Assembly: GCF_019393635.1 (NCBI RefSeq) | Contig: NC_057866.1 | Coordinates: 231,645,359 to 231,709,358 of the forward strand | Source: Dromiciops gliroides | Taxonomy: Eukaryota; Chordata; Mammalia; Microbiotheria; Microbiotheriidae | Direction of reading: 5' to 3' | Length of the DNA: 64,000 bases | Part shown: positions 1 to 64,000 of the stretch, in pieces | Numbering within the stretch: position 1 is the stretch's first letter | How the letters are laid out: the number at the start of each line of letters is the position of its first letter | The notes under the pieces: model-generated | Told to the model about the DNA's origin: nothing | The model's input: the letters and a program-made list of their open reading frames with translations, nothing else | Databases searched by the model: none | Program-made: the position numbers and the translations under genes

Positions 1-600
1 TCTTGGTGGAGACAGATTCTTTTGTCTAGATAACCCAAGGGTGTTAGTTACTGATGAGATTAAACCACACCTAGATAGAAAGTATTTTGGGTGGGGTGGG
101 GGGAGGTCTTACATTCTCTGATGTCATTCCTTGGCTCCATTTTTAATATAACCCACCTCCAATCATGTCAATCAATTAGATATGATGTTAACCAATTTGA
201 TTTGATTGGTATATGATGGACCTCCTACAGTTGGAAGGGTATATTAACCAAGACCCAACCACCAAAGGACCCTCCTTTATTAATATCCTGTTGGCATATT
301 AATAAGATGGTTAAATTACCCAGAAACTATGTATCTCATATTTTTAATCATCACACTAGTAAGAACAGACAAAAAAAACCCCAAGATGTATAAAGGTTTT
401 AATAACAAAACTTTTTCTCTGTCAATGGCAATGTAGTCACCAGATCTTCCTGACTCCAAGCCAGCTTTCTATCTACTTTGCCACCTAACTGCCTCATTTA
501 TGCTGGAGACAACACAATTTTGAGGGCTTTGAGGGGTCCAGTTTTTAAGATATATGAAAGAACAAAAGATATTGATCTTGGATTTGACCAAGCAAATATT
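1..600. other. Intergenic, no feature recognised
   Basis: AT-rich sequence with no credible coding frame and no repeat that I could name. Confidence 0.6.
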
Positions 601-616
601 AAAAATTACTGCCCTG

Positions 617-760
617 GGGGCAGCTAGGTGGCGCAGTCGATAGAGCACTGGCCCTGGACTCAGGAGGACCTGAGTTCAAATCTGACCTCAGACACTTAAC
701 ACTTACTAGCTGTGTGACTCTGGGCAAGTCACTTAACCCCAATTGCCTCACCAAAAAAAA
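617..760 (+). mobile_element. WSINE1-type SINE, full length
   Basis: It begins GGGGCAGCTAGGTGGCGCAG and ends in CTCACC plus poly-A. It has A-box-like TGGCGCAGTCGAT and B-box-like GAGTTCAAATC. A 16-bp target duplication (AAAAATTACTGCCCTG) is at 601-616 and 760-775, so the insertion is young. Confidence 0.9.
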
Positions 761-775
761 AAAATTACTGCCCTG

Positions 776-1549
776 TATAGCTACTTTCCCATTTCTCCAA
801 AGTGCTTATTACATATGTACATATTACAGACATCCTTGATGGACGTTTGAGAAGGTCACAATCAGGGTTTTGCTAATATTCAAATTATAATTGACTAGAA
901 GGTGTAGAGAATATATCATTCCACTGAGCTTATTGTATAATGACTATAAAGAAAAGCATTTGATGTAATTAACAGAACAAATAGTCTTCAAGGCTTTTCT
1001 CCAACCAAGTTTCTCTCATGCATATTTCACAATCATATGAGATTCCTTGAAATATGTAACAGAGAAAAATTTGTTAGAGCCTCTCATAGCATGACTTAAA
1101 TCAGAAAAGCTTATGCTCACTGAAGTTGATGTCCAGCACAAAGCCCAGACAGAAGAGAAATTCCCTTTAGAGAAACATGGGTAGACTGATATGAATGGAT
1201 GTGGAGTGATAAAAGCACAATTAGAAGGAAAACACACACACATGACTATAACAAGGTAAACAAAAAGAATATTAAAAGGTAACCAAGTACTTAGTGATTT
1301 TTATAACCAATCTTGGTCCCAAGGAAAAGATGGTGAACCATATTTCACTTCTCTTAGTAGGGAAGCAGGGTGCTATGAGTATAAAATGGTGTATAGATTT
1401 TCAATTTCAGTAACTGTCAATTGCTCTTGCTGAACTGATTCATTAAAAGGGAGGGTTTAATGTGGATTGGGTATATCTGTAAATGACTGCTTGTCAAAAC
1501 AAAAGGCATTGATAAAACTTTTTAAAGAGAAGAAAAGGAATTCTCTATG
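776..1549. other. Intergenic, no feature recognised
   Basis: No credible gene. The open frame on the minus strand near 1016-1243 has no recognisable product. Confidence 0.5.
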
Positions 1550-2425
1550 ATGAAGACCTCTTTGCACATGAGCCAATTGAATTAGACCCTAGAATGTTAC
1601 AGAGACTCTTAGAAGAGACCTACAATCCCTCAGAAGAATTCAGCCTAACTATACACACTGGAAAAACTAAGTGGATGAAGAATGTCTATTTAGACTATGA
1701 CTTACAGTTGGATGGACAACACATCAGTATATAAAACTTGGAAAGATACCGAAGAAAAATAATGACCTGAGAATTAAACAGGAAAAAGAGAGCAGGTTTT
1801 GGGGAAATTAATGTCATCATGCTTCTTACTGAAACACTGGATCATCTTTTTAACATTTTTATTCTTCCTGTGGGCATAGGATTATCCATGTTCCTGGAGT
1901 CAGGGAGACCTGAATTCAAATTCAGTCTCAGATACTTACTAGCTATGTGATCCTGAGCAAGTCACTTAACCCTGTCTGCCTCTGTTTCCCCATATGTTTC
2001 CTTAACAGTTAAAGAAGGAAATGGCAAATCATTCCAGTGTCTTTGCTAAGAAAATCCTCAAAAGGGGTTGCAAAGAGTGAGGCATGACTGAAAATGATTA
2101 AACATGAAACATTCTTCTTGTGGTGATGTGTGACTATGAGACATGGTTACTGAACTATAATGATCATCAAGGAATTAAAGTTGTAGGTTATCCAAAGGTA
2201 TGTTTGGTGTGCATGGGATACAACTCATTACCAAAAAAAAAGGGGTCATAAAGGATGTTATCAGAGAGATTTATAGCCAGATTATGAGGGTTAGTCATGT
2301 GCTGACAGCAAGGGACAACCCAAAGCCAGCCTATATGCTCCATTGATATCCAAACAAGGTTGAGAGCTGTAGAAGTCTCCTACCCCTGTCCATTGTGGGG
2401 AGAGGGCATGGATATGTTATCATTA
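1550..2425 (+). pseudogene. RTE-clade LINE remnant (reverse transcriptase C-terminal part)
   Basis: Translated pieces resemble the RTE/BovB-like reverse transcriptase: ELDPRMLQRLLEET, then GKTKWMKN and YDLQLDGQHI at about 1570-1725. Further on, KDVIREIYSQIMRVSHVL and ARDNPK at about 2248-2330 match the region after the polymerase domain. Stops and frame changes break it and a Mar1 SINE splits it. It is a dead, old copy. Confidence 0.65.
1874..2110 (+). mobile_element. Mar1-type SINE inserted in the RTE LINE
   Basis: It contains TGGAGTCAGGGAGACCTGAATT, the CAAGTCACTTAACCCTGTCTGC core and the GCCAAGAAAAT-type tail ending ACTGAAAATGATT. A 13-bp target duplication (ATTCTTC[CT]TGTGG) is at 1861-1873 and 2111-2123, inside LINE-derived sequence. 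Confidence 0.8.
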
Positions 2426-2969
2426 GTATTGTTGAATGGCAACCTATATTAATGAGATCATAGACTTATTGATGTAAGTCTTGAGACATAATAGACACAG
2501 CCTTAGAAGAAGCATTCTAATTCCATTATTTTGACACATTTCTAACATATTTCTTTAATTTTCTTAGCTGAAAATCTTATCTTAGATTTAACAGCCTAGG
2601 GATTTTGGGGGGCAGTCTAGGGATGTTTTAGTGTCCCATTTTACAGATGGTGAAAATATGGAGAAGCTACTCATCTGAAACCCACAAGTCAATGGCTGGA
2701 AAATTACATTACCCAAATTTCTTATTTCTGCAAGAATTTTTAATTTGAAGAATCATGAAAGTATGAGAACCTCAGAGCTGGACTAGTTGTCAAAGACATT
2801 TAAGCCAATTTGATCATTTTACAGATGAAAAGGCCAAGGTCATGTAGATACCTTGTGGGAGATCTGGGGTGAAAGTCCCAGTCTCTTGATTTCCTACTAT
2901 TCCATGCAAAGTGGGGAATCATGTAATATGATAGGTAAAGGGAAGAGTGAGGGAGACACAGCAGGTTTC
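2426..2969. other. Intergenic, no gene; possible MIR traces near 2740-2890
   Basis: A stretch with ACAGATGAAAAGGCCAAGGTCA near 2820 resembles a MIR core. Nothing else was recognised. Confidence 0.4.
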
Positions 2970-3110
2970 ATAGTTGGAATGCACTCCCTCCTCAATACTA
3001 TGTCTTGAAGTTGATATCTTCCTTCAAGGTTCAGAACACATGCCACTCACTGCCCTTTGGATACTGCTTACTCCATCCTGAAATTATATTTGGGTATCTA
3101 TGTACATAAT
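2970..3110 (+). mobile_element. L2/L3-type LINE 3' fragment
   Basis: GGAATGCACTCCCTCCTC, then TCCTTCAAGGTTCAG and a TACATAATATATT end follow the familiar L2/L3 3' end pattern, in diverged form. Confidence 0.5.
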
Positions 3111-3289
3111 ATATTGGAACCATAGGTGAGAGTTGAATGACAGGTGGAGACCAAAGGTGGATGAGCAGCCCTGAAAAGGGCTTGACAAGCATTCATACCA
3201 GAAGTGCTAGTCCTCCCTGAGCACCCCATCACATGCACAGTGGCCACACCCAAGTTAAACCTTCTTGGGCTAAATCAGTTGGAAGGTAA

Positions 3290-3640
3290 TAGGTCTCAAT
3301 CCTGTTGGTGAGTTGTTGAGGTATTTACCCCAACCATGTAAAGATTTCTCCTGGGAGTATGGAAAGATGAGAACAAGTTGTTCCACATCCATGGTGGTGG
3401 CTGAAGCAGGTGCTGTGGAGTGCTTAGAGCTCAGCCAGACATCAAAAAGGCCAAGGTTATCCATCACATCCCAGGCCATTGCTACTTGTCTTGACACTTG
3501 TCCTGCTACTGCACTTTGTTGACTCTGGAAGAGGGAGTGAGGCTGATGGCTTTGCACAACTCTGCCTCATTTAAATCCAATTCACAGAGAAGTCAAGACA
3601 TCACCATCACATCATGATGTCATTGGTCCTCTTAAAAAAA
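3290..3640 (+). mobile_element. Marsupial dispersed repeat ending in a Mar1-variant tail
   Basis: The end (GGAAGAGGGAGTGAGGCTG, TTTAAATCCAATTCACAG, GATGTCATTGGTCCTCTT) matches the tail of the SINE variants at 15499-15815 and 35915-36168. Open frames on both strands here are repeat-derived. Confidence 0.6.
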
Positions 3641-3829
3641 AAAAGCAGAAACAAAACATAATAAATATATTCCACCCATTTTCCCTTTCTCCCCACCCAA
3701 AATATGGTAAACTCCTAGAGGGCAGACACATAGTAGGTACTTAATAAATATTTTTGTTGTGAATGGGTTTTAACTGGAAATGGGCTTGGAGGAGAGGGAG
3801 GGGAATTAAATCTCTTTTTTTCTCTTACT

Positions 3830-4070
3830 TATTTTCATTAGCAGTAGCACCGTGGAATTCTATTTGCTGTTGTGTGGCTGTGACAGCCTAATGCACAGCA
3901 CTATTTATATCTTCTAGTAATGCTCATCTGTAGGATTTTTGTGGATCATAATGAAGCATTTTATTGATCGCATTATGTGAAATCAATTCATCAGTTGCTT
4001 GGGCCTTCAGCTCCAGGATGTCTTCTGACTGTGCGGTGACAGCTTGGCTGCTCATCCCTGTGGCTGAGAA
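3830..4070. promoter_or_regulatory. Candidate conserved noncoding element
   Basis: It is repeat-free, of balanced composition, and rich in homeodomain-like TAAT/ATTA and octamer-like AT words. CRE-like and E-box-like words do not dominate. No frame is open across it. Conservation could not be tested here. Confidence 0.35.
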
Positions 4071-4830
4071 CAGACTACCATGGGGTGCCCAATTATAGCC
4101 CCAGCAAGAGAAGCTTCAGGAAAGTAATTGTGACTTCCTTCATTGCAGGCCTCTGGATGAGCAGCCCTCTTTCTCCTCTTTTCATTCTCCATGGCTGCCA
4201 GGGGACTAAAGGCAGTTCAATGCAATTTCGACTTCTCATGTCTGATAGATTGAATCAGGGCTTCTCCCCTCCCCCACTTCCCATTTAACAAGACCATTTC
4301 CTGCAGATGCTGAGCAGCTATTCTTGTCAGAAGATGCTTTGAAAAAGGGAGATGAGGCTTGGAAACTCTTATTTTCTTTGCTTCCTAATAAGCCTCCTTG
4401 TTCATTAGAAATGAAGATCTTTTGTGGGGGGAGACATAGTCAAGGGAAGTTAAAACGGCATTCACAAAGGGGACAGAGGACAGAAATGTGGAAACTACCC
4501 ACCGAGTCCTTGGGAGAATGGGTGTATTCTCTGGGTAGAGGGATGTCAGCTCCCCTGAAAATGCCCGGTGCCATTGGACATGACTAACAAGCTTCTTGGG
4601 TTCAAAGAGGGTCGCTGGTGTTGTTTTTCAAATGGAATTCCAGTCATCTTCCTTTCCCAGTATAGGACACATACTTATGATGGTGCGCTGGTTTTGACTC
4701 CTCAAAGAGAGTGATCTTCAGGATTAGCTGAACAGTTTTAAATATGTTTTGGCCAATGCCAATTAGAATGTTGAAAATTGATATCTTTCCAGTTTCATAC
4801 TCTCCATGTGAAGGTTTGAGTAATAGAACT
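4071..4830. other. Intergenic, no feature recognised
   Basis: Two short open frames (4085-4288, 4324-4587) lack recognisable products or splice context and are not called genes. Confidence 0.5.
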
Positions 4831-4831
4831 G

Positions 4832-5273
4832 TAGAGAAGGGGGAGGGGAGGGAGAAAAAGAGAGAGAGAGCAGGGGAAAGAGAACAGAGAAAGAGAGAAG
4901 GGAAAGAGAGGGGAAAGGGGAGACAGAGAGGCAGGAGACAGAAGAGAGAGAGACAGACAGAGACAGAGGGACAAAGAGAAACAGAGAGAAACAGAATAGA
5001 GAGAAATGGGAAAGAGAGAGGCAGAAGACTCACAGGCAGAGACATAAGTAGAAGATACAGAGAGATAGAAGACTTGGAAAGAAAGGCGGGGGGGGGAGAG
5101 AGAGAGAAGAGAAGAGAAGAGAAGAGAAGAGAAGAGAAGAGAAGAGAAGAGAAGAGAAGAGAAGAGAAGAGAAGAGAAGAGAAGAGAAGAGAAGAGAAGA
5201 GAAGAGAAGAGAAGAGAAGAGAAGAGAAGAGAAGAGAAGAGAAGAGAAGAGAAGAGAAGACAGAAACAGAAAT
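4832..5273 (+). repeat. Purine-rich tract with (GAAGA)n microsatellite
   Basis: About 440 bp are almost wholly A and G on the plus strand. The first 270 bp are irregular GAGA/GGGA. From about 5105 to 5260 it becomes a near-perfect pentanucleotide array of roughly 31 units. Three overlapping open frames here are simple-repeat artefacts. Confidence 0.95.
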
Positions 5274-5323
5274 ATGGCCTTTTCATCTGTCAAAATATGA
5301 TTAAATGATTTCTTACCTTCTCT

Positions 5324-5470
5324 CTTTTTTTTTTGTGAGGCAATTGGGGTTAAGTGACTTGCCCAGGGTCACACAGCTAGTAAGTGTCAAGTGTCTGAGG
5401 TTGGATTTGAACGCAGATCCTCCTGAATCCAGGGCTGGTGCTCTATCCATTGTGCCACCTAGCTGCCCCA
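5324..5470 (-). mobile_element. WSINE1-type SINE
   Basis: Reverse copy, poly-T at left and CCACCTAGCTGCCCC at right. The 16-bp target duplication ATTTCTTACCTTCTCT is at 5308-5323 and 5471-5486, with no mismatch. Confidence 0.9.
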
Positions 5471-5704
5471 ATTTCTTACCTTCTCTTCTCATTTTATATG
5501 TAAAGAAAACATTATAGGAAAGAGAAGATAGGCGATAAGGTCAAGCATAGGATTAAAAGCAAGGGCTGGGTAGTCTGATCAGAGAAGAGTCATGCTAGGT
5601 TGTTGACTGTATCATCCTGCAAGGATAATCAGCTATGTGGCAATGCAAAACTGATTGCTAGGGAAGAATAGCTCTACAACTTAACAACTAGTATTGTATG
5701 AAAG

Positions 5705-5860
5705 GCAACCAGTCTGGTCCAATGGCTACAGTTCTGACTCTGGTGTGAGTGAGTGTGGCTCCTGGTCTTGCTTTTGTTACTGATGAACTACTTGAATTTG
5801 TGAAACCTCTATGAGCTTCTGCTCCCTATCTGTAAAATGGAGGTTAAATGAAAAGGTTTT
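5705..5860 (+). mobile_element. MIR-like SINE fragment
   Basis: CTATGAGCTTCTGCTCCC followed by ATCTGTAAAATGGAGGTTA, a diverged MIR 3' half. Confidence 0.5.
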
Positions 5861-7199
5861 TTTTCCAGCTGCACACCTGTGATATTTATCTGTGATAAAA
5901 TCCAATATGTTGCACCATAGAGTTTGTTATTCTTTCAAATGGATGGCATATTTTAATTCAGCAGCAAGCTTTCATGACATATGAAAGTCCCTCCTCACTG
6001 AACTCTTAATGGTTTCGTTCAACACAAATAAAGAATCTCCTACTTCCTTGGTGTTTAGGGAACAGCCTGCTTGAAATTAGTCTGTACAAAGAGATCGACA
6101 CAGGTCTTTTAAATTAAACTAAACCACCATCCAAATTGCCAACAGAAGACTTGGAATAAAAAGACTCAGAAGTCAATACTAATGAAAAAAACATGGCATG
6201 TGCAAGTGAGGTAGACTGCATTATTTGGTTCAGCCATCTGCAATAGCAGACATCCCTGCCTTCATTTATGATGATAACAAAGAATAAAGTTGTAGGGTAG
6301 AAACCAACCCCTCCAAAGTTGAGAGCCTTTTTTTTTAGCGACATCAACTCAGCTGGAGAGAGTCTTGGTGGTGACTGATGGAGACAAAACTGTCAGCTGT
6401 GTCTTTCGAAGAATGAATTGTCAATCTCATCTGAGAAGACAAAATTGTCAGCTATGTCTCTCGATGAGCAAAATTATTGGTTGCGTCCCTGGAAGGTGGA
6501 AAGTCCTTGGGTGTAAGGAAAATTGTCAGATGCATATTTTCAAGACAAGATTGTTGGCCATGTCAGCTAAATAACAGGGTACTATTATTTCACTACTGAA
6601 CTGTGAAATTTACTGTTTTTATCCCTTTCACCATTTGAATTGATGAAGTGAACTTCACCAAAATTGGCATGTGCGTTGGTACTTAGCAAGGACAGATGTG
6701 CCACATGTGCCTTTGTGTTATGGCTGGGAAGACAGATGCATATGAGCAACCAACCAGATTGGACACAATAAAATGTCCCATGTGTTAATGGAAAAACAGC
6801 CTCTCTGGATTTCCCTAATATTCCCCTTCAATTCAAACTGAATGGCAGCCAGGTCCGCAGGAGGCAGGATGTCAGAGAGAGTGGGATGATCATTACAGGA
6901 ACACTATATTTAATAATATGGATAGGTGATGGGTCTATTCCAAGCCAATCATTCACTTCTGGACCACTGACTTCACTGATCTGGTCTTCTAGCATATGCA
7001 GTCAGAGTGACCTATTGTTGACAAGGGTGAGGAGTGTAACCAGATGATTCCACCTTAGGCTTCCCTATATAGCAGCAGGGGCTTATTATGCCTTAATAAT
7101 AAGACATTCCAAATCATATTACTCAAATAAGGTCAACCGAATGGAACTGAATGGCTGGCAGGGGCTGAATTTGTTTCTTAAATATGTACGCTGAGAAGT
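5861..7199. other. Intergenic, no gene
   Basis: A small imperfect local repeat (GACAAAACTGTCAGCTGTGTC / GACAAAATTGTCAGCTATGTC and similar) lies at about 6380-6560. No credible coding sequence. Confidence 0.5.
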
Positions 7200-7436
7200 A
7201 GCAAAGTATAAAAGGTAAAGTGGATAGGGTACTGGCCCTGGAGAAAGGAAGACCTGAGTTTGAATCCAGCTGCAGACACTTCCTAGCTGTGTCATCCAAG
7301 ACAAGTCACTGAACCCTATTGGCCTCAGTTTCCTCATCTGCAAAATGAGCTGGAGAAGCACATGGCAAACCATTTTAGTATCTCTGCCAAGAAAACCCCA
7401 AATGGGCCCATGAAGAGTTGGATATGACTGAAATGA
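7200..7436 (+). mobile_element. Mar1-type SINE (5' truncated)
   Basis: Contains TGGCCCTGGAGAAAGGAAGA, GCCTCAGTTTCCTCATCTGC and GCCAAGAAAACCCCAAATG, ending GATATGACTGAAATGACC. A second SINE piece follows at 7449-7535. Confidence 0.75.
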
Positions 7437-7645
7437 CCACCAATAGCATAGAAGTTAGAAAGCTGGCCTTGAAGTCAAGAAGATATGGCTAAAATCTCAT
7501 TTCTGACACATAGTAGCTGTCACTTAACCTCCTTGTGCCCTGGGTGACCCTGTGGCAGGGGTGGTGATGATTTGCATTGATAGAGTGTTTCCTCACCTGG
7601 GAGTTCCCTGTAACAGTAAAATCATAGGTCTAGTCTCTAGACCTT

Positions 7646-7816
7646 TCTTTCTTTCTTTTTTTTTTTCCTTTTTTTTGTTTTTTTTTGCAGGGCAATGAGG
7701 GTTAAGTGACTTGCCTAGGGTCACATAGCTAGTAAGTGTCAAGTGTCTGAGGCCGGATTTGAATTCAGGTCCTTCTGAATCCAGGGCTGGTGCTTTATCC
7801 ACTGTGCCATCTAGCT
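7646..7816 (-). mobile_element. WSINE1-type SINE with long T-rich tail
   Basis: Poly-T/TTTC tail followed by GGGTTAAGTGACTTGCC and ending at CCATCTAGCT. Confidence 0.85.
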
Positions 7817-8006
7817 CTTTCTCTAAAGTTTAAGAATTCTAATGAAGACAGGCCTGGCTTCAAATCCTGCATTGGCCACTTACTATTTCTGTGAACTTGG
7901 ACAAGTCACTGAATCTCTTACAGCCTCAGTTTTCTCATCTGTTAAAGGGGGATAATTATATGCATATGGCCTACTCCACATAGTTGTAACAAAGAAAACA
8001 CTTACA

Positions 8007-8149
8007 GGGGCAGCTAGATGGCACAGTGGATAGAGCACCAGCCCTGAATTCAAATCCAGCCTCAGACACTTGACACTTACTAGCTGTGTGACCCTGGGCA
8101 AGTCACTTAACCCCCATTGCCTCACCAAAAAAACAAAAAAAACAAAAAC
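8007..8149 (+). mobile_element. WSINE1-type SINE
   Basis: GGGGCAGCTAGATGGCACAG head and CTCACC plus A-rich tail. Target duplication AAAGAAA[AG]CACTT is at 7991-8003 and 8150-8162, in an older SINE context (7850-7990). Confidence 0.85.
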
Positions 8150-8599
8150 AAAGAAAGCACTTTGAAAACCCTAAATATAAATTAGCATTACTATTTTTTC
8201 GTATTCTTATGACTATCATTTTTATCAGTATTTGCTGTATTAGCAATTTAAACATGAATTTAAAAAATTATTAATTCATTTTAAAATAATAAACTCATTA
8301 CATGTTCACATAAGTAAAATATTTTTATAAAAAATAATAATTTTCTAAAATAAAAAAATCTTAGTGACAAGAATGGCATTGTTTTCCATTTTTTGCAAAT
8401 ATTTTTAATGTTTGGCTTCATAGAAGATAGTTGGGTTTTCATATCTACTTCTGCATTCAGTCTGTTGTCAATGGTTGAAGTATATGAAGAAAATCTACAT
8501 GCAAACAGACATGTAGTTGGAAGGAAGATTTTAAATGGTTTCTGAGGTCTCTTCCAGCTCAGGTGGAGGGGGGAAGTGCAGGGAAACAAGCTCTAAAAA

Positions 8600-8866
8600 A
8601 TCTACTAAGTTCCAGTTCCTGTGCTAAGTGTTTTACAAATGTTTATCTCATTTGATCCTCCCAACAATCCTGTGAGGTAGGTGCTATTATGATCCTCGGT
8701 TACAGTTGAAGAAACTGAAGCAAACAGAGGTTAAGTGACTTGCCTAGGGTCACAACGCTAATCAACACGAGAGTCTGGATTTGAACTCAGATCTTCCTAA
8801 CTCCAGACCCAGCACACTGTTCACTGTGCCACCCAGGATGCTGTTCACTGTGCTACCCAGCTGCCT
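8600..8866 (+). mobile_element. MIR/L2-like repeat with internal 24-bp duplication
   Basis: TGTGCTAAGTGTTTTACAAA, CAATCCTGTGAGGTAGGTGC, GGTTAAGTGACTTGCC and CTGGATTTGAACTCAGATC follow the MIR/L2 3' end order. The end is duplicated at 8817-8840 and 8841-8860. Confidence 0.75.
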
Positions 8867-9287
8867 CTAAATTTTACTAGGTAAATGATGTCTTAGTGTT
8901 ACTGTGAAGAGAGTTTTGACCTTTTGTGCCCCTGAAAGGTTCTCAGGGAGAATCACTGTCTTTTCTCTAGACTGACTATCTTTCAGGCATTCCTCATGGA
9001 ATGTGGTTTTAAATCTCTCCATTATTCTGCTGCCTGCCCTCTTTTGGGTGAGGTCTAGTTTGCTGATGTACCTCATGACATGTGATGGTCAAACCTGAGC
9101 ACAGAACCTTTGATGTGACCTAAAACATCAGGTGAGGCACATGGGTGGTATTCTAGTCCATGGAAAGAGGACACCTGTGCTGGTACAGTGAGAGCAAGTC
9201 TTCCTCATTGCTCTGGACACCATTTCTGTCAGGACAAACTAAGAATCCACAGATTTTTTTTGACTGCCATATAACACTATTGCTTCC
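8867..9287. other. Intergenic, no feature recognised
   Basis: No repeat or gene I could name. Confidence 0.4.
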
Positions 9288-9836
9288 TGTCCTGTAAAAT
9301 TAAATGTGGTTACCTTATTTCTGTCCCAAGTTTGGGGAAAATTAGCTGGGGTTTGTAATATATTTGCTACTTATAAATTAGAAGCTTTAGCACCAGTTTT
9401 AGGGCATTAAGCATTCATTAAAGCATAGCAAGTATTAGTAAAAAGAGAATACCTGGGTCAGAGAGTTAAGAAAAGGCTTATCTAGCCTAGAGCTCCAGCC
9501 TGGCCTGCTTCTGCCTCCAAGTCCTCCACCATGAGCCTGTCCAAGAGTCAAACTGCTAGTGGAAGCTCTCTGCATCTGGAGGAGGGGCGGTCCTTATATA
9601 CTCCTTCAAGCTAATTGGCTAGCATCACCCAAATCCATTGGTTCACTGGACTTGAGGGTGGTCCCATGTTGAGGTCAGAGTTTACACCCTCTAAGAACAT
9701 GCCCTCTCGAGGGCCAGGCAGGTGTGGTTTTAATTGAATTAACTTTGAGTGAGTTAATCAGCCCAATCAATCTTAATGCAATCAATCCCCTCTAGCTGGG
9801 GCCTTTGGGTGTCCCAAAACCCATTATTTTCTCACA
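9288..9836 (-). mobile_element. Endogenous retrovirus solo LTR
   Basis: On the minus strand the element starts TGTGAGAAAATAATG at 9836 and ends in a CA near 9288-9293. It contains, in order, two CCAAT boxes (9637-9641, 9614-9618) and TATATAA (9594-9600), with a GC-box-like GGGGCGG on the other strand at 9584-9590, just after the TATA box on the element's own strand. This is U3 promoter architecture. Flanks CTTCC (9283-9287) and CTTCA (9837-9841) may be a 5-bp target duplication with one change. No gag, pol or env sequence lies beside it, so it is a solo LTR. A related LTR lies at 63651. Confidence 0.65.
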
Positions 9837-9947
9837 CTTCATATTGAGCTTCCAGCCCCCTACAATCTCAAAGCCTTCTCTCTAGGAAAGATTGTTGAGC
9901 CATGGCTTTCTTGTATAGTTTGAACTTTGGTTGACAGGAATCTGGGC

Positions 9948-10188
9948 AGCTAGGGGGTACAGTGGATAGAACATTTAGGCTTAGAATCCAAAGACCTCAA
10001 TTAAAATTTGGACTTAGATACTTACTAGCTGTATGACCCTGGGCAAGTCACTTAACCCTGTTTGCCTCAGTTTCTTCATCTGTAAAATGAGCTGGAGAAG
10101 GAAATGGCAACCTACTCTAGAATTTCTGCCAAGAAAATCCTCAATGGGGTCACAAAGACTTGGACATGACTGAAACAACTGAACAAAA
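9948..10188 (+). mobile_element. Mar1-type SINE
   Basis: GCAGCTAGGGGGTACAGTGG head, CTTAACCCTGTTTGCCTCAG, GAGCTGGAGAAGGAAATGGC and a GACTGAAACAACTGAAC end. Confidence 0.85.
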
Positions 10189-10239
10189 GACAGGCATCTA
10201 CTCTGATCTCTCTTATATTGCATAGAATTATATAATTTC

Positions 10240-10320
10240 AAATTAAGAGCTGTAGATGGAATTCTTAGGGGCCATTGAATCCACCTCCCTTATTTTACAG
10301 AGGGGGAAACTGAGGTCAGC
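10240..10320 (+). mobile_element. MIR-like SINE fragment
   Basis: GGGGCCATTGAATCCACC and TTTTACAGAGGGGGAAACTG. Confidence 0.55.
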
Positions 10321-10567
10321 TTCAGCCCATAATTATCTCTTATGATAATTTTTTGGATCCTGATTCTGCCATGCATGCCAACACATTGGCTATCCTTCCT
10401 AGTTCTGAGTCAGATTAAAATTTATACTTCCTAGGCTAATAAACTGAGAAAAAAGGAAATTGTGTGAGCTTGATGTAATGTTTCCTTAACTAATCTACAC
10501 TAGCTCCTTTTTATGTTCTTGCAAATCACAGTACCAGAGTACCACCTTATAGCCAAATATTTGTTCT

Positions 10568-10712
10568 GCCTTTTTTTTTGTGGGGCAATGAGGGTTAAGT
10601 GAATTGCCTAGGGTCACACAGCTTGTAAATGTCAAGTGTCTGAGGCCAGATTTGAATTCAGGTCCTCCTGAATCCAGGGCCAGTGCCTTATCCACCATGC
10701 TACCTAGCTGAC
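10568..10712 (-). mobile_element. WSINE1-type SINE in L3 sequence
   Basis: Poly-T then GGGTTAAGTGAATTGCC, ending CTACCTAGCTGA. Flanks share ACCTTAT[AG][GC]CCAAATA, a diverged target duplication. Confidence 0.8.
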
Positions 10713-10734
10713 TCACCTTATGCCCAAATAAAAG

Positions 10735-10890
10735 TCCTTTGTACAACATATTCAACAAGGAATCAACCAGCCTTTGCTTGAGGAGTGTGGGGGAGATGAT
10801 CAATTCCTCTGGAGATAGTCCATTCCACTTTTGAATAGCCTTAAGGGTTAGGAAGTTTTATCTACATTTAGTAGGCACATCTAAATGTGT
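10735..10890 (-). mobile_element. L3 (CR1-clade) LINE fragment
   Basis: TCCATTCCACTTTTGAATAG and GGTTAGGAAGTTTTATCTAC are the antisense of the L3 3' region seen in sense at 19440-19840. Confidence 0.5.
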
Positions 10891-11017
10891 CTTTGCAGGT
10901 GATAGGAAGAGGAGAGGGGAGGGGAGGGTAAGGGGGAAAGCTGCAATCCGTTTTACTTTTGCTGTACAGTTTTGTTTAGCTCAATGTCAAATGAAGAGTT
11001 CATTTTTTGACCATTCC

Positions 11018-11166
11018 CCTTTTTTTTTTGCGGGGCAATGGGGGTTAAGTGACTTGCCCAGGGTCACACAGCTAGTAAGTGTCAAGTGTCTGAGGTCAGA
11101 TTTGAACTCAGGTACTCCTGAATCCAGGGCCAGTGCTTTATCCCACTGCGCCACCTAGCTGCCCCC
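11018..11166 (-). mobile_element. WSINE1-type SINE
   Basis: Reverse copy ending CCACCTAGCTGCCCCC. Target duplication GACCATTCC is at 11009-11017 and 11167-11175. Confidence 0.9.
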
Positions 11167-11175
11167 GACCATTCC

Positions 11176-12783
11176 TTTTTAAATCAAGGTGGTTGCCTCT
11201 GTCTAGCCTTCTGTCACCTTTTACATTCTCCACAGTCCCCCCTAAAATTACTAACCACAGTTGTGTGATTACAAGAGGAGAGTCTTCCATTCTCTTACCA
11301 TCCCCTCATCCACCTCTATCTTCAGGTTTCTCTGTGATGCTTGTTTAATGTTGCATTATTTGAAAATCATTCTCCTTAATGAAAGGAAACAAAATTAGAC
11401 AAGACTTTGTCCTCTTTTTCTTTGTCCTTTTTCTCAAGCAAAAAGTTGGTCTATTCCTCCCTTGGTCTTGAAAATAGCTTTTAAAAATCTTTTTTATTGT
11501 CCTTAGCATTTTAAACAAACCTCATCTCATTCTTATATCTATAGATGCACATTCTAGTTGGGTGAAGAGAGGAAGGAGAGGAGAAAGAGAAAGAGACAAG
11601 AACACAGAGTACTCTTTGTGGCCAAACACATGCTACACAAGGGTGATGTAAAGGTTGTCTCCAAGTTCCCTTGGCTACTGGTGATGAATCACCACTCTCA
11701 TGATGACAATATTTGTAACCAGAACCTTAGAGAAGGAAAGCCCCCAAACTGTATAATATGATTCATTACCAATGACTGAAGATATACTCAGGGGCCAGTT
11801 AACCAAGATCAAATGAGATCTTTCAAAGCAGTATCTGAAAAGGAATCCTTCCCTGTACCACTCTCTTGAGTCATCATCCATGAGCATGATCATCTGGCAA
11901 TGGGAAGAATGATGTGAGAATGTGGCACTTGTCTGGGAAGTAGGACTAATTTAGGGAGGTTTGGTTAGGTGGGGAAGAAGAGGGTGATGGTGTCTCCTTA
12001 AAAATGATTTTGACTGATAACTTAATATCAGTAGAGCTCTTGGTGGGATGGGTGCTCTGAAGTGGTTGAATAACATCTAATCAAGGGTTTCAGAACTTAA
12101 TCTACTGATGCAAAGAGGTGCTCTATCATTCTAGGTACCTAGGTCCGAGGAATATTAATGGTTACGTATGGAAATCGTTGAGGCAAAAAACTTATTAGGA
12201 TTGTTAGGAGAAGTTCTCTGCCCCCTTTTCTCTCCCTTCTCTTACTTATATCGACCCAACATTCAGTGTATCTACAAGTGTGAAGTTCACAGACTAGAGG
12301 GAAATGGAAGAAGAATCTATTTCTCTTTCAGCAAAGAAAGGGGAGAAAGAGGAAGAGAGAGACAAAGAGAATAAAGAAAAGAAACAGATCTAAAACCTTT
12401 CTAAGTCTTGCTTGCCAGCAGCTGGATTTCCCCACTTTGATTCAGCTCTGCTCAGATTGTGAGGATGGAAATGGGCAAAACCAGACAATGGCATCTGGGT
12501 GGAAAGAACTGGGTTAAACTCTGTGAGAAAATTGTCAGTGGGCTTAAATTGAAGTGAAAAGATCCACCATGTAAAATGAAATCATCTGTTTCAAACAGGA
12601 CATGTGGAACTAGAATTATGCATTCAAACTTTATAGTGCCAAGGGATTTGGATTTTTTTCAGTAGGCAAAGAGGTGCCATTAAAAGTTTTTGAAGAAGGA
12701 ACTAGTTACCAGAGATGTATAGTAAAAAAAAATTAATTAAGAAAGTAGAGTTTAAAAAAATTGAGAGAAGCAGCACAATGTAA
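11176..12783. other. Intergenic, no feature recognised
   Basis: Several short open frames without recognisable products. A purine-rich patch lies at 11555-11600 and 12330-12390. No gene called. Confidence 0.5.
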
Positions 12784-13046
12784 TAATAATGACATGATAA
12801 TAACAACTTATATAGTACTTTAAAGTTTATGAAATATTTTATAAATATCTCATTTGGTCCTCACAGCAACCCTGGGAGATGGGTCCCATTGTATTCCTCA
12901 ATTTACAGATGAGAAAACTGAAGTAGAACAATTTTTTAAGTGATTTGTCTAGGGGCACATAGCCAGTAAGTGGCTGAGACAAGATTCAAATTTCTCTTCT
13001 GGCTCCAGGTCTAATGCTCTATCTATTGTGCAACATAGCTACCAAA
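12784..13046 (+). mobile_element. MIR/L2-like repeat
   Basis: ATATAGTACTTTAAAGTTTA, CCTCACAGCAACCCTGGGAG, TTTACAGATGAGAAAACTGA and a final TCTATCTATTGTGCAAC. A further MIR piece follows at 13050-13185. Confidence 0.7.
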
Positions 13047-13626
13047 TCCCACATCTCCCATATATCACCTATGTGGCCTTGAACATGTCTTCATCTCTCT
13101 GGGCCTGTTTCCTTCTTTTCAAAATGATGTTTGATATAATGAGCGTTGAGGTCCTCTTTAGTTCTGGATCTAGATGTTATGGTCATTTTATGTGACAATA
13201 GCTTATAGGATGAATTAAAGCAGAAAGTAGTGAAGCTTCTTATATGACTACTGCAGTGGTTTAGGTGAGAAATAATGAGAAGCTCAATTCAGATCCCAGC
13301 AACAGAAATGGAAAGTAGGGCAGGTAGATCCTATAGAATTAGACAATTGACAGAGAGGAAGAGAAGGTGTAGTCAAAGATCACTTCAGAATTCTATGCTT
13401 AGACGATTATGAGATTGCTGTTGCAATGAAGAGGAACAAGGAAGTCAAGAGGAAGAGCAAGCTTGGGGATGTTGGTGTGATTTATTTTGAACATCTTGAA
13501 TTGGAAGTTCCAGTAGGTCATTTGAATGGAGATGTCCTACAGTTATTTGGTAATACAGAGCTGGAGCTCAGAAAAAGGATTAGGCAGGATTGGTGATATA
13601 GATTTAGGCATTTTCTGAAGAAACTG

Positions 13627-13656
13627 CGGGGGGGGGGGTGGGGGGTAGGGGGGGGA
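13627..13656 (+). repeat. G-run cluster before a SINE head
   Basis: Runs of about 10, 6 and 8 G separated by T and TA, directly before the SINE 5' end. Confidence 0.9.
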
Positions 13657-13822
13657 GCAGCCGGGTGGCACAGTGGATAGAAAATCAGCCCTGGATTCAG
13701 GAGTACCTAAGTTCAAATCCAGCCTCAGACACTTGACACTTACTAGCTGTGTGACCCTGGGCAAGTCACTTAACCCTAATTGCCCTGCAAAAAAAAAAAT
13801 AAATAAATAAACAAACAAACAA
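13657..13822 (+). mobile_element. WSINE1-type SINE
   Basis: GCAGCCGGGTGGCACAGTGG head and a tail of A-rich, AAAT and CAAA repeats. Flanks share AAACTG[CT]GGGG (13619 region and 13823 region). Confidence 0.85.
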
Positions 13823-14200
13823 AAAACTGTGGGGATTGAGGCAAGAGGGATGAGATCAAAGGAAAAAGGGAGGAACCAGACCATCTTTCTTCACAGACAG
13901 GAAAGAGAAGAACGTGAAGACCAAGCTTCAGGAGATCTCTAAATATACAAGGTGGATGAAGAAAGAGGAATGAATAGAGGAGACTGGAAAAGAACTGCCA
14001 GAAACAAAACAGTAGAGATCATGTAACCTGAGGATACATGTTAAAAAAAGGGAAATTTCATGAGGTATTAAAAGTTACTGAAAGTTCAAGGAAAATAAGA
14101 ACTAAAAAAATTGTCACTGGATGAAGGTTTAGGAAGTTATTAATAACATTTAGGAGCCTGATTTTATTGAGGAGTAGAACTTGAGGAATGCTTGAGTCAT

Positions 14201-15228
14201 AAGGAACACAAAACAGTAGGTGTATATTTACTTTTTCTAGAAGTCTGTCAGTGAGGGAGGTGATAGATGAAATGTCAAATCAAGTGGGTAGCATCCAAGT
14301 TATAGCTAGGGATCCAGAAATGTAGGGCAAATTGAGTTAAACTGGGAAGCCAGCTCTAGGAGAGGGGTATTATAGTTCTGGGATCTGGTATATGAGTGGG
14401 CAGCCCAAGGATGGGCAATGAAACAGTTGTGCATTCAATGCTTCTACTGAATTGGGAGTGGTACTATTTGGCTCAAATGTTGGTGCCTAGGGAAAAGCCA
14501 TAGTTACCCCATGCCCTAAGTACTGTGGTCAAGTATTGAAGGGAAGATCTGAGCTTTTAAGAGTAGGATGATTGTGTAATGAGAAAGAATGTAGATGCAA
14601 GTGAAAGCAGAGATGACTGATGAAGTAAACAGGTGGGAGGTGATGAAAAATGAGGGTAGAGAGTTTTGGCGAGAAGACACATGTCTTACTCTGGGAGTGG
14701 AGAGAAGGAAGCCAAGGTTCAGAGCCAGTTTGAAATATGGAGGAAAAAGGAGCTTTACTGAAGGAATTTCATAGTAATGGGGACAATAAAAAGCCTATGT
14801 GACACAGAAAAATATAAGAGAATGAGAGAAACCCTTCTTTCAGCTTCTTTCTAACAGTGTCACTGACTTGTTGAATCATCAAATAGCACTGGCTCAGGAA
14901 GTGAGAGTTTCAGTTGGTTGTACTAGGCTGTCTGACTTATGGTTGATAGATAACCCAACTGGTGACGGGAAACCTGGGAGTACTGGGGGATGCTGGCTGT
15001 AATACCTTCCTCCCCTTTTCTCCCATCTATTGGACCAGAAGAAGAAGGTTGTGGGCATTAGTCTGAAGAATCCTGATCCTCTTTGGAATGTCTGCTTTGG
15101 TCATTAAATTGCTGTTTCATATTCCCTTTCCCACTTGTAAATCAATGGCAGATGCTTCCCACTGAGGCTCAGATGACCCCCAAATGCTTTAGCTCAATAT
15201 TGGCACTGGGACATTGAGGGAACTTATG
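14201..15228. other. Intergenic, no gene
   Basis: Probably old LINE-derived sequence at the left; otherwise unassigned. Confidence 0.4.
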
Positions 15229-15482
15229 TTGTTATTGAGGCATTTCACTTGTGTCTGACTCTTTGTGACCTTTTTTGGAGCTTTTCTTGGTGAAGATACT
15301 GGAATGGTTTGCCATATCCTTCTCTAGCTCATTTTACAGATGAGGATCTGAGGCAAACAGGGTTAAGTGACCTGCCCAGGATCACACAGCTGGTAAGTAT
15401 ATGAGTTTGGATTTGGACTCATGAAGATGAGACTTCCTGATTCCAAGCCCAGTGCTCTATTCACTACACCACCTAGCTGCTT
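15229..15482 (-). mobile_element. Mar1-type SINE
   Basis: Reverse copy: TGTCTGACTCTTTGTGACC, CAGATGAGGATCTGAGGCAA, GGGTTAAGTGACCTGCCC, ending CCACCTAGCTGC. Confidence 0.85.
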
Positions 15483-15498
15483 ATTATGATTCAATACT

Positions 15499-15815
15499 GG
15501 TAGCTAGGTAGCACGATGGACAAAGCACTGGTCCTGGAGTCAAGAGGACCTGAGTTCAAATTTCACCTCAGACACTTACTGGCTGTGTGACCCTGAGGAA
15601 CTAACTTAACCCCAATAGCCTTAAACATCTGGGGCCATCTCCAATCATCCTGATGTATGCTGGACACAGATGGCCCTGGAGGAGAGAGTGAGGTTGGTGA
15701 CCTTGCACTTTGCACTTAAAATTTAATTCAGTGCAAGTCATGACATCACCCCAATGTCATTGTCTTCCTCAAGAACGAAGGACAAACAACAACACCACTA
15801 CCACCAACACCAACA
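15499..15815 (+). mobile_element. Mar1-variant SINE with alternative 3' tail
   Basis: The head is Mar1-like; after CTTAACCCCAATAGCC the tail changes to GGAGGAGAGAGTGAGG, GCAAGTCATGACATCACC and GAACGAAGGACAAACAACAA. The same tail is found at 25896-26189 and 35915-36168. Confidence 0.8.
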
Positions 15816-17338
15816 ATGACATAGTCCCTGAATTTGTGATACAGTTGTATTAAAAAGGAAACATACCTTCCACCAAATCATCTTTATACTAGCAATTCCA
15901 TTGGTTGCATTAACAATTCTTCACCAAAATAGAGGTTAATCACAAGATAATTAAAACAGCCAAGCTTGTTTCTAAAGAAAAGATTTAAAAATAGGCTTCC
16001 TTTGATGATTTACAGAGATGATGGTCTATGGGTGTGGAATATTGAGTATTTTTTCTGACATAGTTGATGGGTTAGATTTGCAAAATGTTTTTTTCTTTTC
16101 TCTTCTTTGTTACAAGGGATGACTCATTGGATAGAAGAAAAGAGGTATATATATTTGGACATGGTATTCTAAAAACGCAAGGTATCAACAAAAGAAGTTA
16201 TTTAAATAATGATTAGCTTCAGGGTTACTACTTCAGGTTATCTATTTTGAATGAGTTAGAAGCTTTTGGTGAATTGCTGAGAAATTTTTTTGATAGTTTG
16301 TAGTATAGCAGAAAGAAAACTGAATTTATGCCAAAAAGATCTGGGTTTGAGACCTTACATAAGTTATATAACATCTTTGAGTTTCATTTTCTTCACCTAT
16401 AAGATGTGCTGTTTACCAAACATTTGTTGTAAGGATACAGTGTACGTATGAAAACCTGTTTATGTACAGCAAAGTACTACATACCAACAACTATAGTGAT
16501 GCATTATCTTTGTGTTCTGGGTATACTTTTTCAGTGGGGCCTGCTTTGTTTTGCATGTGATGGTGGTGGTGGGGGGAAGGAATTATGATCAGTCTTTCTT
16601 ACCTGCTCCTCTGCTTTGAATAGACAAAGATGAAAGGTCTAAGTGATTCCAGAATCCTATGGGCTAGGTAGCCAAAATACACCAAAGCAGTCAGGAAGCT
16701 TCTAGGTTTGATTAGAGTAGGGTTGTAGAATAGATGTATGAGCTTGACTTGGTTCTCCCAAGTGAGTGATTCCAAAATTGGTGCAGAGCCAAATCAGGAG
16801 TCAAAGCCACCCATTTCTCATGGGTCTATGAAAGAGCTGGATACCTCATGCCTAGAGGAAATCATTGACCATTGGGAAACTGTAGGTGAGTTAGTTTAGA
16901 AGCCTGGGATGGGGTAATTTTATACATACTTCTAGTTAACTCAATTTAACAAATTGCTTATGAATTTATATAATCATTTTTGAAAGTAAAATCTTAGAAA
17001 CATACTTCTAAGGCTTGGAGTGTGTGGTACCCAGACATGATAAGGGGAAAGGGGAGCAGATGTCATACTGGGGCATCTATAGAGCTGTGGTAACAGTGGC
17101 AAAAGAAGAGGGGAAAGAGAATTAGAGATTGGCAAAGTGGCTCAAAGCCCCAAACTGCTTCAGTGCCTATATTAGAGTGCAGTGATCAGGAAAGTATTGA
17201 AATTACCAAAAGGTTTCAAAGGACGGGTTGCTTGGTAAAGAGCTGTTGGGGCAGAAACTTTAATATTAAGAAGGTCTACAACCCAGTGCTGGATCCTTTA
17301 CCATTATAAACACTGACACTCTTTTCCTTTTAAATTTG
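15816..17338. other. Intergenic, mostly unassigned
   Basis: A MIR-like fragment lies at about 16300-16500 (GAAAGAAAACTGAATTTATG, TGAGTTTCATTTTCTTCACC). Nothing else named. Confidence 0.45.
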
Positions 17339-17735
17339 TGTTGATATTTTTTTTTGCTTTTGTATCAACTTTATTTCCAAATATATCCTTCCTTCCTCTC
17401 CTACCCAGGGAGTCATTTCCTGTAACTAAAAAGTAAAAAAGAGACAAAAAAAAAAAAAAGCAGTTCATCTAAACTAACCCACACATTTAGTCTGATAATA
17501 TTTACAAATCATAGTTCTCTATCTCATTCAGGAAAGGAGAGATGTGCATTTTCTCTCTTCCTTGGGCACTATAATTACATTTTCTTTCAGTATTGTTTTT
17601 TTCGCTTACACATTAGAATCATTGTGTACAGCTTTCCTGGTTCTACTTACTCTACTTTGTATCAGTTCAGGTAAATTTTCTCATACTTCTCTGGATTCTT
17701 AACATTCACCAATTCTTATTGCACATCACTTCATG
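17339..17735 (-). mobile_element. L1-type LINE 3' fragment
   Basis: Antisense: GTGTACAGCTTTCCTGGTTC, TACTTACTCTACTTTGTATC, CACATCACTTCATGAA. It resembles the 3' ends at 53609 and 61729 but is more diverged. Confidence 0.5.
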
Positions 17736-17739
17736 AAAT

Positions 17740-17948
17740 TTTCAGAGCACATTCATATATATGTGGTCTCATTTGAGCTTTGAAACAACCCTATAAGATA
17801 GGCATAACAACTATATTTTAGAGATGAAAAAACCTAGGCTGAGAAGTTGTGGCATTCTCAGGGTTACATAGCCTGCAAGTGGGAGAGCCAGCGGCAGAAC
17901 CCAGTTTTGTCAACTCTAAGGGCAGTGCTTTTTCCACAAGGCCATATT
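17740..17948 (+). mobile_element. MIR-like SINE
   Basis: GGTCTCATTTGAGCTTTGAA, AACAACCCTATAAGATAGGC, GGGTTACATAGCCTGCAAG. The open frames on both strands are repeat-derived. Confidence 0.65.
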
Positions 17949-18789
17949 CCTTCTCTAGTCTTCAAGTGTTTGGGAATATAAAGCTTCCCTCCTGGACAGG
18001 CCAGATTCCCAGAGAATATGAGAGAAAGAGATTGGGCATTCATTGACTCTTTGCTGTCTTTGTATTTCAGATCCTGGGTGACAGAATAAAAGTTGTATCT
18101 CTCTTCTGCTAGGCCCCAGTTCTCTGCATGACAGCAACCATGGGTCAGCTGGACACCAGCTGTTTACAGTCTGTTTTTAAAAGAGGGTGACCTTATACTG
18201 GATCTCTCTCCATTTTGAATTTTCTGAATTCCATTGTCCCATTGTGAACTAGACCTTAAAGAGGTTTTTCCCCCTCTGGGATGAATTCTCCCACATAAAC
18301 AGCCTGTTTCTTTCTAAGCTTTCTTAAATGCTCCCTTTGAAAATCTGAAAAATCCCTTTCTGTCCCAGTCTGCCTTTTCTTGAGCCAACTTTTAGTGTTC
18401 TTGCTGTTTTAGCCTTATGCCACCTGGCAGGCTTTCGTGGCTGCTGGCATTGCCCTGAACATGTATAAAAGATGTCAGCAAGAGAAGAGATGTGAGTAGG
18501 GCCTGGGAAAGTCATTCATACCCAGTGAAGGACTGGGTGTCTGCTTTTACTGCAGCCTCCCTTCTGACAAGTCACTATGGGTACACTCTGATTTACATTC
18601 TATTGTTAGGAATTTAAAAAATATATGTAACTATACACGTACAAAATCTTACTTTTACTGGCTGATTTTTTTTTTTTGCCAAATTCTTTCCCTCCCCCTT
18701 CTCTAAGATATAATAGCCCCTCTGTTACCTATTTTCTTATTCTCCCACTCTGTTCTATCCTTACACATTGCCATGGGACATTTGCTTTC
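17949..18789. other. Intergenic, no feature recognised
   Basis: Short open frames only; no product recognised. Confidence 0.4.
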
Positions 18790-19840
18790 TATATTTCACT
18801 CTTACTTAAGTCATTAGAAACAAGTTGGGTTCAATTTTGACAGACTAAAATGGTGGGGGGGGGCTGAATTTAATAATATGGAGTTGAACAGAAATAAATA
18901 TGAAGTCCTCTAGCCCATTATGTGGACCCCCTTGTAGAGAATTTATGGGAAGATATGGAAATGGGCTGACCCAGAATGAGAAAGTGTAGACAGTTGCAAT
19001 CTGCACTGTTAGAGCAATATTGACAAGCCTGGATTCATTGAAGAATTAAAGTATTAATATAAAGTCTTACATTTGAATTTGAAATTTTAACTTTTCTGGT
19101 CCAAGATAGAAGAGGAATGTCTAGGTTATGTGGGAAGGGACGTGGGAGTTTGACAGGCCACAAATTCAATAAAAGTAAACAATGTGACATGGTAACCAAA
19201 GTGTAAGTAGAATCCTGGACATAATTAAGAAAAGTATTGTACCAAGAATGCAAAATGTGAAAGCCTTACTGCACTCTTCCCTCTTCAGACAATATCTGAA
19301 GGACCACGTTCAATCCTTTTTGTTTTGCTTAGTTTTAACTTTTATTTTATTTTTTCAAGTAACAGGCCTTTATTTTCCCTACTTCTCTCCTCCCCCATTT
19401 CTGAACTGTACTGTGTTCAGTGGACATTGACAAGATAGAAGAAAATCTAGAGACATGTTAACAAGATGGCAAGAGGACTTGACACTGTGCCATAGTAGAT
19501 TGTTAGAAGGAAGTGGGCATATTTAGTGTAGAGGGGAGGTCAGAACTGCCTTTAAATACCTGAAGGGCTCTCTTGTTCAGGAAGGAACACATTTATTTTG
19601 CTTGACTCTGGAGGGCAGAACTTAGGAATAACCGATGGAAATTGCAGAGAAGCAAATTTCAACTCACTTATTTAACAAAAAAAGTTTCTAGCAATGAGAA
19701 CTTTACCGCCCCCACTGGAAGTCTTCAAATGAAAACTGGATGAGCGCTTGTTGGGTAGTTGCAGAAGTAGTTATTGCTCAGTTACAGGTTAGACCAGATC
19801 GCCTTCATGATCCCTTCTGTAATATTTTGCATAACAACTT
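18790..19840 (+). mobile_element. L3 (CR1-clade) LINE fragment, sense
   Basis: AATGTGACATGGTAACCAAA, CTGTACTGTGTTCAGTG, GACATTGACAAGATAG, then CCTGAAGGGC, GAGGGCAGAACTTAGGAA and TAGACCAGATCGCCTTCATG follow the L3 reverse-transcriptase and 3' end order. It is broken by stops and by an insertion near 19320-19390. Confidence 0.6.
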
Positions 19841-20334
19841 GCCACTTCTTAGCATTTTGAAGGGTGGGCACTGGCCTATCTGATTAGAAATTGCATTTCC
19901 CATGAAGCTCCAGACCCTAAAAATTTATCCTGAAAGAAAGGAGTCAAGACTTTTCGTTTCTGTGAGATGGTATTTTGGAGGTACAGGGGATATTGTCACA
20001 GATCAGAGGAAGGGAAGGAGAAAAATGTTAAGATATACAGTGCTATAACATCAGATCCTGAGTCATGGAGCCAACCAGGAGCACAGTGAGCCAAGACAGG
20101 TGATTCACCAGCAAACTCCCTCATAAATGTGAATTCTAGTATATGGAGGGCCCAAGGTTACCTAGCACACAAACTACTACACTGTAGGACCTATGTCTGA
20201 TTGGTTGTGGGTCTGAAGTTTAAACTGTGTATACTGAGGTACAAAGCTCACCCTTGAGCTGATCATTTACTATAACATCGACGGTGATTTTGCTGCTCTT
20301 TGCCCCTTTTAAGTATAGGTTATATTCAGTCTGT
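19841..20334. other. Intergenic, unassigned
   Basis: No gene or named repeat. Confidence 0.4.
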
Positions 20335-20455
20335 TATCCAATATGCATTTATTAAGTACCTACTATGTGTCAGACACTATGCTAAGCAGTGGGAATGCAA
20401 AAAGAGGCAAAAGATAGTTCTTGCCCCCAAGGAGTGCACAATCTGATGGAAATTA
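20335..20455 (-). mobile_element. L2-type LINE 3' end (antisense)
   Basis: GCATTTATTAAGTACCTACT, GTCAGACACTATGCTAAGC and GAGTGCACAATCTGATGG; the reverse of the L2-type 3' end. Confidence 0.65.
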
Positions 20456-22107
20456 AACTTATGGCTCAGGCTCCAATTATCTAAAAAGAAAATAGAATTC
20501 TCTCCATTTTAATAGTATTCTATTAAAAACTAATATTTTTATTAATCTAAGCAAATTTTATGCTTGTAAAATTATATCAAAGTGACATTAAATAATGGCT
20601 CATTGAAGTGACATTTTATTTTTGTTTTGGGGCAAGCACTCACCATGATTCTGCAACTATTGAGGAGTTGGTGCTAAGCAAGGACTCTTGGTTATGAGTT
20701 ATCATGGAGTACCTCAAGATTGTAGAATTCAGGACTGAAAGCATATTGCACAACACTGTGGAATCTGAGATGATGGAAGTAACTTACTGTGAAAGGTACA
20801 CAGGCAGAAAGACAATTCAGTGTCTGTATTCTTCAGTCTATTTATTGGACACTATTGACCCTCCTGAGATATCTGGAGAGATTTATAGAAATGGTGGTAT
20901 TTGATAATTTTGCTTCTGACCCAAAATATTTAAGCAAGTTTAAATCCTTTATGATGAGCTCGGGATGGGCTGTGGATGCTGGCAGCTGGAGACAAGAACA
21001 TTCTCTTCTGTAGCTAATGGCCCAGTGCCAGCTGGCTAGCATGGCCTAGTCTGTTGGTCAACTAGTTTTTTAGCCATAGTGGACACACCATATGTTCATG
21101 TTTAGGGAAGCATGTTTACTTTCCTAGATAAGGACTCATTAAACCTTAGTTAGGGTATGATACTGATGTGACCGGTGCAGACATGGTAGCAGAACAATGA
21201 AGAGAAATAAAGGAAACTACTAGAGAGTCTCAGTACCCCTAGGTCACTTAAATATTTACATATCTTGGACAATCAATTTGATGACAATATGAGCAAAGAG
21301 AACAGTTTGATGGAATTTCTAATGGTCTTTTATTGGGGGGGGTGGGAGATCTCTGACTTTGTGCTTAAGTTAAAGAGGATTCTTTAGATAATAGTAATAA
21401 AAGGAATAGTGACTGTAGAATATGTGATAATATCAGTGTAGCAGGGGCTTAGGCTTGGCCCTCCATCAGGTATAGCCTAGGTAAGGGTGATTATCCCTTT
21501 CTACCAGATAACTAGGCCATTCTCCTTATTCCTTCTCATCCTGGGTTCTAAAGTAATCAGGGAACATATTATGATATATCTATATTACTTGGTAAAATTA
21601 TAACATCTCTCATTATTAATCAATTAATTCTGAACCTGTATCCCCATTTACTAAATATTATATATATTTATAATCTGAAGAAATCTCTCTTCCAATAAAC
21701 ATGTCTATTCTATAAATCAAATCTTTAAACATCCTAGGTTTAAATAAACATCAAATTGGCTGACTATACTATTTATTAACAGTTATTAACAGTAACAATA
21801 AAAGACATAAGTAATAATTTACAATTACCCCACAGCTATGGAAAAGTATATCTATTTGTATATATGTATACATACACACAGAGCCAAAGTCACCTTTAAA
21901 TATCACTGATATTAAAATATTACTCAATTCTGGTACTATCATCCTGATATTTATTTCTTTTGGGGTACTATTAAAGTCTTTTAAGATTTTAATCATGTTT
22001 CTTCACAAGATAATAGTGAAATTAATTTCTATGAAAAAGTAAGTTCTCAGTCTTTTTGAATATGTCTCAATATCTTCAGACTTCTAATAACATGGAATGC
22101 TAAATTG
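20456..22107. other. Intergenic, unassigned AT-rich DNA
   Basis: Short overlapping open frames at 20704-21042 on both strands have no recognisable product or codon bias I could judge. TA-rich runs at 21590-21870. Confidence 0.45.
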
Positions 22108-22401
22108 GGGCGCTAGGTGGCTCAGTGAATAGAGCACAGGGTTTGTAATCAGGAAGACCTGAATTCAAATATGGCCTCAGACATGATGTGACTCTGGGCA
22201 AGTCACTTTACCTCAGTTCCTCAATTGTAAAATGGACACACACTGGAGAAGAAAATGGCAAACCGCTATGGTATCTCTGCCAAGAAAACCCTATGGAAAG
22301 GTCCATGGGGTCATGAAGGGTCAGACATGACATCATCATCGTCATCATCGTCGTCATCGTCATCATCGTCGTCATCGTCATCATCGTCATCATCAACAAC
22401 A
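22108..22401 (+). mobile_element. Mar1-type SINE with (TCA/TCG)n tail
   Basis: GGCGCTAGGTGGCTCAGTG head, GCCAAGAAAACCCTATGG and GGGTCAGACATGACATC end. The tail is a 70-bp array of TCA and TCG triplets (22330-22401) in an alternating pattern. Confidence 0.85.
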
Positions 22402-22544
22402 TTACTGTCAAAGATTCTAATGCCTATTAAAGAATCTATAGTACTCTATGTGAAAGGTTATTGAAGCTATACTCGGATGACCAAATGATCAGGTGATATG
22501 TACCTAATAAAATGCTATAGGTTCAAATAGCAATACTATAGTGG

Positions 22545-22760
22545 CAGCCAAGCAATACGGTGGTTAGGATGCTGGATTTGAAGTCAGGAAGACCTGATTT
22601 TGAATCCTACCTCACACAAATATTAACTACTTAGTCTCTGTTTCTTCATCTGTAAAGAAAAGAAAATAATAGTACCGATCTCCCAGAATTATTGTGAGGA
22701 TAAAATGTGAAAAGTATGTTACAAACCTTACACATTATATAAATGCTAAGTATTATTGTT
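22545..22760 (+). mobile_element. MIR-like SINE
   Basis: TGGATTTGAAGTCAGGAAGA, TCTGTTTCTTCATCTGTAA, ATTATTGTGAGGATAAAATG, TAAATGCTAAGTATTATTG. Confidence 0.7.
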
Positions 22761-23440
22761 ATTATGCTTCATCAAAAGGCAACAGCCTCCAAGTTAGTGT
22801 GGGAGAATAGGGAAGCAGAGATAAAGCTGCTGAAGAGAGAACTATTACAAGAAGTAAGTACTACATGTGGTCCAATTTGGCATCCAGAAATCTCAACAAG
22901 TATGGACTGTGGAGACCAAAATGGATTCAAATCAATCAAACTGGACCCAAAAAGCTCAGATCAAGCCAGATGGATGCTTGGACCAGTATGCATACTCATT
23001 CCAGAGGGATAAGGAAGTTTGAGAGCAGATGTTGAAGCTGGGCACATCAGGAACAAAACCAAGAGCCAACTGTGTTTTACTATAATTGTGTTGCTGCATT
23101 TGAGAAACCAAATTCCACTGAATTGGCATTGGAAGGAGAATGGGGTGAGGAATTGGAGTCACCATGGGTCCAAGAGACCTTAGCTCCTTACCTATAAAAG
23201 TGTTTTTGACCTTTCTCATGGGAACATGTAGTATATCATATAGTAGTGACTCTGAGAATCAAAAATGTAGTATTTCATTGTGCTGGACAATGAAGTATCC
23301 ATTTAAAAGTGACATTTAGATTCTAGTTATTTTATGATAAGTACTCACAACATATATCTCTACAGCATAGGAAGAGGCTAGGCCTCTATGAACTAACCAA
23401 GAAGGACAATTCCTACCTCAGTTATAGCATGATGAGTTTG
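22761..23440. other. Intergenic, unassigned
   Basis: Short open frames at 22743-23219 without recognisable product. Confidence 0.4.
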
Positions 23441-23455
23441 AAATTCCTAGGAAGG

Positions 23456-23611
23456 GGGAGGCTAGGTGGCGCAGTGGATAAAGCACCAGCCCTGGATTCA
23501 GGAGTACCTGAGTTCAAATCTGGCCTCAGACACATGACACTTACTAGCTGTGTGACCCTGGGCAAGTCACTTAATCCCCATTGCCCCGCAAAAAAAAAAA
23601 AAAAAAAAAAA
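23456..23611 (+). mobile_element. WSINE1-type SINE, young
   Basis: GGCTAGGTGGCGCAGTGG head, 25-nt-class poly-A tail. Perfect 15-bp target duplication AAATTCCTAGGAAGG at 23441-23455 and 23612-23626. Confidence 0.92.
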
Positions 23612-23626
23612 AAATTCCTAGGAAGG

Positions 23627-25177
23627 TTTAGGGAGCAATGGCAAAGTGGGCACTTTAGCTCTCTCTAATACAGCCAAACCCGCAAACATTTCTGGGATTT
23701 GAAGAGGCAAGAGTTGATCCCAAGTACTGTCAGGATACTGCAGCCAGTGAGACCTTGATGCCTAGACACCCTGATAATTCATACCTTCCATGAAAAACCT
23801 TTCAGGAAATAGAGAAGAGCCTCAGGATAGACAATTAACTACCAGTTTGGGGTGCTGATCCAGAGAAGTTTTACTCAGCAGATTCTTTGCAGACCTTCTA
23901 AAGAAGGAAGTCAGTAATTTAGGATTAGCATGTTCCCATTGCACGAGTGGGGTGTGTTCAAGGAGGAATACCCTCAATCCCTATGGATGATTCTTAATAT
24001 TTCTGAAAAGGGTCATGGAAAAGCACCCTCTCTGGGCAGAACTTCAGAAATCCAATGGATGAAAGCCAGTTTGACCAACAGGCTGGTTATCAGGAAGTAT
24101 AAGTGGTGGGGGTTGGGGGGGAGGGCTGGTGGAAAATCTTCATGGCAGGATGGATGAGTGGACACAGACTGGAAGTGGCACTGGTGACAATTAATAATTA
24201 AGGACACAGGTGGTCAAGATGGCAATGACGAGTGACCAGGAAAGAAGGTGAATGATCAGAGATATGATGCTCACAGAAAAACGAGAGGTGGAGAAGCAAA
24301 TGGCTTCTGTCCTCTAATGAAAATGAACAAACACTGACTAGGCAAAGAAGCCCAGACTTCAAGCTGAAGCAACAGTGCATGAATTTAACTGCTTATGTCT
24401 CTGCTGCTATGTTGAGAACAAAAGGGGAATTGATAGGGAATAGACATGCTATCTTCCTTAGAGGCATAGGTGGAAGTAACTTTAGGAGGACATTTGGCAA
24501 AAATACTCATTCTCTTATTTAAATTTTTTCTTTTTTACTTTGAAATTGTATGTTGATTACTTTGGTCTGGGAGATTTATGAAATGGGTGTTTATAAGCTT
24601 TAAATTTAGATAGAAGAGGGATGCAAATAAAGCCAGGAACTTAAGTGTAGCTTTCAGGAGACCATATTGGGAAATGGGGATGGGAAGCCCTCGATCCTAT
24701 TTATTCTAAAGTATTAATTACCTTTAAGTAGCAGTTTATTGTTACTTGGTAAAGAAGTCAAGAATTTGCTGACAGAGGCAGTTTCTAGCTTTTGTTCTTT
24801 TTATTGTTCTTCTTTAGAAAATTGTATTTATATTAATGTCTGTTGTTTTCTCCATTTCTTTTCCCCCCATATCAACAGCTTAAAGGTTTGAGTTTACTCA
24901 TCTGTGCACCATATCTAATCCTTTTTATTCTTCGAATTTGGTATTGATTTTGATTTTTGTTCTAATGACTCTGTGGTTAGATTGTACACAGGAATCTGAT
25001 TTAGACATGACTTTCACATCTGTAACCAGTACTAGAAAACAGACTTCATATACTCCTGTTTCGTTTTTTTTCAGGTTAAACATACCCAGATCCCTCAGAT
25101 CTCCATTCTTCTCCCATCCTGTCTATCTTCTTCTGAATGAACACTAGCTTTTCAAGGCAACAGGCAGCAACAAGCAT
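23627..25177. other. Intergenic, unassigned
   Basis: Includes short open frames on both strands near 23930-24380 with no recognisable product. No named repeat. Confidence 0.45.
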
Positions 25178-25757
25178 TTATTTTTTCCATATAAACATTT
25201 TATTATTTTCCAGTTACATTTAGAGATAGTTTTCAACATTTGTCTTTATGAGATTTCTAGTTTCAAATATTTCTCCCTCCCCTTCCTCCACAAGACAGCA
25301 AGCAATCTGATATAGGTTATAGATGTACAATCACATTACACATATTTCTGCATTAGTCATGTTATGTGAGAAGAATCAGAGCAAAAAGGAAAAACCTCAA
25401 AAAAAAAAAAGAAAAACAACAACAAAAAACGCAATAGAAATAGTATGGTTCAATCTGCATCTAGCTTCCACAGTGTTTTTTTTTTTTTTTCTGGATTTGT
25501 AGAGCATTTTCTTTTCTTTTTTTTTTTTTTGTGGGGCAATGGGGGTTAAGTGACTTACTCAGGGTCACACAGCTAGTAAGTGTCAAGTGTCTGAGGCCGG
25601 ATTTGAACTCAGGTACTCCTGAATCCAGGGCCGGTGCTTTATCCCACTGCGCCACCTAGCTGCCCCCCGAGCATTTTCCATCATGAGTCCTTTGGAACTA
25701 TCTTGGACCATGGTATTGCTGAGAAGAATCAAGTCTTTCACAGTTGATCAACACATA
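25178..25757 (-). mobile_element. L1-type LINE 3' end interrupted by WSINE
   Basis: CATTTATTTTTTCCATATAA, TTTCCAGTTACATTTAGAG, GACAGCAAGCAATCTGATAT, GGTTCAATCTGCATCTAG and, after the SINE, CATGAGTCCTTTGGAACTAT. This is the antisense of the L1 3' end seen in sense at 31980-32515. Confidence 0.7.
25512..25668 (-). mobile_element. WSINE1-type SINE inside an L1
   Basis: Reverse copy with poly-T and CCACCTAGCTGCCCCC. Target duplication GAGCATTTTC at 25502-25511 and 25669-25678 is L1 sequence. Confidence 0.92.
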
Positions 25758-25895
25758 ATGAGCAACAAGCATTTATTAAGCGATTACTATATGCCAGGCA
25801 CTGTGCTAAGTGATAGTCATTCAAACAGAAGTAAAATTAAATTCAAATAGAAGTGAAAGAAAGATGGTACCTGTTGTCAAAGACCTTGTTGCTTA
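25757..25895 (-). mobile_element. L2-type LINE 3' end (antisense)
   Basis: GCAACAAGCATTTATTAAGC, GCCAGGCACTGTGCTAAGTG. Confidence 0.65.
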
Positions 25896-26189
25896 TTTGT
25901 GTTGTTTGTCCTTCATTCTCGAAGAGGACCATGACATTGAGAGGTGATGTCATGACTTGCAATGAATTAGATTTATGTGAGGGAGGGCTGTGCAAAATAA
26001 CAAGCCTTATTCTCTCCTTGAGAGCCATCTGGATCCAGTGGCAAGATATCCATCAGGATGACTTGAGATGGCCCTGCTGTTTACATTAAGGTTAAGTGAC
26101 TTGCCCAGGGTCACACAGCTAGGAAGTATCAAGTGTCTGAAGCTGGATTTGAACTCAAATCCTCTATCCACTCTATTACCTAGTTGGCC
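25896..26189 (-). mobile_element. Mar1-variant SINE with alternative tail
   Basis: Reverse of the tail at 15499-15815 (TTGTCCTTCATTCTCGAAGA) followed by GGTTAAGTGACTTGCCCAGG and a degraded head ending CTAGTTGGCCC. Confidence 0.8.
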
Positions 26190-26655
26190 CAACAAGGAAG
26201 ATATATTTTAATGGGGGAAGATAACATATAAAGGGACCTAAAAAAGGAGGGAGAGGGAGAAATACCCACTTCAAAGGCATAGTGGCAAAGTCTGGAGAGT
26301 CAGAAGCGCAGTAAGGAGGGAAATGGAGCATGGTTGTACTGGGCCCATTCCCAAAATACAGGCATTGGAAATAACTCACCAGTTGAGAAAATTGGGCCTC
26401 AGGGTAGACAGCTATTCTAGGGCGCGAAGACCCTGTGCACTGAAGGATGTTCCAGGATGGGAAAGCAGCTGAATATCAGAGGTGAAGTCCAGAGAGGCAG
26501 AAATACATCAATGTCAGAATGTTAATCCATTCCCTCTGATTTCCTGACTGCTACTCAGTTATAAGATCTTAGGATAAAAGATCCTTAGAGGCCATCACTT
26601 CTAATTCTCTCATTTAATACTCTATTCATGTATTACACATCTTTGCTGCATCTTT
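26190..26655. other. Intergenic; MIR traces near 26555-26640
   Basis: No gene; the MIR-like AAAGATCCTTAGAGGCCATC is interrupted by the next SINE. Confidence 0.4.
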
Positions 26656-26670
26656 AAGAAAGGAATTTCT

Positions 26671-26822
26671 AGGGGGCAGCTAGGTGGCGCAGTGGATAGA
26701 GCACCGGCCCTGGAGTCAGGAGTACCTGAGTTCAAATCCGGCCTCAGACATTTAACACTTACTAGCTGTGTGACCCTGGGCAAGTCACTTAACCCCAATT
26801 GCCTCACTAAAAAAAAAAAAAA
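26671..26822 (+). mobile_element. WSINE1-type SINE, young
   Basis: Near-consensus head and core with poly-A tail. Perfect 15-bp target duplication AAGAAAGGAATTTCT at 26656-26670 and 26823-26837. Confidence 0.93.
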
Positions 26823-26935
26823 AAGAAAGGAATTTCTGTTGTCTATGGTCATTCTCTAGCTGTCTGGAAATACACTTTCTGGATGCTTTGTCAAGAGGGA
26901 CTTCTGGTTGACCACTATCTTGCCTAACAGGGTGA

Positions 26936-27130
26936 CATTGGGAATCATAGGACTCAGAGTCAGAAAAGACCTTAGAAGTCATCTAGTACAACCCTTTCAT
27001 TTTACAGATGAAGAAACCAAGGTTCAAAGAGTTTGGATGACAATCTCAAGGTCACAGAAGTAAGGAATAGTAGAGCTGGGATTTGAACCCATTCTACACT
27101 ACTTGGAATTCAGTGTTCTTCCAGCATATC
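26936..27130 (+). mobile_element. MIR-like SINE
   Basis: GGAATCATAGGACTCAGAG, TCATTTTACAGATGAAGAAA, GCTGGGATTTGAACCCATTC. Confidence 0.75.
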
Positions 27131-27674
27131 CAGAAATTCAATAGCCATTTTGTCCCAATGGTTATTAAACCTACTGATTCTCATTCTATTTCTACAGCTC
27201 TATGAATTCTAATTTCAGTTACTCCTGATTTGATGTGATCTGTATTTGTCATACATCCTTTGCAATTATGAATAACTATCTATATGAATATCTATATAAA
27301 AATATCTAAATATTTAAAACAATCAAGGTGGATAATCAACAACAGCACCCATTTTAAGGTTTACAAAATACTTACCTCACCACAACTGTATAGGGATAGG
27401 GACTTCACCTATGATTTTATTGTTATACAGAACTCCTGGGTGAGGAAATTCCATTTATATCATTGCAGATGGACAATTCTGCAACTTGTAATCAGTGAGT
27501 AGTTAATTGATTTGCGCAGTTACATAGCTGGTATGAATCAGAGACAGAATTAACCCAGATCTTCTTGGCTTTGAAGAATGGTTCCACTAGCTCACTGTCT
27601 CTCTAAAACAACACTATGAAGCGGATACACCAAATAATGTCACTCCCATTTTACAAATGAGGCAAAAGGCTCAC
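27131..27674. other. Intergenic; diverged MIR pieces at 27490-27675
   Basis: CAGTTACATAGCTGGTATG and CCATTTTACAAATGAGGCAA are MIR-like. No gene. Confidence 0.45.
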
Positions 27675-27690
27675 AAGAAGATGTTACTTT

Positions 27691-27824
27691 AGGGGACAGC
27701 TAGGTGGCGCAGTGGATAAAGCACCGGCCCTGGATTCAGGAGGACCTGAGTTCAAATTCAACCTCAGATACTTGATACTCACTAGCTGTGTGACCCTGGG
27801 CAAGTCACTTAACCCTCATTGCAA
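27691..27824 (+). mobile_element. WSINE1-type SINE (left of an opposed pair)
   Basis: GGGGACAGCTAGGTGGCGCAG head; nearly tailless. Flanked by AAGAAGATGTTACTTT at 27675-27690 and 27825-27840. Confidence 0.92.
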
Positions 27825-27840
27825 AAGAAGATGTTACTTT

Positions 27841-27984
27841 TTGGGGAGGGGGCGGGGCTATGGGGGTTAAGTGACTAGCCCAGGTTCACACAGCTAGTAA
27901 GTGTTGTGTCTGAGGCCGGATTTGAACTCAGGTCCTCCTGAATCCAGAGCCAGTGCTTTATCCACTGTGCCACCTACCTGCCCC
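27841..27984 (-). mobile_element. WSINE1-type SINE (right of an opposed pair)
   Basis: Reverse copy beginning TTGGGGAGGGGGCGGGG and ending CCACCTACCTGCCCC. It is flanked by the same target: 27825-27840 and GAAGATGTTACTTT at 27985-27998. Confidence 0.92.
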
Positions 27985-28499
27985 GAAGATGTTACTTTAA
28001 GGCCATACATCAAAATCATGTCAGAGCTAAGGCTCAAATCCAGGTATTCTGACCCCAAGTTTAGTCTTTCTGCAACACCAGGAAAAATGGTGACTAACAG
28101 CATTTCTGTGTGCCTAAAGTCTTTTTAATCCAGTAGGACAAAGTGGTGATTGCCATTTCCTTTACTCATGCTCTTTAAAAAAAACTTTCCTGTGCCTAAG
28201 AAGGTCAGTAACTGGTGTTTTTCACTCAGTGTGAACAAGGGTCCCATGAGTAAATGTTGATTTTGGCAACATTTTCTCTTTTAAAATATTTAATATGAAA
28301 TGATGTTTGTATTAAAAATTCAACAATTTTGAATATGGAAATGGATTTATTTTACTTCAAAATGTCTTTTACCCTGTCCCTGGCCTAGGGATATTCTATG
28401 TCCCTGGAAATTCCTGGATCTTTTTTCTTTGAGGTTCCATCAATATATGTTTAAGGCTTAAAGTGTTCCATGGCCAAAGGAGACTTTCTGCCTCTAGTG

Positions 28500-28825
28500 C
28501 TTAGAGTGTTCTCACTGGCTGGAATGTACACCGTACTCCTCAGAGAAGTTCAACTTTTGTTTCGAGGCCAAGCCCAAATTTAACAATCTCTTCCATTTCA
28601 CCAAACCCTCCAGCTCAGAACAAATTCTCCTTCCTCTGAATTCCTGTGCCCTTGATTGTTTGTACAACTCAGCTGGTACTGATTGAATCCGGGGTACTTT
28701 GCATTATCCTTTATTATATGTGCCCTGTTTCACCAACTATAGTGTAAACTTATTAAAGGCCTGGAGGAGTATTATACCTTTTTTACTTTCAGTGATTACT
28801 GGAGTGTTTTGTATATCATAGTAAA
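28500..28825 (+). mobile_element. L2/L3-type LINE 3' end (sense)
   Basis: CTGGCTGGAATGTACACCG, GAGAAGTTCAACTTTTG, TTGTACAACTCAGCTGG and AGTGTAAACTTATTAAAGGC follow the L2/L3 terminal pattern. Confidence 0.5.
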
Positions 28826-28977
28826 GTCAGTCAAATCAATATTTATAAAAGTACTTACTGTGTGCCAGGCACTGTGTCAAATGCTGGGGACACAAAGAAA
28901 GGCAAAACCAGGACCTTCCTTTAAGGATCTTTCAGTCTGATGGGAAAACAACATACGAAGAACTGTGTACAAACATC

Positions 28978-29200
<223 letters not shown>

Positions 29201-29247
29201 TGGAGATAACTTCAGAGGGAAGGTGCTGACATTAAGATGGACTGGGG

Positions 29248-29409
29248 GGGGGGGCGGGCGGTTAGATAGCATAGTGGATAAAGCACCGGCCCTGGATTCA
29301 GGAGTACCTGAGTTCAAATCCGGCCTCAGACACTTGACACTTACTAGCTGTGTGGCCCTGGGCAAGTCACTTAACCCCCATTGCCCCACCAAAAAAAAAA
29401 AAAAAAAAA
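29248..29409 (+). mobile_element. WSINE1-type SINE inside the L2 copy
   Basis: G-rich 5' end (GGGGGCGGGCGGTTAGATAG), normal core, poly-A. Target duplication AAGATGGACTGGG at 29235-29247 and 29411-29423. Confidence 0.88.
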
Positions 29410-29597
29410 AAAGATGGACTGGGAAAAGCTTCTTGCAGAAGCTAGGATTTTGGCTGAGACTTGGAGGGAGCCAGGGAAGCTGGGAGACAGAGCCGAGGAG
29501 GGAGGACATTCCAAGCATGGGGACAGTTGGTGAAGATGCCAAGATAAGGCCAGTATCACCGGATCAATGAATGTTTGTCGATAAAGAGCAGGTGATG

Positions 29598-29740
29598 AAT
29601 CATGGGATAATAGAGCCAGAGATGTAAGGGATTTTTGAGGCCAATGAGTCCAACCCCTCCCACATTTTACATTTGAGGAAACCGAGGACCAGAGGCAAGT
29701 GACTTTCCCAAAGTCACAGAGATCAGAATTGAAATTAGTG
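29598..29740 (+). mobile_element. MIR-like SINE
   Basis: AATCATGGGATAATAGAGCC, CATTTGAGGAAACCGAGGAC, GTGACTTTCCCAAAGTCAC. Confidence 0.7.
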
Positions 29741-29967
29741 CTGAGCCTAGAGTCAGAAAGACTCATATTCCTGAGTTCAAATCCATCCTCAGACACTTAC
29801 TAGCTGTGTGAGCCTGGACGAGTCACTTAACACTCTTTGCCTCAGTTTCCTCATTTGTAAAATGAGCTGGAGAAGGAAATGGCAAACCGTTCCAGAATCT
29901 TTGCCAAGAAAACCACCAATGGGGTCATAAAGACTCTGGTGTGGCTGGAAAGCGACTGAACAACAGT
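29741..29967 (+). mobile_element. Mar1-type SINE
   Basis: CCTAGAGTCAGAAAGACTC, GAGTTCAAATCCATCCTC, GAGCTGGAGAAGGAAATGGC, GCGACTGAACAACAG end. Confidence 0.85.
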
Positions 29968-30190
29968 CTGTGCTAAGTGCTGAGAATGTAAGGAAAGGTA
30001 AAAGACTGTTCCTGATGTTCAAGAATTCATAGTCAATGAGAGAGAACAGGTAAACACCTAGGTACAAACAAGACTCCTACAGGATAAATTGGAGATAATC
30101 AAGAGAAAGGAGGCACTCAAATTAAGAGGGCTCAGAAAGGCTTCCTGTAGAAGATGGGATTTTAGCTGGGACTTTGATGTCCTGGTAGAT
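29968..30190 (-). mobile_element. L2-type LINE (antisense)
   Basis: TGTGCTAAGTGCTGAGAATG, AGGATAAATTGGAGATAATC, AGAAAGGCTTCCTGTAGAAG. Confidence 0.65.
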
Positions 30191-30667
30191 AAAAGGTCCA
30201 GTCATCTCAATCCTTCCATCTCACCTAACTCTTCTCTCCATATGACATGCCCAACTGCTGCTGCCATAGCTGGTTGCCCCTTACTTTTTTCTCTACAGCC
30301 TCAGCTCAAAATCCCCGTGCTGTCTCTATGTACCACTTTCTTGAGAATCCCCAGTTCTCTTTAGGGTAGGAAGAAAATAACTCATCTCTATAGTATCTTC
30401 CAGGACACCATGCAGCTTTTGTTCAGTGCCATGCTATGTTGCCTGGTTGGGTGGTGCCTGTTGCCTGCCTTGCTCTGTTTTTTTGGTTTCTCTTCTTCTC
30501 TTAGTCATTTCTTTTTTCCTGCTGCTGCCAAACTTATTTTTCTGTCATTCTGCTCTGACCACAGAACACTTTTGTTCCCAGAATCTCTGCTGTGCCTCTG
30601 TGGCAACTGTCCCTTTTTTCTCTTTTTTTGCATGCAATTTAAGATCTGAGTGTTTCAGTGATCCAGT
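30191..30667. other. Intergenic, pyrimidine-rich, unassigned
   Basis: Open frames at 30089-30686 are rich in Leu/Cys/Phe because of a CTTT-rich sequence; I see no signal of a real gene. Weak L2-like phrases occur at the left. Confidence 0.4.
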
Positions 30668-30835
30668 TCAGTTAAGCAAGCATTGATTAAGCACTTTGTG
30701 TGCAAGGTACTTTGTTGGGCACTGAGGATATTTGGGGAAAATGGAAAAAAAAATAGTCCCTGCCCTCCAAAAACTTACATTCTACTGTAGAGACACTTAT
30801 GTAAAACAGCAGGTGATATTTCGAGGAAAGGTTTG
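30668..30835 (-). mobile_element. L2-type LINE 3' end (antisense)
   Basis: AAGCAAGCATTGATTAAGCA, TTGTTGGGCACTGAGGATAT, CCCTGCCCTCCAAAAACTTA. Confidence 0.6.
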
Positions 30836-31446
30836 TTCATACAAAAGACCTGAGAAACAAGTAAAATAACAACAAAGCCCAAGCATTGAATCTTTCTTTT
30901 TCCTCCCAGCAGGTAAAAGATAATTTCCCAGACTATATCTTTCTACTCCCCTTAGGCATAGCCAGAGCCACAACCTTTTGGTTTATGTCCTTCTCTATTC
31001 CCTTTCTTATCAGAAGTTGGAATTAATAAAGGTTTGTTGAATGACTGAATGAGCTGCCCATATTCTAAGTCATAGGATTCTGGTTTAATGGAGGCTCATT
31101 TTTTAGTCTAGAGCAAAGGGTCAGGGGGACATCAAACAACTGTGGATTCAGTTTAGTTCTCTCTTTTGGGAAGTTTGTAAAAAAATTTTTTTCTTAAGAA
31201 GATAATAACCATAAGGTTCTCTCACAATTCCTGCTTAGAGTCCTCCAGTTAGAGAAATCCCTAATAACTATTCTGGGTTGAAATATAAGCCTTCTGTCCT
31301 AGGTAATTTTGTGTATTCCCATTTGACCACCCCTGGTATCCACCATTGGACCACCCCTGACACACAATTAATAACATGTATTACAAAACAGTTATAAATG
31401 ATCATAGTTTTCTGTTAAAGGAAAAGGTTTTCAAAGATACAAATTA
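30836..31446. other. Intergenic, unassigned
   Basis: No gene or named repeat; L2-like end words near 30960-31060. Confidence 0.4.
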
Positions 31447-31459
31447 AATTAGAATTTAT

Positions 31460-31786
31460 TTATTCTTTCATTCATTTACTCATTTATTTAGTTATTCATC
31501 TATCTATGTATTCATTCATTCATTTATCTATTCACCTATTTATTCAGTTATCTATTTATTATTAATTCATTAATTTGTTTGATTGCTTGCTTATTCATTC
31601 ACTCATTCATTCATTTATTTACTTATTTATTTATTTTTGGGGGGGCAGTGCAATGAGAGTTAAGTGACTTGCCCAGGGTCACACAGGTAGTAAGTGTCAA
31701 GTGTCTGAGGCTGGACCTGAACTCAGGTCCTCTTGAATCCAGGGCCAGTGCTTTATCAGTACAGTAGTACTACCTAGCTGCCCCTG
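31460..31786 (-). mobile_element. WSINE1-type SINE with a 180-bp expanded tail
   Basis: The reverse SINE body is at about 31640-31786 (GAGAGTTAAGTGACTTGCCC to TACCTAGCTGCCCC). To its left, in the tail position, lie 180 bp of degenerate ATTT/ATTC units. AATTAGAATTTAT flanks the whole at 31447-31459 and 31787-31799. Confidence 0.85.
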
Positions 31787-31979
31787 AATTAGAATTTATA
31801 AATAGATTTGAAGAACAGAGAAACAGGAGTAAGTAGCAGCTATGTGTAGTTAGAAAGACAAATAAAAAGGTAGGGGAGGATTGAAGCACTTCAGTTCCCC
31901 TCAATCTCTTGGAGAACATTTTGCTTATCAGTGATTTAACTAGTTAGAGGGATCTTGGTTGCTTCTGTAATCACCTTAA

Positions 31980-32515
31980 CATCACAATCTTAATCTCATT
32001 GGAAAGACACACTCCACTATTGTGATAGAAGAAATGATGAACAGGATGGTTTCAGAAAACCTGGGAAGACTTATATGAACTAATGTAAAGTGAAGTGAAC
32101 AGAACCAGAAGAACATTGTATACAGTAACAGCAAAATTGTACAAATGATCAATTGTTAAAGACTTAGCTACTCTGATCAAGACAATGATCCTAGACAATT
32201 CCACACCACCCATGATGAAAAATGCTATCCACCTTGAGAGAGTGAACTGATGAACTCTGAATGCAGATTGAAGGATACTTTTTAAACTTTATTTTTCTTG
32301 TGGGTTTTTGCCTTTTTTTTGCAACATGGCTAATATAAAAATATATTTTGCATGACTTTACATGTATAATTGATAACAAATTGCTTGCCTTCTCAAGGAA
32401 GGGGTAGGGGTAGGAAGGAAGGAAGGAGCTTGGAACTTAAAATGTTTTAAAATGATTGTTAATTTTTTATATGTGATTGGGAAATATTTAATGAAATAAA
32501 AGCATACATATTAAA
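31980..32515 (+). mobile_element. L1-type LINE 3' end (sense)
   Basis: ATGGTTTCAGAAAACCTGGG, GTGAAGTGAACAGAACCAG, AGAACATTGTATACAGTAAC, GAATGCAGATTGAAGGATAC, ACATGTATAATTGATAAC and the TGATTGGGAAAT...AATAAAAG end. This is the typical marsupial L1 3' terminus. Confidence 0.7.
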
Positions 32516-33117
32516 AGACAAAAAGGCACATTCTACCCATCTACTTTGCAGATGGCTTGCTCTTTCTTCTACCAAAGTCCAATTCAGCTGTCCTGTGTCT
32601 GTCCAAAACTGAAAGCAAATGCTCTCTAGTCTCCCTAGTCTCTCTCCCAGGGGGAAAAGTATTGTCCATCTGGGAATAAAAATCCCAGAATTTAAAAAAA
32701 ACACACACACACACACCCAGAATTCATTGTTAGACTTCAGAACTTTTTTCAATATCTCCAGGGCGGGGAATAAGTTTGTCTGTTTAAGGTACAACCCTTC
32801 TATTTGTGGTAGGAGCCAAAAAATGATCATCCAAGCCTTAGGTTTCCTCTTCTGTGTATTTTTCCTTGGCAGTGAAATGAAAAGGAGGTACCCTAGTTGC
32901 ATGTGTACAGAGATAAGTAAATACAGAGAAGATCATTTGAGGAGGAAGAGAATCAGGAAAGGTTTCACACAGGAGTTTGTACTTTGAAGGTGAGGAGGAA
33001 GTTCATCGCAGGCATGGAAGGCAGACTCTACAAAGGAAAAAAGGTCGAGGATAGAAAGCTAAGGTATTGAATATCAAGTAGGTCAGTTTGGCTTAAATGG
33101 AAAATATATGAGGGGAA
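32516..33117. other. Intergenic, unassigned
   Basis: Overlapping open frames on both strands (32459-32987) have no recognisable product; part is an L1 3' end and a short CA run (32698-32716). Confidence 0.45.
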
Positions 33118-33358
33118 TTTTTGTTGTTTGTTGTTGAGTCATTTTTTTTTCAGTTGTGCCAGACTCTTCATGACCCCATTTGGGGGGTTTCTTGCAAAGA
33201 TATGGGAATGGTTTACCATTTCCTTTTTCAGCTCATTTTACAGATGAGGAAACTGAGGCCAACAGGGTTAAGTGACTTGCCCAGGGTCACACAGCTAATA
33301 AGCATCTGAGACTAGATTTGCATTCAGATCATCTTGACTCCAGGGCTGCTGTTCTATT
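33118..33358 (-). mobile_element. Mar1-type SINE
   Basis: Reverse copy: TTGTTGTTTGTTGTTGAGTC tail, GACTCTTCATGACCCCATTT, GGGTTAAGTGACTTGCCC. Confidence 0.85.
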
Positions 33359-33611
33359 CACTATACTCAAAATTCACTCTATCCAACCCCAACGAGAGGT
33401 AAACATGAAACAAATCTGGGAAGTTATCTGTCTTCCAAAGTCTTGTTCCTCCTATTTTTTCTCTCCATAAATCCCCTCTTGTTCCCTTGGATTTAAATCT
33501 GTCCTGGCCTGCCTCACACCTGGTGAACTGCTGTCTGGAAACACCTAGTGCTGCATTCTCCTTTAAAGCCTGATGACAACAGTACTGATTCACAGTCAAT
33601 GACCTGCCCAA

Positions 33612-33775
33612 GAGTCCGGCTTCTGCCACTTACTAGTCATGTGACATCTCACAAATGTCTCCATCTTTTTGCCCTCAGTTACCTTATCTGTAAAACCAGA
33701 TGACACTTTGTCTCTTCACAGAGTTGTTGAATTTTGGATATCTTAAAGCACTTTAGAAATGGGAGTTTATTATTC
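33612..33775 (+). mobile_element. MIR-like SINE
   Basis: GTCCGGCTTCTGCCACTTAC, TTACCTTATCTGTAAAACC, CAGAGTTGTTGAATTTTGG. Confidence 0.65.
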
Positions 33776-33844
33776 TTCAAGCCTCTCTCTTCCCCCTCCT
33801 CCACCAAAAATTCATTTTTCCTTCTTTACCTTCTACAACTTCTT

Positions 33845-34295
33845 TTCTCATGGACTCATAGAACTTTAAAAACTGGAGGGAACTTTAAGATCATCTAATT
33901 CAAGTGCCTTAGGGGAGGCTAGTTTGGTGTAGTCAGAAAGATTCATTTTCCCAAGTTCAAATCTGGCATCAGACACTTACTGTGTGACCCGGGGCAACTC
34001 ACTTCACCATCCTTTGCCTCAGTTTCCTCATCTGTAAAATGGGCCGGAGAAGGAAATGGCAAAGCACTCCAGCATTTTTGCCAAGAAAACTCCCAGTGGG
34101 GTCATAGAGAGTCTGACAGGACAGAACAAATTCAAGTGCCTTATTTCACAGATGAAGAAGAAATTGAGGGAAGCATTATGGTGTGGAGTGCTGAACTTGG
34201 TGTTCCAATACTTCAGTTCAAATAAACTTACTACCTATGTGACACTGGGCAAAGCACTTAATTTCTCTGGGACTCGCTTTTCTCATCTGTAGGTA
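33845..34295 (+). mobile_element. MIR-like SINE split by a Mar1 SINE
   Basis: TCATGGACTCATAGAACTTT to ATCTAATTCAAGTGCCTTA, then after the insertion TTTCACAGATGAAGAAGAAA. A further MIR-like head and core are at 34165-34295. Confidence 0.7.
33912..34129 (+). mobile_element. Mar1-type SINE inside a MIR
   Basis: Perfect 14-bp target duplication ATTCAAGTGCCTTA at 33898-33911 and 34130-34143; ends GACAGGACAGAACAA. Confidence 0.88.
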
Positions 34296-34570
34296 ACCCA
34301 GTTCCCCCTCCCACCAGCAAGTCAGATTCCCGGAGGGCAACCACATTTCCCTCTCAGATTCCTTGGGATAAACCCGAAGGACTGGGGCAATTATTCTAAT
34401 ACTATTGCTAATTTGCATGTGATTATTGTCCCAATATAATTTGCTGGCCACAGTATGTCCCTGGTATCATTTAACTAGCTGATTTCTCACTATCATTGAT
34501 AAGCAACTCACATGAATGAGCTGTTCAAAAGGAATGTTTATTAAGAAGATAGAGGAAGAACAGGAGTACA

Positions 34571-34724
34571 GGGGGCAGCTAGGTGGCACAGTGGATAAAG
34601 CACCAGCCCTGGATTCAGGAACACCTCAGACACTTAACACTTACTAGCTGGGTGACCTTGGGCAAGTCACTTAACCCTCATTGCCCTGCAAAAAACACAC
34701 ACACACACACACACACACAAAAAG
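34571..34724 (+). mobile_element. WSINE1-type SINE with internal deletion and CA tail
   Basis: GGGGGCAGCTAGGTGGCACAG head; about 18 bp around the B-box (GAGTTCAAATC) are missing. The tail is (CA)n at 34694-34718. Target duplication AGGAGTACA at 34562-34570 and 34725-34733. Confidence 0.9.
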
Positions 34725-34733
34725 AGGAGTACA

Positions 34734-35207
34734 AACACATTTCTCCTGAACTGGGACAAACTCTACTCCCTATACAGGGCCATAGGTATGTTCAAGTTGA
34801 AAATGGTTGCTGCAAATATTCCTCCCACCCAGTTCACTTCTGGTTGCAGCACAGCCAATGGAAAAGTCACTCTCTTGTTTGCAGAGCAGTGTCTCTGCTT
34901 CTGGGCTGATTTACTGCTATGCCTCCTTATGCCTATGTGGGCTCATCCAAGGCAGCTACCATAGGCTCTGCTGTGGGCTGCTGTCATTGGACCTCTAGTC
35001 ATTCTTCTGACCTTCCAAAGTTCACAAGGTTGTTCTGTGTCACATGTGACATCACCTAAGGTCAGTGACAGAAAAAACATCAGGGCTGTACATTTAATGG
35101 CCACATTGTGGCCTTATATGGGAGATACAGCAACCTAGTGGCTACCCATTTACTGCTTCCCCCCATGGAGGCTTATAATAGTTCTTGTGTCTCAGTTGAA
35201 AACCACA
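34734..35207. other. Intergenic, unassigned
   Basis: Low repeat content; open frames here are short and unrecognised. Confidence 0.4.
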
Positions 35208-35208
35208 A

Positions 35209-35261
<53 letters not shown>
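35208..35261 (+). repeat. (GA)n microsatellite
   Basis: Uninterrupted GA dinucleotides of about 26 units. Confidence 0.95.
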
Positions 35262-35264
<3 letters not shown>

Positions 35265-35914
35265 CTCTAGATACAGTACAAGTTTCTCCACATGTTCTTC
35301 TTCCTCAAATTAGAGAATATGGTCATACCTTTTGTTTCATTTTCTTCCCAGAACTTTCCATCCCCCCAACCACACTCACATCTAAGATTTTCCCTAGACT
35401 TCTATTCAATGTTGTCCAGTCGTGTTGAACTCTTTGTGACCCCCTTGTACCTCCTGGATTGTTTTGCCTCAGGAGTCATTTTTATATGTGTAATGATGAG
35501 TTGGACTAAATGACTTCTAACATCTTGTCCATCTCCAAATATATGATTCTTTAAACCTATCTAATTTCTTTTTTAAAAATTTAATTATCTCTTCTTTAAA
35601 AAAAATTAACAAAAGTCTATTCCCTTTACCCTCACCAGAAAAAAAAGAAAAAATAACCAAATACTTATTAAAAAATAAGCAATGTCAAACAAAACATATT
35701 TCTCTATTGGACATGCCTAAAACATGCCTCTTTTGCACCCTGAATCCATCTCTCCTGTTGAGGTGGGGGTGGGGGGGATGAGTCATCATTGGTCCTCTGG
35801 AATAATGGTTGGTTATTGCATTGACCTGATTTTTCAGCCCTTTCAAAGTTGTTTTTCTTTTTTTCTTTTTTCTTTTTTCAAAGTTGTTTTTCTCTGTATT
35901 GTTATTGTTATTTC

Positions 35915-36168
35915 GGGCAGCTAGGTGATGCAGTGGATGGAGCACTGGCCATGAAGTTGGGAGGATCTGAGTTCAAATCTCACCTCGGACATTTACTAGC
36001 TATGTGACATTGGTCAATTGCCTTAAACACATGGGCCATCTCTAGGTGTCCTGATGTATATCTTGCCACTGGATCCAGATGGTTCTGGAGGAGAGAGTGA
36101 GGTCGGTGACCTTACACAGCTCTCCCTCACTTAAATCCAATTCAGAGAAAGTCATATCACCCTGATCC
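35915..36168 (+). mobile_element. Mar1-variant SINE with alternative tail
   Basis: GGGCAGCTAGGTGATGCAGTG head; tail GGAGGAGAGAGTGAGG and TTAAATCCAATTCAGAG. Fragments of Mar1/MIR also lie at 35405-35555. Confidence 0.8.
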
Positions 36169-36848
36169 TATTTTATAATTTGCTTTCCTGGTTTCACACT
36201 CCACTCTGCAAACATTGCTAATTTCTAAGCAGAGATCCTGCCAGGCTTGTTTTAATGAATTGCTAAGACTCATTAGCGGCATCTATTTGTATATTGATAA
36301 CTAATGTGTTATATTTATAATAGCAAACAAGCAAACTATATCCCTTCCCCCAATCTTGTTTATGATAAATATTAAATAACTCATATTTGCACAATGCTTT
36401 AGCACCATGAAAATATGAGTTATTATTTAGTAAATTAATTTCTTTCTAATAAGTAATTTGACAGATGAGGAAACTGAGATTCAGAGACATGATGGTAGCT
36501 GCTCATCAATATAGAAATCAATGTGTCAACCTAATATGCTTTCCAGTATACATAGTTTAGCCTTGCCTAGGTTAGATGATCATAAATCCAGAATTGATCT
36601 TCTCCAGCTTACCCAGGCTTTTCTGTCTTACTTTAGTGTAGTTTTTAATTTTGTGAGAGAGGCAGCTGCTGTTGTAGAAAGATTCCAGAGCTGCAAATCA
36701 AGCAGCCTGCGATAGAAGCCTGCCTGGACCTCCAACTAACTGTGTGACTTTGGACAAGTCACCTCACTGGGGTTTTCTCATCCTTAAAATCAATAAAAGA
36801 TGAGTTTGGGCTTCTAAATCCCCTTCTAGGAGCTCTGGACAATCAATT
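36169..36848. other. Intergenic with MIR fragments
   Basis: MIR-like pieces at 36370-36500 (TTTGACAGATGAGGAAACTG) and 36655-36830 (GACTTTGGACAAGTCACC). Confidence 0.5.
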
Positions 36849-36917
36849 GTCTGTCTGTGTCTCTGTCCCTGTCCGTGTCCGTGTCTGTGTCTGTGTCTGT
36901 GTCTGTGTCTGTGTCTG

Positions 36918-36951
<34 letters not shown>

Positions 36952-36997
36952 TCTGTCTCTGTCTCTGTCTCTGTCTCTGTCTCTGTCTCTTTCTGTC
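36849..36997 (+). repeat. Hexanucleotide array with variant blocks
   Basis: Consecutive blocks of CCGTGT, CTGTGT, CCTGTC and CTCTGT type units. The SV/RD-repeat open frames are artefacts. Confidence 0.95.
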
Positions 36998-37379
36998 TCT
37001 ATTTCTCTCATCTTGACAACATATAAAGAAAAATTCCATGTGTGAGAAAGAAGAGAGTCTCAGCTGCTGGAATAACTCAAGCTAATGTCATCTTACAAAA
37101 CTGGAACCTATGTAATATACTCATGAAATCAGCTTTAAAAACAATGAATAACTTATGCTAAGCCTCCCTACCCATTTACCCCCAGTCCTAAGAAACCAAA
37201 CATGCTCCAAGAGCCTTCCTCTCAACATAGACAGTCTGGAAATACTTTATGTGTATGATTATATCTTGGGCCTGAGACTAAACGATCACTTCTACAAAAT
37301 TGAACATTTAAACATACAGATGAGATCACCCTAAATTTCTGGGAATAAAAACTGAATTATTTCCCCCCAATTGCCCCAT

Positions 37380-37560
37380 GTTTCTCTTCTACTCTTAGCT
37401 GTTCCGGGGCTTTGTTCTGCTTTTAGCCTTCCAGTCTCAGTTTTTATCAGTCCTGAGATGCATTCAATACTATGGAAACAATGACGTCATGGCAACAGCA
37501 GGGTGCTTAGCAACAGTCACAGACCCAGAGAGTGGTCTGAACTGCAGTTTGGAGCACTGG
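37380..37560. promoter_or_regulatory. Candidate CRE plus X-box (RFX-like) cluster
   Basis: A full palindromic CRE, TGACGTCA, at 37482-37489 is followed at once by TGGCAAC, and AGCAAC occurs at 37509-37514. RGYAAC half-sites are the RFX X-box half motif. The segment has no repeat. No transcript is proven. Confidence 0.4.
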
Positions 37561-37889
37561 AGGCTTGGAGAAAGTAGGTTTATCCCTTTTGCTGGGAACC
37601 ACCTTCTCCCTTGTCTTTGGGAAGGATTTCACCAGGTTCTGTGAACATGTGTTTATTGCTCTTCCAACAGACAGGTCTTACCGGAGACAAATGGGAGGAT
37701 GCCTTTCTTGGGACACTTGGAGTAAGACAGTCATAGTTACAAGATCTCACCAGTAGGAGGAGCCTGAAGACCCCTTTCTCTTCTCGAGTGCAGGGTCAAG
37801 CCTACGAGGGAAGAGAGTATGGACCTTACACCCTTACAACAGAGTGATAAAATTAGCTCTACAACTAGAAGGGATTTCAGAGGTTATAA
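37561..37889. other. Intergenic; short open frame next to the CRE cluster
   Basis: The 63-aa frame at 37565-37756 has a hydrophobic start (GLSLLLGTTFSLVFG) but no recognisable family. If the CRE cluster is a promoter this could be a noncoding first exon; I do not call it a gene. Confidence 0.25.
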
Positions 37890-38075
37890 AATCATCAATC
37901 ACAGATTTAAAACTTGAAGGGATCTTAGATGCCATCTAGTTCAACCCCTTCATTTTTTACAGATGAGGAAACTGAGGCACAAAAAGGTTAAGAAACTTGC
38001 CTAACTTCATACAGGTGCTGGGATTTGAGTTCAGGACTTGGAATTCCTGGTTAGCTCTTTCCACTGTACCTCATG
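37890..38075 (+). mobile_element. MIR-like SINE
   Basis: ATCACAGATTTAAAACTTGA, TTACAGATGAGGAAACTGAG, TGGGATTTGAGTTCAGG. Another is at 38270-38470. Confidence 0.75.
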
Positions 38076-38470
38076 GAAGAGACTCCTTATGGTCCCACTT
38101 TTAGGGAATCCCTGCTAATGATATAGATATCCCAGGGTTGGAGATCTGGTAGATGAGAGAGAGGAAAAAAAAAGTAGGGTAGGGTAGGTTGGGAATTAGA
38201 CTGACATTTTTTAGGGACTGTATCCAAAACACCTTAAATATCTGTTCATTTGAGCAGGACATGGGATTGTGGATGGAGTCATAGATCTAGAAATAAGAGG
38301 GAGGTCCTCTAAAGGCCATCTTGTCCACCCTCCCACCCTGCATTGCACAGTAGGAATAGACCAATCTAAAAGGCTAAATCACTTCACTAAAGTCACATAG
38401 GTAGTTAAATAGCAAAGTGGGACTGACACTCATGTCTTGGATGTCAAGGTTCGTTTCACTGGTCAACACC

Positions 38471-39017
38471 ACAAGCCTAGGTTATCGAATGTGCATCTGT
38501 GCTATTAAGGATCCATTTACAATAAGAGGCATTTCCATAAGAATTATTAGGAACAAGTCTGTTAGTTCACTTGGCCAGGTACCAAAAGTGTGCCATGTGG
38601 AGTCAAAAGTAGCAATTCTGTTGGTTGGCAACAATAACCTGGGGAATGGTACCTTCAAATCAACTTTTGAGATTTAGGATACAAAGTCCAATGAGGAGAC
38701 AGAGACCCCCTGGCTCATATGTTTGTAGACCCCAGAACAACATGAAGCTTCTATTGGAGATGCCACTTCACTGCTACCAGGGGAGAGATCTGGTCAGAGT
38801 TAGGCTGACAAAGAACTCACTTGGAGTGCAGATTGGGCTGGGAGAATGAAGGTGAGCACAACATCTGGTACCTTTCCATTTGAACTATTCTAGCAAACTA
38901 GGAACTCAACCCAATTGCTTCTACCTGTTAGCGATATCTGATAGCTATCTACATTCTTTAATTTTGGGGGAGGAGGGGAGACATGTAAGTGGAATAGATG
39001 CTACATTTGGAGTCAAA
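38471..39017. other. Intergenic, unassigned
   Basis: Two overlapping short open frames (38417-38849) without recognisable product. Confidence 0.4.
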
Positions 39018-39266
39018 ATTGTTGTTTGTTTTGTGTCTGACTGTTCATGACCCCATTTGGGGTTTTCTTTGGCAAAGATACTGGAGTGATTTGCCATTTC
39101 CTTCTCTGGCTCGTTTTGCAGATGAGAAAACTAAGGCAAACAGGATTAAATGACTTGCCCAGGGCCACACAGCTAGTAAGTGAATGAGGCAAGTTTTGAA
39201 CCCAGGAAGATGAGTCTTTCTGACTCTAGATCCAGAACTCTATCCACTGTGTCACCTAGATGCCCT
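39018..39266 (-). mobile_element. Mar1-type SINE
   Basis: Reverse copy: TGTCTGACTGTTCATGACCC, AGATGAGAAAACTAAGGCAA, GCCACACAGCTAGTAAGTGA. Confidence 0.85.
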
Positions 39267-39860
39267 CAATACATAGGTTCAAAACCCTGCACTGATGCTT
39301 TCTAGCTCCTACCTGTGTGACCATAAGTAGGTAATTTAACAGCTTTGAGTTTGTTTGTCTGTAAAAAATAAGGAAAATCATAGTATCCACCTCCTACTGC
39401 TATGAAGAAAGCACTTTTCATCCTTAAAACACCATATCCATGAGTTCCTGATAGATGTGTCACTCCATGCCTTGGTGGAGGATCCACCCAACAGCTGTCC
39501 TTTTGAGCTTGACTTCCTCCCTTGGCTCATCTGTCGTCCTCATTTCTTTCTGTGTGGCCAATTCGTCCAGTCAGATCCTTGGGTGTCTTTTGCCATACTG
39601 CCATCCTCATGAGGAGTGTGCATTCCAGTCTTTTTATACTCACTGCACTTCTTTCCTCTGCTCTTTGGGTTATTTGTAATTTCCATTCTTCTGGAATGAA
39701 GCTGTTCCAATCAGTGGGAGAGAGAGGCAGTGTGTGATAGTCAATACAGCTACTCATCAAAGCCCAGAAAACCTAGATTCAAATTCTATTTCAGGGATTA
39801 AACTTTATTGTTCTAGGCAACTCTCAAAGAGAGTTACAGAGAAGTCATAACCTAAATCGA
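39267..39860. other. Intergenic; MIR piece at 39275-39430
   Basis: Open frames at 39302-39760 are repeat edges or unrecognised. Confidence 0.4.
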
Positions 39861-39864
39861 TAGA

Positions 39865-40420
39865 AGTAGCTGGGTGGTGTGGTGGATAGAATACTGGACT
39901 TGGAGTTAGTAAGACCTGGGTTCAAATTCAGAATCAGACGCTTACTAGCTGTGTGGTGCTGGGCAAGTCACTTAACCTCTGTCTGCCTCAGTTTCTTTAT
40001 CTATAAAATGAAAATTGAGGCAACTAGGTGGCTCAGTAGATAGAGCTCTGGGCCTGGAGTCAGGAAAACCTGAGTTTGAATGTGGCCTCAGACACTATCT
40101 GTGAGACCCTGGGCAAGTCACTTAACCTCTATTTTCCTTAGTGCACTAGAGAAGGAAAATGGCAAACCATTCCAGTATTTTTGCCAAGAAAACCCCAAAT
40201 GAGGTAACGAATAATTGGAAACAACTGAAAATGACTGAACAACAACAACGACAACAAAAAACACCCTGAGGATCATAATAGCACCTACCTCCCAGGGTTG
40301 TTATGAGAATCAAATAAGATAATACTCGTAAGTGCTAAGCACAGTGCTTGGCACATAGTGAGTGCTATGTAAGCTTTAGCTATCATTATCATGATCATGA
40401 TTCTTATCATTATTATTATT
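39865..40420 (+). mobile_element. MIR/Mar1-like SINE split by a second Mar1
   Basis: Outer element: AGTAGCTGGGTGGTGTGG to CTATAAAATGAAAATTGAG, resuming after the insertion with GAGGATCATAATAGCACC and TGCTTGGCACATAGTGAGTG. Confidence 0.7.
40017..40257 (+). mobile_element. Mar1-type SINE (inner)
   Basis: GAGGCAACTAGGTGGCTCAG head, GCCAAGAAAACCCCAAATGA, GACTGAACAACAACAACGAC end. Confidence 0.85.
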
Positions 40421-41214
40421 GAGGTAGTTCCACTGAGGCCCCAATCCCAGGCCATCTCTCCAGGCCAGCAGAATGCTGGCATTAAAGGGATGAGCTTTTG
40501 CAGTGAATAGTAGTCTGGGATCATTAAAAGCACAACAGAGATTTCTTCCAATTTTACTCTATTCCCTCCTTCCACCAAAAAAAAAAGAAAGCTAAAAGAA
40601 ATGAGCATTCTTGGTGAATTGACAAGGCATGAGTTACTGCATTAGTGGGCCAGATTTATAGTCAGAGCAAACTATGGTGGTTCATTAAAAAAAGAAAATT
40701 GCCAAAACATTTAGCAAGTGAATATTATTTCAGTAAACCTCACAACTCCATGGGATGAGGAACAACAGGAGGAATGGAGGACAACAGGACCAAGTCCAGT
40801 CATTCAGGGCTGCATCGATCAGTTCAGGCCTTAAGTACCTGGTGTATGTCAGATACTGTGCTGGATACAGGAGGGAAGGAAGAGGCCTAGGTTAATAGAC
40901 TGGTTACTCTTCCTCATACTGATCACTCAGAGAGACAGTTCCTTTAGGCTTACTTCTCCCTGAAGAGACAGTGGAAAGAGCCAGAGGACTGGGTTCCCAT
41001 CCTTCCATTGACTTCACAGCCTCCATGGACCTCCTTTTCTTCATCTGAGGACTGGATGACAACTAAGATTCCATTGAGCTCTGAATCGATGATCTCTTGA
41101 TCCAGTCATTTTAAGTTCTCTTAGCCTCTTTCCTCATGTGATGGTGTTGTACTAGATGGCCTCCAAGAACCCTTCCACCTCAATCTAGTACCCAATGACC
41201 TATGACACTGATTT
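40421..41214. other. Intergenic, unassigned
   Basis: No gene; MIR-like words near 41040-41200. Confidence 0.4.
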
Positions 41215-41301
41215 CAGTCCGTTAGGCAGCAAGCATTGATTAGGCACCTTCTGTGTGCTAAGCACAGAGGACACAAAGGAAGGAAATGTTTCCAAATCCT
41301 T

Positions 41302-41442
41302 TTTGTTTGTTTGTTTTTGTGGGGCAATGGGGGTTAAGTGACTTGCCCAGGGTCACACAGCTAGTAAGTGTCAAGTGTCTGAGGCTGGATTTGAACTCAG
41401 GTCCTCCTGAATCCAGGGCCGGTGCTTTATCCACTGTGCCCC
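41302..41442 (-). mobile_element. WSINE1-type SINE beside an L2 end
   Basis: Reverse copy; the head is cut at TCCACTGTGCC. Flanks TCCAAATCCTTTT and TCCAAATACTTTT look like a target duplication. Antisense L2 3' end lies at 41215-41285. Confidence 0.82.
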
Positions 41443-41469
41443 TCCAAATACTTTTAAAAATGGTGGTCA

Positions 41470-42260
41470 CAGTGTGCATCTAACATCTTAACACTTCGAA
41501 GGGGAATAGAAAAAAAACCAGCAGAAGGAAAAATTTAAAAAGAATAGCAGGCTGACTGCCGCCTGGGAAAGGAGGCAAGCCGCAGTGTGAGGAGACATCT
41601 GTGCGCAGGCGTGCTTGTGTGAATGGGTTCATTCTTGGCAATTATTTCCAGAAAAGCCAAGGGACCAATAAAGCTTTGCTCACACTGGCTCATCTGTTAT
41701 TTCCAGCTGTCTCCTGCATTCAAGTCCACCTGCACTCTCTCAGGCAGCAGGGCTGCACCTCTGCTCCCAATAAGAGGGTACCCCCAGCCTTCCCCATCAG
41801 GGAGCATGAGGAGGGGGCCAGGCGGGCACAGGAGAGAGCTCAGAGAGTCTTAAATTTCCTGGCCCCGGGCACCTGAGACATGCAAATAGGGAGAGAGGGA
41901 ACACTCCAAAGGTGCAGACAGATGACGGATGCTGTAATGAGGGTTGACAGTGTGCCCAGAGGTTTGAAGAAGGAAAAAAATAAAAAAGGAAAAATAATTA
42001 GATCCTTGCCTTTTAATGGCTATTGAGGAAACTGCCGGTGCTCTTGACGCCGCCAGCTTAAAACTGAGTCCTAGGAGCAGCCCTCCTGAGTCTGCCTACA
42101 AGTCCTGGAGGCTTGGGGTATTTAAATCCAAGTTTGCTTGAGTCAGGAAGGACTGGGGGTCAGAGGGTTGGGAATTCTCTCCCTTCACGTTGAGAACCAT
42201 TTCCCTGCCACAGATAGGGCTGGGAAACTCACATAAACAATAGCCGTTCTTAATGACTTG
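41470..42260. promoter_or_regulatory. Repeat-free GC-richer block, candidate regulatory DNA
   Basis: About 800 bp without SINE, LINE or microsatellite, with several CpGs (41560-41620, 42030-42060) in an otherwise CpG-poor region, 0.8-1.6 kb from the TET2 poly(A) site. Two frames (41601-41876) have no recognisable family. Confidence 0.3.
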
Positions 42261-43039
42261 GGCCTTTCAGTGGGAGGGAGCTTTGTGAGCTTAGAAACAA
42301 GGGAGAGATTCCCAGAGAGGAAGGAGGAAGGAGGGGGAAGGGGGGAGGAAAAATGAGTATATTTAGCCTCAAGTTCTGAGAAGTCATAGGTAAAAGGAGA
42401 ATGACATCAAAATTGGTGTTCTCTTCCATGGGGGCTCCCTCCACCCCTGTGTCTACCTCCTTTACTTGGCAAGGGAAGACAAACTGGTGGGTCCATGTAG
42501 AGACATGATAGGAAGGGAGAGGCTGTTTGTGTGTTGTGTGTGGAATTCAGAAAACAGAAGGGTTGAAGAGGACTAGGCAAAGAAATAGATATTTAAAACC
42601 ACAAAACCAAATCCTTTGTTTAAGGAGGCATGTTCTCTCCTAGCAGACCTACCTAATAAGGTACCTGGGCTTGTGTGAACCAGGAGGAGAACCAATAGGG
42701 AGCCCCAGAGTGAGCTCTCACTCACTAGCCATAGCCTCTTATATTGTCTAGACATACATACACAATACTTGAATAGTCACATTTCTTGGCTTAAAATCAT
42801 TAATTAATTTATTTATTTAAAAATCTTCAGCCTCACTTATTTGAATATTTAGGTGCAAAGTTGCTTTTCTGTTTTGCAGGTGGGGAGGGGATGAGAGAAG
42901 GGCCTAAATGATCTTGGTTATCACTTAAATTCTGTTCTTAAAATCTAACCATCCAAAGGGGTTTGAAAGGAATGATTTCTTTCCTCATCTCCCAATGAGT
43001 TATGAAGGAAACAGAGGCTTTCACAAGACGTAATTAGAG
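42261..43039. other. Intergenic just beyond the TET2 3' end
   Basis: No repeat or gene recognised; purine-rich at 42300-42350. Confidence 0.45.
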
Positions 43040-46000
43040 TGCATTAAATAAATATAAATTTTATTAAAAACACCCACATAGCGTTATCAGGAATGATATA
43101 ATAATAAACAGCTTTCAAATAACCTGCATTCATTACATTACAATACTTACAGTATTTATAACAATCTTCGGATTTTTTTTTTTTGTAGATAAACCAAACA
43201 TCTCATGAAAATGAAATGAAACCAAAGGGGAAAAAAAAGTAGAACATAAAGCATAGAAAATGCACACAGAAGTTCATTTGCTTAGTGTCAAACTGCAATA
43301 ATTTCCTACACAAGTTAACCACTAGCTTTAGAAGTGACTTACATCACTGTGCATCAATCAAGATGAAAAAAAATTCATTCAAGTAAAGTTGACACCACTC
43401 AGAAGCATTTTCAAGTATGGCTATAGTCAACCTGATAATCCTATACAAGCAATTTATGTCTGCTTTCCATTCATTCTAACTGAGGCAGGGTTCTGTACAC
43501 CAAAATTACAGGTCCATATTTACAATAAAAATTGAATCCCACCTTCCCCCCCAACCCCCGCCCCCCAACTAAGCTTACCGTGTTAATTTGTCCACCAGCA
43601 GTTTGGCAAATGATGATGGGTAGCATAAAAAAAAATATTCACCATGGGTGACATGGTAATTGTACAGACTTCAAATCAGCAATTTTTAAAAAATGAATCA
43701 GGTTAATACTACCATGGTAGTTTTAAAACCTAAAAACAACAAAAAAACCCCAACTTTTGGTTTGATGTAAAAATGCAAATCAAACATTTCTGAAATGTAT
43801 GCATTATGGTGGACATAGCCACAAATGTGAGAATTTTTTTAAAAAAAGGCAAAGATCCATATTATAAATATTCAACCAATAAGACCCAAAGGCTTCCTTT
43901 GATTAAGAATTCATTGAAATCCTGCTAGTCAATCATTTCTTTTGACCGAAACCTTAATTATACAGTATATTGCACAATATATATCTAGGTGATGGTGGTT
44001 TGCATGTTTAGGGAAGCCCTCAAACTGTCTGTTTGTTTATTACAGTATAATAAAAACCTCATTTAGAGAGTTGCAAAACTCTGGTAAAACAGCCATTTGC
44101 CACACCCCTGCCTTACATTTTTCCCTTTTATTAGCTCAGTGCATTCTACTTTCATGTTATATTCTTTTTTTCCGGCTTGACAGTCAAAACATTCCCTAAA
44201 CCGTAAAAAACACTTTTATTACCATAAAAAGTCAACAAATTTACAAAATTAGTTGTAGTTACATTAATACATTTACAAGAAAAATTAGAGGAGGGATTCA
44301 AGATAGAAGGGTTAAATCCCTGAAAAAAAAAAAAGAATATATTTATTAACCTACAAGAGCTTTTACATACACACAGTTGACATGTTGGCGTAAGGAGAAC
44401 GAGCTGAAATATCCCTGAAGTTTTAGAACGAAAAAAGGTTGAAATTTCAAGTTATACTTGCTAAGATATCAAGTATTGAGAAAAAGGTATGTTTTAAAAA
44501 TGTATTTTAAAAAAGACTGTTGGAAACGAAACTAAACTAAAAAAAAAGATGGTATACAATGTTATAAACTTTCACTCTCAGTTCAGTTTCCTATTGCCAA
44601 GCTAGTGTTGAGGTATATGACAAGTAGGAATATCACTCAAACCTTTAATGTACTCTTAGCTCACATTATGATTTATTTGTAGCAGGCTGAGTAGCACCAT
44701 CATGATGTGAATTCACTTTCAAACCCAAATATATATATATATATAATATATATTTAATATATTTTAATTTTTACAGTACTAAAATACTAAAGCATTGTGT
44801 TAAAAAAGTTTCGTTTACAATTTAATTTACTATACAACTCTTTTGCTTCTTTTTTTTAATACAAATTATTGACTTAAAACCACCACAGCAAACCAGCTGC
44901 CTGTTTTGTTTTTTTTTTAATCAATAGAATCACACAGAACTAACCCTGTTTTATCATCTGGTGTGGGCATCGGTCTGCTTAGTCTACCTGGTTAAAGAGG
45001 ACGCTTAACAGCAAGAGATGACACATATCACAATGCACACAATCCTCAAGAGAAAGCAAGCTGTCTTTTCCAACTCTAAGAACTTCGGGAACCAGGAAAT
45101 GGCCTAGGCCCAAGCTAACTACAGCCAATGAATCTGCAGTTTGTGGCTAATTGTTACCTGTGGTTAATAAGAAAATCTGTGTCTTCAAACTGTCCACATT
45201 TGAGCAATGAACTTGTCATAACAATAGTATAAAACAGGTTTACAGTATAGCAGTGAGATGAGCAGAAAACATGTGTTTTGTGTACTAAAAGTATTCCCTT
45301 GAATCCAGTAAGCCCCGTTTTACTTGTAACTGGCTGCATTAAAATGGATATGTAGCCCACCAGCAGATGTATGGCTAAAAACGAAAAAATATATATATTT
45401 AAAAGCTTTTTTTCCTTAAAAAAATCACTTTACATTTTAAAATTAAAGTAAACGTTTTCATTTCAAATGTCTCAGTACCTTAGCATTGTTCAAGTTGTCA
45501 AAGCTTAGGTAGACAAAGTGCTCCTAAAACACCATTAAAAATATTTATACTTATACATGAATGTGCATGTATATGTGCACATATACATAGCACACATATA
45601 TATATATTTATATAAATGTACATCGATATGCTTATTGTCCTAATGAGGACTTCACTGGATGAGCAAAATCCAGAGGCGTTTAAAATTTCCACATTTTAAA
45701 AAGCTTGTGTAAGAATATATTAACTAGGATAAAAAGTTGGATGAAAAGGTGCCCCTGTCATTCAAAGGCATTTGAGTACACTGTTAACATTTGGACTATT
45801 ATAAAGGCATTAAATGTTCAATGTCTATATTAAAGACACCATTTTCTTAGCACCATATTTTAGGATATCCAAACAAATTCAGTGTTTGCTGTCTATTCAT
45901 TTTTATGTTCTGTGTATCTGTTCTGATAAATAAAAGTTAATATTAAGATTACAGTAAAAACTGCGTGTTAAAAACCCATAATTCCAGTCTTTCAGTACAT

Positions 46001-46450
46001 CGTATATTCAGCACCAGATGGTATTTTATGATTCCTACTGTAACACTATAGTATTTGTTTGACTCTTGTTCCATGACTATGCAAACTTGATATTATTAAA
46101 AGTGGTCACAGATGTGCAGAGTTGTAAGGAAAATTCACATTTACATGTTATCTCGTCCAATAATAGAACCAGTGTTTTCCAAATGTAAATTGTGAAACAC
46201 TTCCGCCCCCTCTCTCTTCTTTTTTGCATGGAATGCTTTGGTCTCATTTCCTACCTGCCATCTGTGACCACTTATTACTAGTCAGTGGAAATTAAGTACC
46301 ATGGTAAGATTACTTTTTTTTTTTTTTTGCTGGCGTACTGAGGTTATTCCACCATGTTGAACATAAATATGGTATCTGTTTCCCCCCTCCCCCCCAGTGA
46401 CCAGTTGATGGTCATCTTTATAAACGAGGTAACCAACAGAGGGTGTGACA
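43040..46450 (-). other. TET2: TET2 3' untranslated region
   Basis: The 3.4 kb after the TET2 stop codon is AT-rich and contains no SINE or LINE copy, in sharp contrast with the flanking DNA. The length is close to the roughly 3-kb 3' UTR of human TET2. It carries several microRNA seed matches on the sense strand (miR-29 at 44692-44700, 45848-45856 and 46010-46016; miR-101 at 44772-44780; miR-26 at 43378-43385; miR-144 at 43148, 43961, 44041 and 45241) and a Pumilio-like UGUAAAUA at 43517-43524. The extent is inferred; the small open frames inside it are not considered genes. Confidence 0.85.
43060..43065 (-). terminator. TET2: Probable TET2 polyadenylation signal AATAAA
   Basis: TTTATT on the plus strand gives AATAAA in sense. 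It sits at the end of the repeat-free 3' UTR, with a T/GT-rich stretch just downstream, so cleavage is expected near 43035-43050. Other AATAAA-like hexamers exist further upstream in the UTR, so earlier sites may also be used. Confidence 0.55.
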
Positions 46451-47907
46451 TCATATATATCTGTTATAAGGCCCTGTGACCCTTGTAAAGGCATATGGAG
46501 ATGTAGTTACTGTAGAGTTTGTGGTGACAGACATTGTCCTTTGGGCAAGAGACTTGATGAAGCGTAAATAGGTTGGTTCTGAAGGTTCATGAGGCTCAAC
46601 AGGCTCCCGCTTTGTTTTTTTACCATAGGTTTTCTGAGGCACATAATCCGGGCCATACTTTTCACATTCTTCCTCCTTCTCCCGTGCTTTCTCTGCCATT
46701 TTGGCTTCCCATAGAGCCAGACCGTGTTTTGGTTCATTCATGCTCTTGTGCTGGTAGAACACAAGGGATATCCTGGTAGGGTGGTTTCTGTTGGGGTTCT
46801 TTAAGGGGGTGGTTGCATGGAGCTCACGTTTTGCACATTCAATGAGAATTGACCCATGAGTTGGGGCTACTGCCACTCCACCTATATCGGGATCTAGAAA
46901 GCTGTGCTCACTGTCCGACCAGACGTCATCGTTGTCCTCTGGGGCAGAGGCTGGACCCTGGATTGGTGCATGAGGCTGCTTTTCCATATGGTTAGCATCA
47001 TTTAATTTGTTTAAGCCTCCTTGAACAGGAGTAGTCCTATCATGGTTAAAACCTGGAAGCATCTTAGACAATCCATTAGCTGTGTGAGAAAGAATCTCAC
47101 GTTCTTTGTTTGGGAGATGGAAGGAGTGAGAAGGGCTACTGAATATACCGGAAGCAGCATGGTAGTCATGGACTAAGTGGGGAGGTGGGTGATGTTCACC
47201 ATTTTTATTCATAGATGTATAGTCCAAGTTTGGATTGTTCAGATTGGGTGGTAATCTTGAAGCAGATTCCATGAAGTGGCCATCCATATCATGCATGGAA
47301 TAGGGAGGAAAAGACCCCATATGGTGTACATTAGGTCTAAGGGTACAGCTACTATAAGCATCCACCTGCATATTTTGGTTTCCATAATTCAAGTACTTGG
47401 GACCAAAACTCTGGCTATTTCCAAACTTCTGTTGGTATAGTGTATGAATAGGTGGGAGATTTAGCTTAGATAGAGGGTCTTGGCTCTGATACCTGTATAG
47501 ATCCATCGACTGAGACTGGGAAGGATAGGAACCTACATAGGCTGAACAGTTGTCCATAGGCATGTTTCCATTGCATTGGTAAGATGGATATTGATTATTT
47601 TGATTCAGAGACCCTGCATAGGGATTCATGGGATTGGAAGAATTCAAATAAGAGCCTGCAGCCTGGGATGAGGTGGTATAGAGATTTATAGGGTTGGCCG
47701 CACTATAAAGGTCAGATGGGTGGGAAGAGCTGGTATAAGGATTAACTGGGTTGGGTCGCCTCATATACAGATTCGGGGGGGCTGAAGTTGCATAAGCATT
47801 GACAGAAGTTGACTGAGGATTATTTGTGAGGGGATGCTGTTGTATTGGCTGTTGTTGCTGCTGCTGGGGCTGCTGCTGTTGCATCGGTCCTGAAAGTCGC
47901 AAAAGAT
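46451..47907 (-). CDS. TET2: TET2 terminal coding exon 11 (insert plus C-terminal catalytic half)
   Basis: The exon begins after CTACTTACAG (AG at 47908-47909) and ends at TGA 46451-46453. It supplies two bases of a shared Asp codon and then 484 codons. It starts LLRLSGP and ends GPYNRYI, the TET2 C-terminus. A Gln-rich run lies near the start (47830-47885), followed by a Ser/Asn/Pro/Tyr-rich disordered region with repeated NPYxxS-like units. The catalytic part resumes near [15 protein letters not shown]. The His of ELHATTP at 46817-46819 matches human H1881 (third Fe ligand). The Arg of HPTRIS at 46772-46774 matches R1896 (2-oxoglutarate binding). The Tyr of LVFYQHK at 46754-46756 matches Y1902 (stacks on the cytosine). 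All are intact, so the enzyme looks functional. The open frame starting at 47902 is an artefact of a TTG; the real start of the exon is the splice acceptor. Confidence 0.98.
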
Positions 47908-48010
47908 CTGTAAGTAGGAGAGAGGAGACAAAAAAGGGTCAATGAATTTAAATGTTACTTTATGAATACTAAATGAAAACTTAAACTTGTGTGAGAACCA
48001 CAGTCTAGAC

Positions 48011-48233
48011 CAATGGTGTCAAACTCAAATAGAAAGAAACAGGACCCACTAAACCATACTTAAGAATCCCCATGGGCTACATATTGACTTAGTTTTAAAA
48101 TTTAATATTATCTATGTTTTATTGTATTTTCATTTATCTTATTATTTCCCAATTACATTTTAATTTGGTTTAAGCCACACTCAATAGGGTTTTGGTGGCA
48201 TGCTGCCCATAGGTGCCATCTTTGACACTTCTG
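48011..48233. mobile_element. hAT-type MITE
   Basis: Terminal inverted repeats CAATGGTGTCAAA and TTTGACACTTCTG. Flanking 8-bp duplication GTCTAGAC (48003-48010) and GTCCAGAC (48234-48241), the length typical of hAT elements. No transposase. Confidence 0.8.
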
Positions 48234-48274
48234 GTCCAGACCAGTAACCCACACAACAGGAACTGTGTCTAAGG

Positions 48275-48492
48275 AAGGGATCCTTAACCTCAGGTTCATG
48301 GACTCCATTTTTCAAGGGGTCTGTGAACTTGGATGGAAACAAAAATTAGAACTATATTCACTGTAACTGGTTTCCCTTGTAATGTTATGCATTTTATTTT
48401 ATGCATTTAAAAATATTATCCTGAGAGGGGATCTAGAGTTTTCACCAGACTGCCAAAGGAGTCCAAGACACCCAAAAGGTTAAGATGTTCTG
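48275..48492. mobile_element. hAT/Charlie-like MITE
   Basis: Ends GGGATCCTTAACCT and AAAGGTTAAGATGTTCTG are imperfect inverted repeats. Possible 8-bp flanks GTCTAAGG and ATTTAAGG (6 of 8 match). A related element is at 61701. Confidence 0.65.
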
Positions 48493-48930
48493 ATTTAAGG
48501 GGATAATTGGATACCTTGTTATCATGCAGGTGGTCAAAGGATTAGAAATAAGAATGGTAAATCTATCACCACAGCACATCTTGGAAAATGGATCAGAAGG
48601 TGAACTTTGAAAACATCAATAGAACCTTACTGATACTTTGCATTTGTTCATCATCCATCAGTCAATGATCAATAACCAGATAATTGTTTACCCTTCACTA
48701 ACTCCCACAGACTTTAGCAGGAATTTTGCTTCCTTGTAACTAGATTTTTTTAGGTAGAAGAGCATGTTATGAAATTTAATTGGGAGGAGGGATGTTAATA
48801 TAATTATACATTGTACTCTGGGGACAAAAGGAATACCCTCAAAGCCACAGTATCTTAATTGATTGCTATTTTTTTTAGAATTTTGGGGTTCAATATAATA
48901 ATGAGATCAATGATTGCTCATGGCTTGTGA

Positions 48931-48990
48931 AATCAGCATCATGACATCATACAGTCACAGCTTATACTTTTCATTTTAAAATTGTAATTA
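48931..48990 (+). repeat. Left arm of 60-bp inverted repeat (probable donor)
   Basis: Matches the reverse complement of 49740-49799 at 57 of 60 positions. It lies in otherwise unique sequence. Confidence 0.9.
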
Positions 48991-49520
48991 AACTTCACTG
49001 TGTTCTTTCCCCATCTCCAACTTAACACTAATATTGTGAGATGGGTGCTGTAGTGGAAAGAAAGAACTCTAGATCTGAGAGAAGTCCTAGTTCTATCACT
49101 AGTTCTCCAAACCTCCATTTCATAAGGTGTTTCTGCTTTTTCTCAACTCAGAGGGTTCTGAAATTCTCAAATAACCTTAGATACATGAAGTCAATTTGTA
49201 AACTTTATATCCCTATCTAGAAATCAAGTATTGTTAAATAGAACTAATAAGAGAGTTAGTGTGCATCCAAAGAGGGGTAGAAAAAAGATCCATGGTGTCT
49301 CTACTTTTGTGCTGCAAATACCAGGGCCTTCAACTTTTTCATTAAAAAGTTATTTTTTATTTGAAAATAATTAGTCTGTAGGGTAATAAAGCAACACAAA
49401 ACATGACATTGAGTACTCTGGTGATGTTATAAGGAGAAAAAAAGAAATCACCTTTATTTTGGATGTCACATCAGGTGATCTTATTTCCAGTGGCATAATC
49501 CCTATAGTTGTAGTGGAGAA

Positions 49521-49837
49521 GGAGCAGCTAGGTAGTACAATGGATAAAGTGCTGGGCCTGGAGTCAGGAAGATTCAGCTTCCTGAGTTCAAATCTTATCT
49601 CAGACACTAGGGGTCACTTGTGTGACTCTGGGCAAGTCACTGAGCCCTTTTTGCCTCTGTTTCCTCATATGTAAAATGAACTGGAGAAGGAAATGGAAAA
49701 CTACTCCAGGATCTTTGCCAAGAAGGACACAATGAAGAATAATTACAATTTTAAAAAGAAAAGTATAAGCTGTGACTGTATGAAGTCATGATACTGATTG
49801 GACATGATTGAAAAATGATTGAACAACAACAACATAT
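49521..49837 (+). mobile_element. Mar1-type SINE interrupted by an inverted copy
   Basis: GAGCAGCTAGGTAGTACAATG head, GCCTCTGTTTCCTCATATG and GCCAAGAAGGACACAATG, then foreign sequence at 49740-49799, then TTGGACATGATTGAAAAATG to the ACAACAACAAC end. Confidence 0.85.
49740..49799 (-). repeat. Right arm of 60-bp inverted repeat, inside a SINE
   Basis: Replaces the segment of the SINE that normally reads GGGGTCACAAAGAG. See the left arm at 48931-48990. Confidence 0.9.
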
Positions 49838-50269
49838 TAAAGTAAACTCTGTTTTTTAATTGAAGGTGGTGATGATTGGCACCTCACCATCCACAATCTC
49901 TAATTGGCCTTCTCTATAAGGTCATAGATTTAGAACTGAAAGGCAACACAAAGAAAGTTTCTTACACTAGAAAGGCAAATCCTACTTTCTTAATGAGCTT
50001 TGGGGGAAGGAAAATAACCTGTGCTTATATTTGAAACTCTCACATTGTAAGGGAAACTTTCAGAAACCCTTACTTCCTTTTCATGACTAAACTTTAAAAA
50101 AGAATTAGAGGACAGTTGCTATAAAAAGCAAGTCTTTAGTACTCAACTAAAAGAGGTAAAGGAAGAAACTGAAGTTAGACCAGCCAATAAATATTTATGT
50201 TAAACTCTTGTTATCATAAGACAAATCATCTGGTCTCCTTTCTGGTAAGACTAAGAACAAGAGTATCAG

Positions 50270-50515
50270 TGTGAGTGGTGTATATGGTGTATATTTGGTG
50301 ATATCCACTGGATTTCAAGAAGAGGAGCAAACACCCTACTGCTTCTGAGATTTTCTTCTTGTCTTAATCCAGCAAAAGAAAGGGAGAAGAAGGGGAGCAT
50401 CTATGATTTGCCATTATTTCTATGTTTTTTGTCACTGGCTGACTGGGCCAATAAGACATAATAATTGATTAAAACTGATGTTGGTGACATTGTCAGGAAG
50501 GAAAACACATAGTAT
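50270..50515. repeat. Diverged direct repeat, copy A
   Basis: Shares GGATTTCAAGAA, CCAGCAAAAG, GGGAGAAGAA, CCATTATTTCT and GATGTTGGTGACATTG in the same order with 52431-52740. Confidence 0.7.
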
Positions 50516-50734
50516 CCTCTTCCTACATTTTTGTGTGCCCCATTAGGACAAAATTCATGCCTACAATTCTGTTTCCTACTGTCAAGTATAGTAAACATTT
50601 CCCAAGAAATGTCTAAATCTAAAGAGACAAAACTGAAAAAATAATATTTTTGTCATGGGCAAACATTAAGGATCCACAGTTATATGCTAACAGTCAAAGC
50701 CACAAATTTATATAGAGACAGGAAAGCATATTGG

Positions 50735-51115
50735 ATTTGGAGTCAGAGATATTTATGTGATGCAACAGATAGAATGTTAGATTTGGAATCAGGAAGATGA
50801 GTTCAAATCCAACCCGGGTAAGTAATTTAACCTCTGTTTGCCTTATTTTCCTAAACTCTAAAATAGGATAATAATACCTACCTGCTAGGTTTGTTGTGAG
50901 GAGAAAATAAGATAATGTTTATAAAGCATGTTGCAAACTTTAAAGCATTATTTATTATTGTGGTTATTATTTATTAAGTGTTGGGGCTCTACTATTTATT
51001 TCTTGTGAAATTTGGAGTAAGTCACTTCACTTCCCTGTCCCTCAATTTCTTCATTTGTAAAATAAGAGAGTTGAAGTAGATGATCCCTACGGTCCCTCCC
51101 TATGATTGTACAAAC
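50735..51115 (+). mobile_element. MIR-like SINEs (two in tandem)
   Basis: TTGGAATCAGGAAGATGAG, ACCTACCTGCTAGGTTTG; then CAATTTCTTCATTTGTAAAA and GTTGAAGTAGATGATCCC. Confidence 0.65.
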
Positions 51116-51549
51116 ATAATAATCAGACACAAGGACACATTCTATCCATTCTACCTTCCCCTGTTACTTCTAAATAGATGTTACTGAGGCAAATAAGATA
51201 ACTGGATTTTTTTTTAAAGCTTCATCTATATAAGTTCCATGTTTGTAAGGTTCATCACAATAGATGAATGCTTGTTTTCATAACAATGGTGGGTAGTCAT
51301 TCTGGTGCTTGAGATGAGATCTAAATGAGATCTAAAATGATGGCCTTGGTCACAAGTTGTGGTTGAGGGCCTATACTTACATTGATTTGACCTAGACTAC
51401 ACACCCAGGTGACAGTTGTGGTTTTCTGGCACTGATAGGCCCTATGACTACTTCTATAGCCACATTTAAAGAGAAATTTACTTCACCACAGGGAAGCACC
51501 TGAGCCAATGGGCCATTGTGACTTTCCTACTAACTGAATACTCCTTGGC

Positions 51550-52440
51550 TGGAGCCTCTTCCTTCTCCTGCTTCCTTTCTTACTGTAGATATTCCCTAAG
51601 GTTCAAATCTTGCTTCCCTGATTCACCTGCTCTAGGATTATCTTATAACCTCAATTATTTCTTCATATCATCTAAACTCTAGTGCCCATATCTCCAAATG
51701 CTTAGAAACTCTCTACAGTTGAATATCCTTCAGTCACCTTAAACTCGACATGTCCAAAACATGCTGTTCTCCCTCCACCCCCAACTTCCTTGTTTTCTTT
51801 CAATGATGTCATCGTTCTTACAGTTAGCTAGGCTCAAAACCTCACTGCCATCTTTAACTCTTCCTTCTTTGTTTTCTATAGGTTGTCCCCAGATTCTGTT
51901 GATTTTTCCATGGGGCATGTCTCATTTATCCCTCATCAATTATCTGTGGGACCATTCCAAGACAGGCTATAAATTAAATTATTTCTCTAACCACTCCTTT
52001 ATCCTCACCATGGATTGGTACTTCTCAAACTCAGTCATATACACCATCATATTAATCTATAAACACAGCAATATGGTCCCTGCTTATATTTTCTACCTTA
52101 TCTATTACAATTACCCGGCATGATGTTTTATTCCAGTCATATTACTTATTGACTGTCTTTTGTATCATGGCCCCTTTCCAGAGTTTATTGATTTGCCTTA
52201 CCTGAACTTTCCATTTCCCCCTGACCTTTCCTGCAATGATCTAAGTCCTATCCCAGCCTTAGAAGCCCAAGAACTTCATTTAATGGAACTTCCCCAGACT
52301 ATTACAGCCCACGGTGATTCCCCGCACAACCTAATACATCATGAAGATAATGAACTTTGCTTCCAAGTCAAGACAAACATTACACTGAGGCTTTGGCAGG
52401 TTACTAAATACTGAAAAGTCCCATATTAACAGTTACCTAT
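51550..52440 (+). mobile_element. L2-type LINE fragment, sense, diverged
   Basis: TTAAACTCGACATGTCCAAA is a hallmark phrase of the L2 open frame (LKLNMSKT). CACTGCCATCTTTAACTCTT and CTTCATTTAATGGAACTTCC fit further along. Open frames at 51761-52414 are remnants of it. A terminal piece lies at 52745-52930. Confidence 0.5.
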
Positions 52441-52740
52441 ATGGTGGCTGTTGAGATACTAGGCAGTAGCCCAGAGACTTGATAGTATCAACTAGTGCTC
52501 CAGGATTTCAAGAACAGCAAACAGTTTGCTTCTAAGGCCTTCTTCTGATGTTGATCCAGCAAAAGGAATGGAGAAGAAAGGGGTACACCTTCCATCATTA
52601 TTCCTTCCATTATTTCTGTGTTTCTTATCACTGGATAGCTGTGCTAACCACCCCATATTGACTAATTAGCCAATCTGATAAAACAACTAATTAAAATTGA
52701 TGTTGGTGACATTGGCATGAAGAAGGGCATTCAGTATTTC
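52431..52740. repeat. Diverged direct repeat, copy B
   Basis: See copy A at 50270-50515, 2.2 kb away in the same orientation. Confidence 0.7.
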
Positions 52741-52933
52741 ACTAAATGTAGCATCCACTTTTAGAATTACTCATATACTACCTTGCACTGTTAATTGATT
52801 ATTTTACATGTGTACTTGTTCTCTGTCTAGCTAGACTGTATGCTCATAGTAGACAGAGACTTTTCCTTTGTATCACCTATAGTATGATAATTAATACTTG
52901 TTGGATGGAGGATGCAATGAATGCTCTACTTTG

Positions 52934-52947
52934 TGTGTGTGTGCGTG

Positions 52948-52991
<44 letters not shown>
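52934..52991 (+). repeat. (TG)n microsatellite
   Basis: TG units with two CG interruptions at the left. Confidence 0.97.
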
Positions 52992-52994
<3 letters not shown>

Positions 52995-53129
52995 ATGTAC
53001 TATCTCTTATTGTATCACATCAGGTCTATCCCTCCTTGCCTTCCCATTTTTTTCCATTTTGGATATTTGAGTGAATCTTTAAAGAAGTCATCATTACCCA
53101 TTTAAAAAAATTTAACTGGAGCCAAGCAT

Positions 53130-53570
53130 ATAATGTATTTATATAATATTTATGTAGGACTTTAAGGTTTTCAAAGGGCTTTATGAATGTAATCTCATTT
53201 TATGCTCAGCTTGGAAGGTAGTCTATCCCCATTTTATAGATAAGGAAACTGAGGCACTGAGAAGTTAAATAATTTGCTTAGGGACACATAACTAGTAAGT
53301 GTCTGAGGCAAGATTTGAACTTGGGTCTTCCTGACTCAAAGTCCAGCATTCTAATGTTCTGTACCACCTACCAGAAGCAGTGTGGTACAATGGAAAGGGC
53401 CCTGGCTTTGCAGGTAGAAGGGCTAGGTTTATAAATCCTGCCTGTCAGGACCTGAATAAATGCCTTCATTTCTAGTTTCCTAATCTGTAAAATGAGGGGA
53501 ATGTACTGGCCGATCTATGTGGTCCCCTTCAGTTCTAAATATTTGATTCTATAGAAAAGGTGAGAAAGAG
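53130..53570 (+). mobile_element. Two MIR-like SINEs in tandem
   Basis: ATAGATAAGGAAACTGAGGC, GTCTGAGGCAAGATTTGAAC; then GCAGTGTGGTACAATGGAAA and CTAATCTGTAAAATGAGGGG. Confidence 0.7.
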
Positions 53571-53608
53571 GGTAGAGATGCTACATCCATTAAAAAGTCC
53601 AAACTCCT

Positions 53609-54225
53609 TTTCTTTTCTTTTTTTTTTTTTAGGTTATACATTACAATCCTGTTAAACAGATTTCTACATTAGTCATGTTGTAAGGGAAGAATCAGAACAA
53701 AAGAAAAAAAATGCAAGAAAGAATAAACAAGAACAATAACAAAAAATTAACAAAAGTGAAAATAGTGTGCTTCAATCTGCCTTCAGACTGCATAGTTCTT
53801 TTTCTGAATGTGGAGAGCATTTTCCACTATAGTAAGTCTTTTGGCATTGTCTTGGATCATTACATTGCTGAGAAGAGTTAAGTCTATCACAGTTGATCAT
53901 TACAAAACGTTGTTGATACTGTGTACAATGTTCTCTTGGTTCTGCTCACTTCACTCAGGATCAATTCATGTAAGTCTTTCCAGGTTTTTTCTGAAATTCA
54001 TCTGCTAACCATTTCTTATAGCACAATAGAATTCCATTATATGCATATACCACAACTTGTTTAACCATTTACCATTTGATGGGAATCTCCCGAATTTCCA
54101 ATTCTTTCCTACCAAAAAAAGAGTTATTAATTATTTTTGTACACATGGGTCCTTTTCTCTCTTTTATGATCTCTTTGGGATATAGACCTAGTAGTGGTAT
54201 TGCTGGGTCAAAGACCTTCTTTTCT
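53609..54225 (-). mobile_element. L1-type LINE 3' part (antisense to + strand)
   Basis: Poly-T, TTCAATCTGCCTTCAGACTG, GTCTTGGATCATTACATTGC, TGTTCTCTTGGTTCTGCTCA, CATTTGATGGGAATC and AGTGGTATTGCTGGGTCAAA. In the TET2 sense direction it is a sense-orientation L1. Confidence 0.75.
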
Positions 54226-54596
54226 TAGAAGAACTTCAGATGAATGTGAAAGATTCTTTGGTTGTTTCTTTCTCATTCTCCCCAGCCTGGATTTAGTCTT
54301 CATAACTACTGGAGAAAATGATCTTGAAGATTACTAGTGATTTCCTAATGGCCAAATGCAACGGTCTTTTCCCATTTTGCCATTTGTGCCCTTCATTTTT
54401 ATGTAGACTGTTTCTGGTCCCCATGAAAGGCCATTCAAACGGAAATGCCCAATGACTGAGCCCTACTATATCTCTGCGAATTGTGCCATGGGAGATAAGA
54501 TCAGCAGATGTTCCATTCAACATCAACAATTCTGTACTCTTTCCTATGTCCTTCCCACCCAACATAAACACCTTCAGTACCTTGAAGTGAGCTTAC

Positions 54597-54957
54597 CTGC
54601 CAACTGTTTAGCATGGTTTGCACTCTCGGAATTCGCCTGCTTTTGACGTCCAGAAGCTGACTTCTCTTTTTCATTCTTATTTGAGTTGTTCTCCAAGGAG
54701 GAGAGCCTTTCAGCTACAGCTTTCTTGGTTTCTAGTTTCCTCTGCCGGCAGGTCTTGGCAGGCTCCGCCAGCATCCTAACTTTGCGCCGAAAGGAGCTAA
54801 GAACCTGAATGGCTCCATTCCTCTTTTTTTCCTCCTGGGCTTCCACACTGCCAAACTCATCCACATTAGAGACTTTATACAAAGGCAGAACATGAAGCTG
54901 CTCATCCTCAGGGGTTCTACCAACCTCCCGGTTGTCTTCTCTCGTAAGTGTGCAAAC
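54597..54957 (-). CDS. TET2: TET2 coding exon 10 (dioxygenase core to start of disordered insert)
   Basis: This is a 361-nt exon of 120 codons plus one base. The acceptor is ...CTGTTAG (AG at 54958-54959) and the donor is GGCAG followed by GTAAGC at 54596. It begins in frame with [11 protein letters not shown], directly continuing the exon 9 peptide. It includes [14 protein letters not shown] and [15 protein letters not shown], which are TET2-specific rather than TET1 or TET3. The second half is basic and low in complexity ([20 protein letters not shown]). It leads into the long unstructured insert that splits the double-stranded beta-helix in TET enzymes. The last base G joins AT of exon 11 to give GAT (Asp). 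By my recollection human exon 10 is 355 nt, so this copy is two codons longer, within the low-complexity end. The open frame running past 54597 is intron read-through. Confidence 0.97.
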
Positions 54958-55281
54958 CTAACAGTGCAAAAAGAAAAGAGAACTTCAGTTTCTGTTCAAG
55001 AAAGCAGGAGAAAATATAGTTGTCCACTTAATGCTTCACCTTTCACTGCTAGGCTGGCAGGTGCAATGACACTTGCCAAGGGAGTACAGAATCATGCTTG
55101 GCTGTTCTCAGTGAAGCACAAGGTTGAAATGAATCATAAACAATCATAAACCTACTCTCTTTCGAGGGAAGTAAGAAAATGGACAAATTTGACACATTTA
55201 CACCATCCAAGGCAGTGATCAGGTTCTATGTTATCTGTGATTACTCTGTTCAAGATCTGTACTTTTCTTACTCCCCAGAAG

Positions 55282-55373
55282 CAAAAACAAAAACAAACCC
55301 CCGCCCAAAACCCCAAACCAAAACCAAAACCAAAACCCCAATGAACCAAACAACCAACCAAACAAACAAAAAA
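55282..55373 (+). repeat. A/C-rich low-complexity tract
   Basis: CCAAAA and CAAAC units; the TET2-sense strand reads GGGGTTTT-like. The open frames on both strands are artefacts. Confidence 0.9.
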
Positions 55374-55814
55374 TAGCATTCTTTCCCACTTTTCTCACCT
55401 CAGACCGAGAACTCTAAAATATGTAAAAACCTAAAGAGTCCTCTTTAAGCTGCTTTTATAAAATAATCTCAATTCTTTTTCAGTTGCAGGGTGTCTACCT
55501 GCAGTATTCCACTCTTGCACATAAAGAAACACTGCAATACTGTCCTTTCCTCTCCAATTCCCATTCTCTAACTTTCTTTCCCTTTTTACAGAAAGTCCAG
55601 GTGAAGATCTGTTGGAGAAAATGCCAAGAAAATGCCTGGTATGTGATAGTAACATATTAAATGGTACCATTTCTAGCCTTCATTTTTCTTTTTTTTCCCC
55701 TCCCTGTTCTGTTTTAAAACAAATTTGCTGACTACTTTTCTTCTCCTTTCTAATTAGAGAACTGAAGCTTCTGTCAGAAACAAAGGAGACGAGAGGCTAC
55801 TTTTATTTTTCAAA

Positions 55815-56060
55815 CGTGGAATACTAGATAGAGGGCTAGACTTGGAAGACCAGAGTTCAAATCCTGCCTTAAACTAAACACTTACTAGCTGTATGAACCT
55901 AGATAGGTCATTTAACCCCTCAGCTTCAGTTTCCTCATCTGTAAAATGGGGGTAATAATAGTACCTACCTCAAAGGGCTTTTGTGAGGACCAATTTAGAT
56001 AATTTATGTAAGACACATTGCAAATCTTAAAGAGCTATATACATTCTAGTTGTTTTTATT
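55815..56060 (+). mobile_element. MIR-like SINE
   Basis: GAAGACCAGAGTTCAAATCC, TTCCTCATCTGTAAAATGGG, GTACCTACCTCAAAGGGC. Confidence 0.75.
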
Positions 56061-56120
56061 TATCCATGAATCAATTGATTGATACAGGTCATGTAAAACA
56101 GGATGATAAAAATCATCTAA

Positions 56121-56268
56121 GGGGGCAGCTAAGTGGCACAGTGGATAAAGCACTGGCTCTGGATTGAGGAGGACCTGAGTTCAAATCCAGCCTCAGACAC
56201 TTGACACTTACTAGCTGTGTGACCCTGGGCAAGTCACTTAACCTTCATTGCCCTGACCCCCCCCCAAA
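56121..56268 (+). mobile_element. WSINE1-type SINE, young
   Basis: GGGGGCAGCTAAGTGGCACAG head. Target duplication AAAAATCATCTAA at 56108-56120 and 56269-56281. Confidence 0.92.
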
Positions 56269-56281
56269 AAAAATCATCTAA

Positions 56282-57024
56282 ATGTGGTCTTGGAATGAAT
56301 TTTTTACATTTATAGCAAATGTGTTTTTACAATTGCATTCACTTGGAAAGACATTAGAATGGCTTCCAATACAGTCTGACTCCAGCATTATCTTCACTGA
56401 GGAGATGACAGGGTCAAGGTACAGAATGTAAGCAGTTCTTGCAGGGCTTACCATGCAGAGAACCTTTAAATACAGGTCAACAGGGTTGCATGTAAATATT
56501 ATCTGAGGAACAGCCTTATTAAGATTGGAGGGGATTATAACCAGGATGTCGATCATTAGACAATGAAAGCTTTTGGCCACAACTATTCACAGTAGGAGAG
56601 GAAGAAGTACCTACACAGACAAAATTATAACTCTTCTGAAGTATTAAAACTATTACAATGACCTCACAATGTACTTTCATTTCTAAGGTGTGTCATACCC
56701 CAGCCAAACCTATTGTTCTGAGCACTATCTTATGCCTTCTTATTCTCACTCACACCATGCCATTCCTGTCTTCCTCTAACCTCTTACCTATTTCCTCCTT
56801 CCACTGCCATGCCCTATATAGAACACTTGTTTTTCAGTTAAGTTTTTTGTGTTCTTTGCTTGAACTGTAACATGACCCTTCTCTTGATTCCCCTTCTATT
56901 GTTACTTTATCTTTTCCCTTTTCCCAGCAAACTGCACAATTCAATAAATGTCAATGATGCTTGGAAAGTTAGCCTTTTAATTTAGCCTTCTCCTTAATCC
57001 CTAGTATCATCTCAAGACCATTTG

Positions 57025-57029
<5 letters not shown>
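56282..57029. other. Intronic, unassigned
   Basis: Pyrimidine-rich with L2-like words (GCCATTCCTGTCTTCCTC) at 56650-56980; no exon seen. Confidence 0.4.
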
Positions 57030-57078
<49 letters not shown>

Positions 57079-57140
57079 GCCCCCTCTCTGTCTCTGTCTC
57101 TCTGTCTCTGTCTCCTTCTTCCTCTCCCTCTCTCTCCTCT
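57030..57140 (+). repeat. (TC)n microsatellite
   Basis: TC units with short TTT, GCCCC and TCTG interruptions. Confidence 0.95.
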
Positions 57141-58087
57141 CCCCTGAATGACCCCATTGAAAATCCTTACATTTACTGACTATTGCTTTCATATATCCAT
57201 TCCCATCATCTCAACTAATTTTAGCATCAGATTCACATTCTTCCCCTATACTCGGTTTTCTACCATTATCCCTGTATATATTTCCACTTCCATATCTATG
57301 TTTATCATATCGATTCTTTAGCTTCATAGTTCCTCAATTTCTTACACTTAGTTTTCTACCACCACCCTTATATATTTCCTTACTTTCACATACATGTTGA
57401 TGAAATAGATTCTGTAGCCTCATAATCCCTCAATTTCTTAGTCCCCAAAGACTCAGTCTCTACTCAACATCAGTCACGCAACAAGGCAATGCGGTGCTCC
57501 TAAGATTTATGGCCTTATACTTCATTTTGTCTCCCCTTAACAGGTGACTTTGCCTCCTACTATATTGAGGAAGTACAAATTCCTTAATATCCCTTCCCTA
57601 CCGTACCACTATCTCTGTTCTTTCACCATTCTGCTTCATCCATCTGTGCCCCTAAACCCTTCCCTTTGGAAACCTGCTCCCCTCAATTACTTTTCCCCTT
57701 CGCTTGCCCCTTCCTTTCTCTTTCCAAATATGTGTAGATCTTCCATATCTTGAAAAAAAAACCTATCACCTAACTCCTTTCTTTTTTAGCCAAACTTTTT
57801 AAATGAATATTATACATTCATTGCTTTCCTCATTCTCTGCAACCTGGATTTGGGCTTCATAACTATCTAAATAATGCTCTTGTTCATCATTAGTGACTTC
57901 TTAACTGACAAATTCATTGATCTTTTCACAGTTCACTCTCTGGGAATTAGCATTGTTTGCCTTCTTGAATCTCTTCTCTTGGTTTCTAAGAGACTGGGTG
58001 ATCTTAGTTTCACTGTTTTGATGACTGTTTCCTTTTTTTCTTCATTGGTCCCTCTTTCTCTTTCTTCCTTCATAGGGTATATTCTTT

Positions 58088-58245
58088 GTATTTTGTTTTG
58101 GTTTTTGGTTTTTGGTTTTTTTTTTGGTGAGGCAATTGGGGTTAAGTGACTTGCCCAGGGTCACATAGCTAGTAAGTGTTAAGTGTCTGAGGTCCTCCTG
58201 ACTCCAGGTCTAGTACTCTATCCACTGGGCCACCTAGCTGCCCCC
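58088..58245 (-). mobile_element. WSINE1-type SINE
   Basis: GGTTTTT-repeat tail, then GGGTTAAGTGACTTGCCC to CCACCTAGCTGCCCCC. Target duplication ATA[GA]GGTATATTCTTT at 58072-58087 and 58246-58261. Confidence 0.9.
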
Positions 58246-58775
58246 ATAAGGTATATTCTTTAAAGTTCTTATTCTCTCTTTAAATTTGCTTCCTCAAAGA
58301 TCTCACTCCCATAATTTCAATTATATTATATAGAAATTATTCCAAAATGGAGATTTCCAGCCTTGACTTCTCTTCCAAAGTCCTTTTACTTCTCAATATT
58401 TCCATTTGAATGGAAATATTCAAATGGAATATCTCTATAAGAGAATTTACTTCCCATCTCACCTTAAACAAGCCCCTTCATCTGATTCTCCTGTATTGTA
58501 TTTTAAGTTGACATCACTCTCCAAGTCAATGAAGCCCACAATGTCAATGTTCTCTTTGATTCCTCCATTGCTGTTATCTGTCACAACCAACTAGTCACTG
58601 AATTCCATAAAACTTCTTCCTGTACTTCTGTAATTTCCTTCCTGTTATTCTCTTATGACTGAACTGTGACAAGTAACTTCCTAAGTGATCCCCTTACCTC
58701 TGAATCTTCCTCCTCTCCAATCTATCTAAAACAGCATTGGCTAGTTTAACTTTCCTAAAACATAATTTCTGTAAG

Positions 58776-58926
58776 GGGCAGCTAGGTGGCGCAGTAGATA
58801 GAGCACCAGCCCTGGATTCAGGAAGACCTGAGTTCAAATCCAGCCTCAGACACTTGACACTTACTAAGCTGTGTAACCCTTGGGAAAGTCACTTAACCCT
58901 CACTGCCCCACAACAAAAACAAAACA
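58776..58926 (+). mobile_element. WSINE1-type SINE
   Basis: GGGGCAGCTAGGTGGCGCAG head; two small indels in the core (TACTAAGCTGTG, CTTGGGAAAGTC). Inside L2/L3 sequence. Confidence 0.88.
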
Positions 58927-59124
58927 TCCCTTTTGTGATATTAAACTATATTGGCCAAAATTCCCCATTGTCTACAGATTAAAGGCCATCCTCTCCATCA
59001 CCCAATGCCCTCTGCCATACAGCCTTAGCCTTCTTTTCTCAATGTGTTTTTCACCTTTATATCTATGCTTTTGCTGTTTTCTTCACCTGGAATTCCCTGG
59101 CCCATCTTTGCTTCTGGAGATACT

Positions 59125-59290
59125 GGATAGTGTGATATAGTGAGGGAAAGCAGTAGACTGAGAGTTGTGAGATTTGGGCATGAGTTTAAGCTCTACGATT
59201 TACCAGCTATTTGGTCCTGGGCAAAACATCTCACCCCTTTGTGCCCTGTCTACCTTGGAGGGTTGTTGTGAAGAAAGTGCTTTGTGAATC
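59125..59290 (+). mobile_element. MIR-like SINE
   Basis: CAGTAGACTGAGAGTTGTGA, GGTCCTGGGCAAAACATC, TTGGAGGGTTGTTGTGAAG. Other MIR pieces are at 59470-59620, 59785-59900 and 60150-60440. Confidence 0.65.
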
Positions 59291-59901
59291 TGACCAATCC
59301 TACTCACCCTTCTAGGCTCAAACCTTACTACCTCCAGAAAGTAGGCATTGTGCTGACCCGTAATATGTAACTTCTCCAAATTGTTGTTTGCCTCCTCTGG
59401 ACTCCCAGAACACTTTATTTGCTCCATTTATGAGGAAATTATTGCCATATTTGTAATATAGTTCTTAGCATCACTTAGGTATTCGGAGAGATGTTAGAAA
59501 CCATCCAGTTTACACTCATCATCGTATAGCTCCCAACCTGCTCAAAGTCACAAAGTTGGCTTCTGATCCAGGATTTGAATTCAGTTCCTACAACTTCAAA
59601 TCCAGCACTCCTTCCTTTTTAACATTCATTAAAAAAGTTCCAAATTCTTTCCCACCTCTACCACACTTATACATGTGAAACCATTCTGCTGTATCCAGGT
59701 TATGTGAAAAGCACACAACCAAACATATCATTGGGAACTTCCAGAAAAGAAGCCCTGATGAACAATATCAGTCTTCATCATCCTTGTCACCTATGAACTT
59801 AAAGAGCTGCCCAGAGCATGGAGCTATGAAGTCACTTGCTCAGGGTCGCACAGCATGTGTTGCAGATAGAGAACTAAAACCAAGGACTTCCTGACTCTGA
59901 T

Positions 59902-60141
59902 TTTAGTCTTTTTCAGTTGTGTCCAACTCTGAGATTCCATCTAGGTTTTTTTTGGCAGAGATCCTGGAGCAGTTTGCCATTTCTTTCTCCAGCTCATTTT
60001 ACAGATGAGGAAACTGAGGCAAGCTGGGTTAAGTGACTCCCCCAGGCTTACAAAGCTAGTAAGTATCTGAGGCTATATTTGAATTCAGCTCTTCTTGACC
60101 CCAGGCAGGGCACTCTATCCACTGTGCCACCTAGCTGCCCA
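59902..60141 (-). mobile_element. Mar1-type SINE
   Basis: Reverse copy: TTTTTCAGTTGTGTCCAACT, CAGATGAGGAAACTGAGGC, ending CACCTAGCTGCCCA. Confidence 0.85.
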
Positions 60142-60689
60142 AGACTCTGAAGCCATCCCTATTTCTACTATGTTGAGTTGACTCTGTCTTCCCCAGAGTA
60201 CCTTCCCATAAGAGAAGGCCAGTAATTTCACTGATGTAGAGAATAGCCTCTGACAATGTAGGTGGACATCTGCTCTGTAATGTATAGTCTTAGTTGCCTG
60301 AAACTCTGAGAGATGAAATGATTTGCCAAGAGTCACATAGCAAATATGTATGAGAGGCAGGACTTGAACATAGGTCTTCCCATCTCTGGGGCCAGCTCCC
60401 TATTCATTCAGCCATAGCTCTCTTTAGCTAATATTTTAAATAAATGACAGGAGTGGGGAATAGTCCAAGAAGTGGGGGTAAGTGCAGGTAAAAATCATCT
60501 CACTAAAAATCTCAAAAAGTAAAATTTAAGAATAAAACAAATAATTGAGAATTTTCTGTATGGTAATTTACAGTCAAAGACACAATCAACAATGCCTTTA
60601 AAAAAATCACCTATGTTCTTATCAGCCCAGGTACTGATGAGTTATTTATTGATGTGATTTATCCATAGAAGCAGAAACTGAAAGTCAAG

Positions 60690-61334
60690 AATGGCAGAGA
60701 GCCCTGGATAGTCAGACAGATATGCAGAGGTGATTAACTTATTCTACCATTGGACAAAGTAAGCCCTGGGACTGCGAAAGGGACCAGTGGTGAGGTGTAT
60801 ACAGTTATGGTCATGGTACCATTCCAAATTCATTCTCTGGCACTTCCTCCCTCCAATAGTGGGGTAAAGGTACCCCAGGAAGCTAGGGGTTCAGTTGGAT
60901 ACTCATGCCTCTCTTTTCCCTCTTAATCCCAATATAAATATCTAGCACATAGCCATCTTTTGTAATGCAGACCACACAGCCATCTTGGCTGGTGAATGAT
61001 TCTATGATCAGTGAATTGTGAAATGCCAGACGTATGACACTCTGGCATTGCAAGTGTTCCTTGGCGGCGGGCTGTAGCTGGCAATGTGCTCTCCCTGCTG
61101 TAGATTTGTCCTCAAAATTTCCATGAAATCCTCATATGCTTGTCACAGAGTTTAGCTCTCATGTGCGTTGGCACATGTGTTCTGAGGGCAATAGCAATGC
61201 CAAGCAGGGTCGCCATTCATAAAAATGCTGCTGCTTCCCATGGCTTTTGAAGAGAAAATGAAGCATAGCAAATACAGAGAAGTCTCTAACACACAGGGTG
61301 GAACTGACCCTTGCTGGGAGCTGCCATCCCTTAC
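60690..61334. other. Unique intronic sequence beside exon 9
   Basis: No repeat recognised; a few CpGs (61029-61070). Confidence 0.5.
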
Positions 61335-61472
61335 CAGTGTGCTGCCATTTTGCATGTTGTGCAAGTCTCTGTGGGCATGGGCGCAGAAATCCAGGCAGGC
61401 AGTGACTCCAGAGAATGGGCGACCTTCCTTTAAGCCCAGGCGGCACTCTGGGGCTCGATGCTCATATTCGAT
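61335..61472 (-). CDS. TET2: TET2 coding exon 9 (5mC dioxygenase, HxD iron-binding exon)
   Basis: This is a 138-nt exon of exactly 46 codons, in phase 0 at both ends. The acceptor is a pyrimidine-rich tract ending CCAG before ATC (AG at 61473-61474), and the donor is CTG followed by GTAAGG at 61334. The peptide begins [13 protein letters not shown] and ends MQNGSTL; it is immediately recognisable as TET2. It contains CAHAHRD: the His at 61371-61373 and the Asp at 61365-61367 correspond to human H1382 and D1384, which bind the catalytic Fe(II). The Cys of PECRLG and the first His of CAHAH correspond to human C1358 and H1380, probable zinc ligands. TET2 converts 5-methylcytosine to 5-hydroxymethyl-, formyl- and carboxylcytosine in the nucleus. 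The overlapping open frames beyond the exon ends are read-through into introns. The exon has the same length as human exon 9. Confidence 0.97.
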
Positions 61473-61728
61473 CTGGAAGAAGAAGAAGAGAGAGTCAAGA
61501 GTACAATTGACTAACACACTTACTGCACAGGCCATTCAAAGCATGAGCATTTCTGTCCTACAGAAACCAAATAGAATTACATAACAGAAAGCAAATACAT
61601 GTCATAATAACATTGTCAAGAATACAAACATTTTTCCTTATTTTTTGAGTATTATTGCCATATACTTCTGCATCCAGGATGTCCACAAGTCTATCTAAGT
61701 CAGACTTTCTTAACCTAGGGTCCATGAA

Positions 61729-62250
61729 GTTTTTTTTTTTTAATAAACATTTTTATTTAAAGTTTTGAGTTCCAAATTCTATCCCTACTTCTCTCCCTTC
61801 CCTCTCCCCTTCCTAAGGCAATAAGCAGTCAGATATAGATTTTTACATGTGCAATTACATAAAACATTACCATATTAGTTATTTTGTATAAGAAGACAAA
61901 TAAAAGAAAAAATGAAAGAAAGAAAGTGAAAAATAGCATGCTTCAATCTGTGTTCCATCAATATCAGTTCTTTCTTTGGAGGTGGATAGTATGCTTCATC
62001 ATTAGTCCTTTGGATTGTCTTGGATCATTGTATTGCTGAGAATAGTTACAGTTCTTCATCAAACAATGTCTGTGTGCACAATGTTCTCTTGGTTCTGCTC
62101 ACTTCACTATACATCAGTTCATAGAAGTCTTTCCAGGCTTTTCTGAAATCATCCTGATTGTCATTTCTTATAGCACAATAATATTCTATTATAATCGTAT
62201 ACCACAGCTTGTTTAGCCATTCTCAACAGGTCTTTTTCTCTTTTTGTATA
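61729..62250 (-). mobile_element. L1-type LINE 3' part inside the hAT element
   Basis: Poly-T, then CTTCCTAAGGCAATAAGCAG, GCTTCAATCTGTGTTCCATC, TGTTCTCTTGGTTCTGCTCA, CCACAGCTTGTTTAGCCATT. Confidence 0.75.
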
Positions 62251-62393
62251 TGTATGTAGTTTTTAAAAAATAGTTTGACAAATGTGTTTCAAGAGAGTTA
62301 TTGTCTTTTGACTTCCTATGTATTTTATGTATTCAAAAACATTATTTTGAGAAGGGATTTATAGCTTTGCCCAACTGATAAAAAGAAGTTATC

Positions 62394-62556
62394 GGGTCAG
62401 CTAGATGGCGCAGTGGATAGAGCACCGGCCCTGGAGTCAGGAGTACCTGAGTTCAAATCCGGCCTCAGACACTTAACACTTACTGGCTGTGTGACCCTGG
62501 GCAAGTCACTTGACCCCAATTGCCTAACCAAAAAACAAAAAACAAAAAACAACAAA
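62394..62556 (+). mobile_element. WSINE1-type SINE inside the hAT end
   Basis: GGGTCAGCTAGATGGCGCAG head; CAAAAAA tail. Perfect 13-bp target duplication AAAAGAAGTTATC at 62381-62393 and 62557-62569. Confidence 0.92.
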
Positions 62557-62699
62557 AAAAGAAGTTATCAACCCCTAATCTTAACTGATAAGAACCTGGT
62601 ATATTTGGGATGGAGAAACAAGGACTAAGACAAATGAAAGAGTCTTAAATTGATGGTAATAGCAAAGTTCATGTGTAACAGTGTGACTTATGGCTGGTT

Positions 62700-63170
62700 G
62701 GGACAGTTGATTACTCAATCAATAAACATTAAGTGCCATCTATGTGCTGAGCTCTCTGGATACAAAGAAAAGTAGAAAAAAGTCTCTTCTCTTGAGCAGC
62801 TCACTATGTAATAGGGGAGATGACATGTAAACAACTATGTTTAAAGAAGCTACAGATGGGATGAATTGGAAATAGTCAAGAGGGAAGACACTCAAGGTAA
62901 GGGTGATTGGGAAAGACTTCCTGTAGAAGGTGGGATTTTGGCTAGAACTTGAAGGAAGCCAGGAGTCAGAGTTGAGGAGAGAAGGAATTTTAAGCAGGGG
63001 GAAAGCCAGAAATAATGCCCAGAGTCAGGAGATGAAATATCCTGTTCAAGGAATAGCAAGGAGGTCAGTGCCTCTGAATCAAAGAGTATCTGGTGGGGTA
63101 GAAGGTGGTAGAAGACTGGAAAGATAGCATGTAGAATAGGAATACAATGAGGGCAAGATCAAAGGGCCCA
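62700..63170 (-). mobile_element. L2-type LINE (antisense)
   Basis: TAAGTGCCATCTATGTGCTG, GGAAAGACTTCCTGTAGAAG, GGAATAGCAAGGAGGTCAGT, GGTGGTAGAAGACTGGAAAG. More of it is at 63580-63650. Confidence 0.65.
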
Positions 63171-63317
63171 TTCATAGCTGAACCCATTATGTTCTAAGGG
63201 CACAGAATGCAACCCTACTTCCAATTAACCACTCAGGATCATTATATCGCATTATTGCAAGTGTGCCCATGTAAGTGTGAACAGATTAGTAGTCATCTGC
63301 ACTTCATGGGAGCCTTG

Positions 63318-63515
63318 TTCTTGTTGTTGTTGAGTGATTTTTGGTCATATCTGACTCTTCATAACCCCATTTGGGGTTTTCCTGCCATTTTCTTCTCTAG
63401 ACACTGAGGCATATAGAGTTAAGTGACTTGCCCAGGGTCGCACAGTTATCATGAAACAGAGGCAGGTCTTGAATTCCGTCATGCATTCCTGACTTGGAGG
63501 CCAGCTTCCTAAACC
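63318..63515 (-). mobile_element. Mar1-type SINE (short)
   Basis: Reverse copy: TTGTTGTTGTTGAGTGATT, CATAACCCCATTTGGGG, AGTTAAGTGACTTGCCCAGG. Confidence 0.75.
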
Positions 63516-63650
63516 CTGAAAAATCCTGCCTCTCAGTAAGTATCTTATTTGAGGGGAGAGCACCAATAGTGGAGGGAGCATGGGCATTAAAGAAGGCTTT
63601 TCAGAGGAGGTTGAACTTGAGCCGAATCTTGAAAGAAGCTAAAGATTCTG

Positions 63651-64000
63651 TGTCAAGATAATGGAATGTGGTAGATGAGGGGATTTAGCAGATACTTAGG
63701 GGCCCACCTGGAGATTGATCTAAACTGATTGAATTAAGTGAGAGTGACTGACTGCTGACTAGCTTGTAAGCACATCTGGCTGGTACCTAAAAGGGTATTG
63801 TTCTCAGAAGCTTAAAAACTTTGAACTTTACATTGAGACCTCTTCGGGTCCAGTGAACCAATGAATTTGAATGACACTTGAAGAACCTCCCATTTCTAGG
63901 AGGACATGAAGGAGGAAGTGAATGCTGGCAGGGAACTTCTTTTTTGGTTGGAGACATCGGGTTGGTGGAGGACTTCAGGTGGGAGTTTAGGAAAGCTAGG
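63651..64000 (+). mobile_element. ERV LTR, 5' portion, cut by the window edge
   Basis: Starts TGTCAAGATAATGG and shares with the 9288-9836 LTR (read on its own strand) GATTGAT, ACTGATTG/GCTGATTA, CTGG[CT], and GTCCAGTGAACCAATG in the same order and spacing. It is diverged. Whether a provirus follows cannot be seen. Confidence 0.5.

Follow-up and report, generated by a model that had tools for sequence, protein, structure and literature searches.

How did a short piece of intronic DNA come to lie twice in TET2, in opposite orientations and about 0.7 kb apart, with one of the two pieces inside a SINE? A sequence-only reading of the window (the whole stretch of 64,000 nucleotides analysed here) had attributed this inverted repeat to a strand switch during replication. 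The analysis described below indicates that it very probably arose as a one-off germ-line templated inverted insertion, a term that here covers a route by a replication fork and a route by break repair alike.

The repeat is located between two open frames on the minus strand. The frame containing the last TET2 coding exon (46454..47938) has the Tet_JBP domain and corresponds to chain residues 363-462 of TET2 crystal structures. The frame containing the preceding coding exon (54577..54957) corresponds to chain residues 269-355 of TET2 structures, and alone it gave no Pfam match. These assignments bear out the placement of the repeat in TET2. The intron is presumably intron 10, which fits the 11 exons of the human gene. 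Since TET2 is on the minus strand, the interrupted SINE is antisense to it.

Inverted repeat and its copy number

A search within the window gives an inverted match of 77 bases between 48931-49007 and 49723-49799, with 90.9% identity and an E value of ~1e-26. The left arm, the putative donor (48931..49007, plus strand; inner edge at 49003-49007), is embedded in otherwise low-copy DNA. The right arm, the putative inverted copy, occupies 49723..49799 on the minus strand (left edge at 49723-49727, right edge at 49799), and the spacer of 715 bases (49008..49722) holds the 5' part of the SINE. A repeat finder reports the same structure as 82 bases at 89% identity, with the arms 715 bases apart. A chance match is excluded as the source of the arms by their longest perfect run of 26 bases, together with the E value. 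The 60-base inverted match described earlier is thus real, and its core and coordinates are right; the copied stretch itself is longer, about 73-77 bases. Among direct repeats of at least 18 bases in 48000-51000 there is one weak 21-base pair, and in this region no additional direct copies were found. An Rfam scan of 47000-52000 returned no match at gathering thresholds, which rules out a known structured RNA family at the arms, and a search against phages with the left arm as query gave no match.

The genome of the window itself (3.3 Gb, 17 contigs) was searched for further copies by a method that skips words very common in the genome; as a control, a SINE query around the patch still yielded 1866 candidates. 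With very common words skipped, a query made of the right arm's 60-base core finds two places, namely the two arms, and a longer query that extends the left arm by about 50 bases to either side likewise finds just itself and the right arm. In a 264-kb sample, composed of the window and 20 stretches of 10 kb taken at round coordinates from contigs 1-5, the segment 48780-49159 matches nothing elsewhere except the right arm. The sequence-only reading had asked for a genome search to exclude a dispersed repeat and had held that many genome-wide copies would overturn its account; the two matches speak against a dispersed family, and no such multitude was encountered. Several copies in the genome, as for a dispersed repeat or a DNA transposon, are thus not seen under this search; the patch has a nearby template and, by the same search, no other genomic copies, as a templated, MMBIR-like insertion in the wide sense should.

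Interrupted SINE and its sibling copies

The right arm is surrounded by a tRNA-derived SINE on the plus strand, which is probably of the Mar1 family. Its 5' part (49520..49722) starts at about 49520, and its 3' tail (GGACATGATTG...AACAACAACAAC) resumes past the patch at 49800..49835. A target-site duplication of the SINE was sought between 49471-49525 and 49819-49880, where only one 6-base match was found, so that the element's own ends are left without confirmation by a duplication. Mar1a, Mar1b, Mar1c and MAR1 are listed among marsupial SINEs in PMC3403934.

The head and the conserved tail of this SINE are common to many copies. From the 264-kb sample, 23 copies (taken from 148 BLAST lines, reaching query base 195 or beyond, with the TET2 copy omitted) were aligned, and none carries the arm; in two of them the same tail is interrupted by short inserts, one of 8 and one of 10 bases. 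Genome-wide, 40 of the 1866 candidates were scored, giving 41 rows: one for the TET2 copy, one for the donor and 38 for other SINE places, one of which contributes a further row for a second piece. Alignments at these 38 places end at query 63-66, the left junction, in 32 cases and at 73-83 in the remaining six, and among them (40 of 1866 candidates scored) no alignment spans the patch. Among the 38, seven were inspected at the sequence level, and the arm is in none. Altogether 61 distinct other copies were examined (23 aligned and 38 scored), all devoid of the patch. A SINE subfamily carrying the arm is therefore rejected (0/23 aligned, 0/38 scored, 0/7 read); the earlier account had named a subfamily that always carries it as fatal to its claim, and its view that the right arm interrupts the SINE is sustained by the same copies. 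One scored copy, at C5:86172915 (L025), matches both sides of the patch. It has 24 bases between the aligned pieces, compared with 73 in the TET2 copy, and 26 bases between GCCAAGAA and GGACATG.

Two of the seven inspected copies have an unusual feature in or near the tail. The Mar1-like copy at C1:669812740-669813100 (L028) runs into an apparent second SINE just past its tail, and in the one at C2:664121110-664121470 (L029) an apparent second SINE lies inside the tail stretch corresponding to the patch of the TET2 copy; the second-SINE sequence in both is GCAGC(T/C)AG(G/A)TGGC(G/A)CAGTGGAT. In the window, the Mar1-like copy at 22112-22286, with about 30 bases beyond, has a 10-base insert in the tail stretch that is replaced by the patch in the TET2 copy.

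Breakpoints and replaced bases

The locus was partitioned into three pieces: SINE, reverse complement of the left arm, and SINE. Three best solutions tie, placing the copied stretch at 49723/49725-49799 and the template at 48931-49005/49007, and in the best partition the arms agree at 68 of 75 bases, as a reverse-complement copy of a nearby sequence should in a template switch. At the patch, 26-28 bases of the SINE consensus are lost, or 26 by the form of L025, the one scored genome copy that matches both sides; the replacement of about 15 bp given previously is accordingly corrected to about 26. The left junction has two shared bases, AA. The right junction shares none with the consensus but would share TT with a SINE of the GAGTT form seen in L025, and an AAGAAGG variant of the SINE (L031) would shift the left edge of the patch to 49727. 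Microhomology thus amounts to two bases on the left and, by the SINE form assumed, zero to two on the right, too few to exceed chance. SINE bases are lost rather than duplicated at the patch, and neither an added poly(A) nor a duplication is present at its ends in the sequence.

Direction and age of the copy

Because the right arm breaks a known element and the DNA around the left arm is continuous and low-copy, the simplest reading makes the right arm the copy. The SINE copies that are free of the patch likewise point to the right arm as new and the left arm as donor, in agreement with the earlier reading; both this direction and the timing considered below would be read from paralogous SINE copies rather than from an orthologous empty site.

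Between the arms, 7 of 75 sites are mismatched, or 9.3% (95% interval 3.8-18.3%), which corresponds to a change of about 4.7% per arm if it is equal in both (half-divergence interval 1.9-9.1%). Against its consensus the SINE has mismatches at 24 of 197 sites, or 12.2% (interval 8.0-17.6%), and 18 other SINE copies in the same alignment range from 7.6 to 18.3%. Were patch and SINE of equal age, the arm divergence would be expected to be twice the SINE rate, and seven or fewer mismatches in 75 would then have a probability of about 0.0008, or 0.01 with a SINE rate of 10%. Because the arms have diverged less than expected under equal age, the patch is probably younger than the SINE, at roughly two fifths of its age, an estimate with wide, overlapping intervals that supposes the arms to have exchanged no sequence by conversion. 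The event could seem too young if constraint was unequal or conversion took place later.

Mechanism and alternatives

In the proposed course of events, the SINE would already be resident, a 3' end of DNA within its tail would shift to a template about 0.7 kb away, and about 75 bases would be synthesised in reverse orientation from the left arm. The 3' end would then return to the SINE about 26 bases beyond its point of departure; about 26 SINE bases would thereby be replaced, and the locus would grow by about 49. The order of the switch points would be 3-2-1-4, or 1-4-3-2 when seen from the other side. Which arm was copied from which, in what order the steps took place and which polymerase route was used are all inferred. 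The event would be an ordinary one, and its mechanism of a known kind. The earlier reading had invoked replication template switching, serial in kind and without transposon ends. A templated local inverted copy stands, and no transposon signature was found. Replication as the route is not singled out, as break repair predicts the same structure, and serial switching is not indicated because one excursion suffices.

The main rival concerns this route and not the templated copying, and its probability is contained in that of the templated insertion as a whole. A double-strand break in the SINE may have been resected, after which the 3' end folded back and copied about 75 bases, and end joining captured it with a loss of about 26. 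Such a course has somewhat less than an even chance. The loss of about 26 bases and the zero to two shared end bases fit end joining, and according to PMC11724301 foldback insertions in yeast span 2 to about 150 bp and share a median of 2 bp where the end was captured. On the other hand, the local foldbacks in those yeast data relied on inverted microhomology across a 41-nt spacer, and most were shorter than 14 bp, and a loop of 0.7 kb would presumably need long resection. Since foldback break repair with end joining predicts the same anatomy, the two routes are inseparable at this locus; between a stalled fork of the FoSTeS/MMBIR type and foldback repair the odds are nearly equal, the fork being slightly preferred.

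Explanations that dispense with templated copying of DNA fare much worse. The arms might be the terminal inverted repeats of an element, or else two members of a dispersed family, whether a transposon or a variant SINE subfamily, an idea that draws on the 171 of 175 inverted pairs within 5 kb that are multi-copy in the sample; with two genome matches each for the core and the flanked left arm, the arm in 0/61 other SINE copies (40 of 1866 candidates scored genome-wide), and arms that frame no element but a spacer ending with most of a SINE, it is very improbable. RNA-derived pieces are known to be captured at breaks, and the left arm, lying in a TET2 intron, would be transcribed with TET2, so that a reverse-transcribed piece of the pre-mRNA could have been captured at a break in the SINE. 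This is hardly to be expected here, for the patch ends bear no added poly(A) or duplication and direct copying explains a near-neighbour template without RNA. The inverted pair might also have been retained for an RNA role, as a pre-mRNA hairpin acting on splicing or editing. The arms had been said to be able to form a hairpin in the TET2 pre-mRNA, and folding of the minus-strand RNA of 48900-49830 predicts just this, with the arms paired at -294.8 kcal/mol and a z score of -10.3 (none of 20 shuffles as low). A hairpin so predicted follows from the inverted repeat and is no evidence of a role: inverted pairs of this length fold so whenever they lie close together, there are 186 pairs within 5 kb in the 264-kb sample, and the arms mismatch at 7 of 75 sites. 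Retention for such a role is most unlikely, and no function is indicated for the patch or the hairpin.

Comparison with known systems

The templated insertion favoured here resembles several described phenomena. In the catalogue of short-range template switches in great apes, a template within 100 nt was required, and the gold-standard events have a median length of 12 and a maximum of 128; the patterns 3-2-1-4 and 1-4-3-2 are in the majority and produce single inverted repeats, as presented in PMC7954356. The TET2 event shares with them the reverse-complement copy, the single inverted-repeat product and the switch order, but its copy of about 75 bases greatly exceeds that median, and with a template 715 bases away it falls outside the 100-nt range given there and is alike only in the way it works. 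Human MMB-TI templated insertions, which are present as germline variants, were sought with templates within 100 bp according to PMC8421209. Both kinds are inverted insertions close to their template, although in TET2 the template is farther, the event is old, and the junction homology is 0-2 against an average of 3.7 reported there for tumour junctions. With yeast foldback inverted insertions the TET2 patch has in common a nearby inverted copy, one captured end and few shared bases, whereas those described in PMC11724301 were mostly below 14 bp, with a short loop, and arose at experimental breaks. RNA hairpins generated by template switching likewise owe their hairpin-capable inverted repeats to this process, but the account in PMC8794818 concerns hairpin stems of RNA sequences, while the TET2 arms are 715 apart, intronic and with no RNA role indicated.

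Class 2 templated sequence insertion polymorphisms consist of a patch without poly(A) or target-site duplication, the templates of which are usually distant. The TET2 patch likewise lacks both, but it is local and inverted. For a marsupial, no report of such an event was found in the open-licence literature, including by searching directed at marsupials and SINEs. As the catalogues of PMC7954356 and PMC8421209, so far as they are described there, stop at 100 bases, a mid-distance class may be uncounted. Template-switch insertions of 50-100 bases from 0.1-1 kb might even be a common, uncounted class in marsupial genomes, though this is rather doubtful. Old SINE copies, the intact form of which is known from their siblings, would allow such events to be given a direction and a date within a single genome. 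An interrupted SINE reveals the sequence before the event and also serves as a relative clock, which would make mid-distance switching surveyable in one genome without outgroups. The value of the TET2 event is that of a worked case, at a distance of 715 bases that lies beyond the 100-base range set out in PMC7954356 and PMC8421209.

Frequency of local inverted pairs

The 186 inverted pairs lying within 5 kb in the 264-kb sample are nearly all between multi-copy sequences. In a filtered count, 175 inverted pairs pass, of which 171 are multi-copy and four low-copy; a pair with few copies in 264 kb may still have others elsewhere in the genome, and the window, chosen for the TET2 pair, itself yields no rate. 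Among same-strand pairs in the sample, 3 of 167 are low-copy. The class of low-copy local inverted pairs may thus not be rare, with the TET2 pair as its clearest member in the sample.

The TET2 pair is the strongest of the four. The other low-copy pairs are found at L008:5064-5118 / 5530-5587 (86%), L006:5169-5232 / 6186-6246 (81%) and L006:9104-9219 / 9384-9503 (76%), two being in the same stretch, and they may stem from events of this class or from inverted-repeat elements of old age. The window also contains a low-copy head-to-tail duplication at 57247-57440, in which two adjoining copies of about 98 bases are 79% identical.
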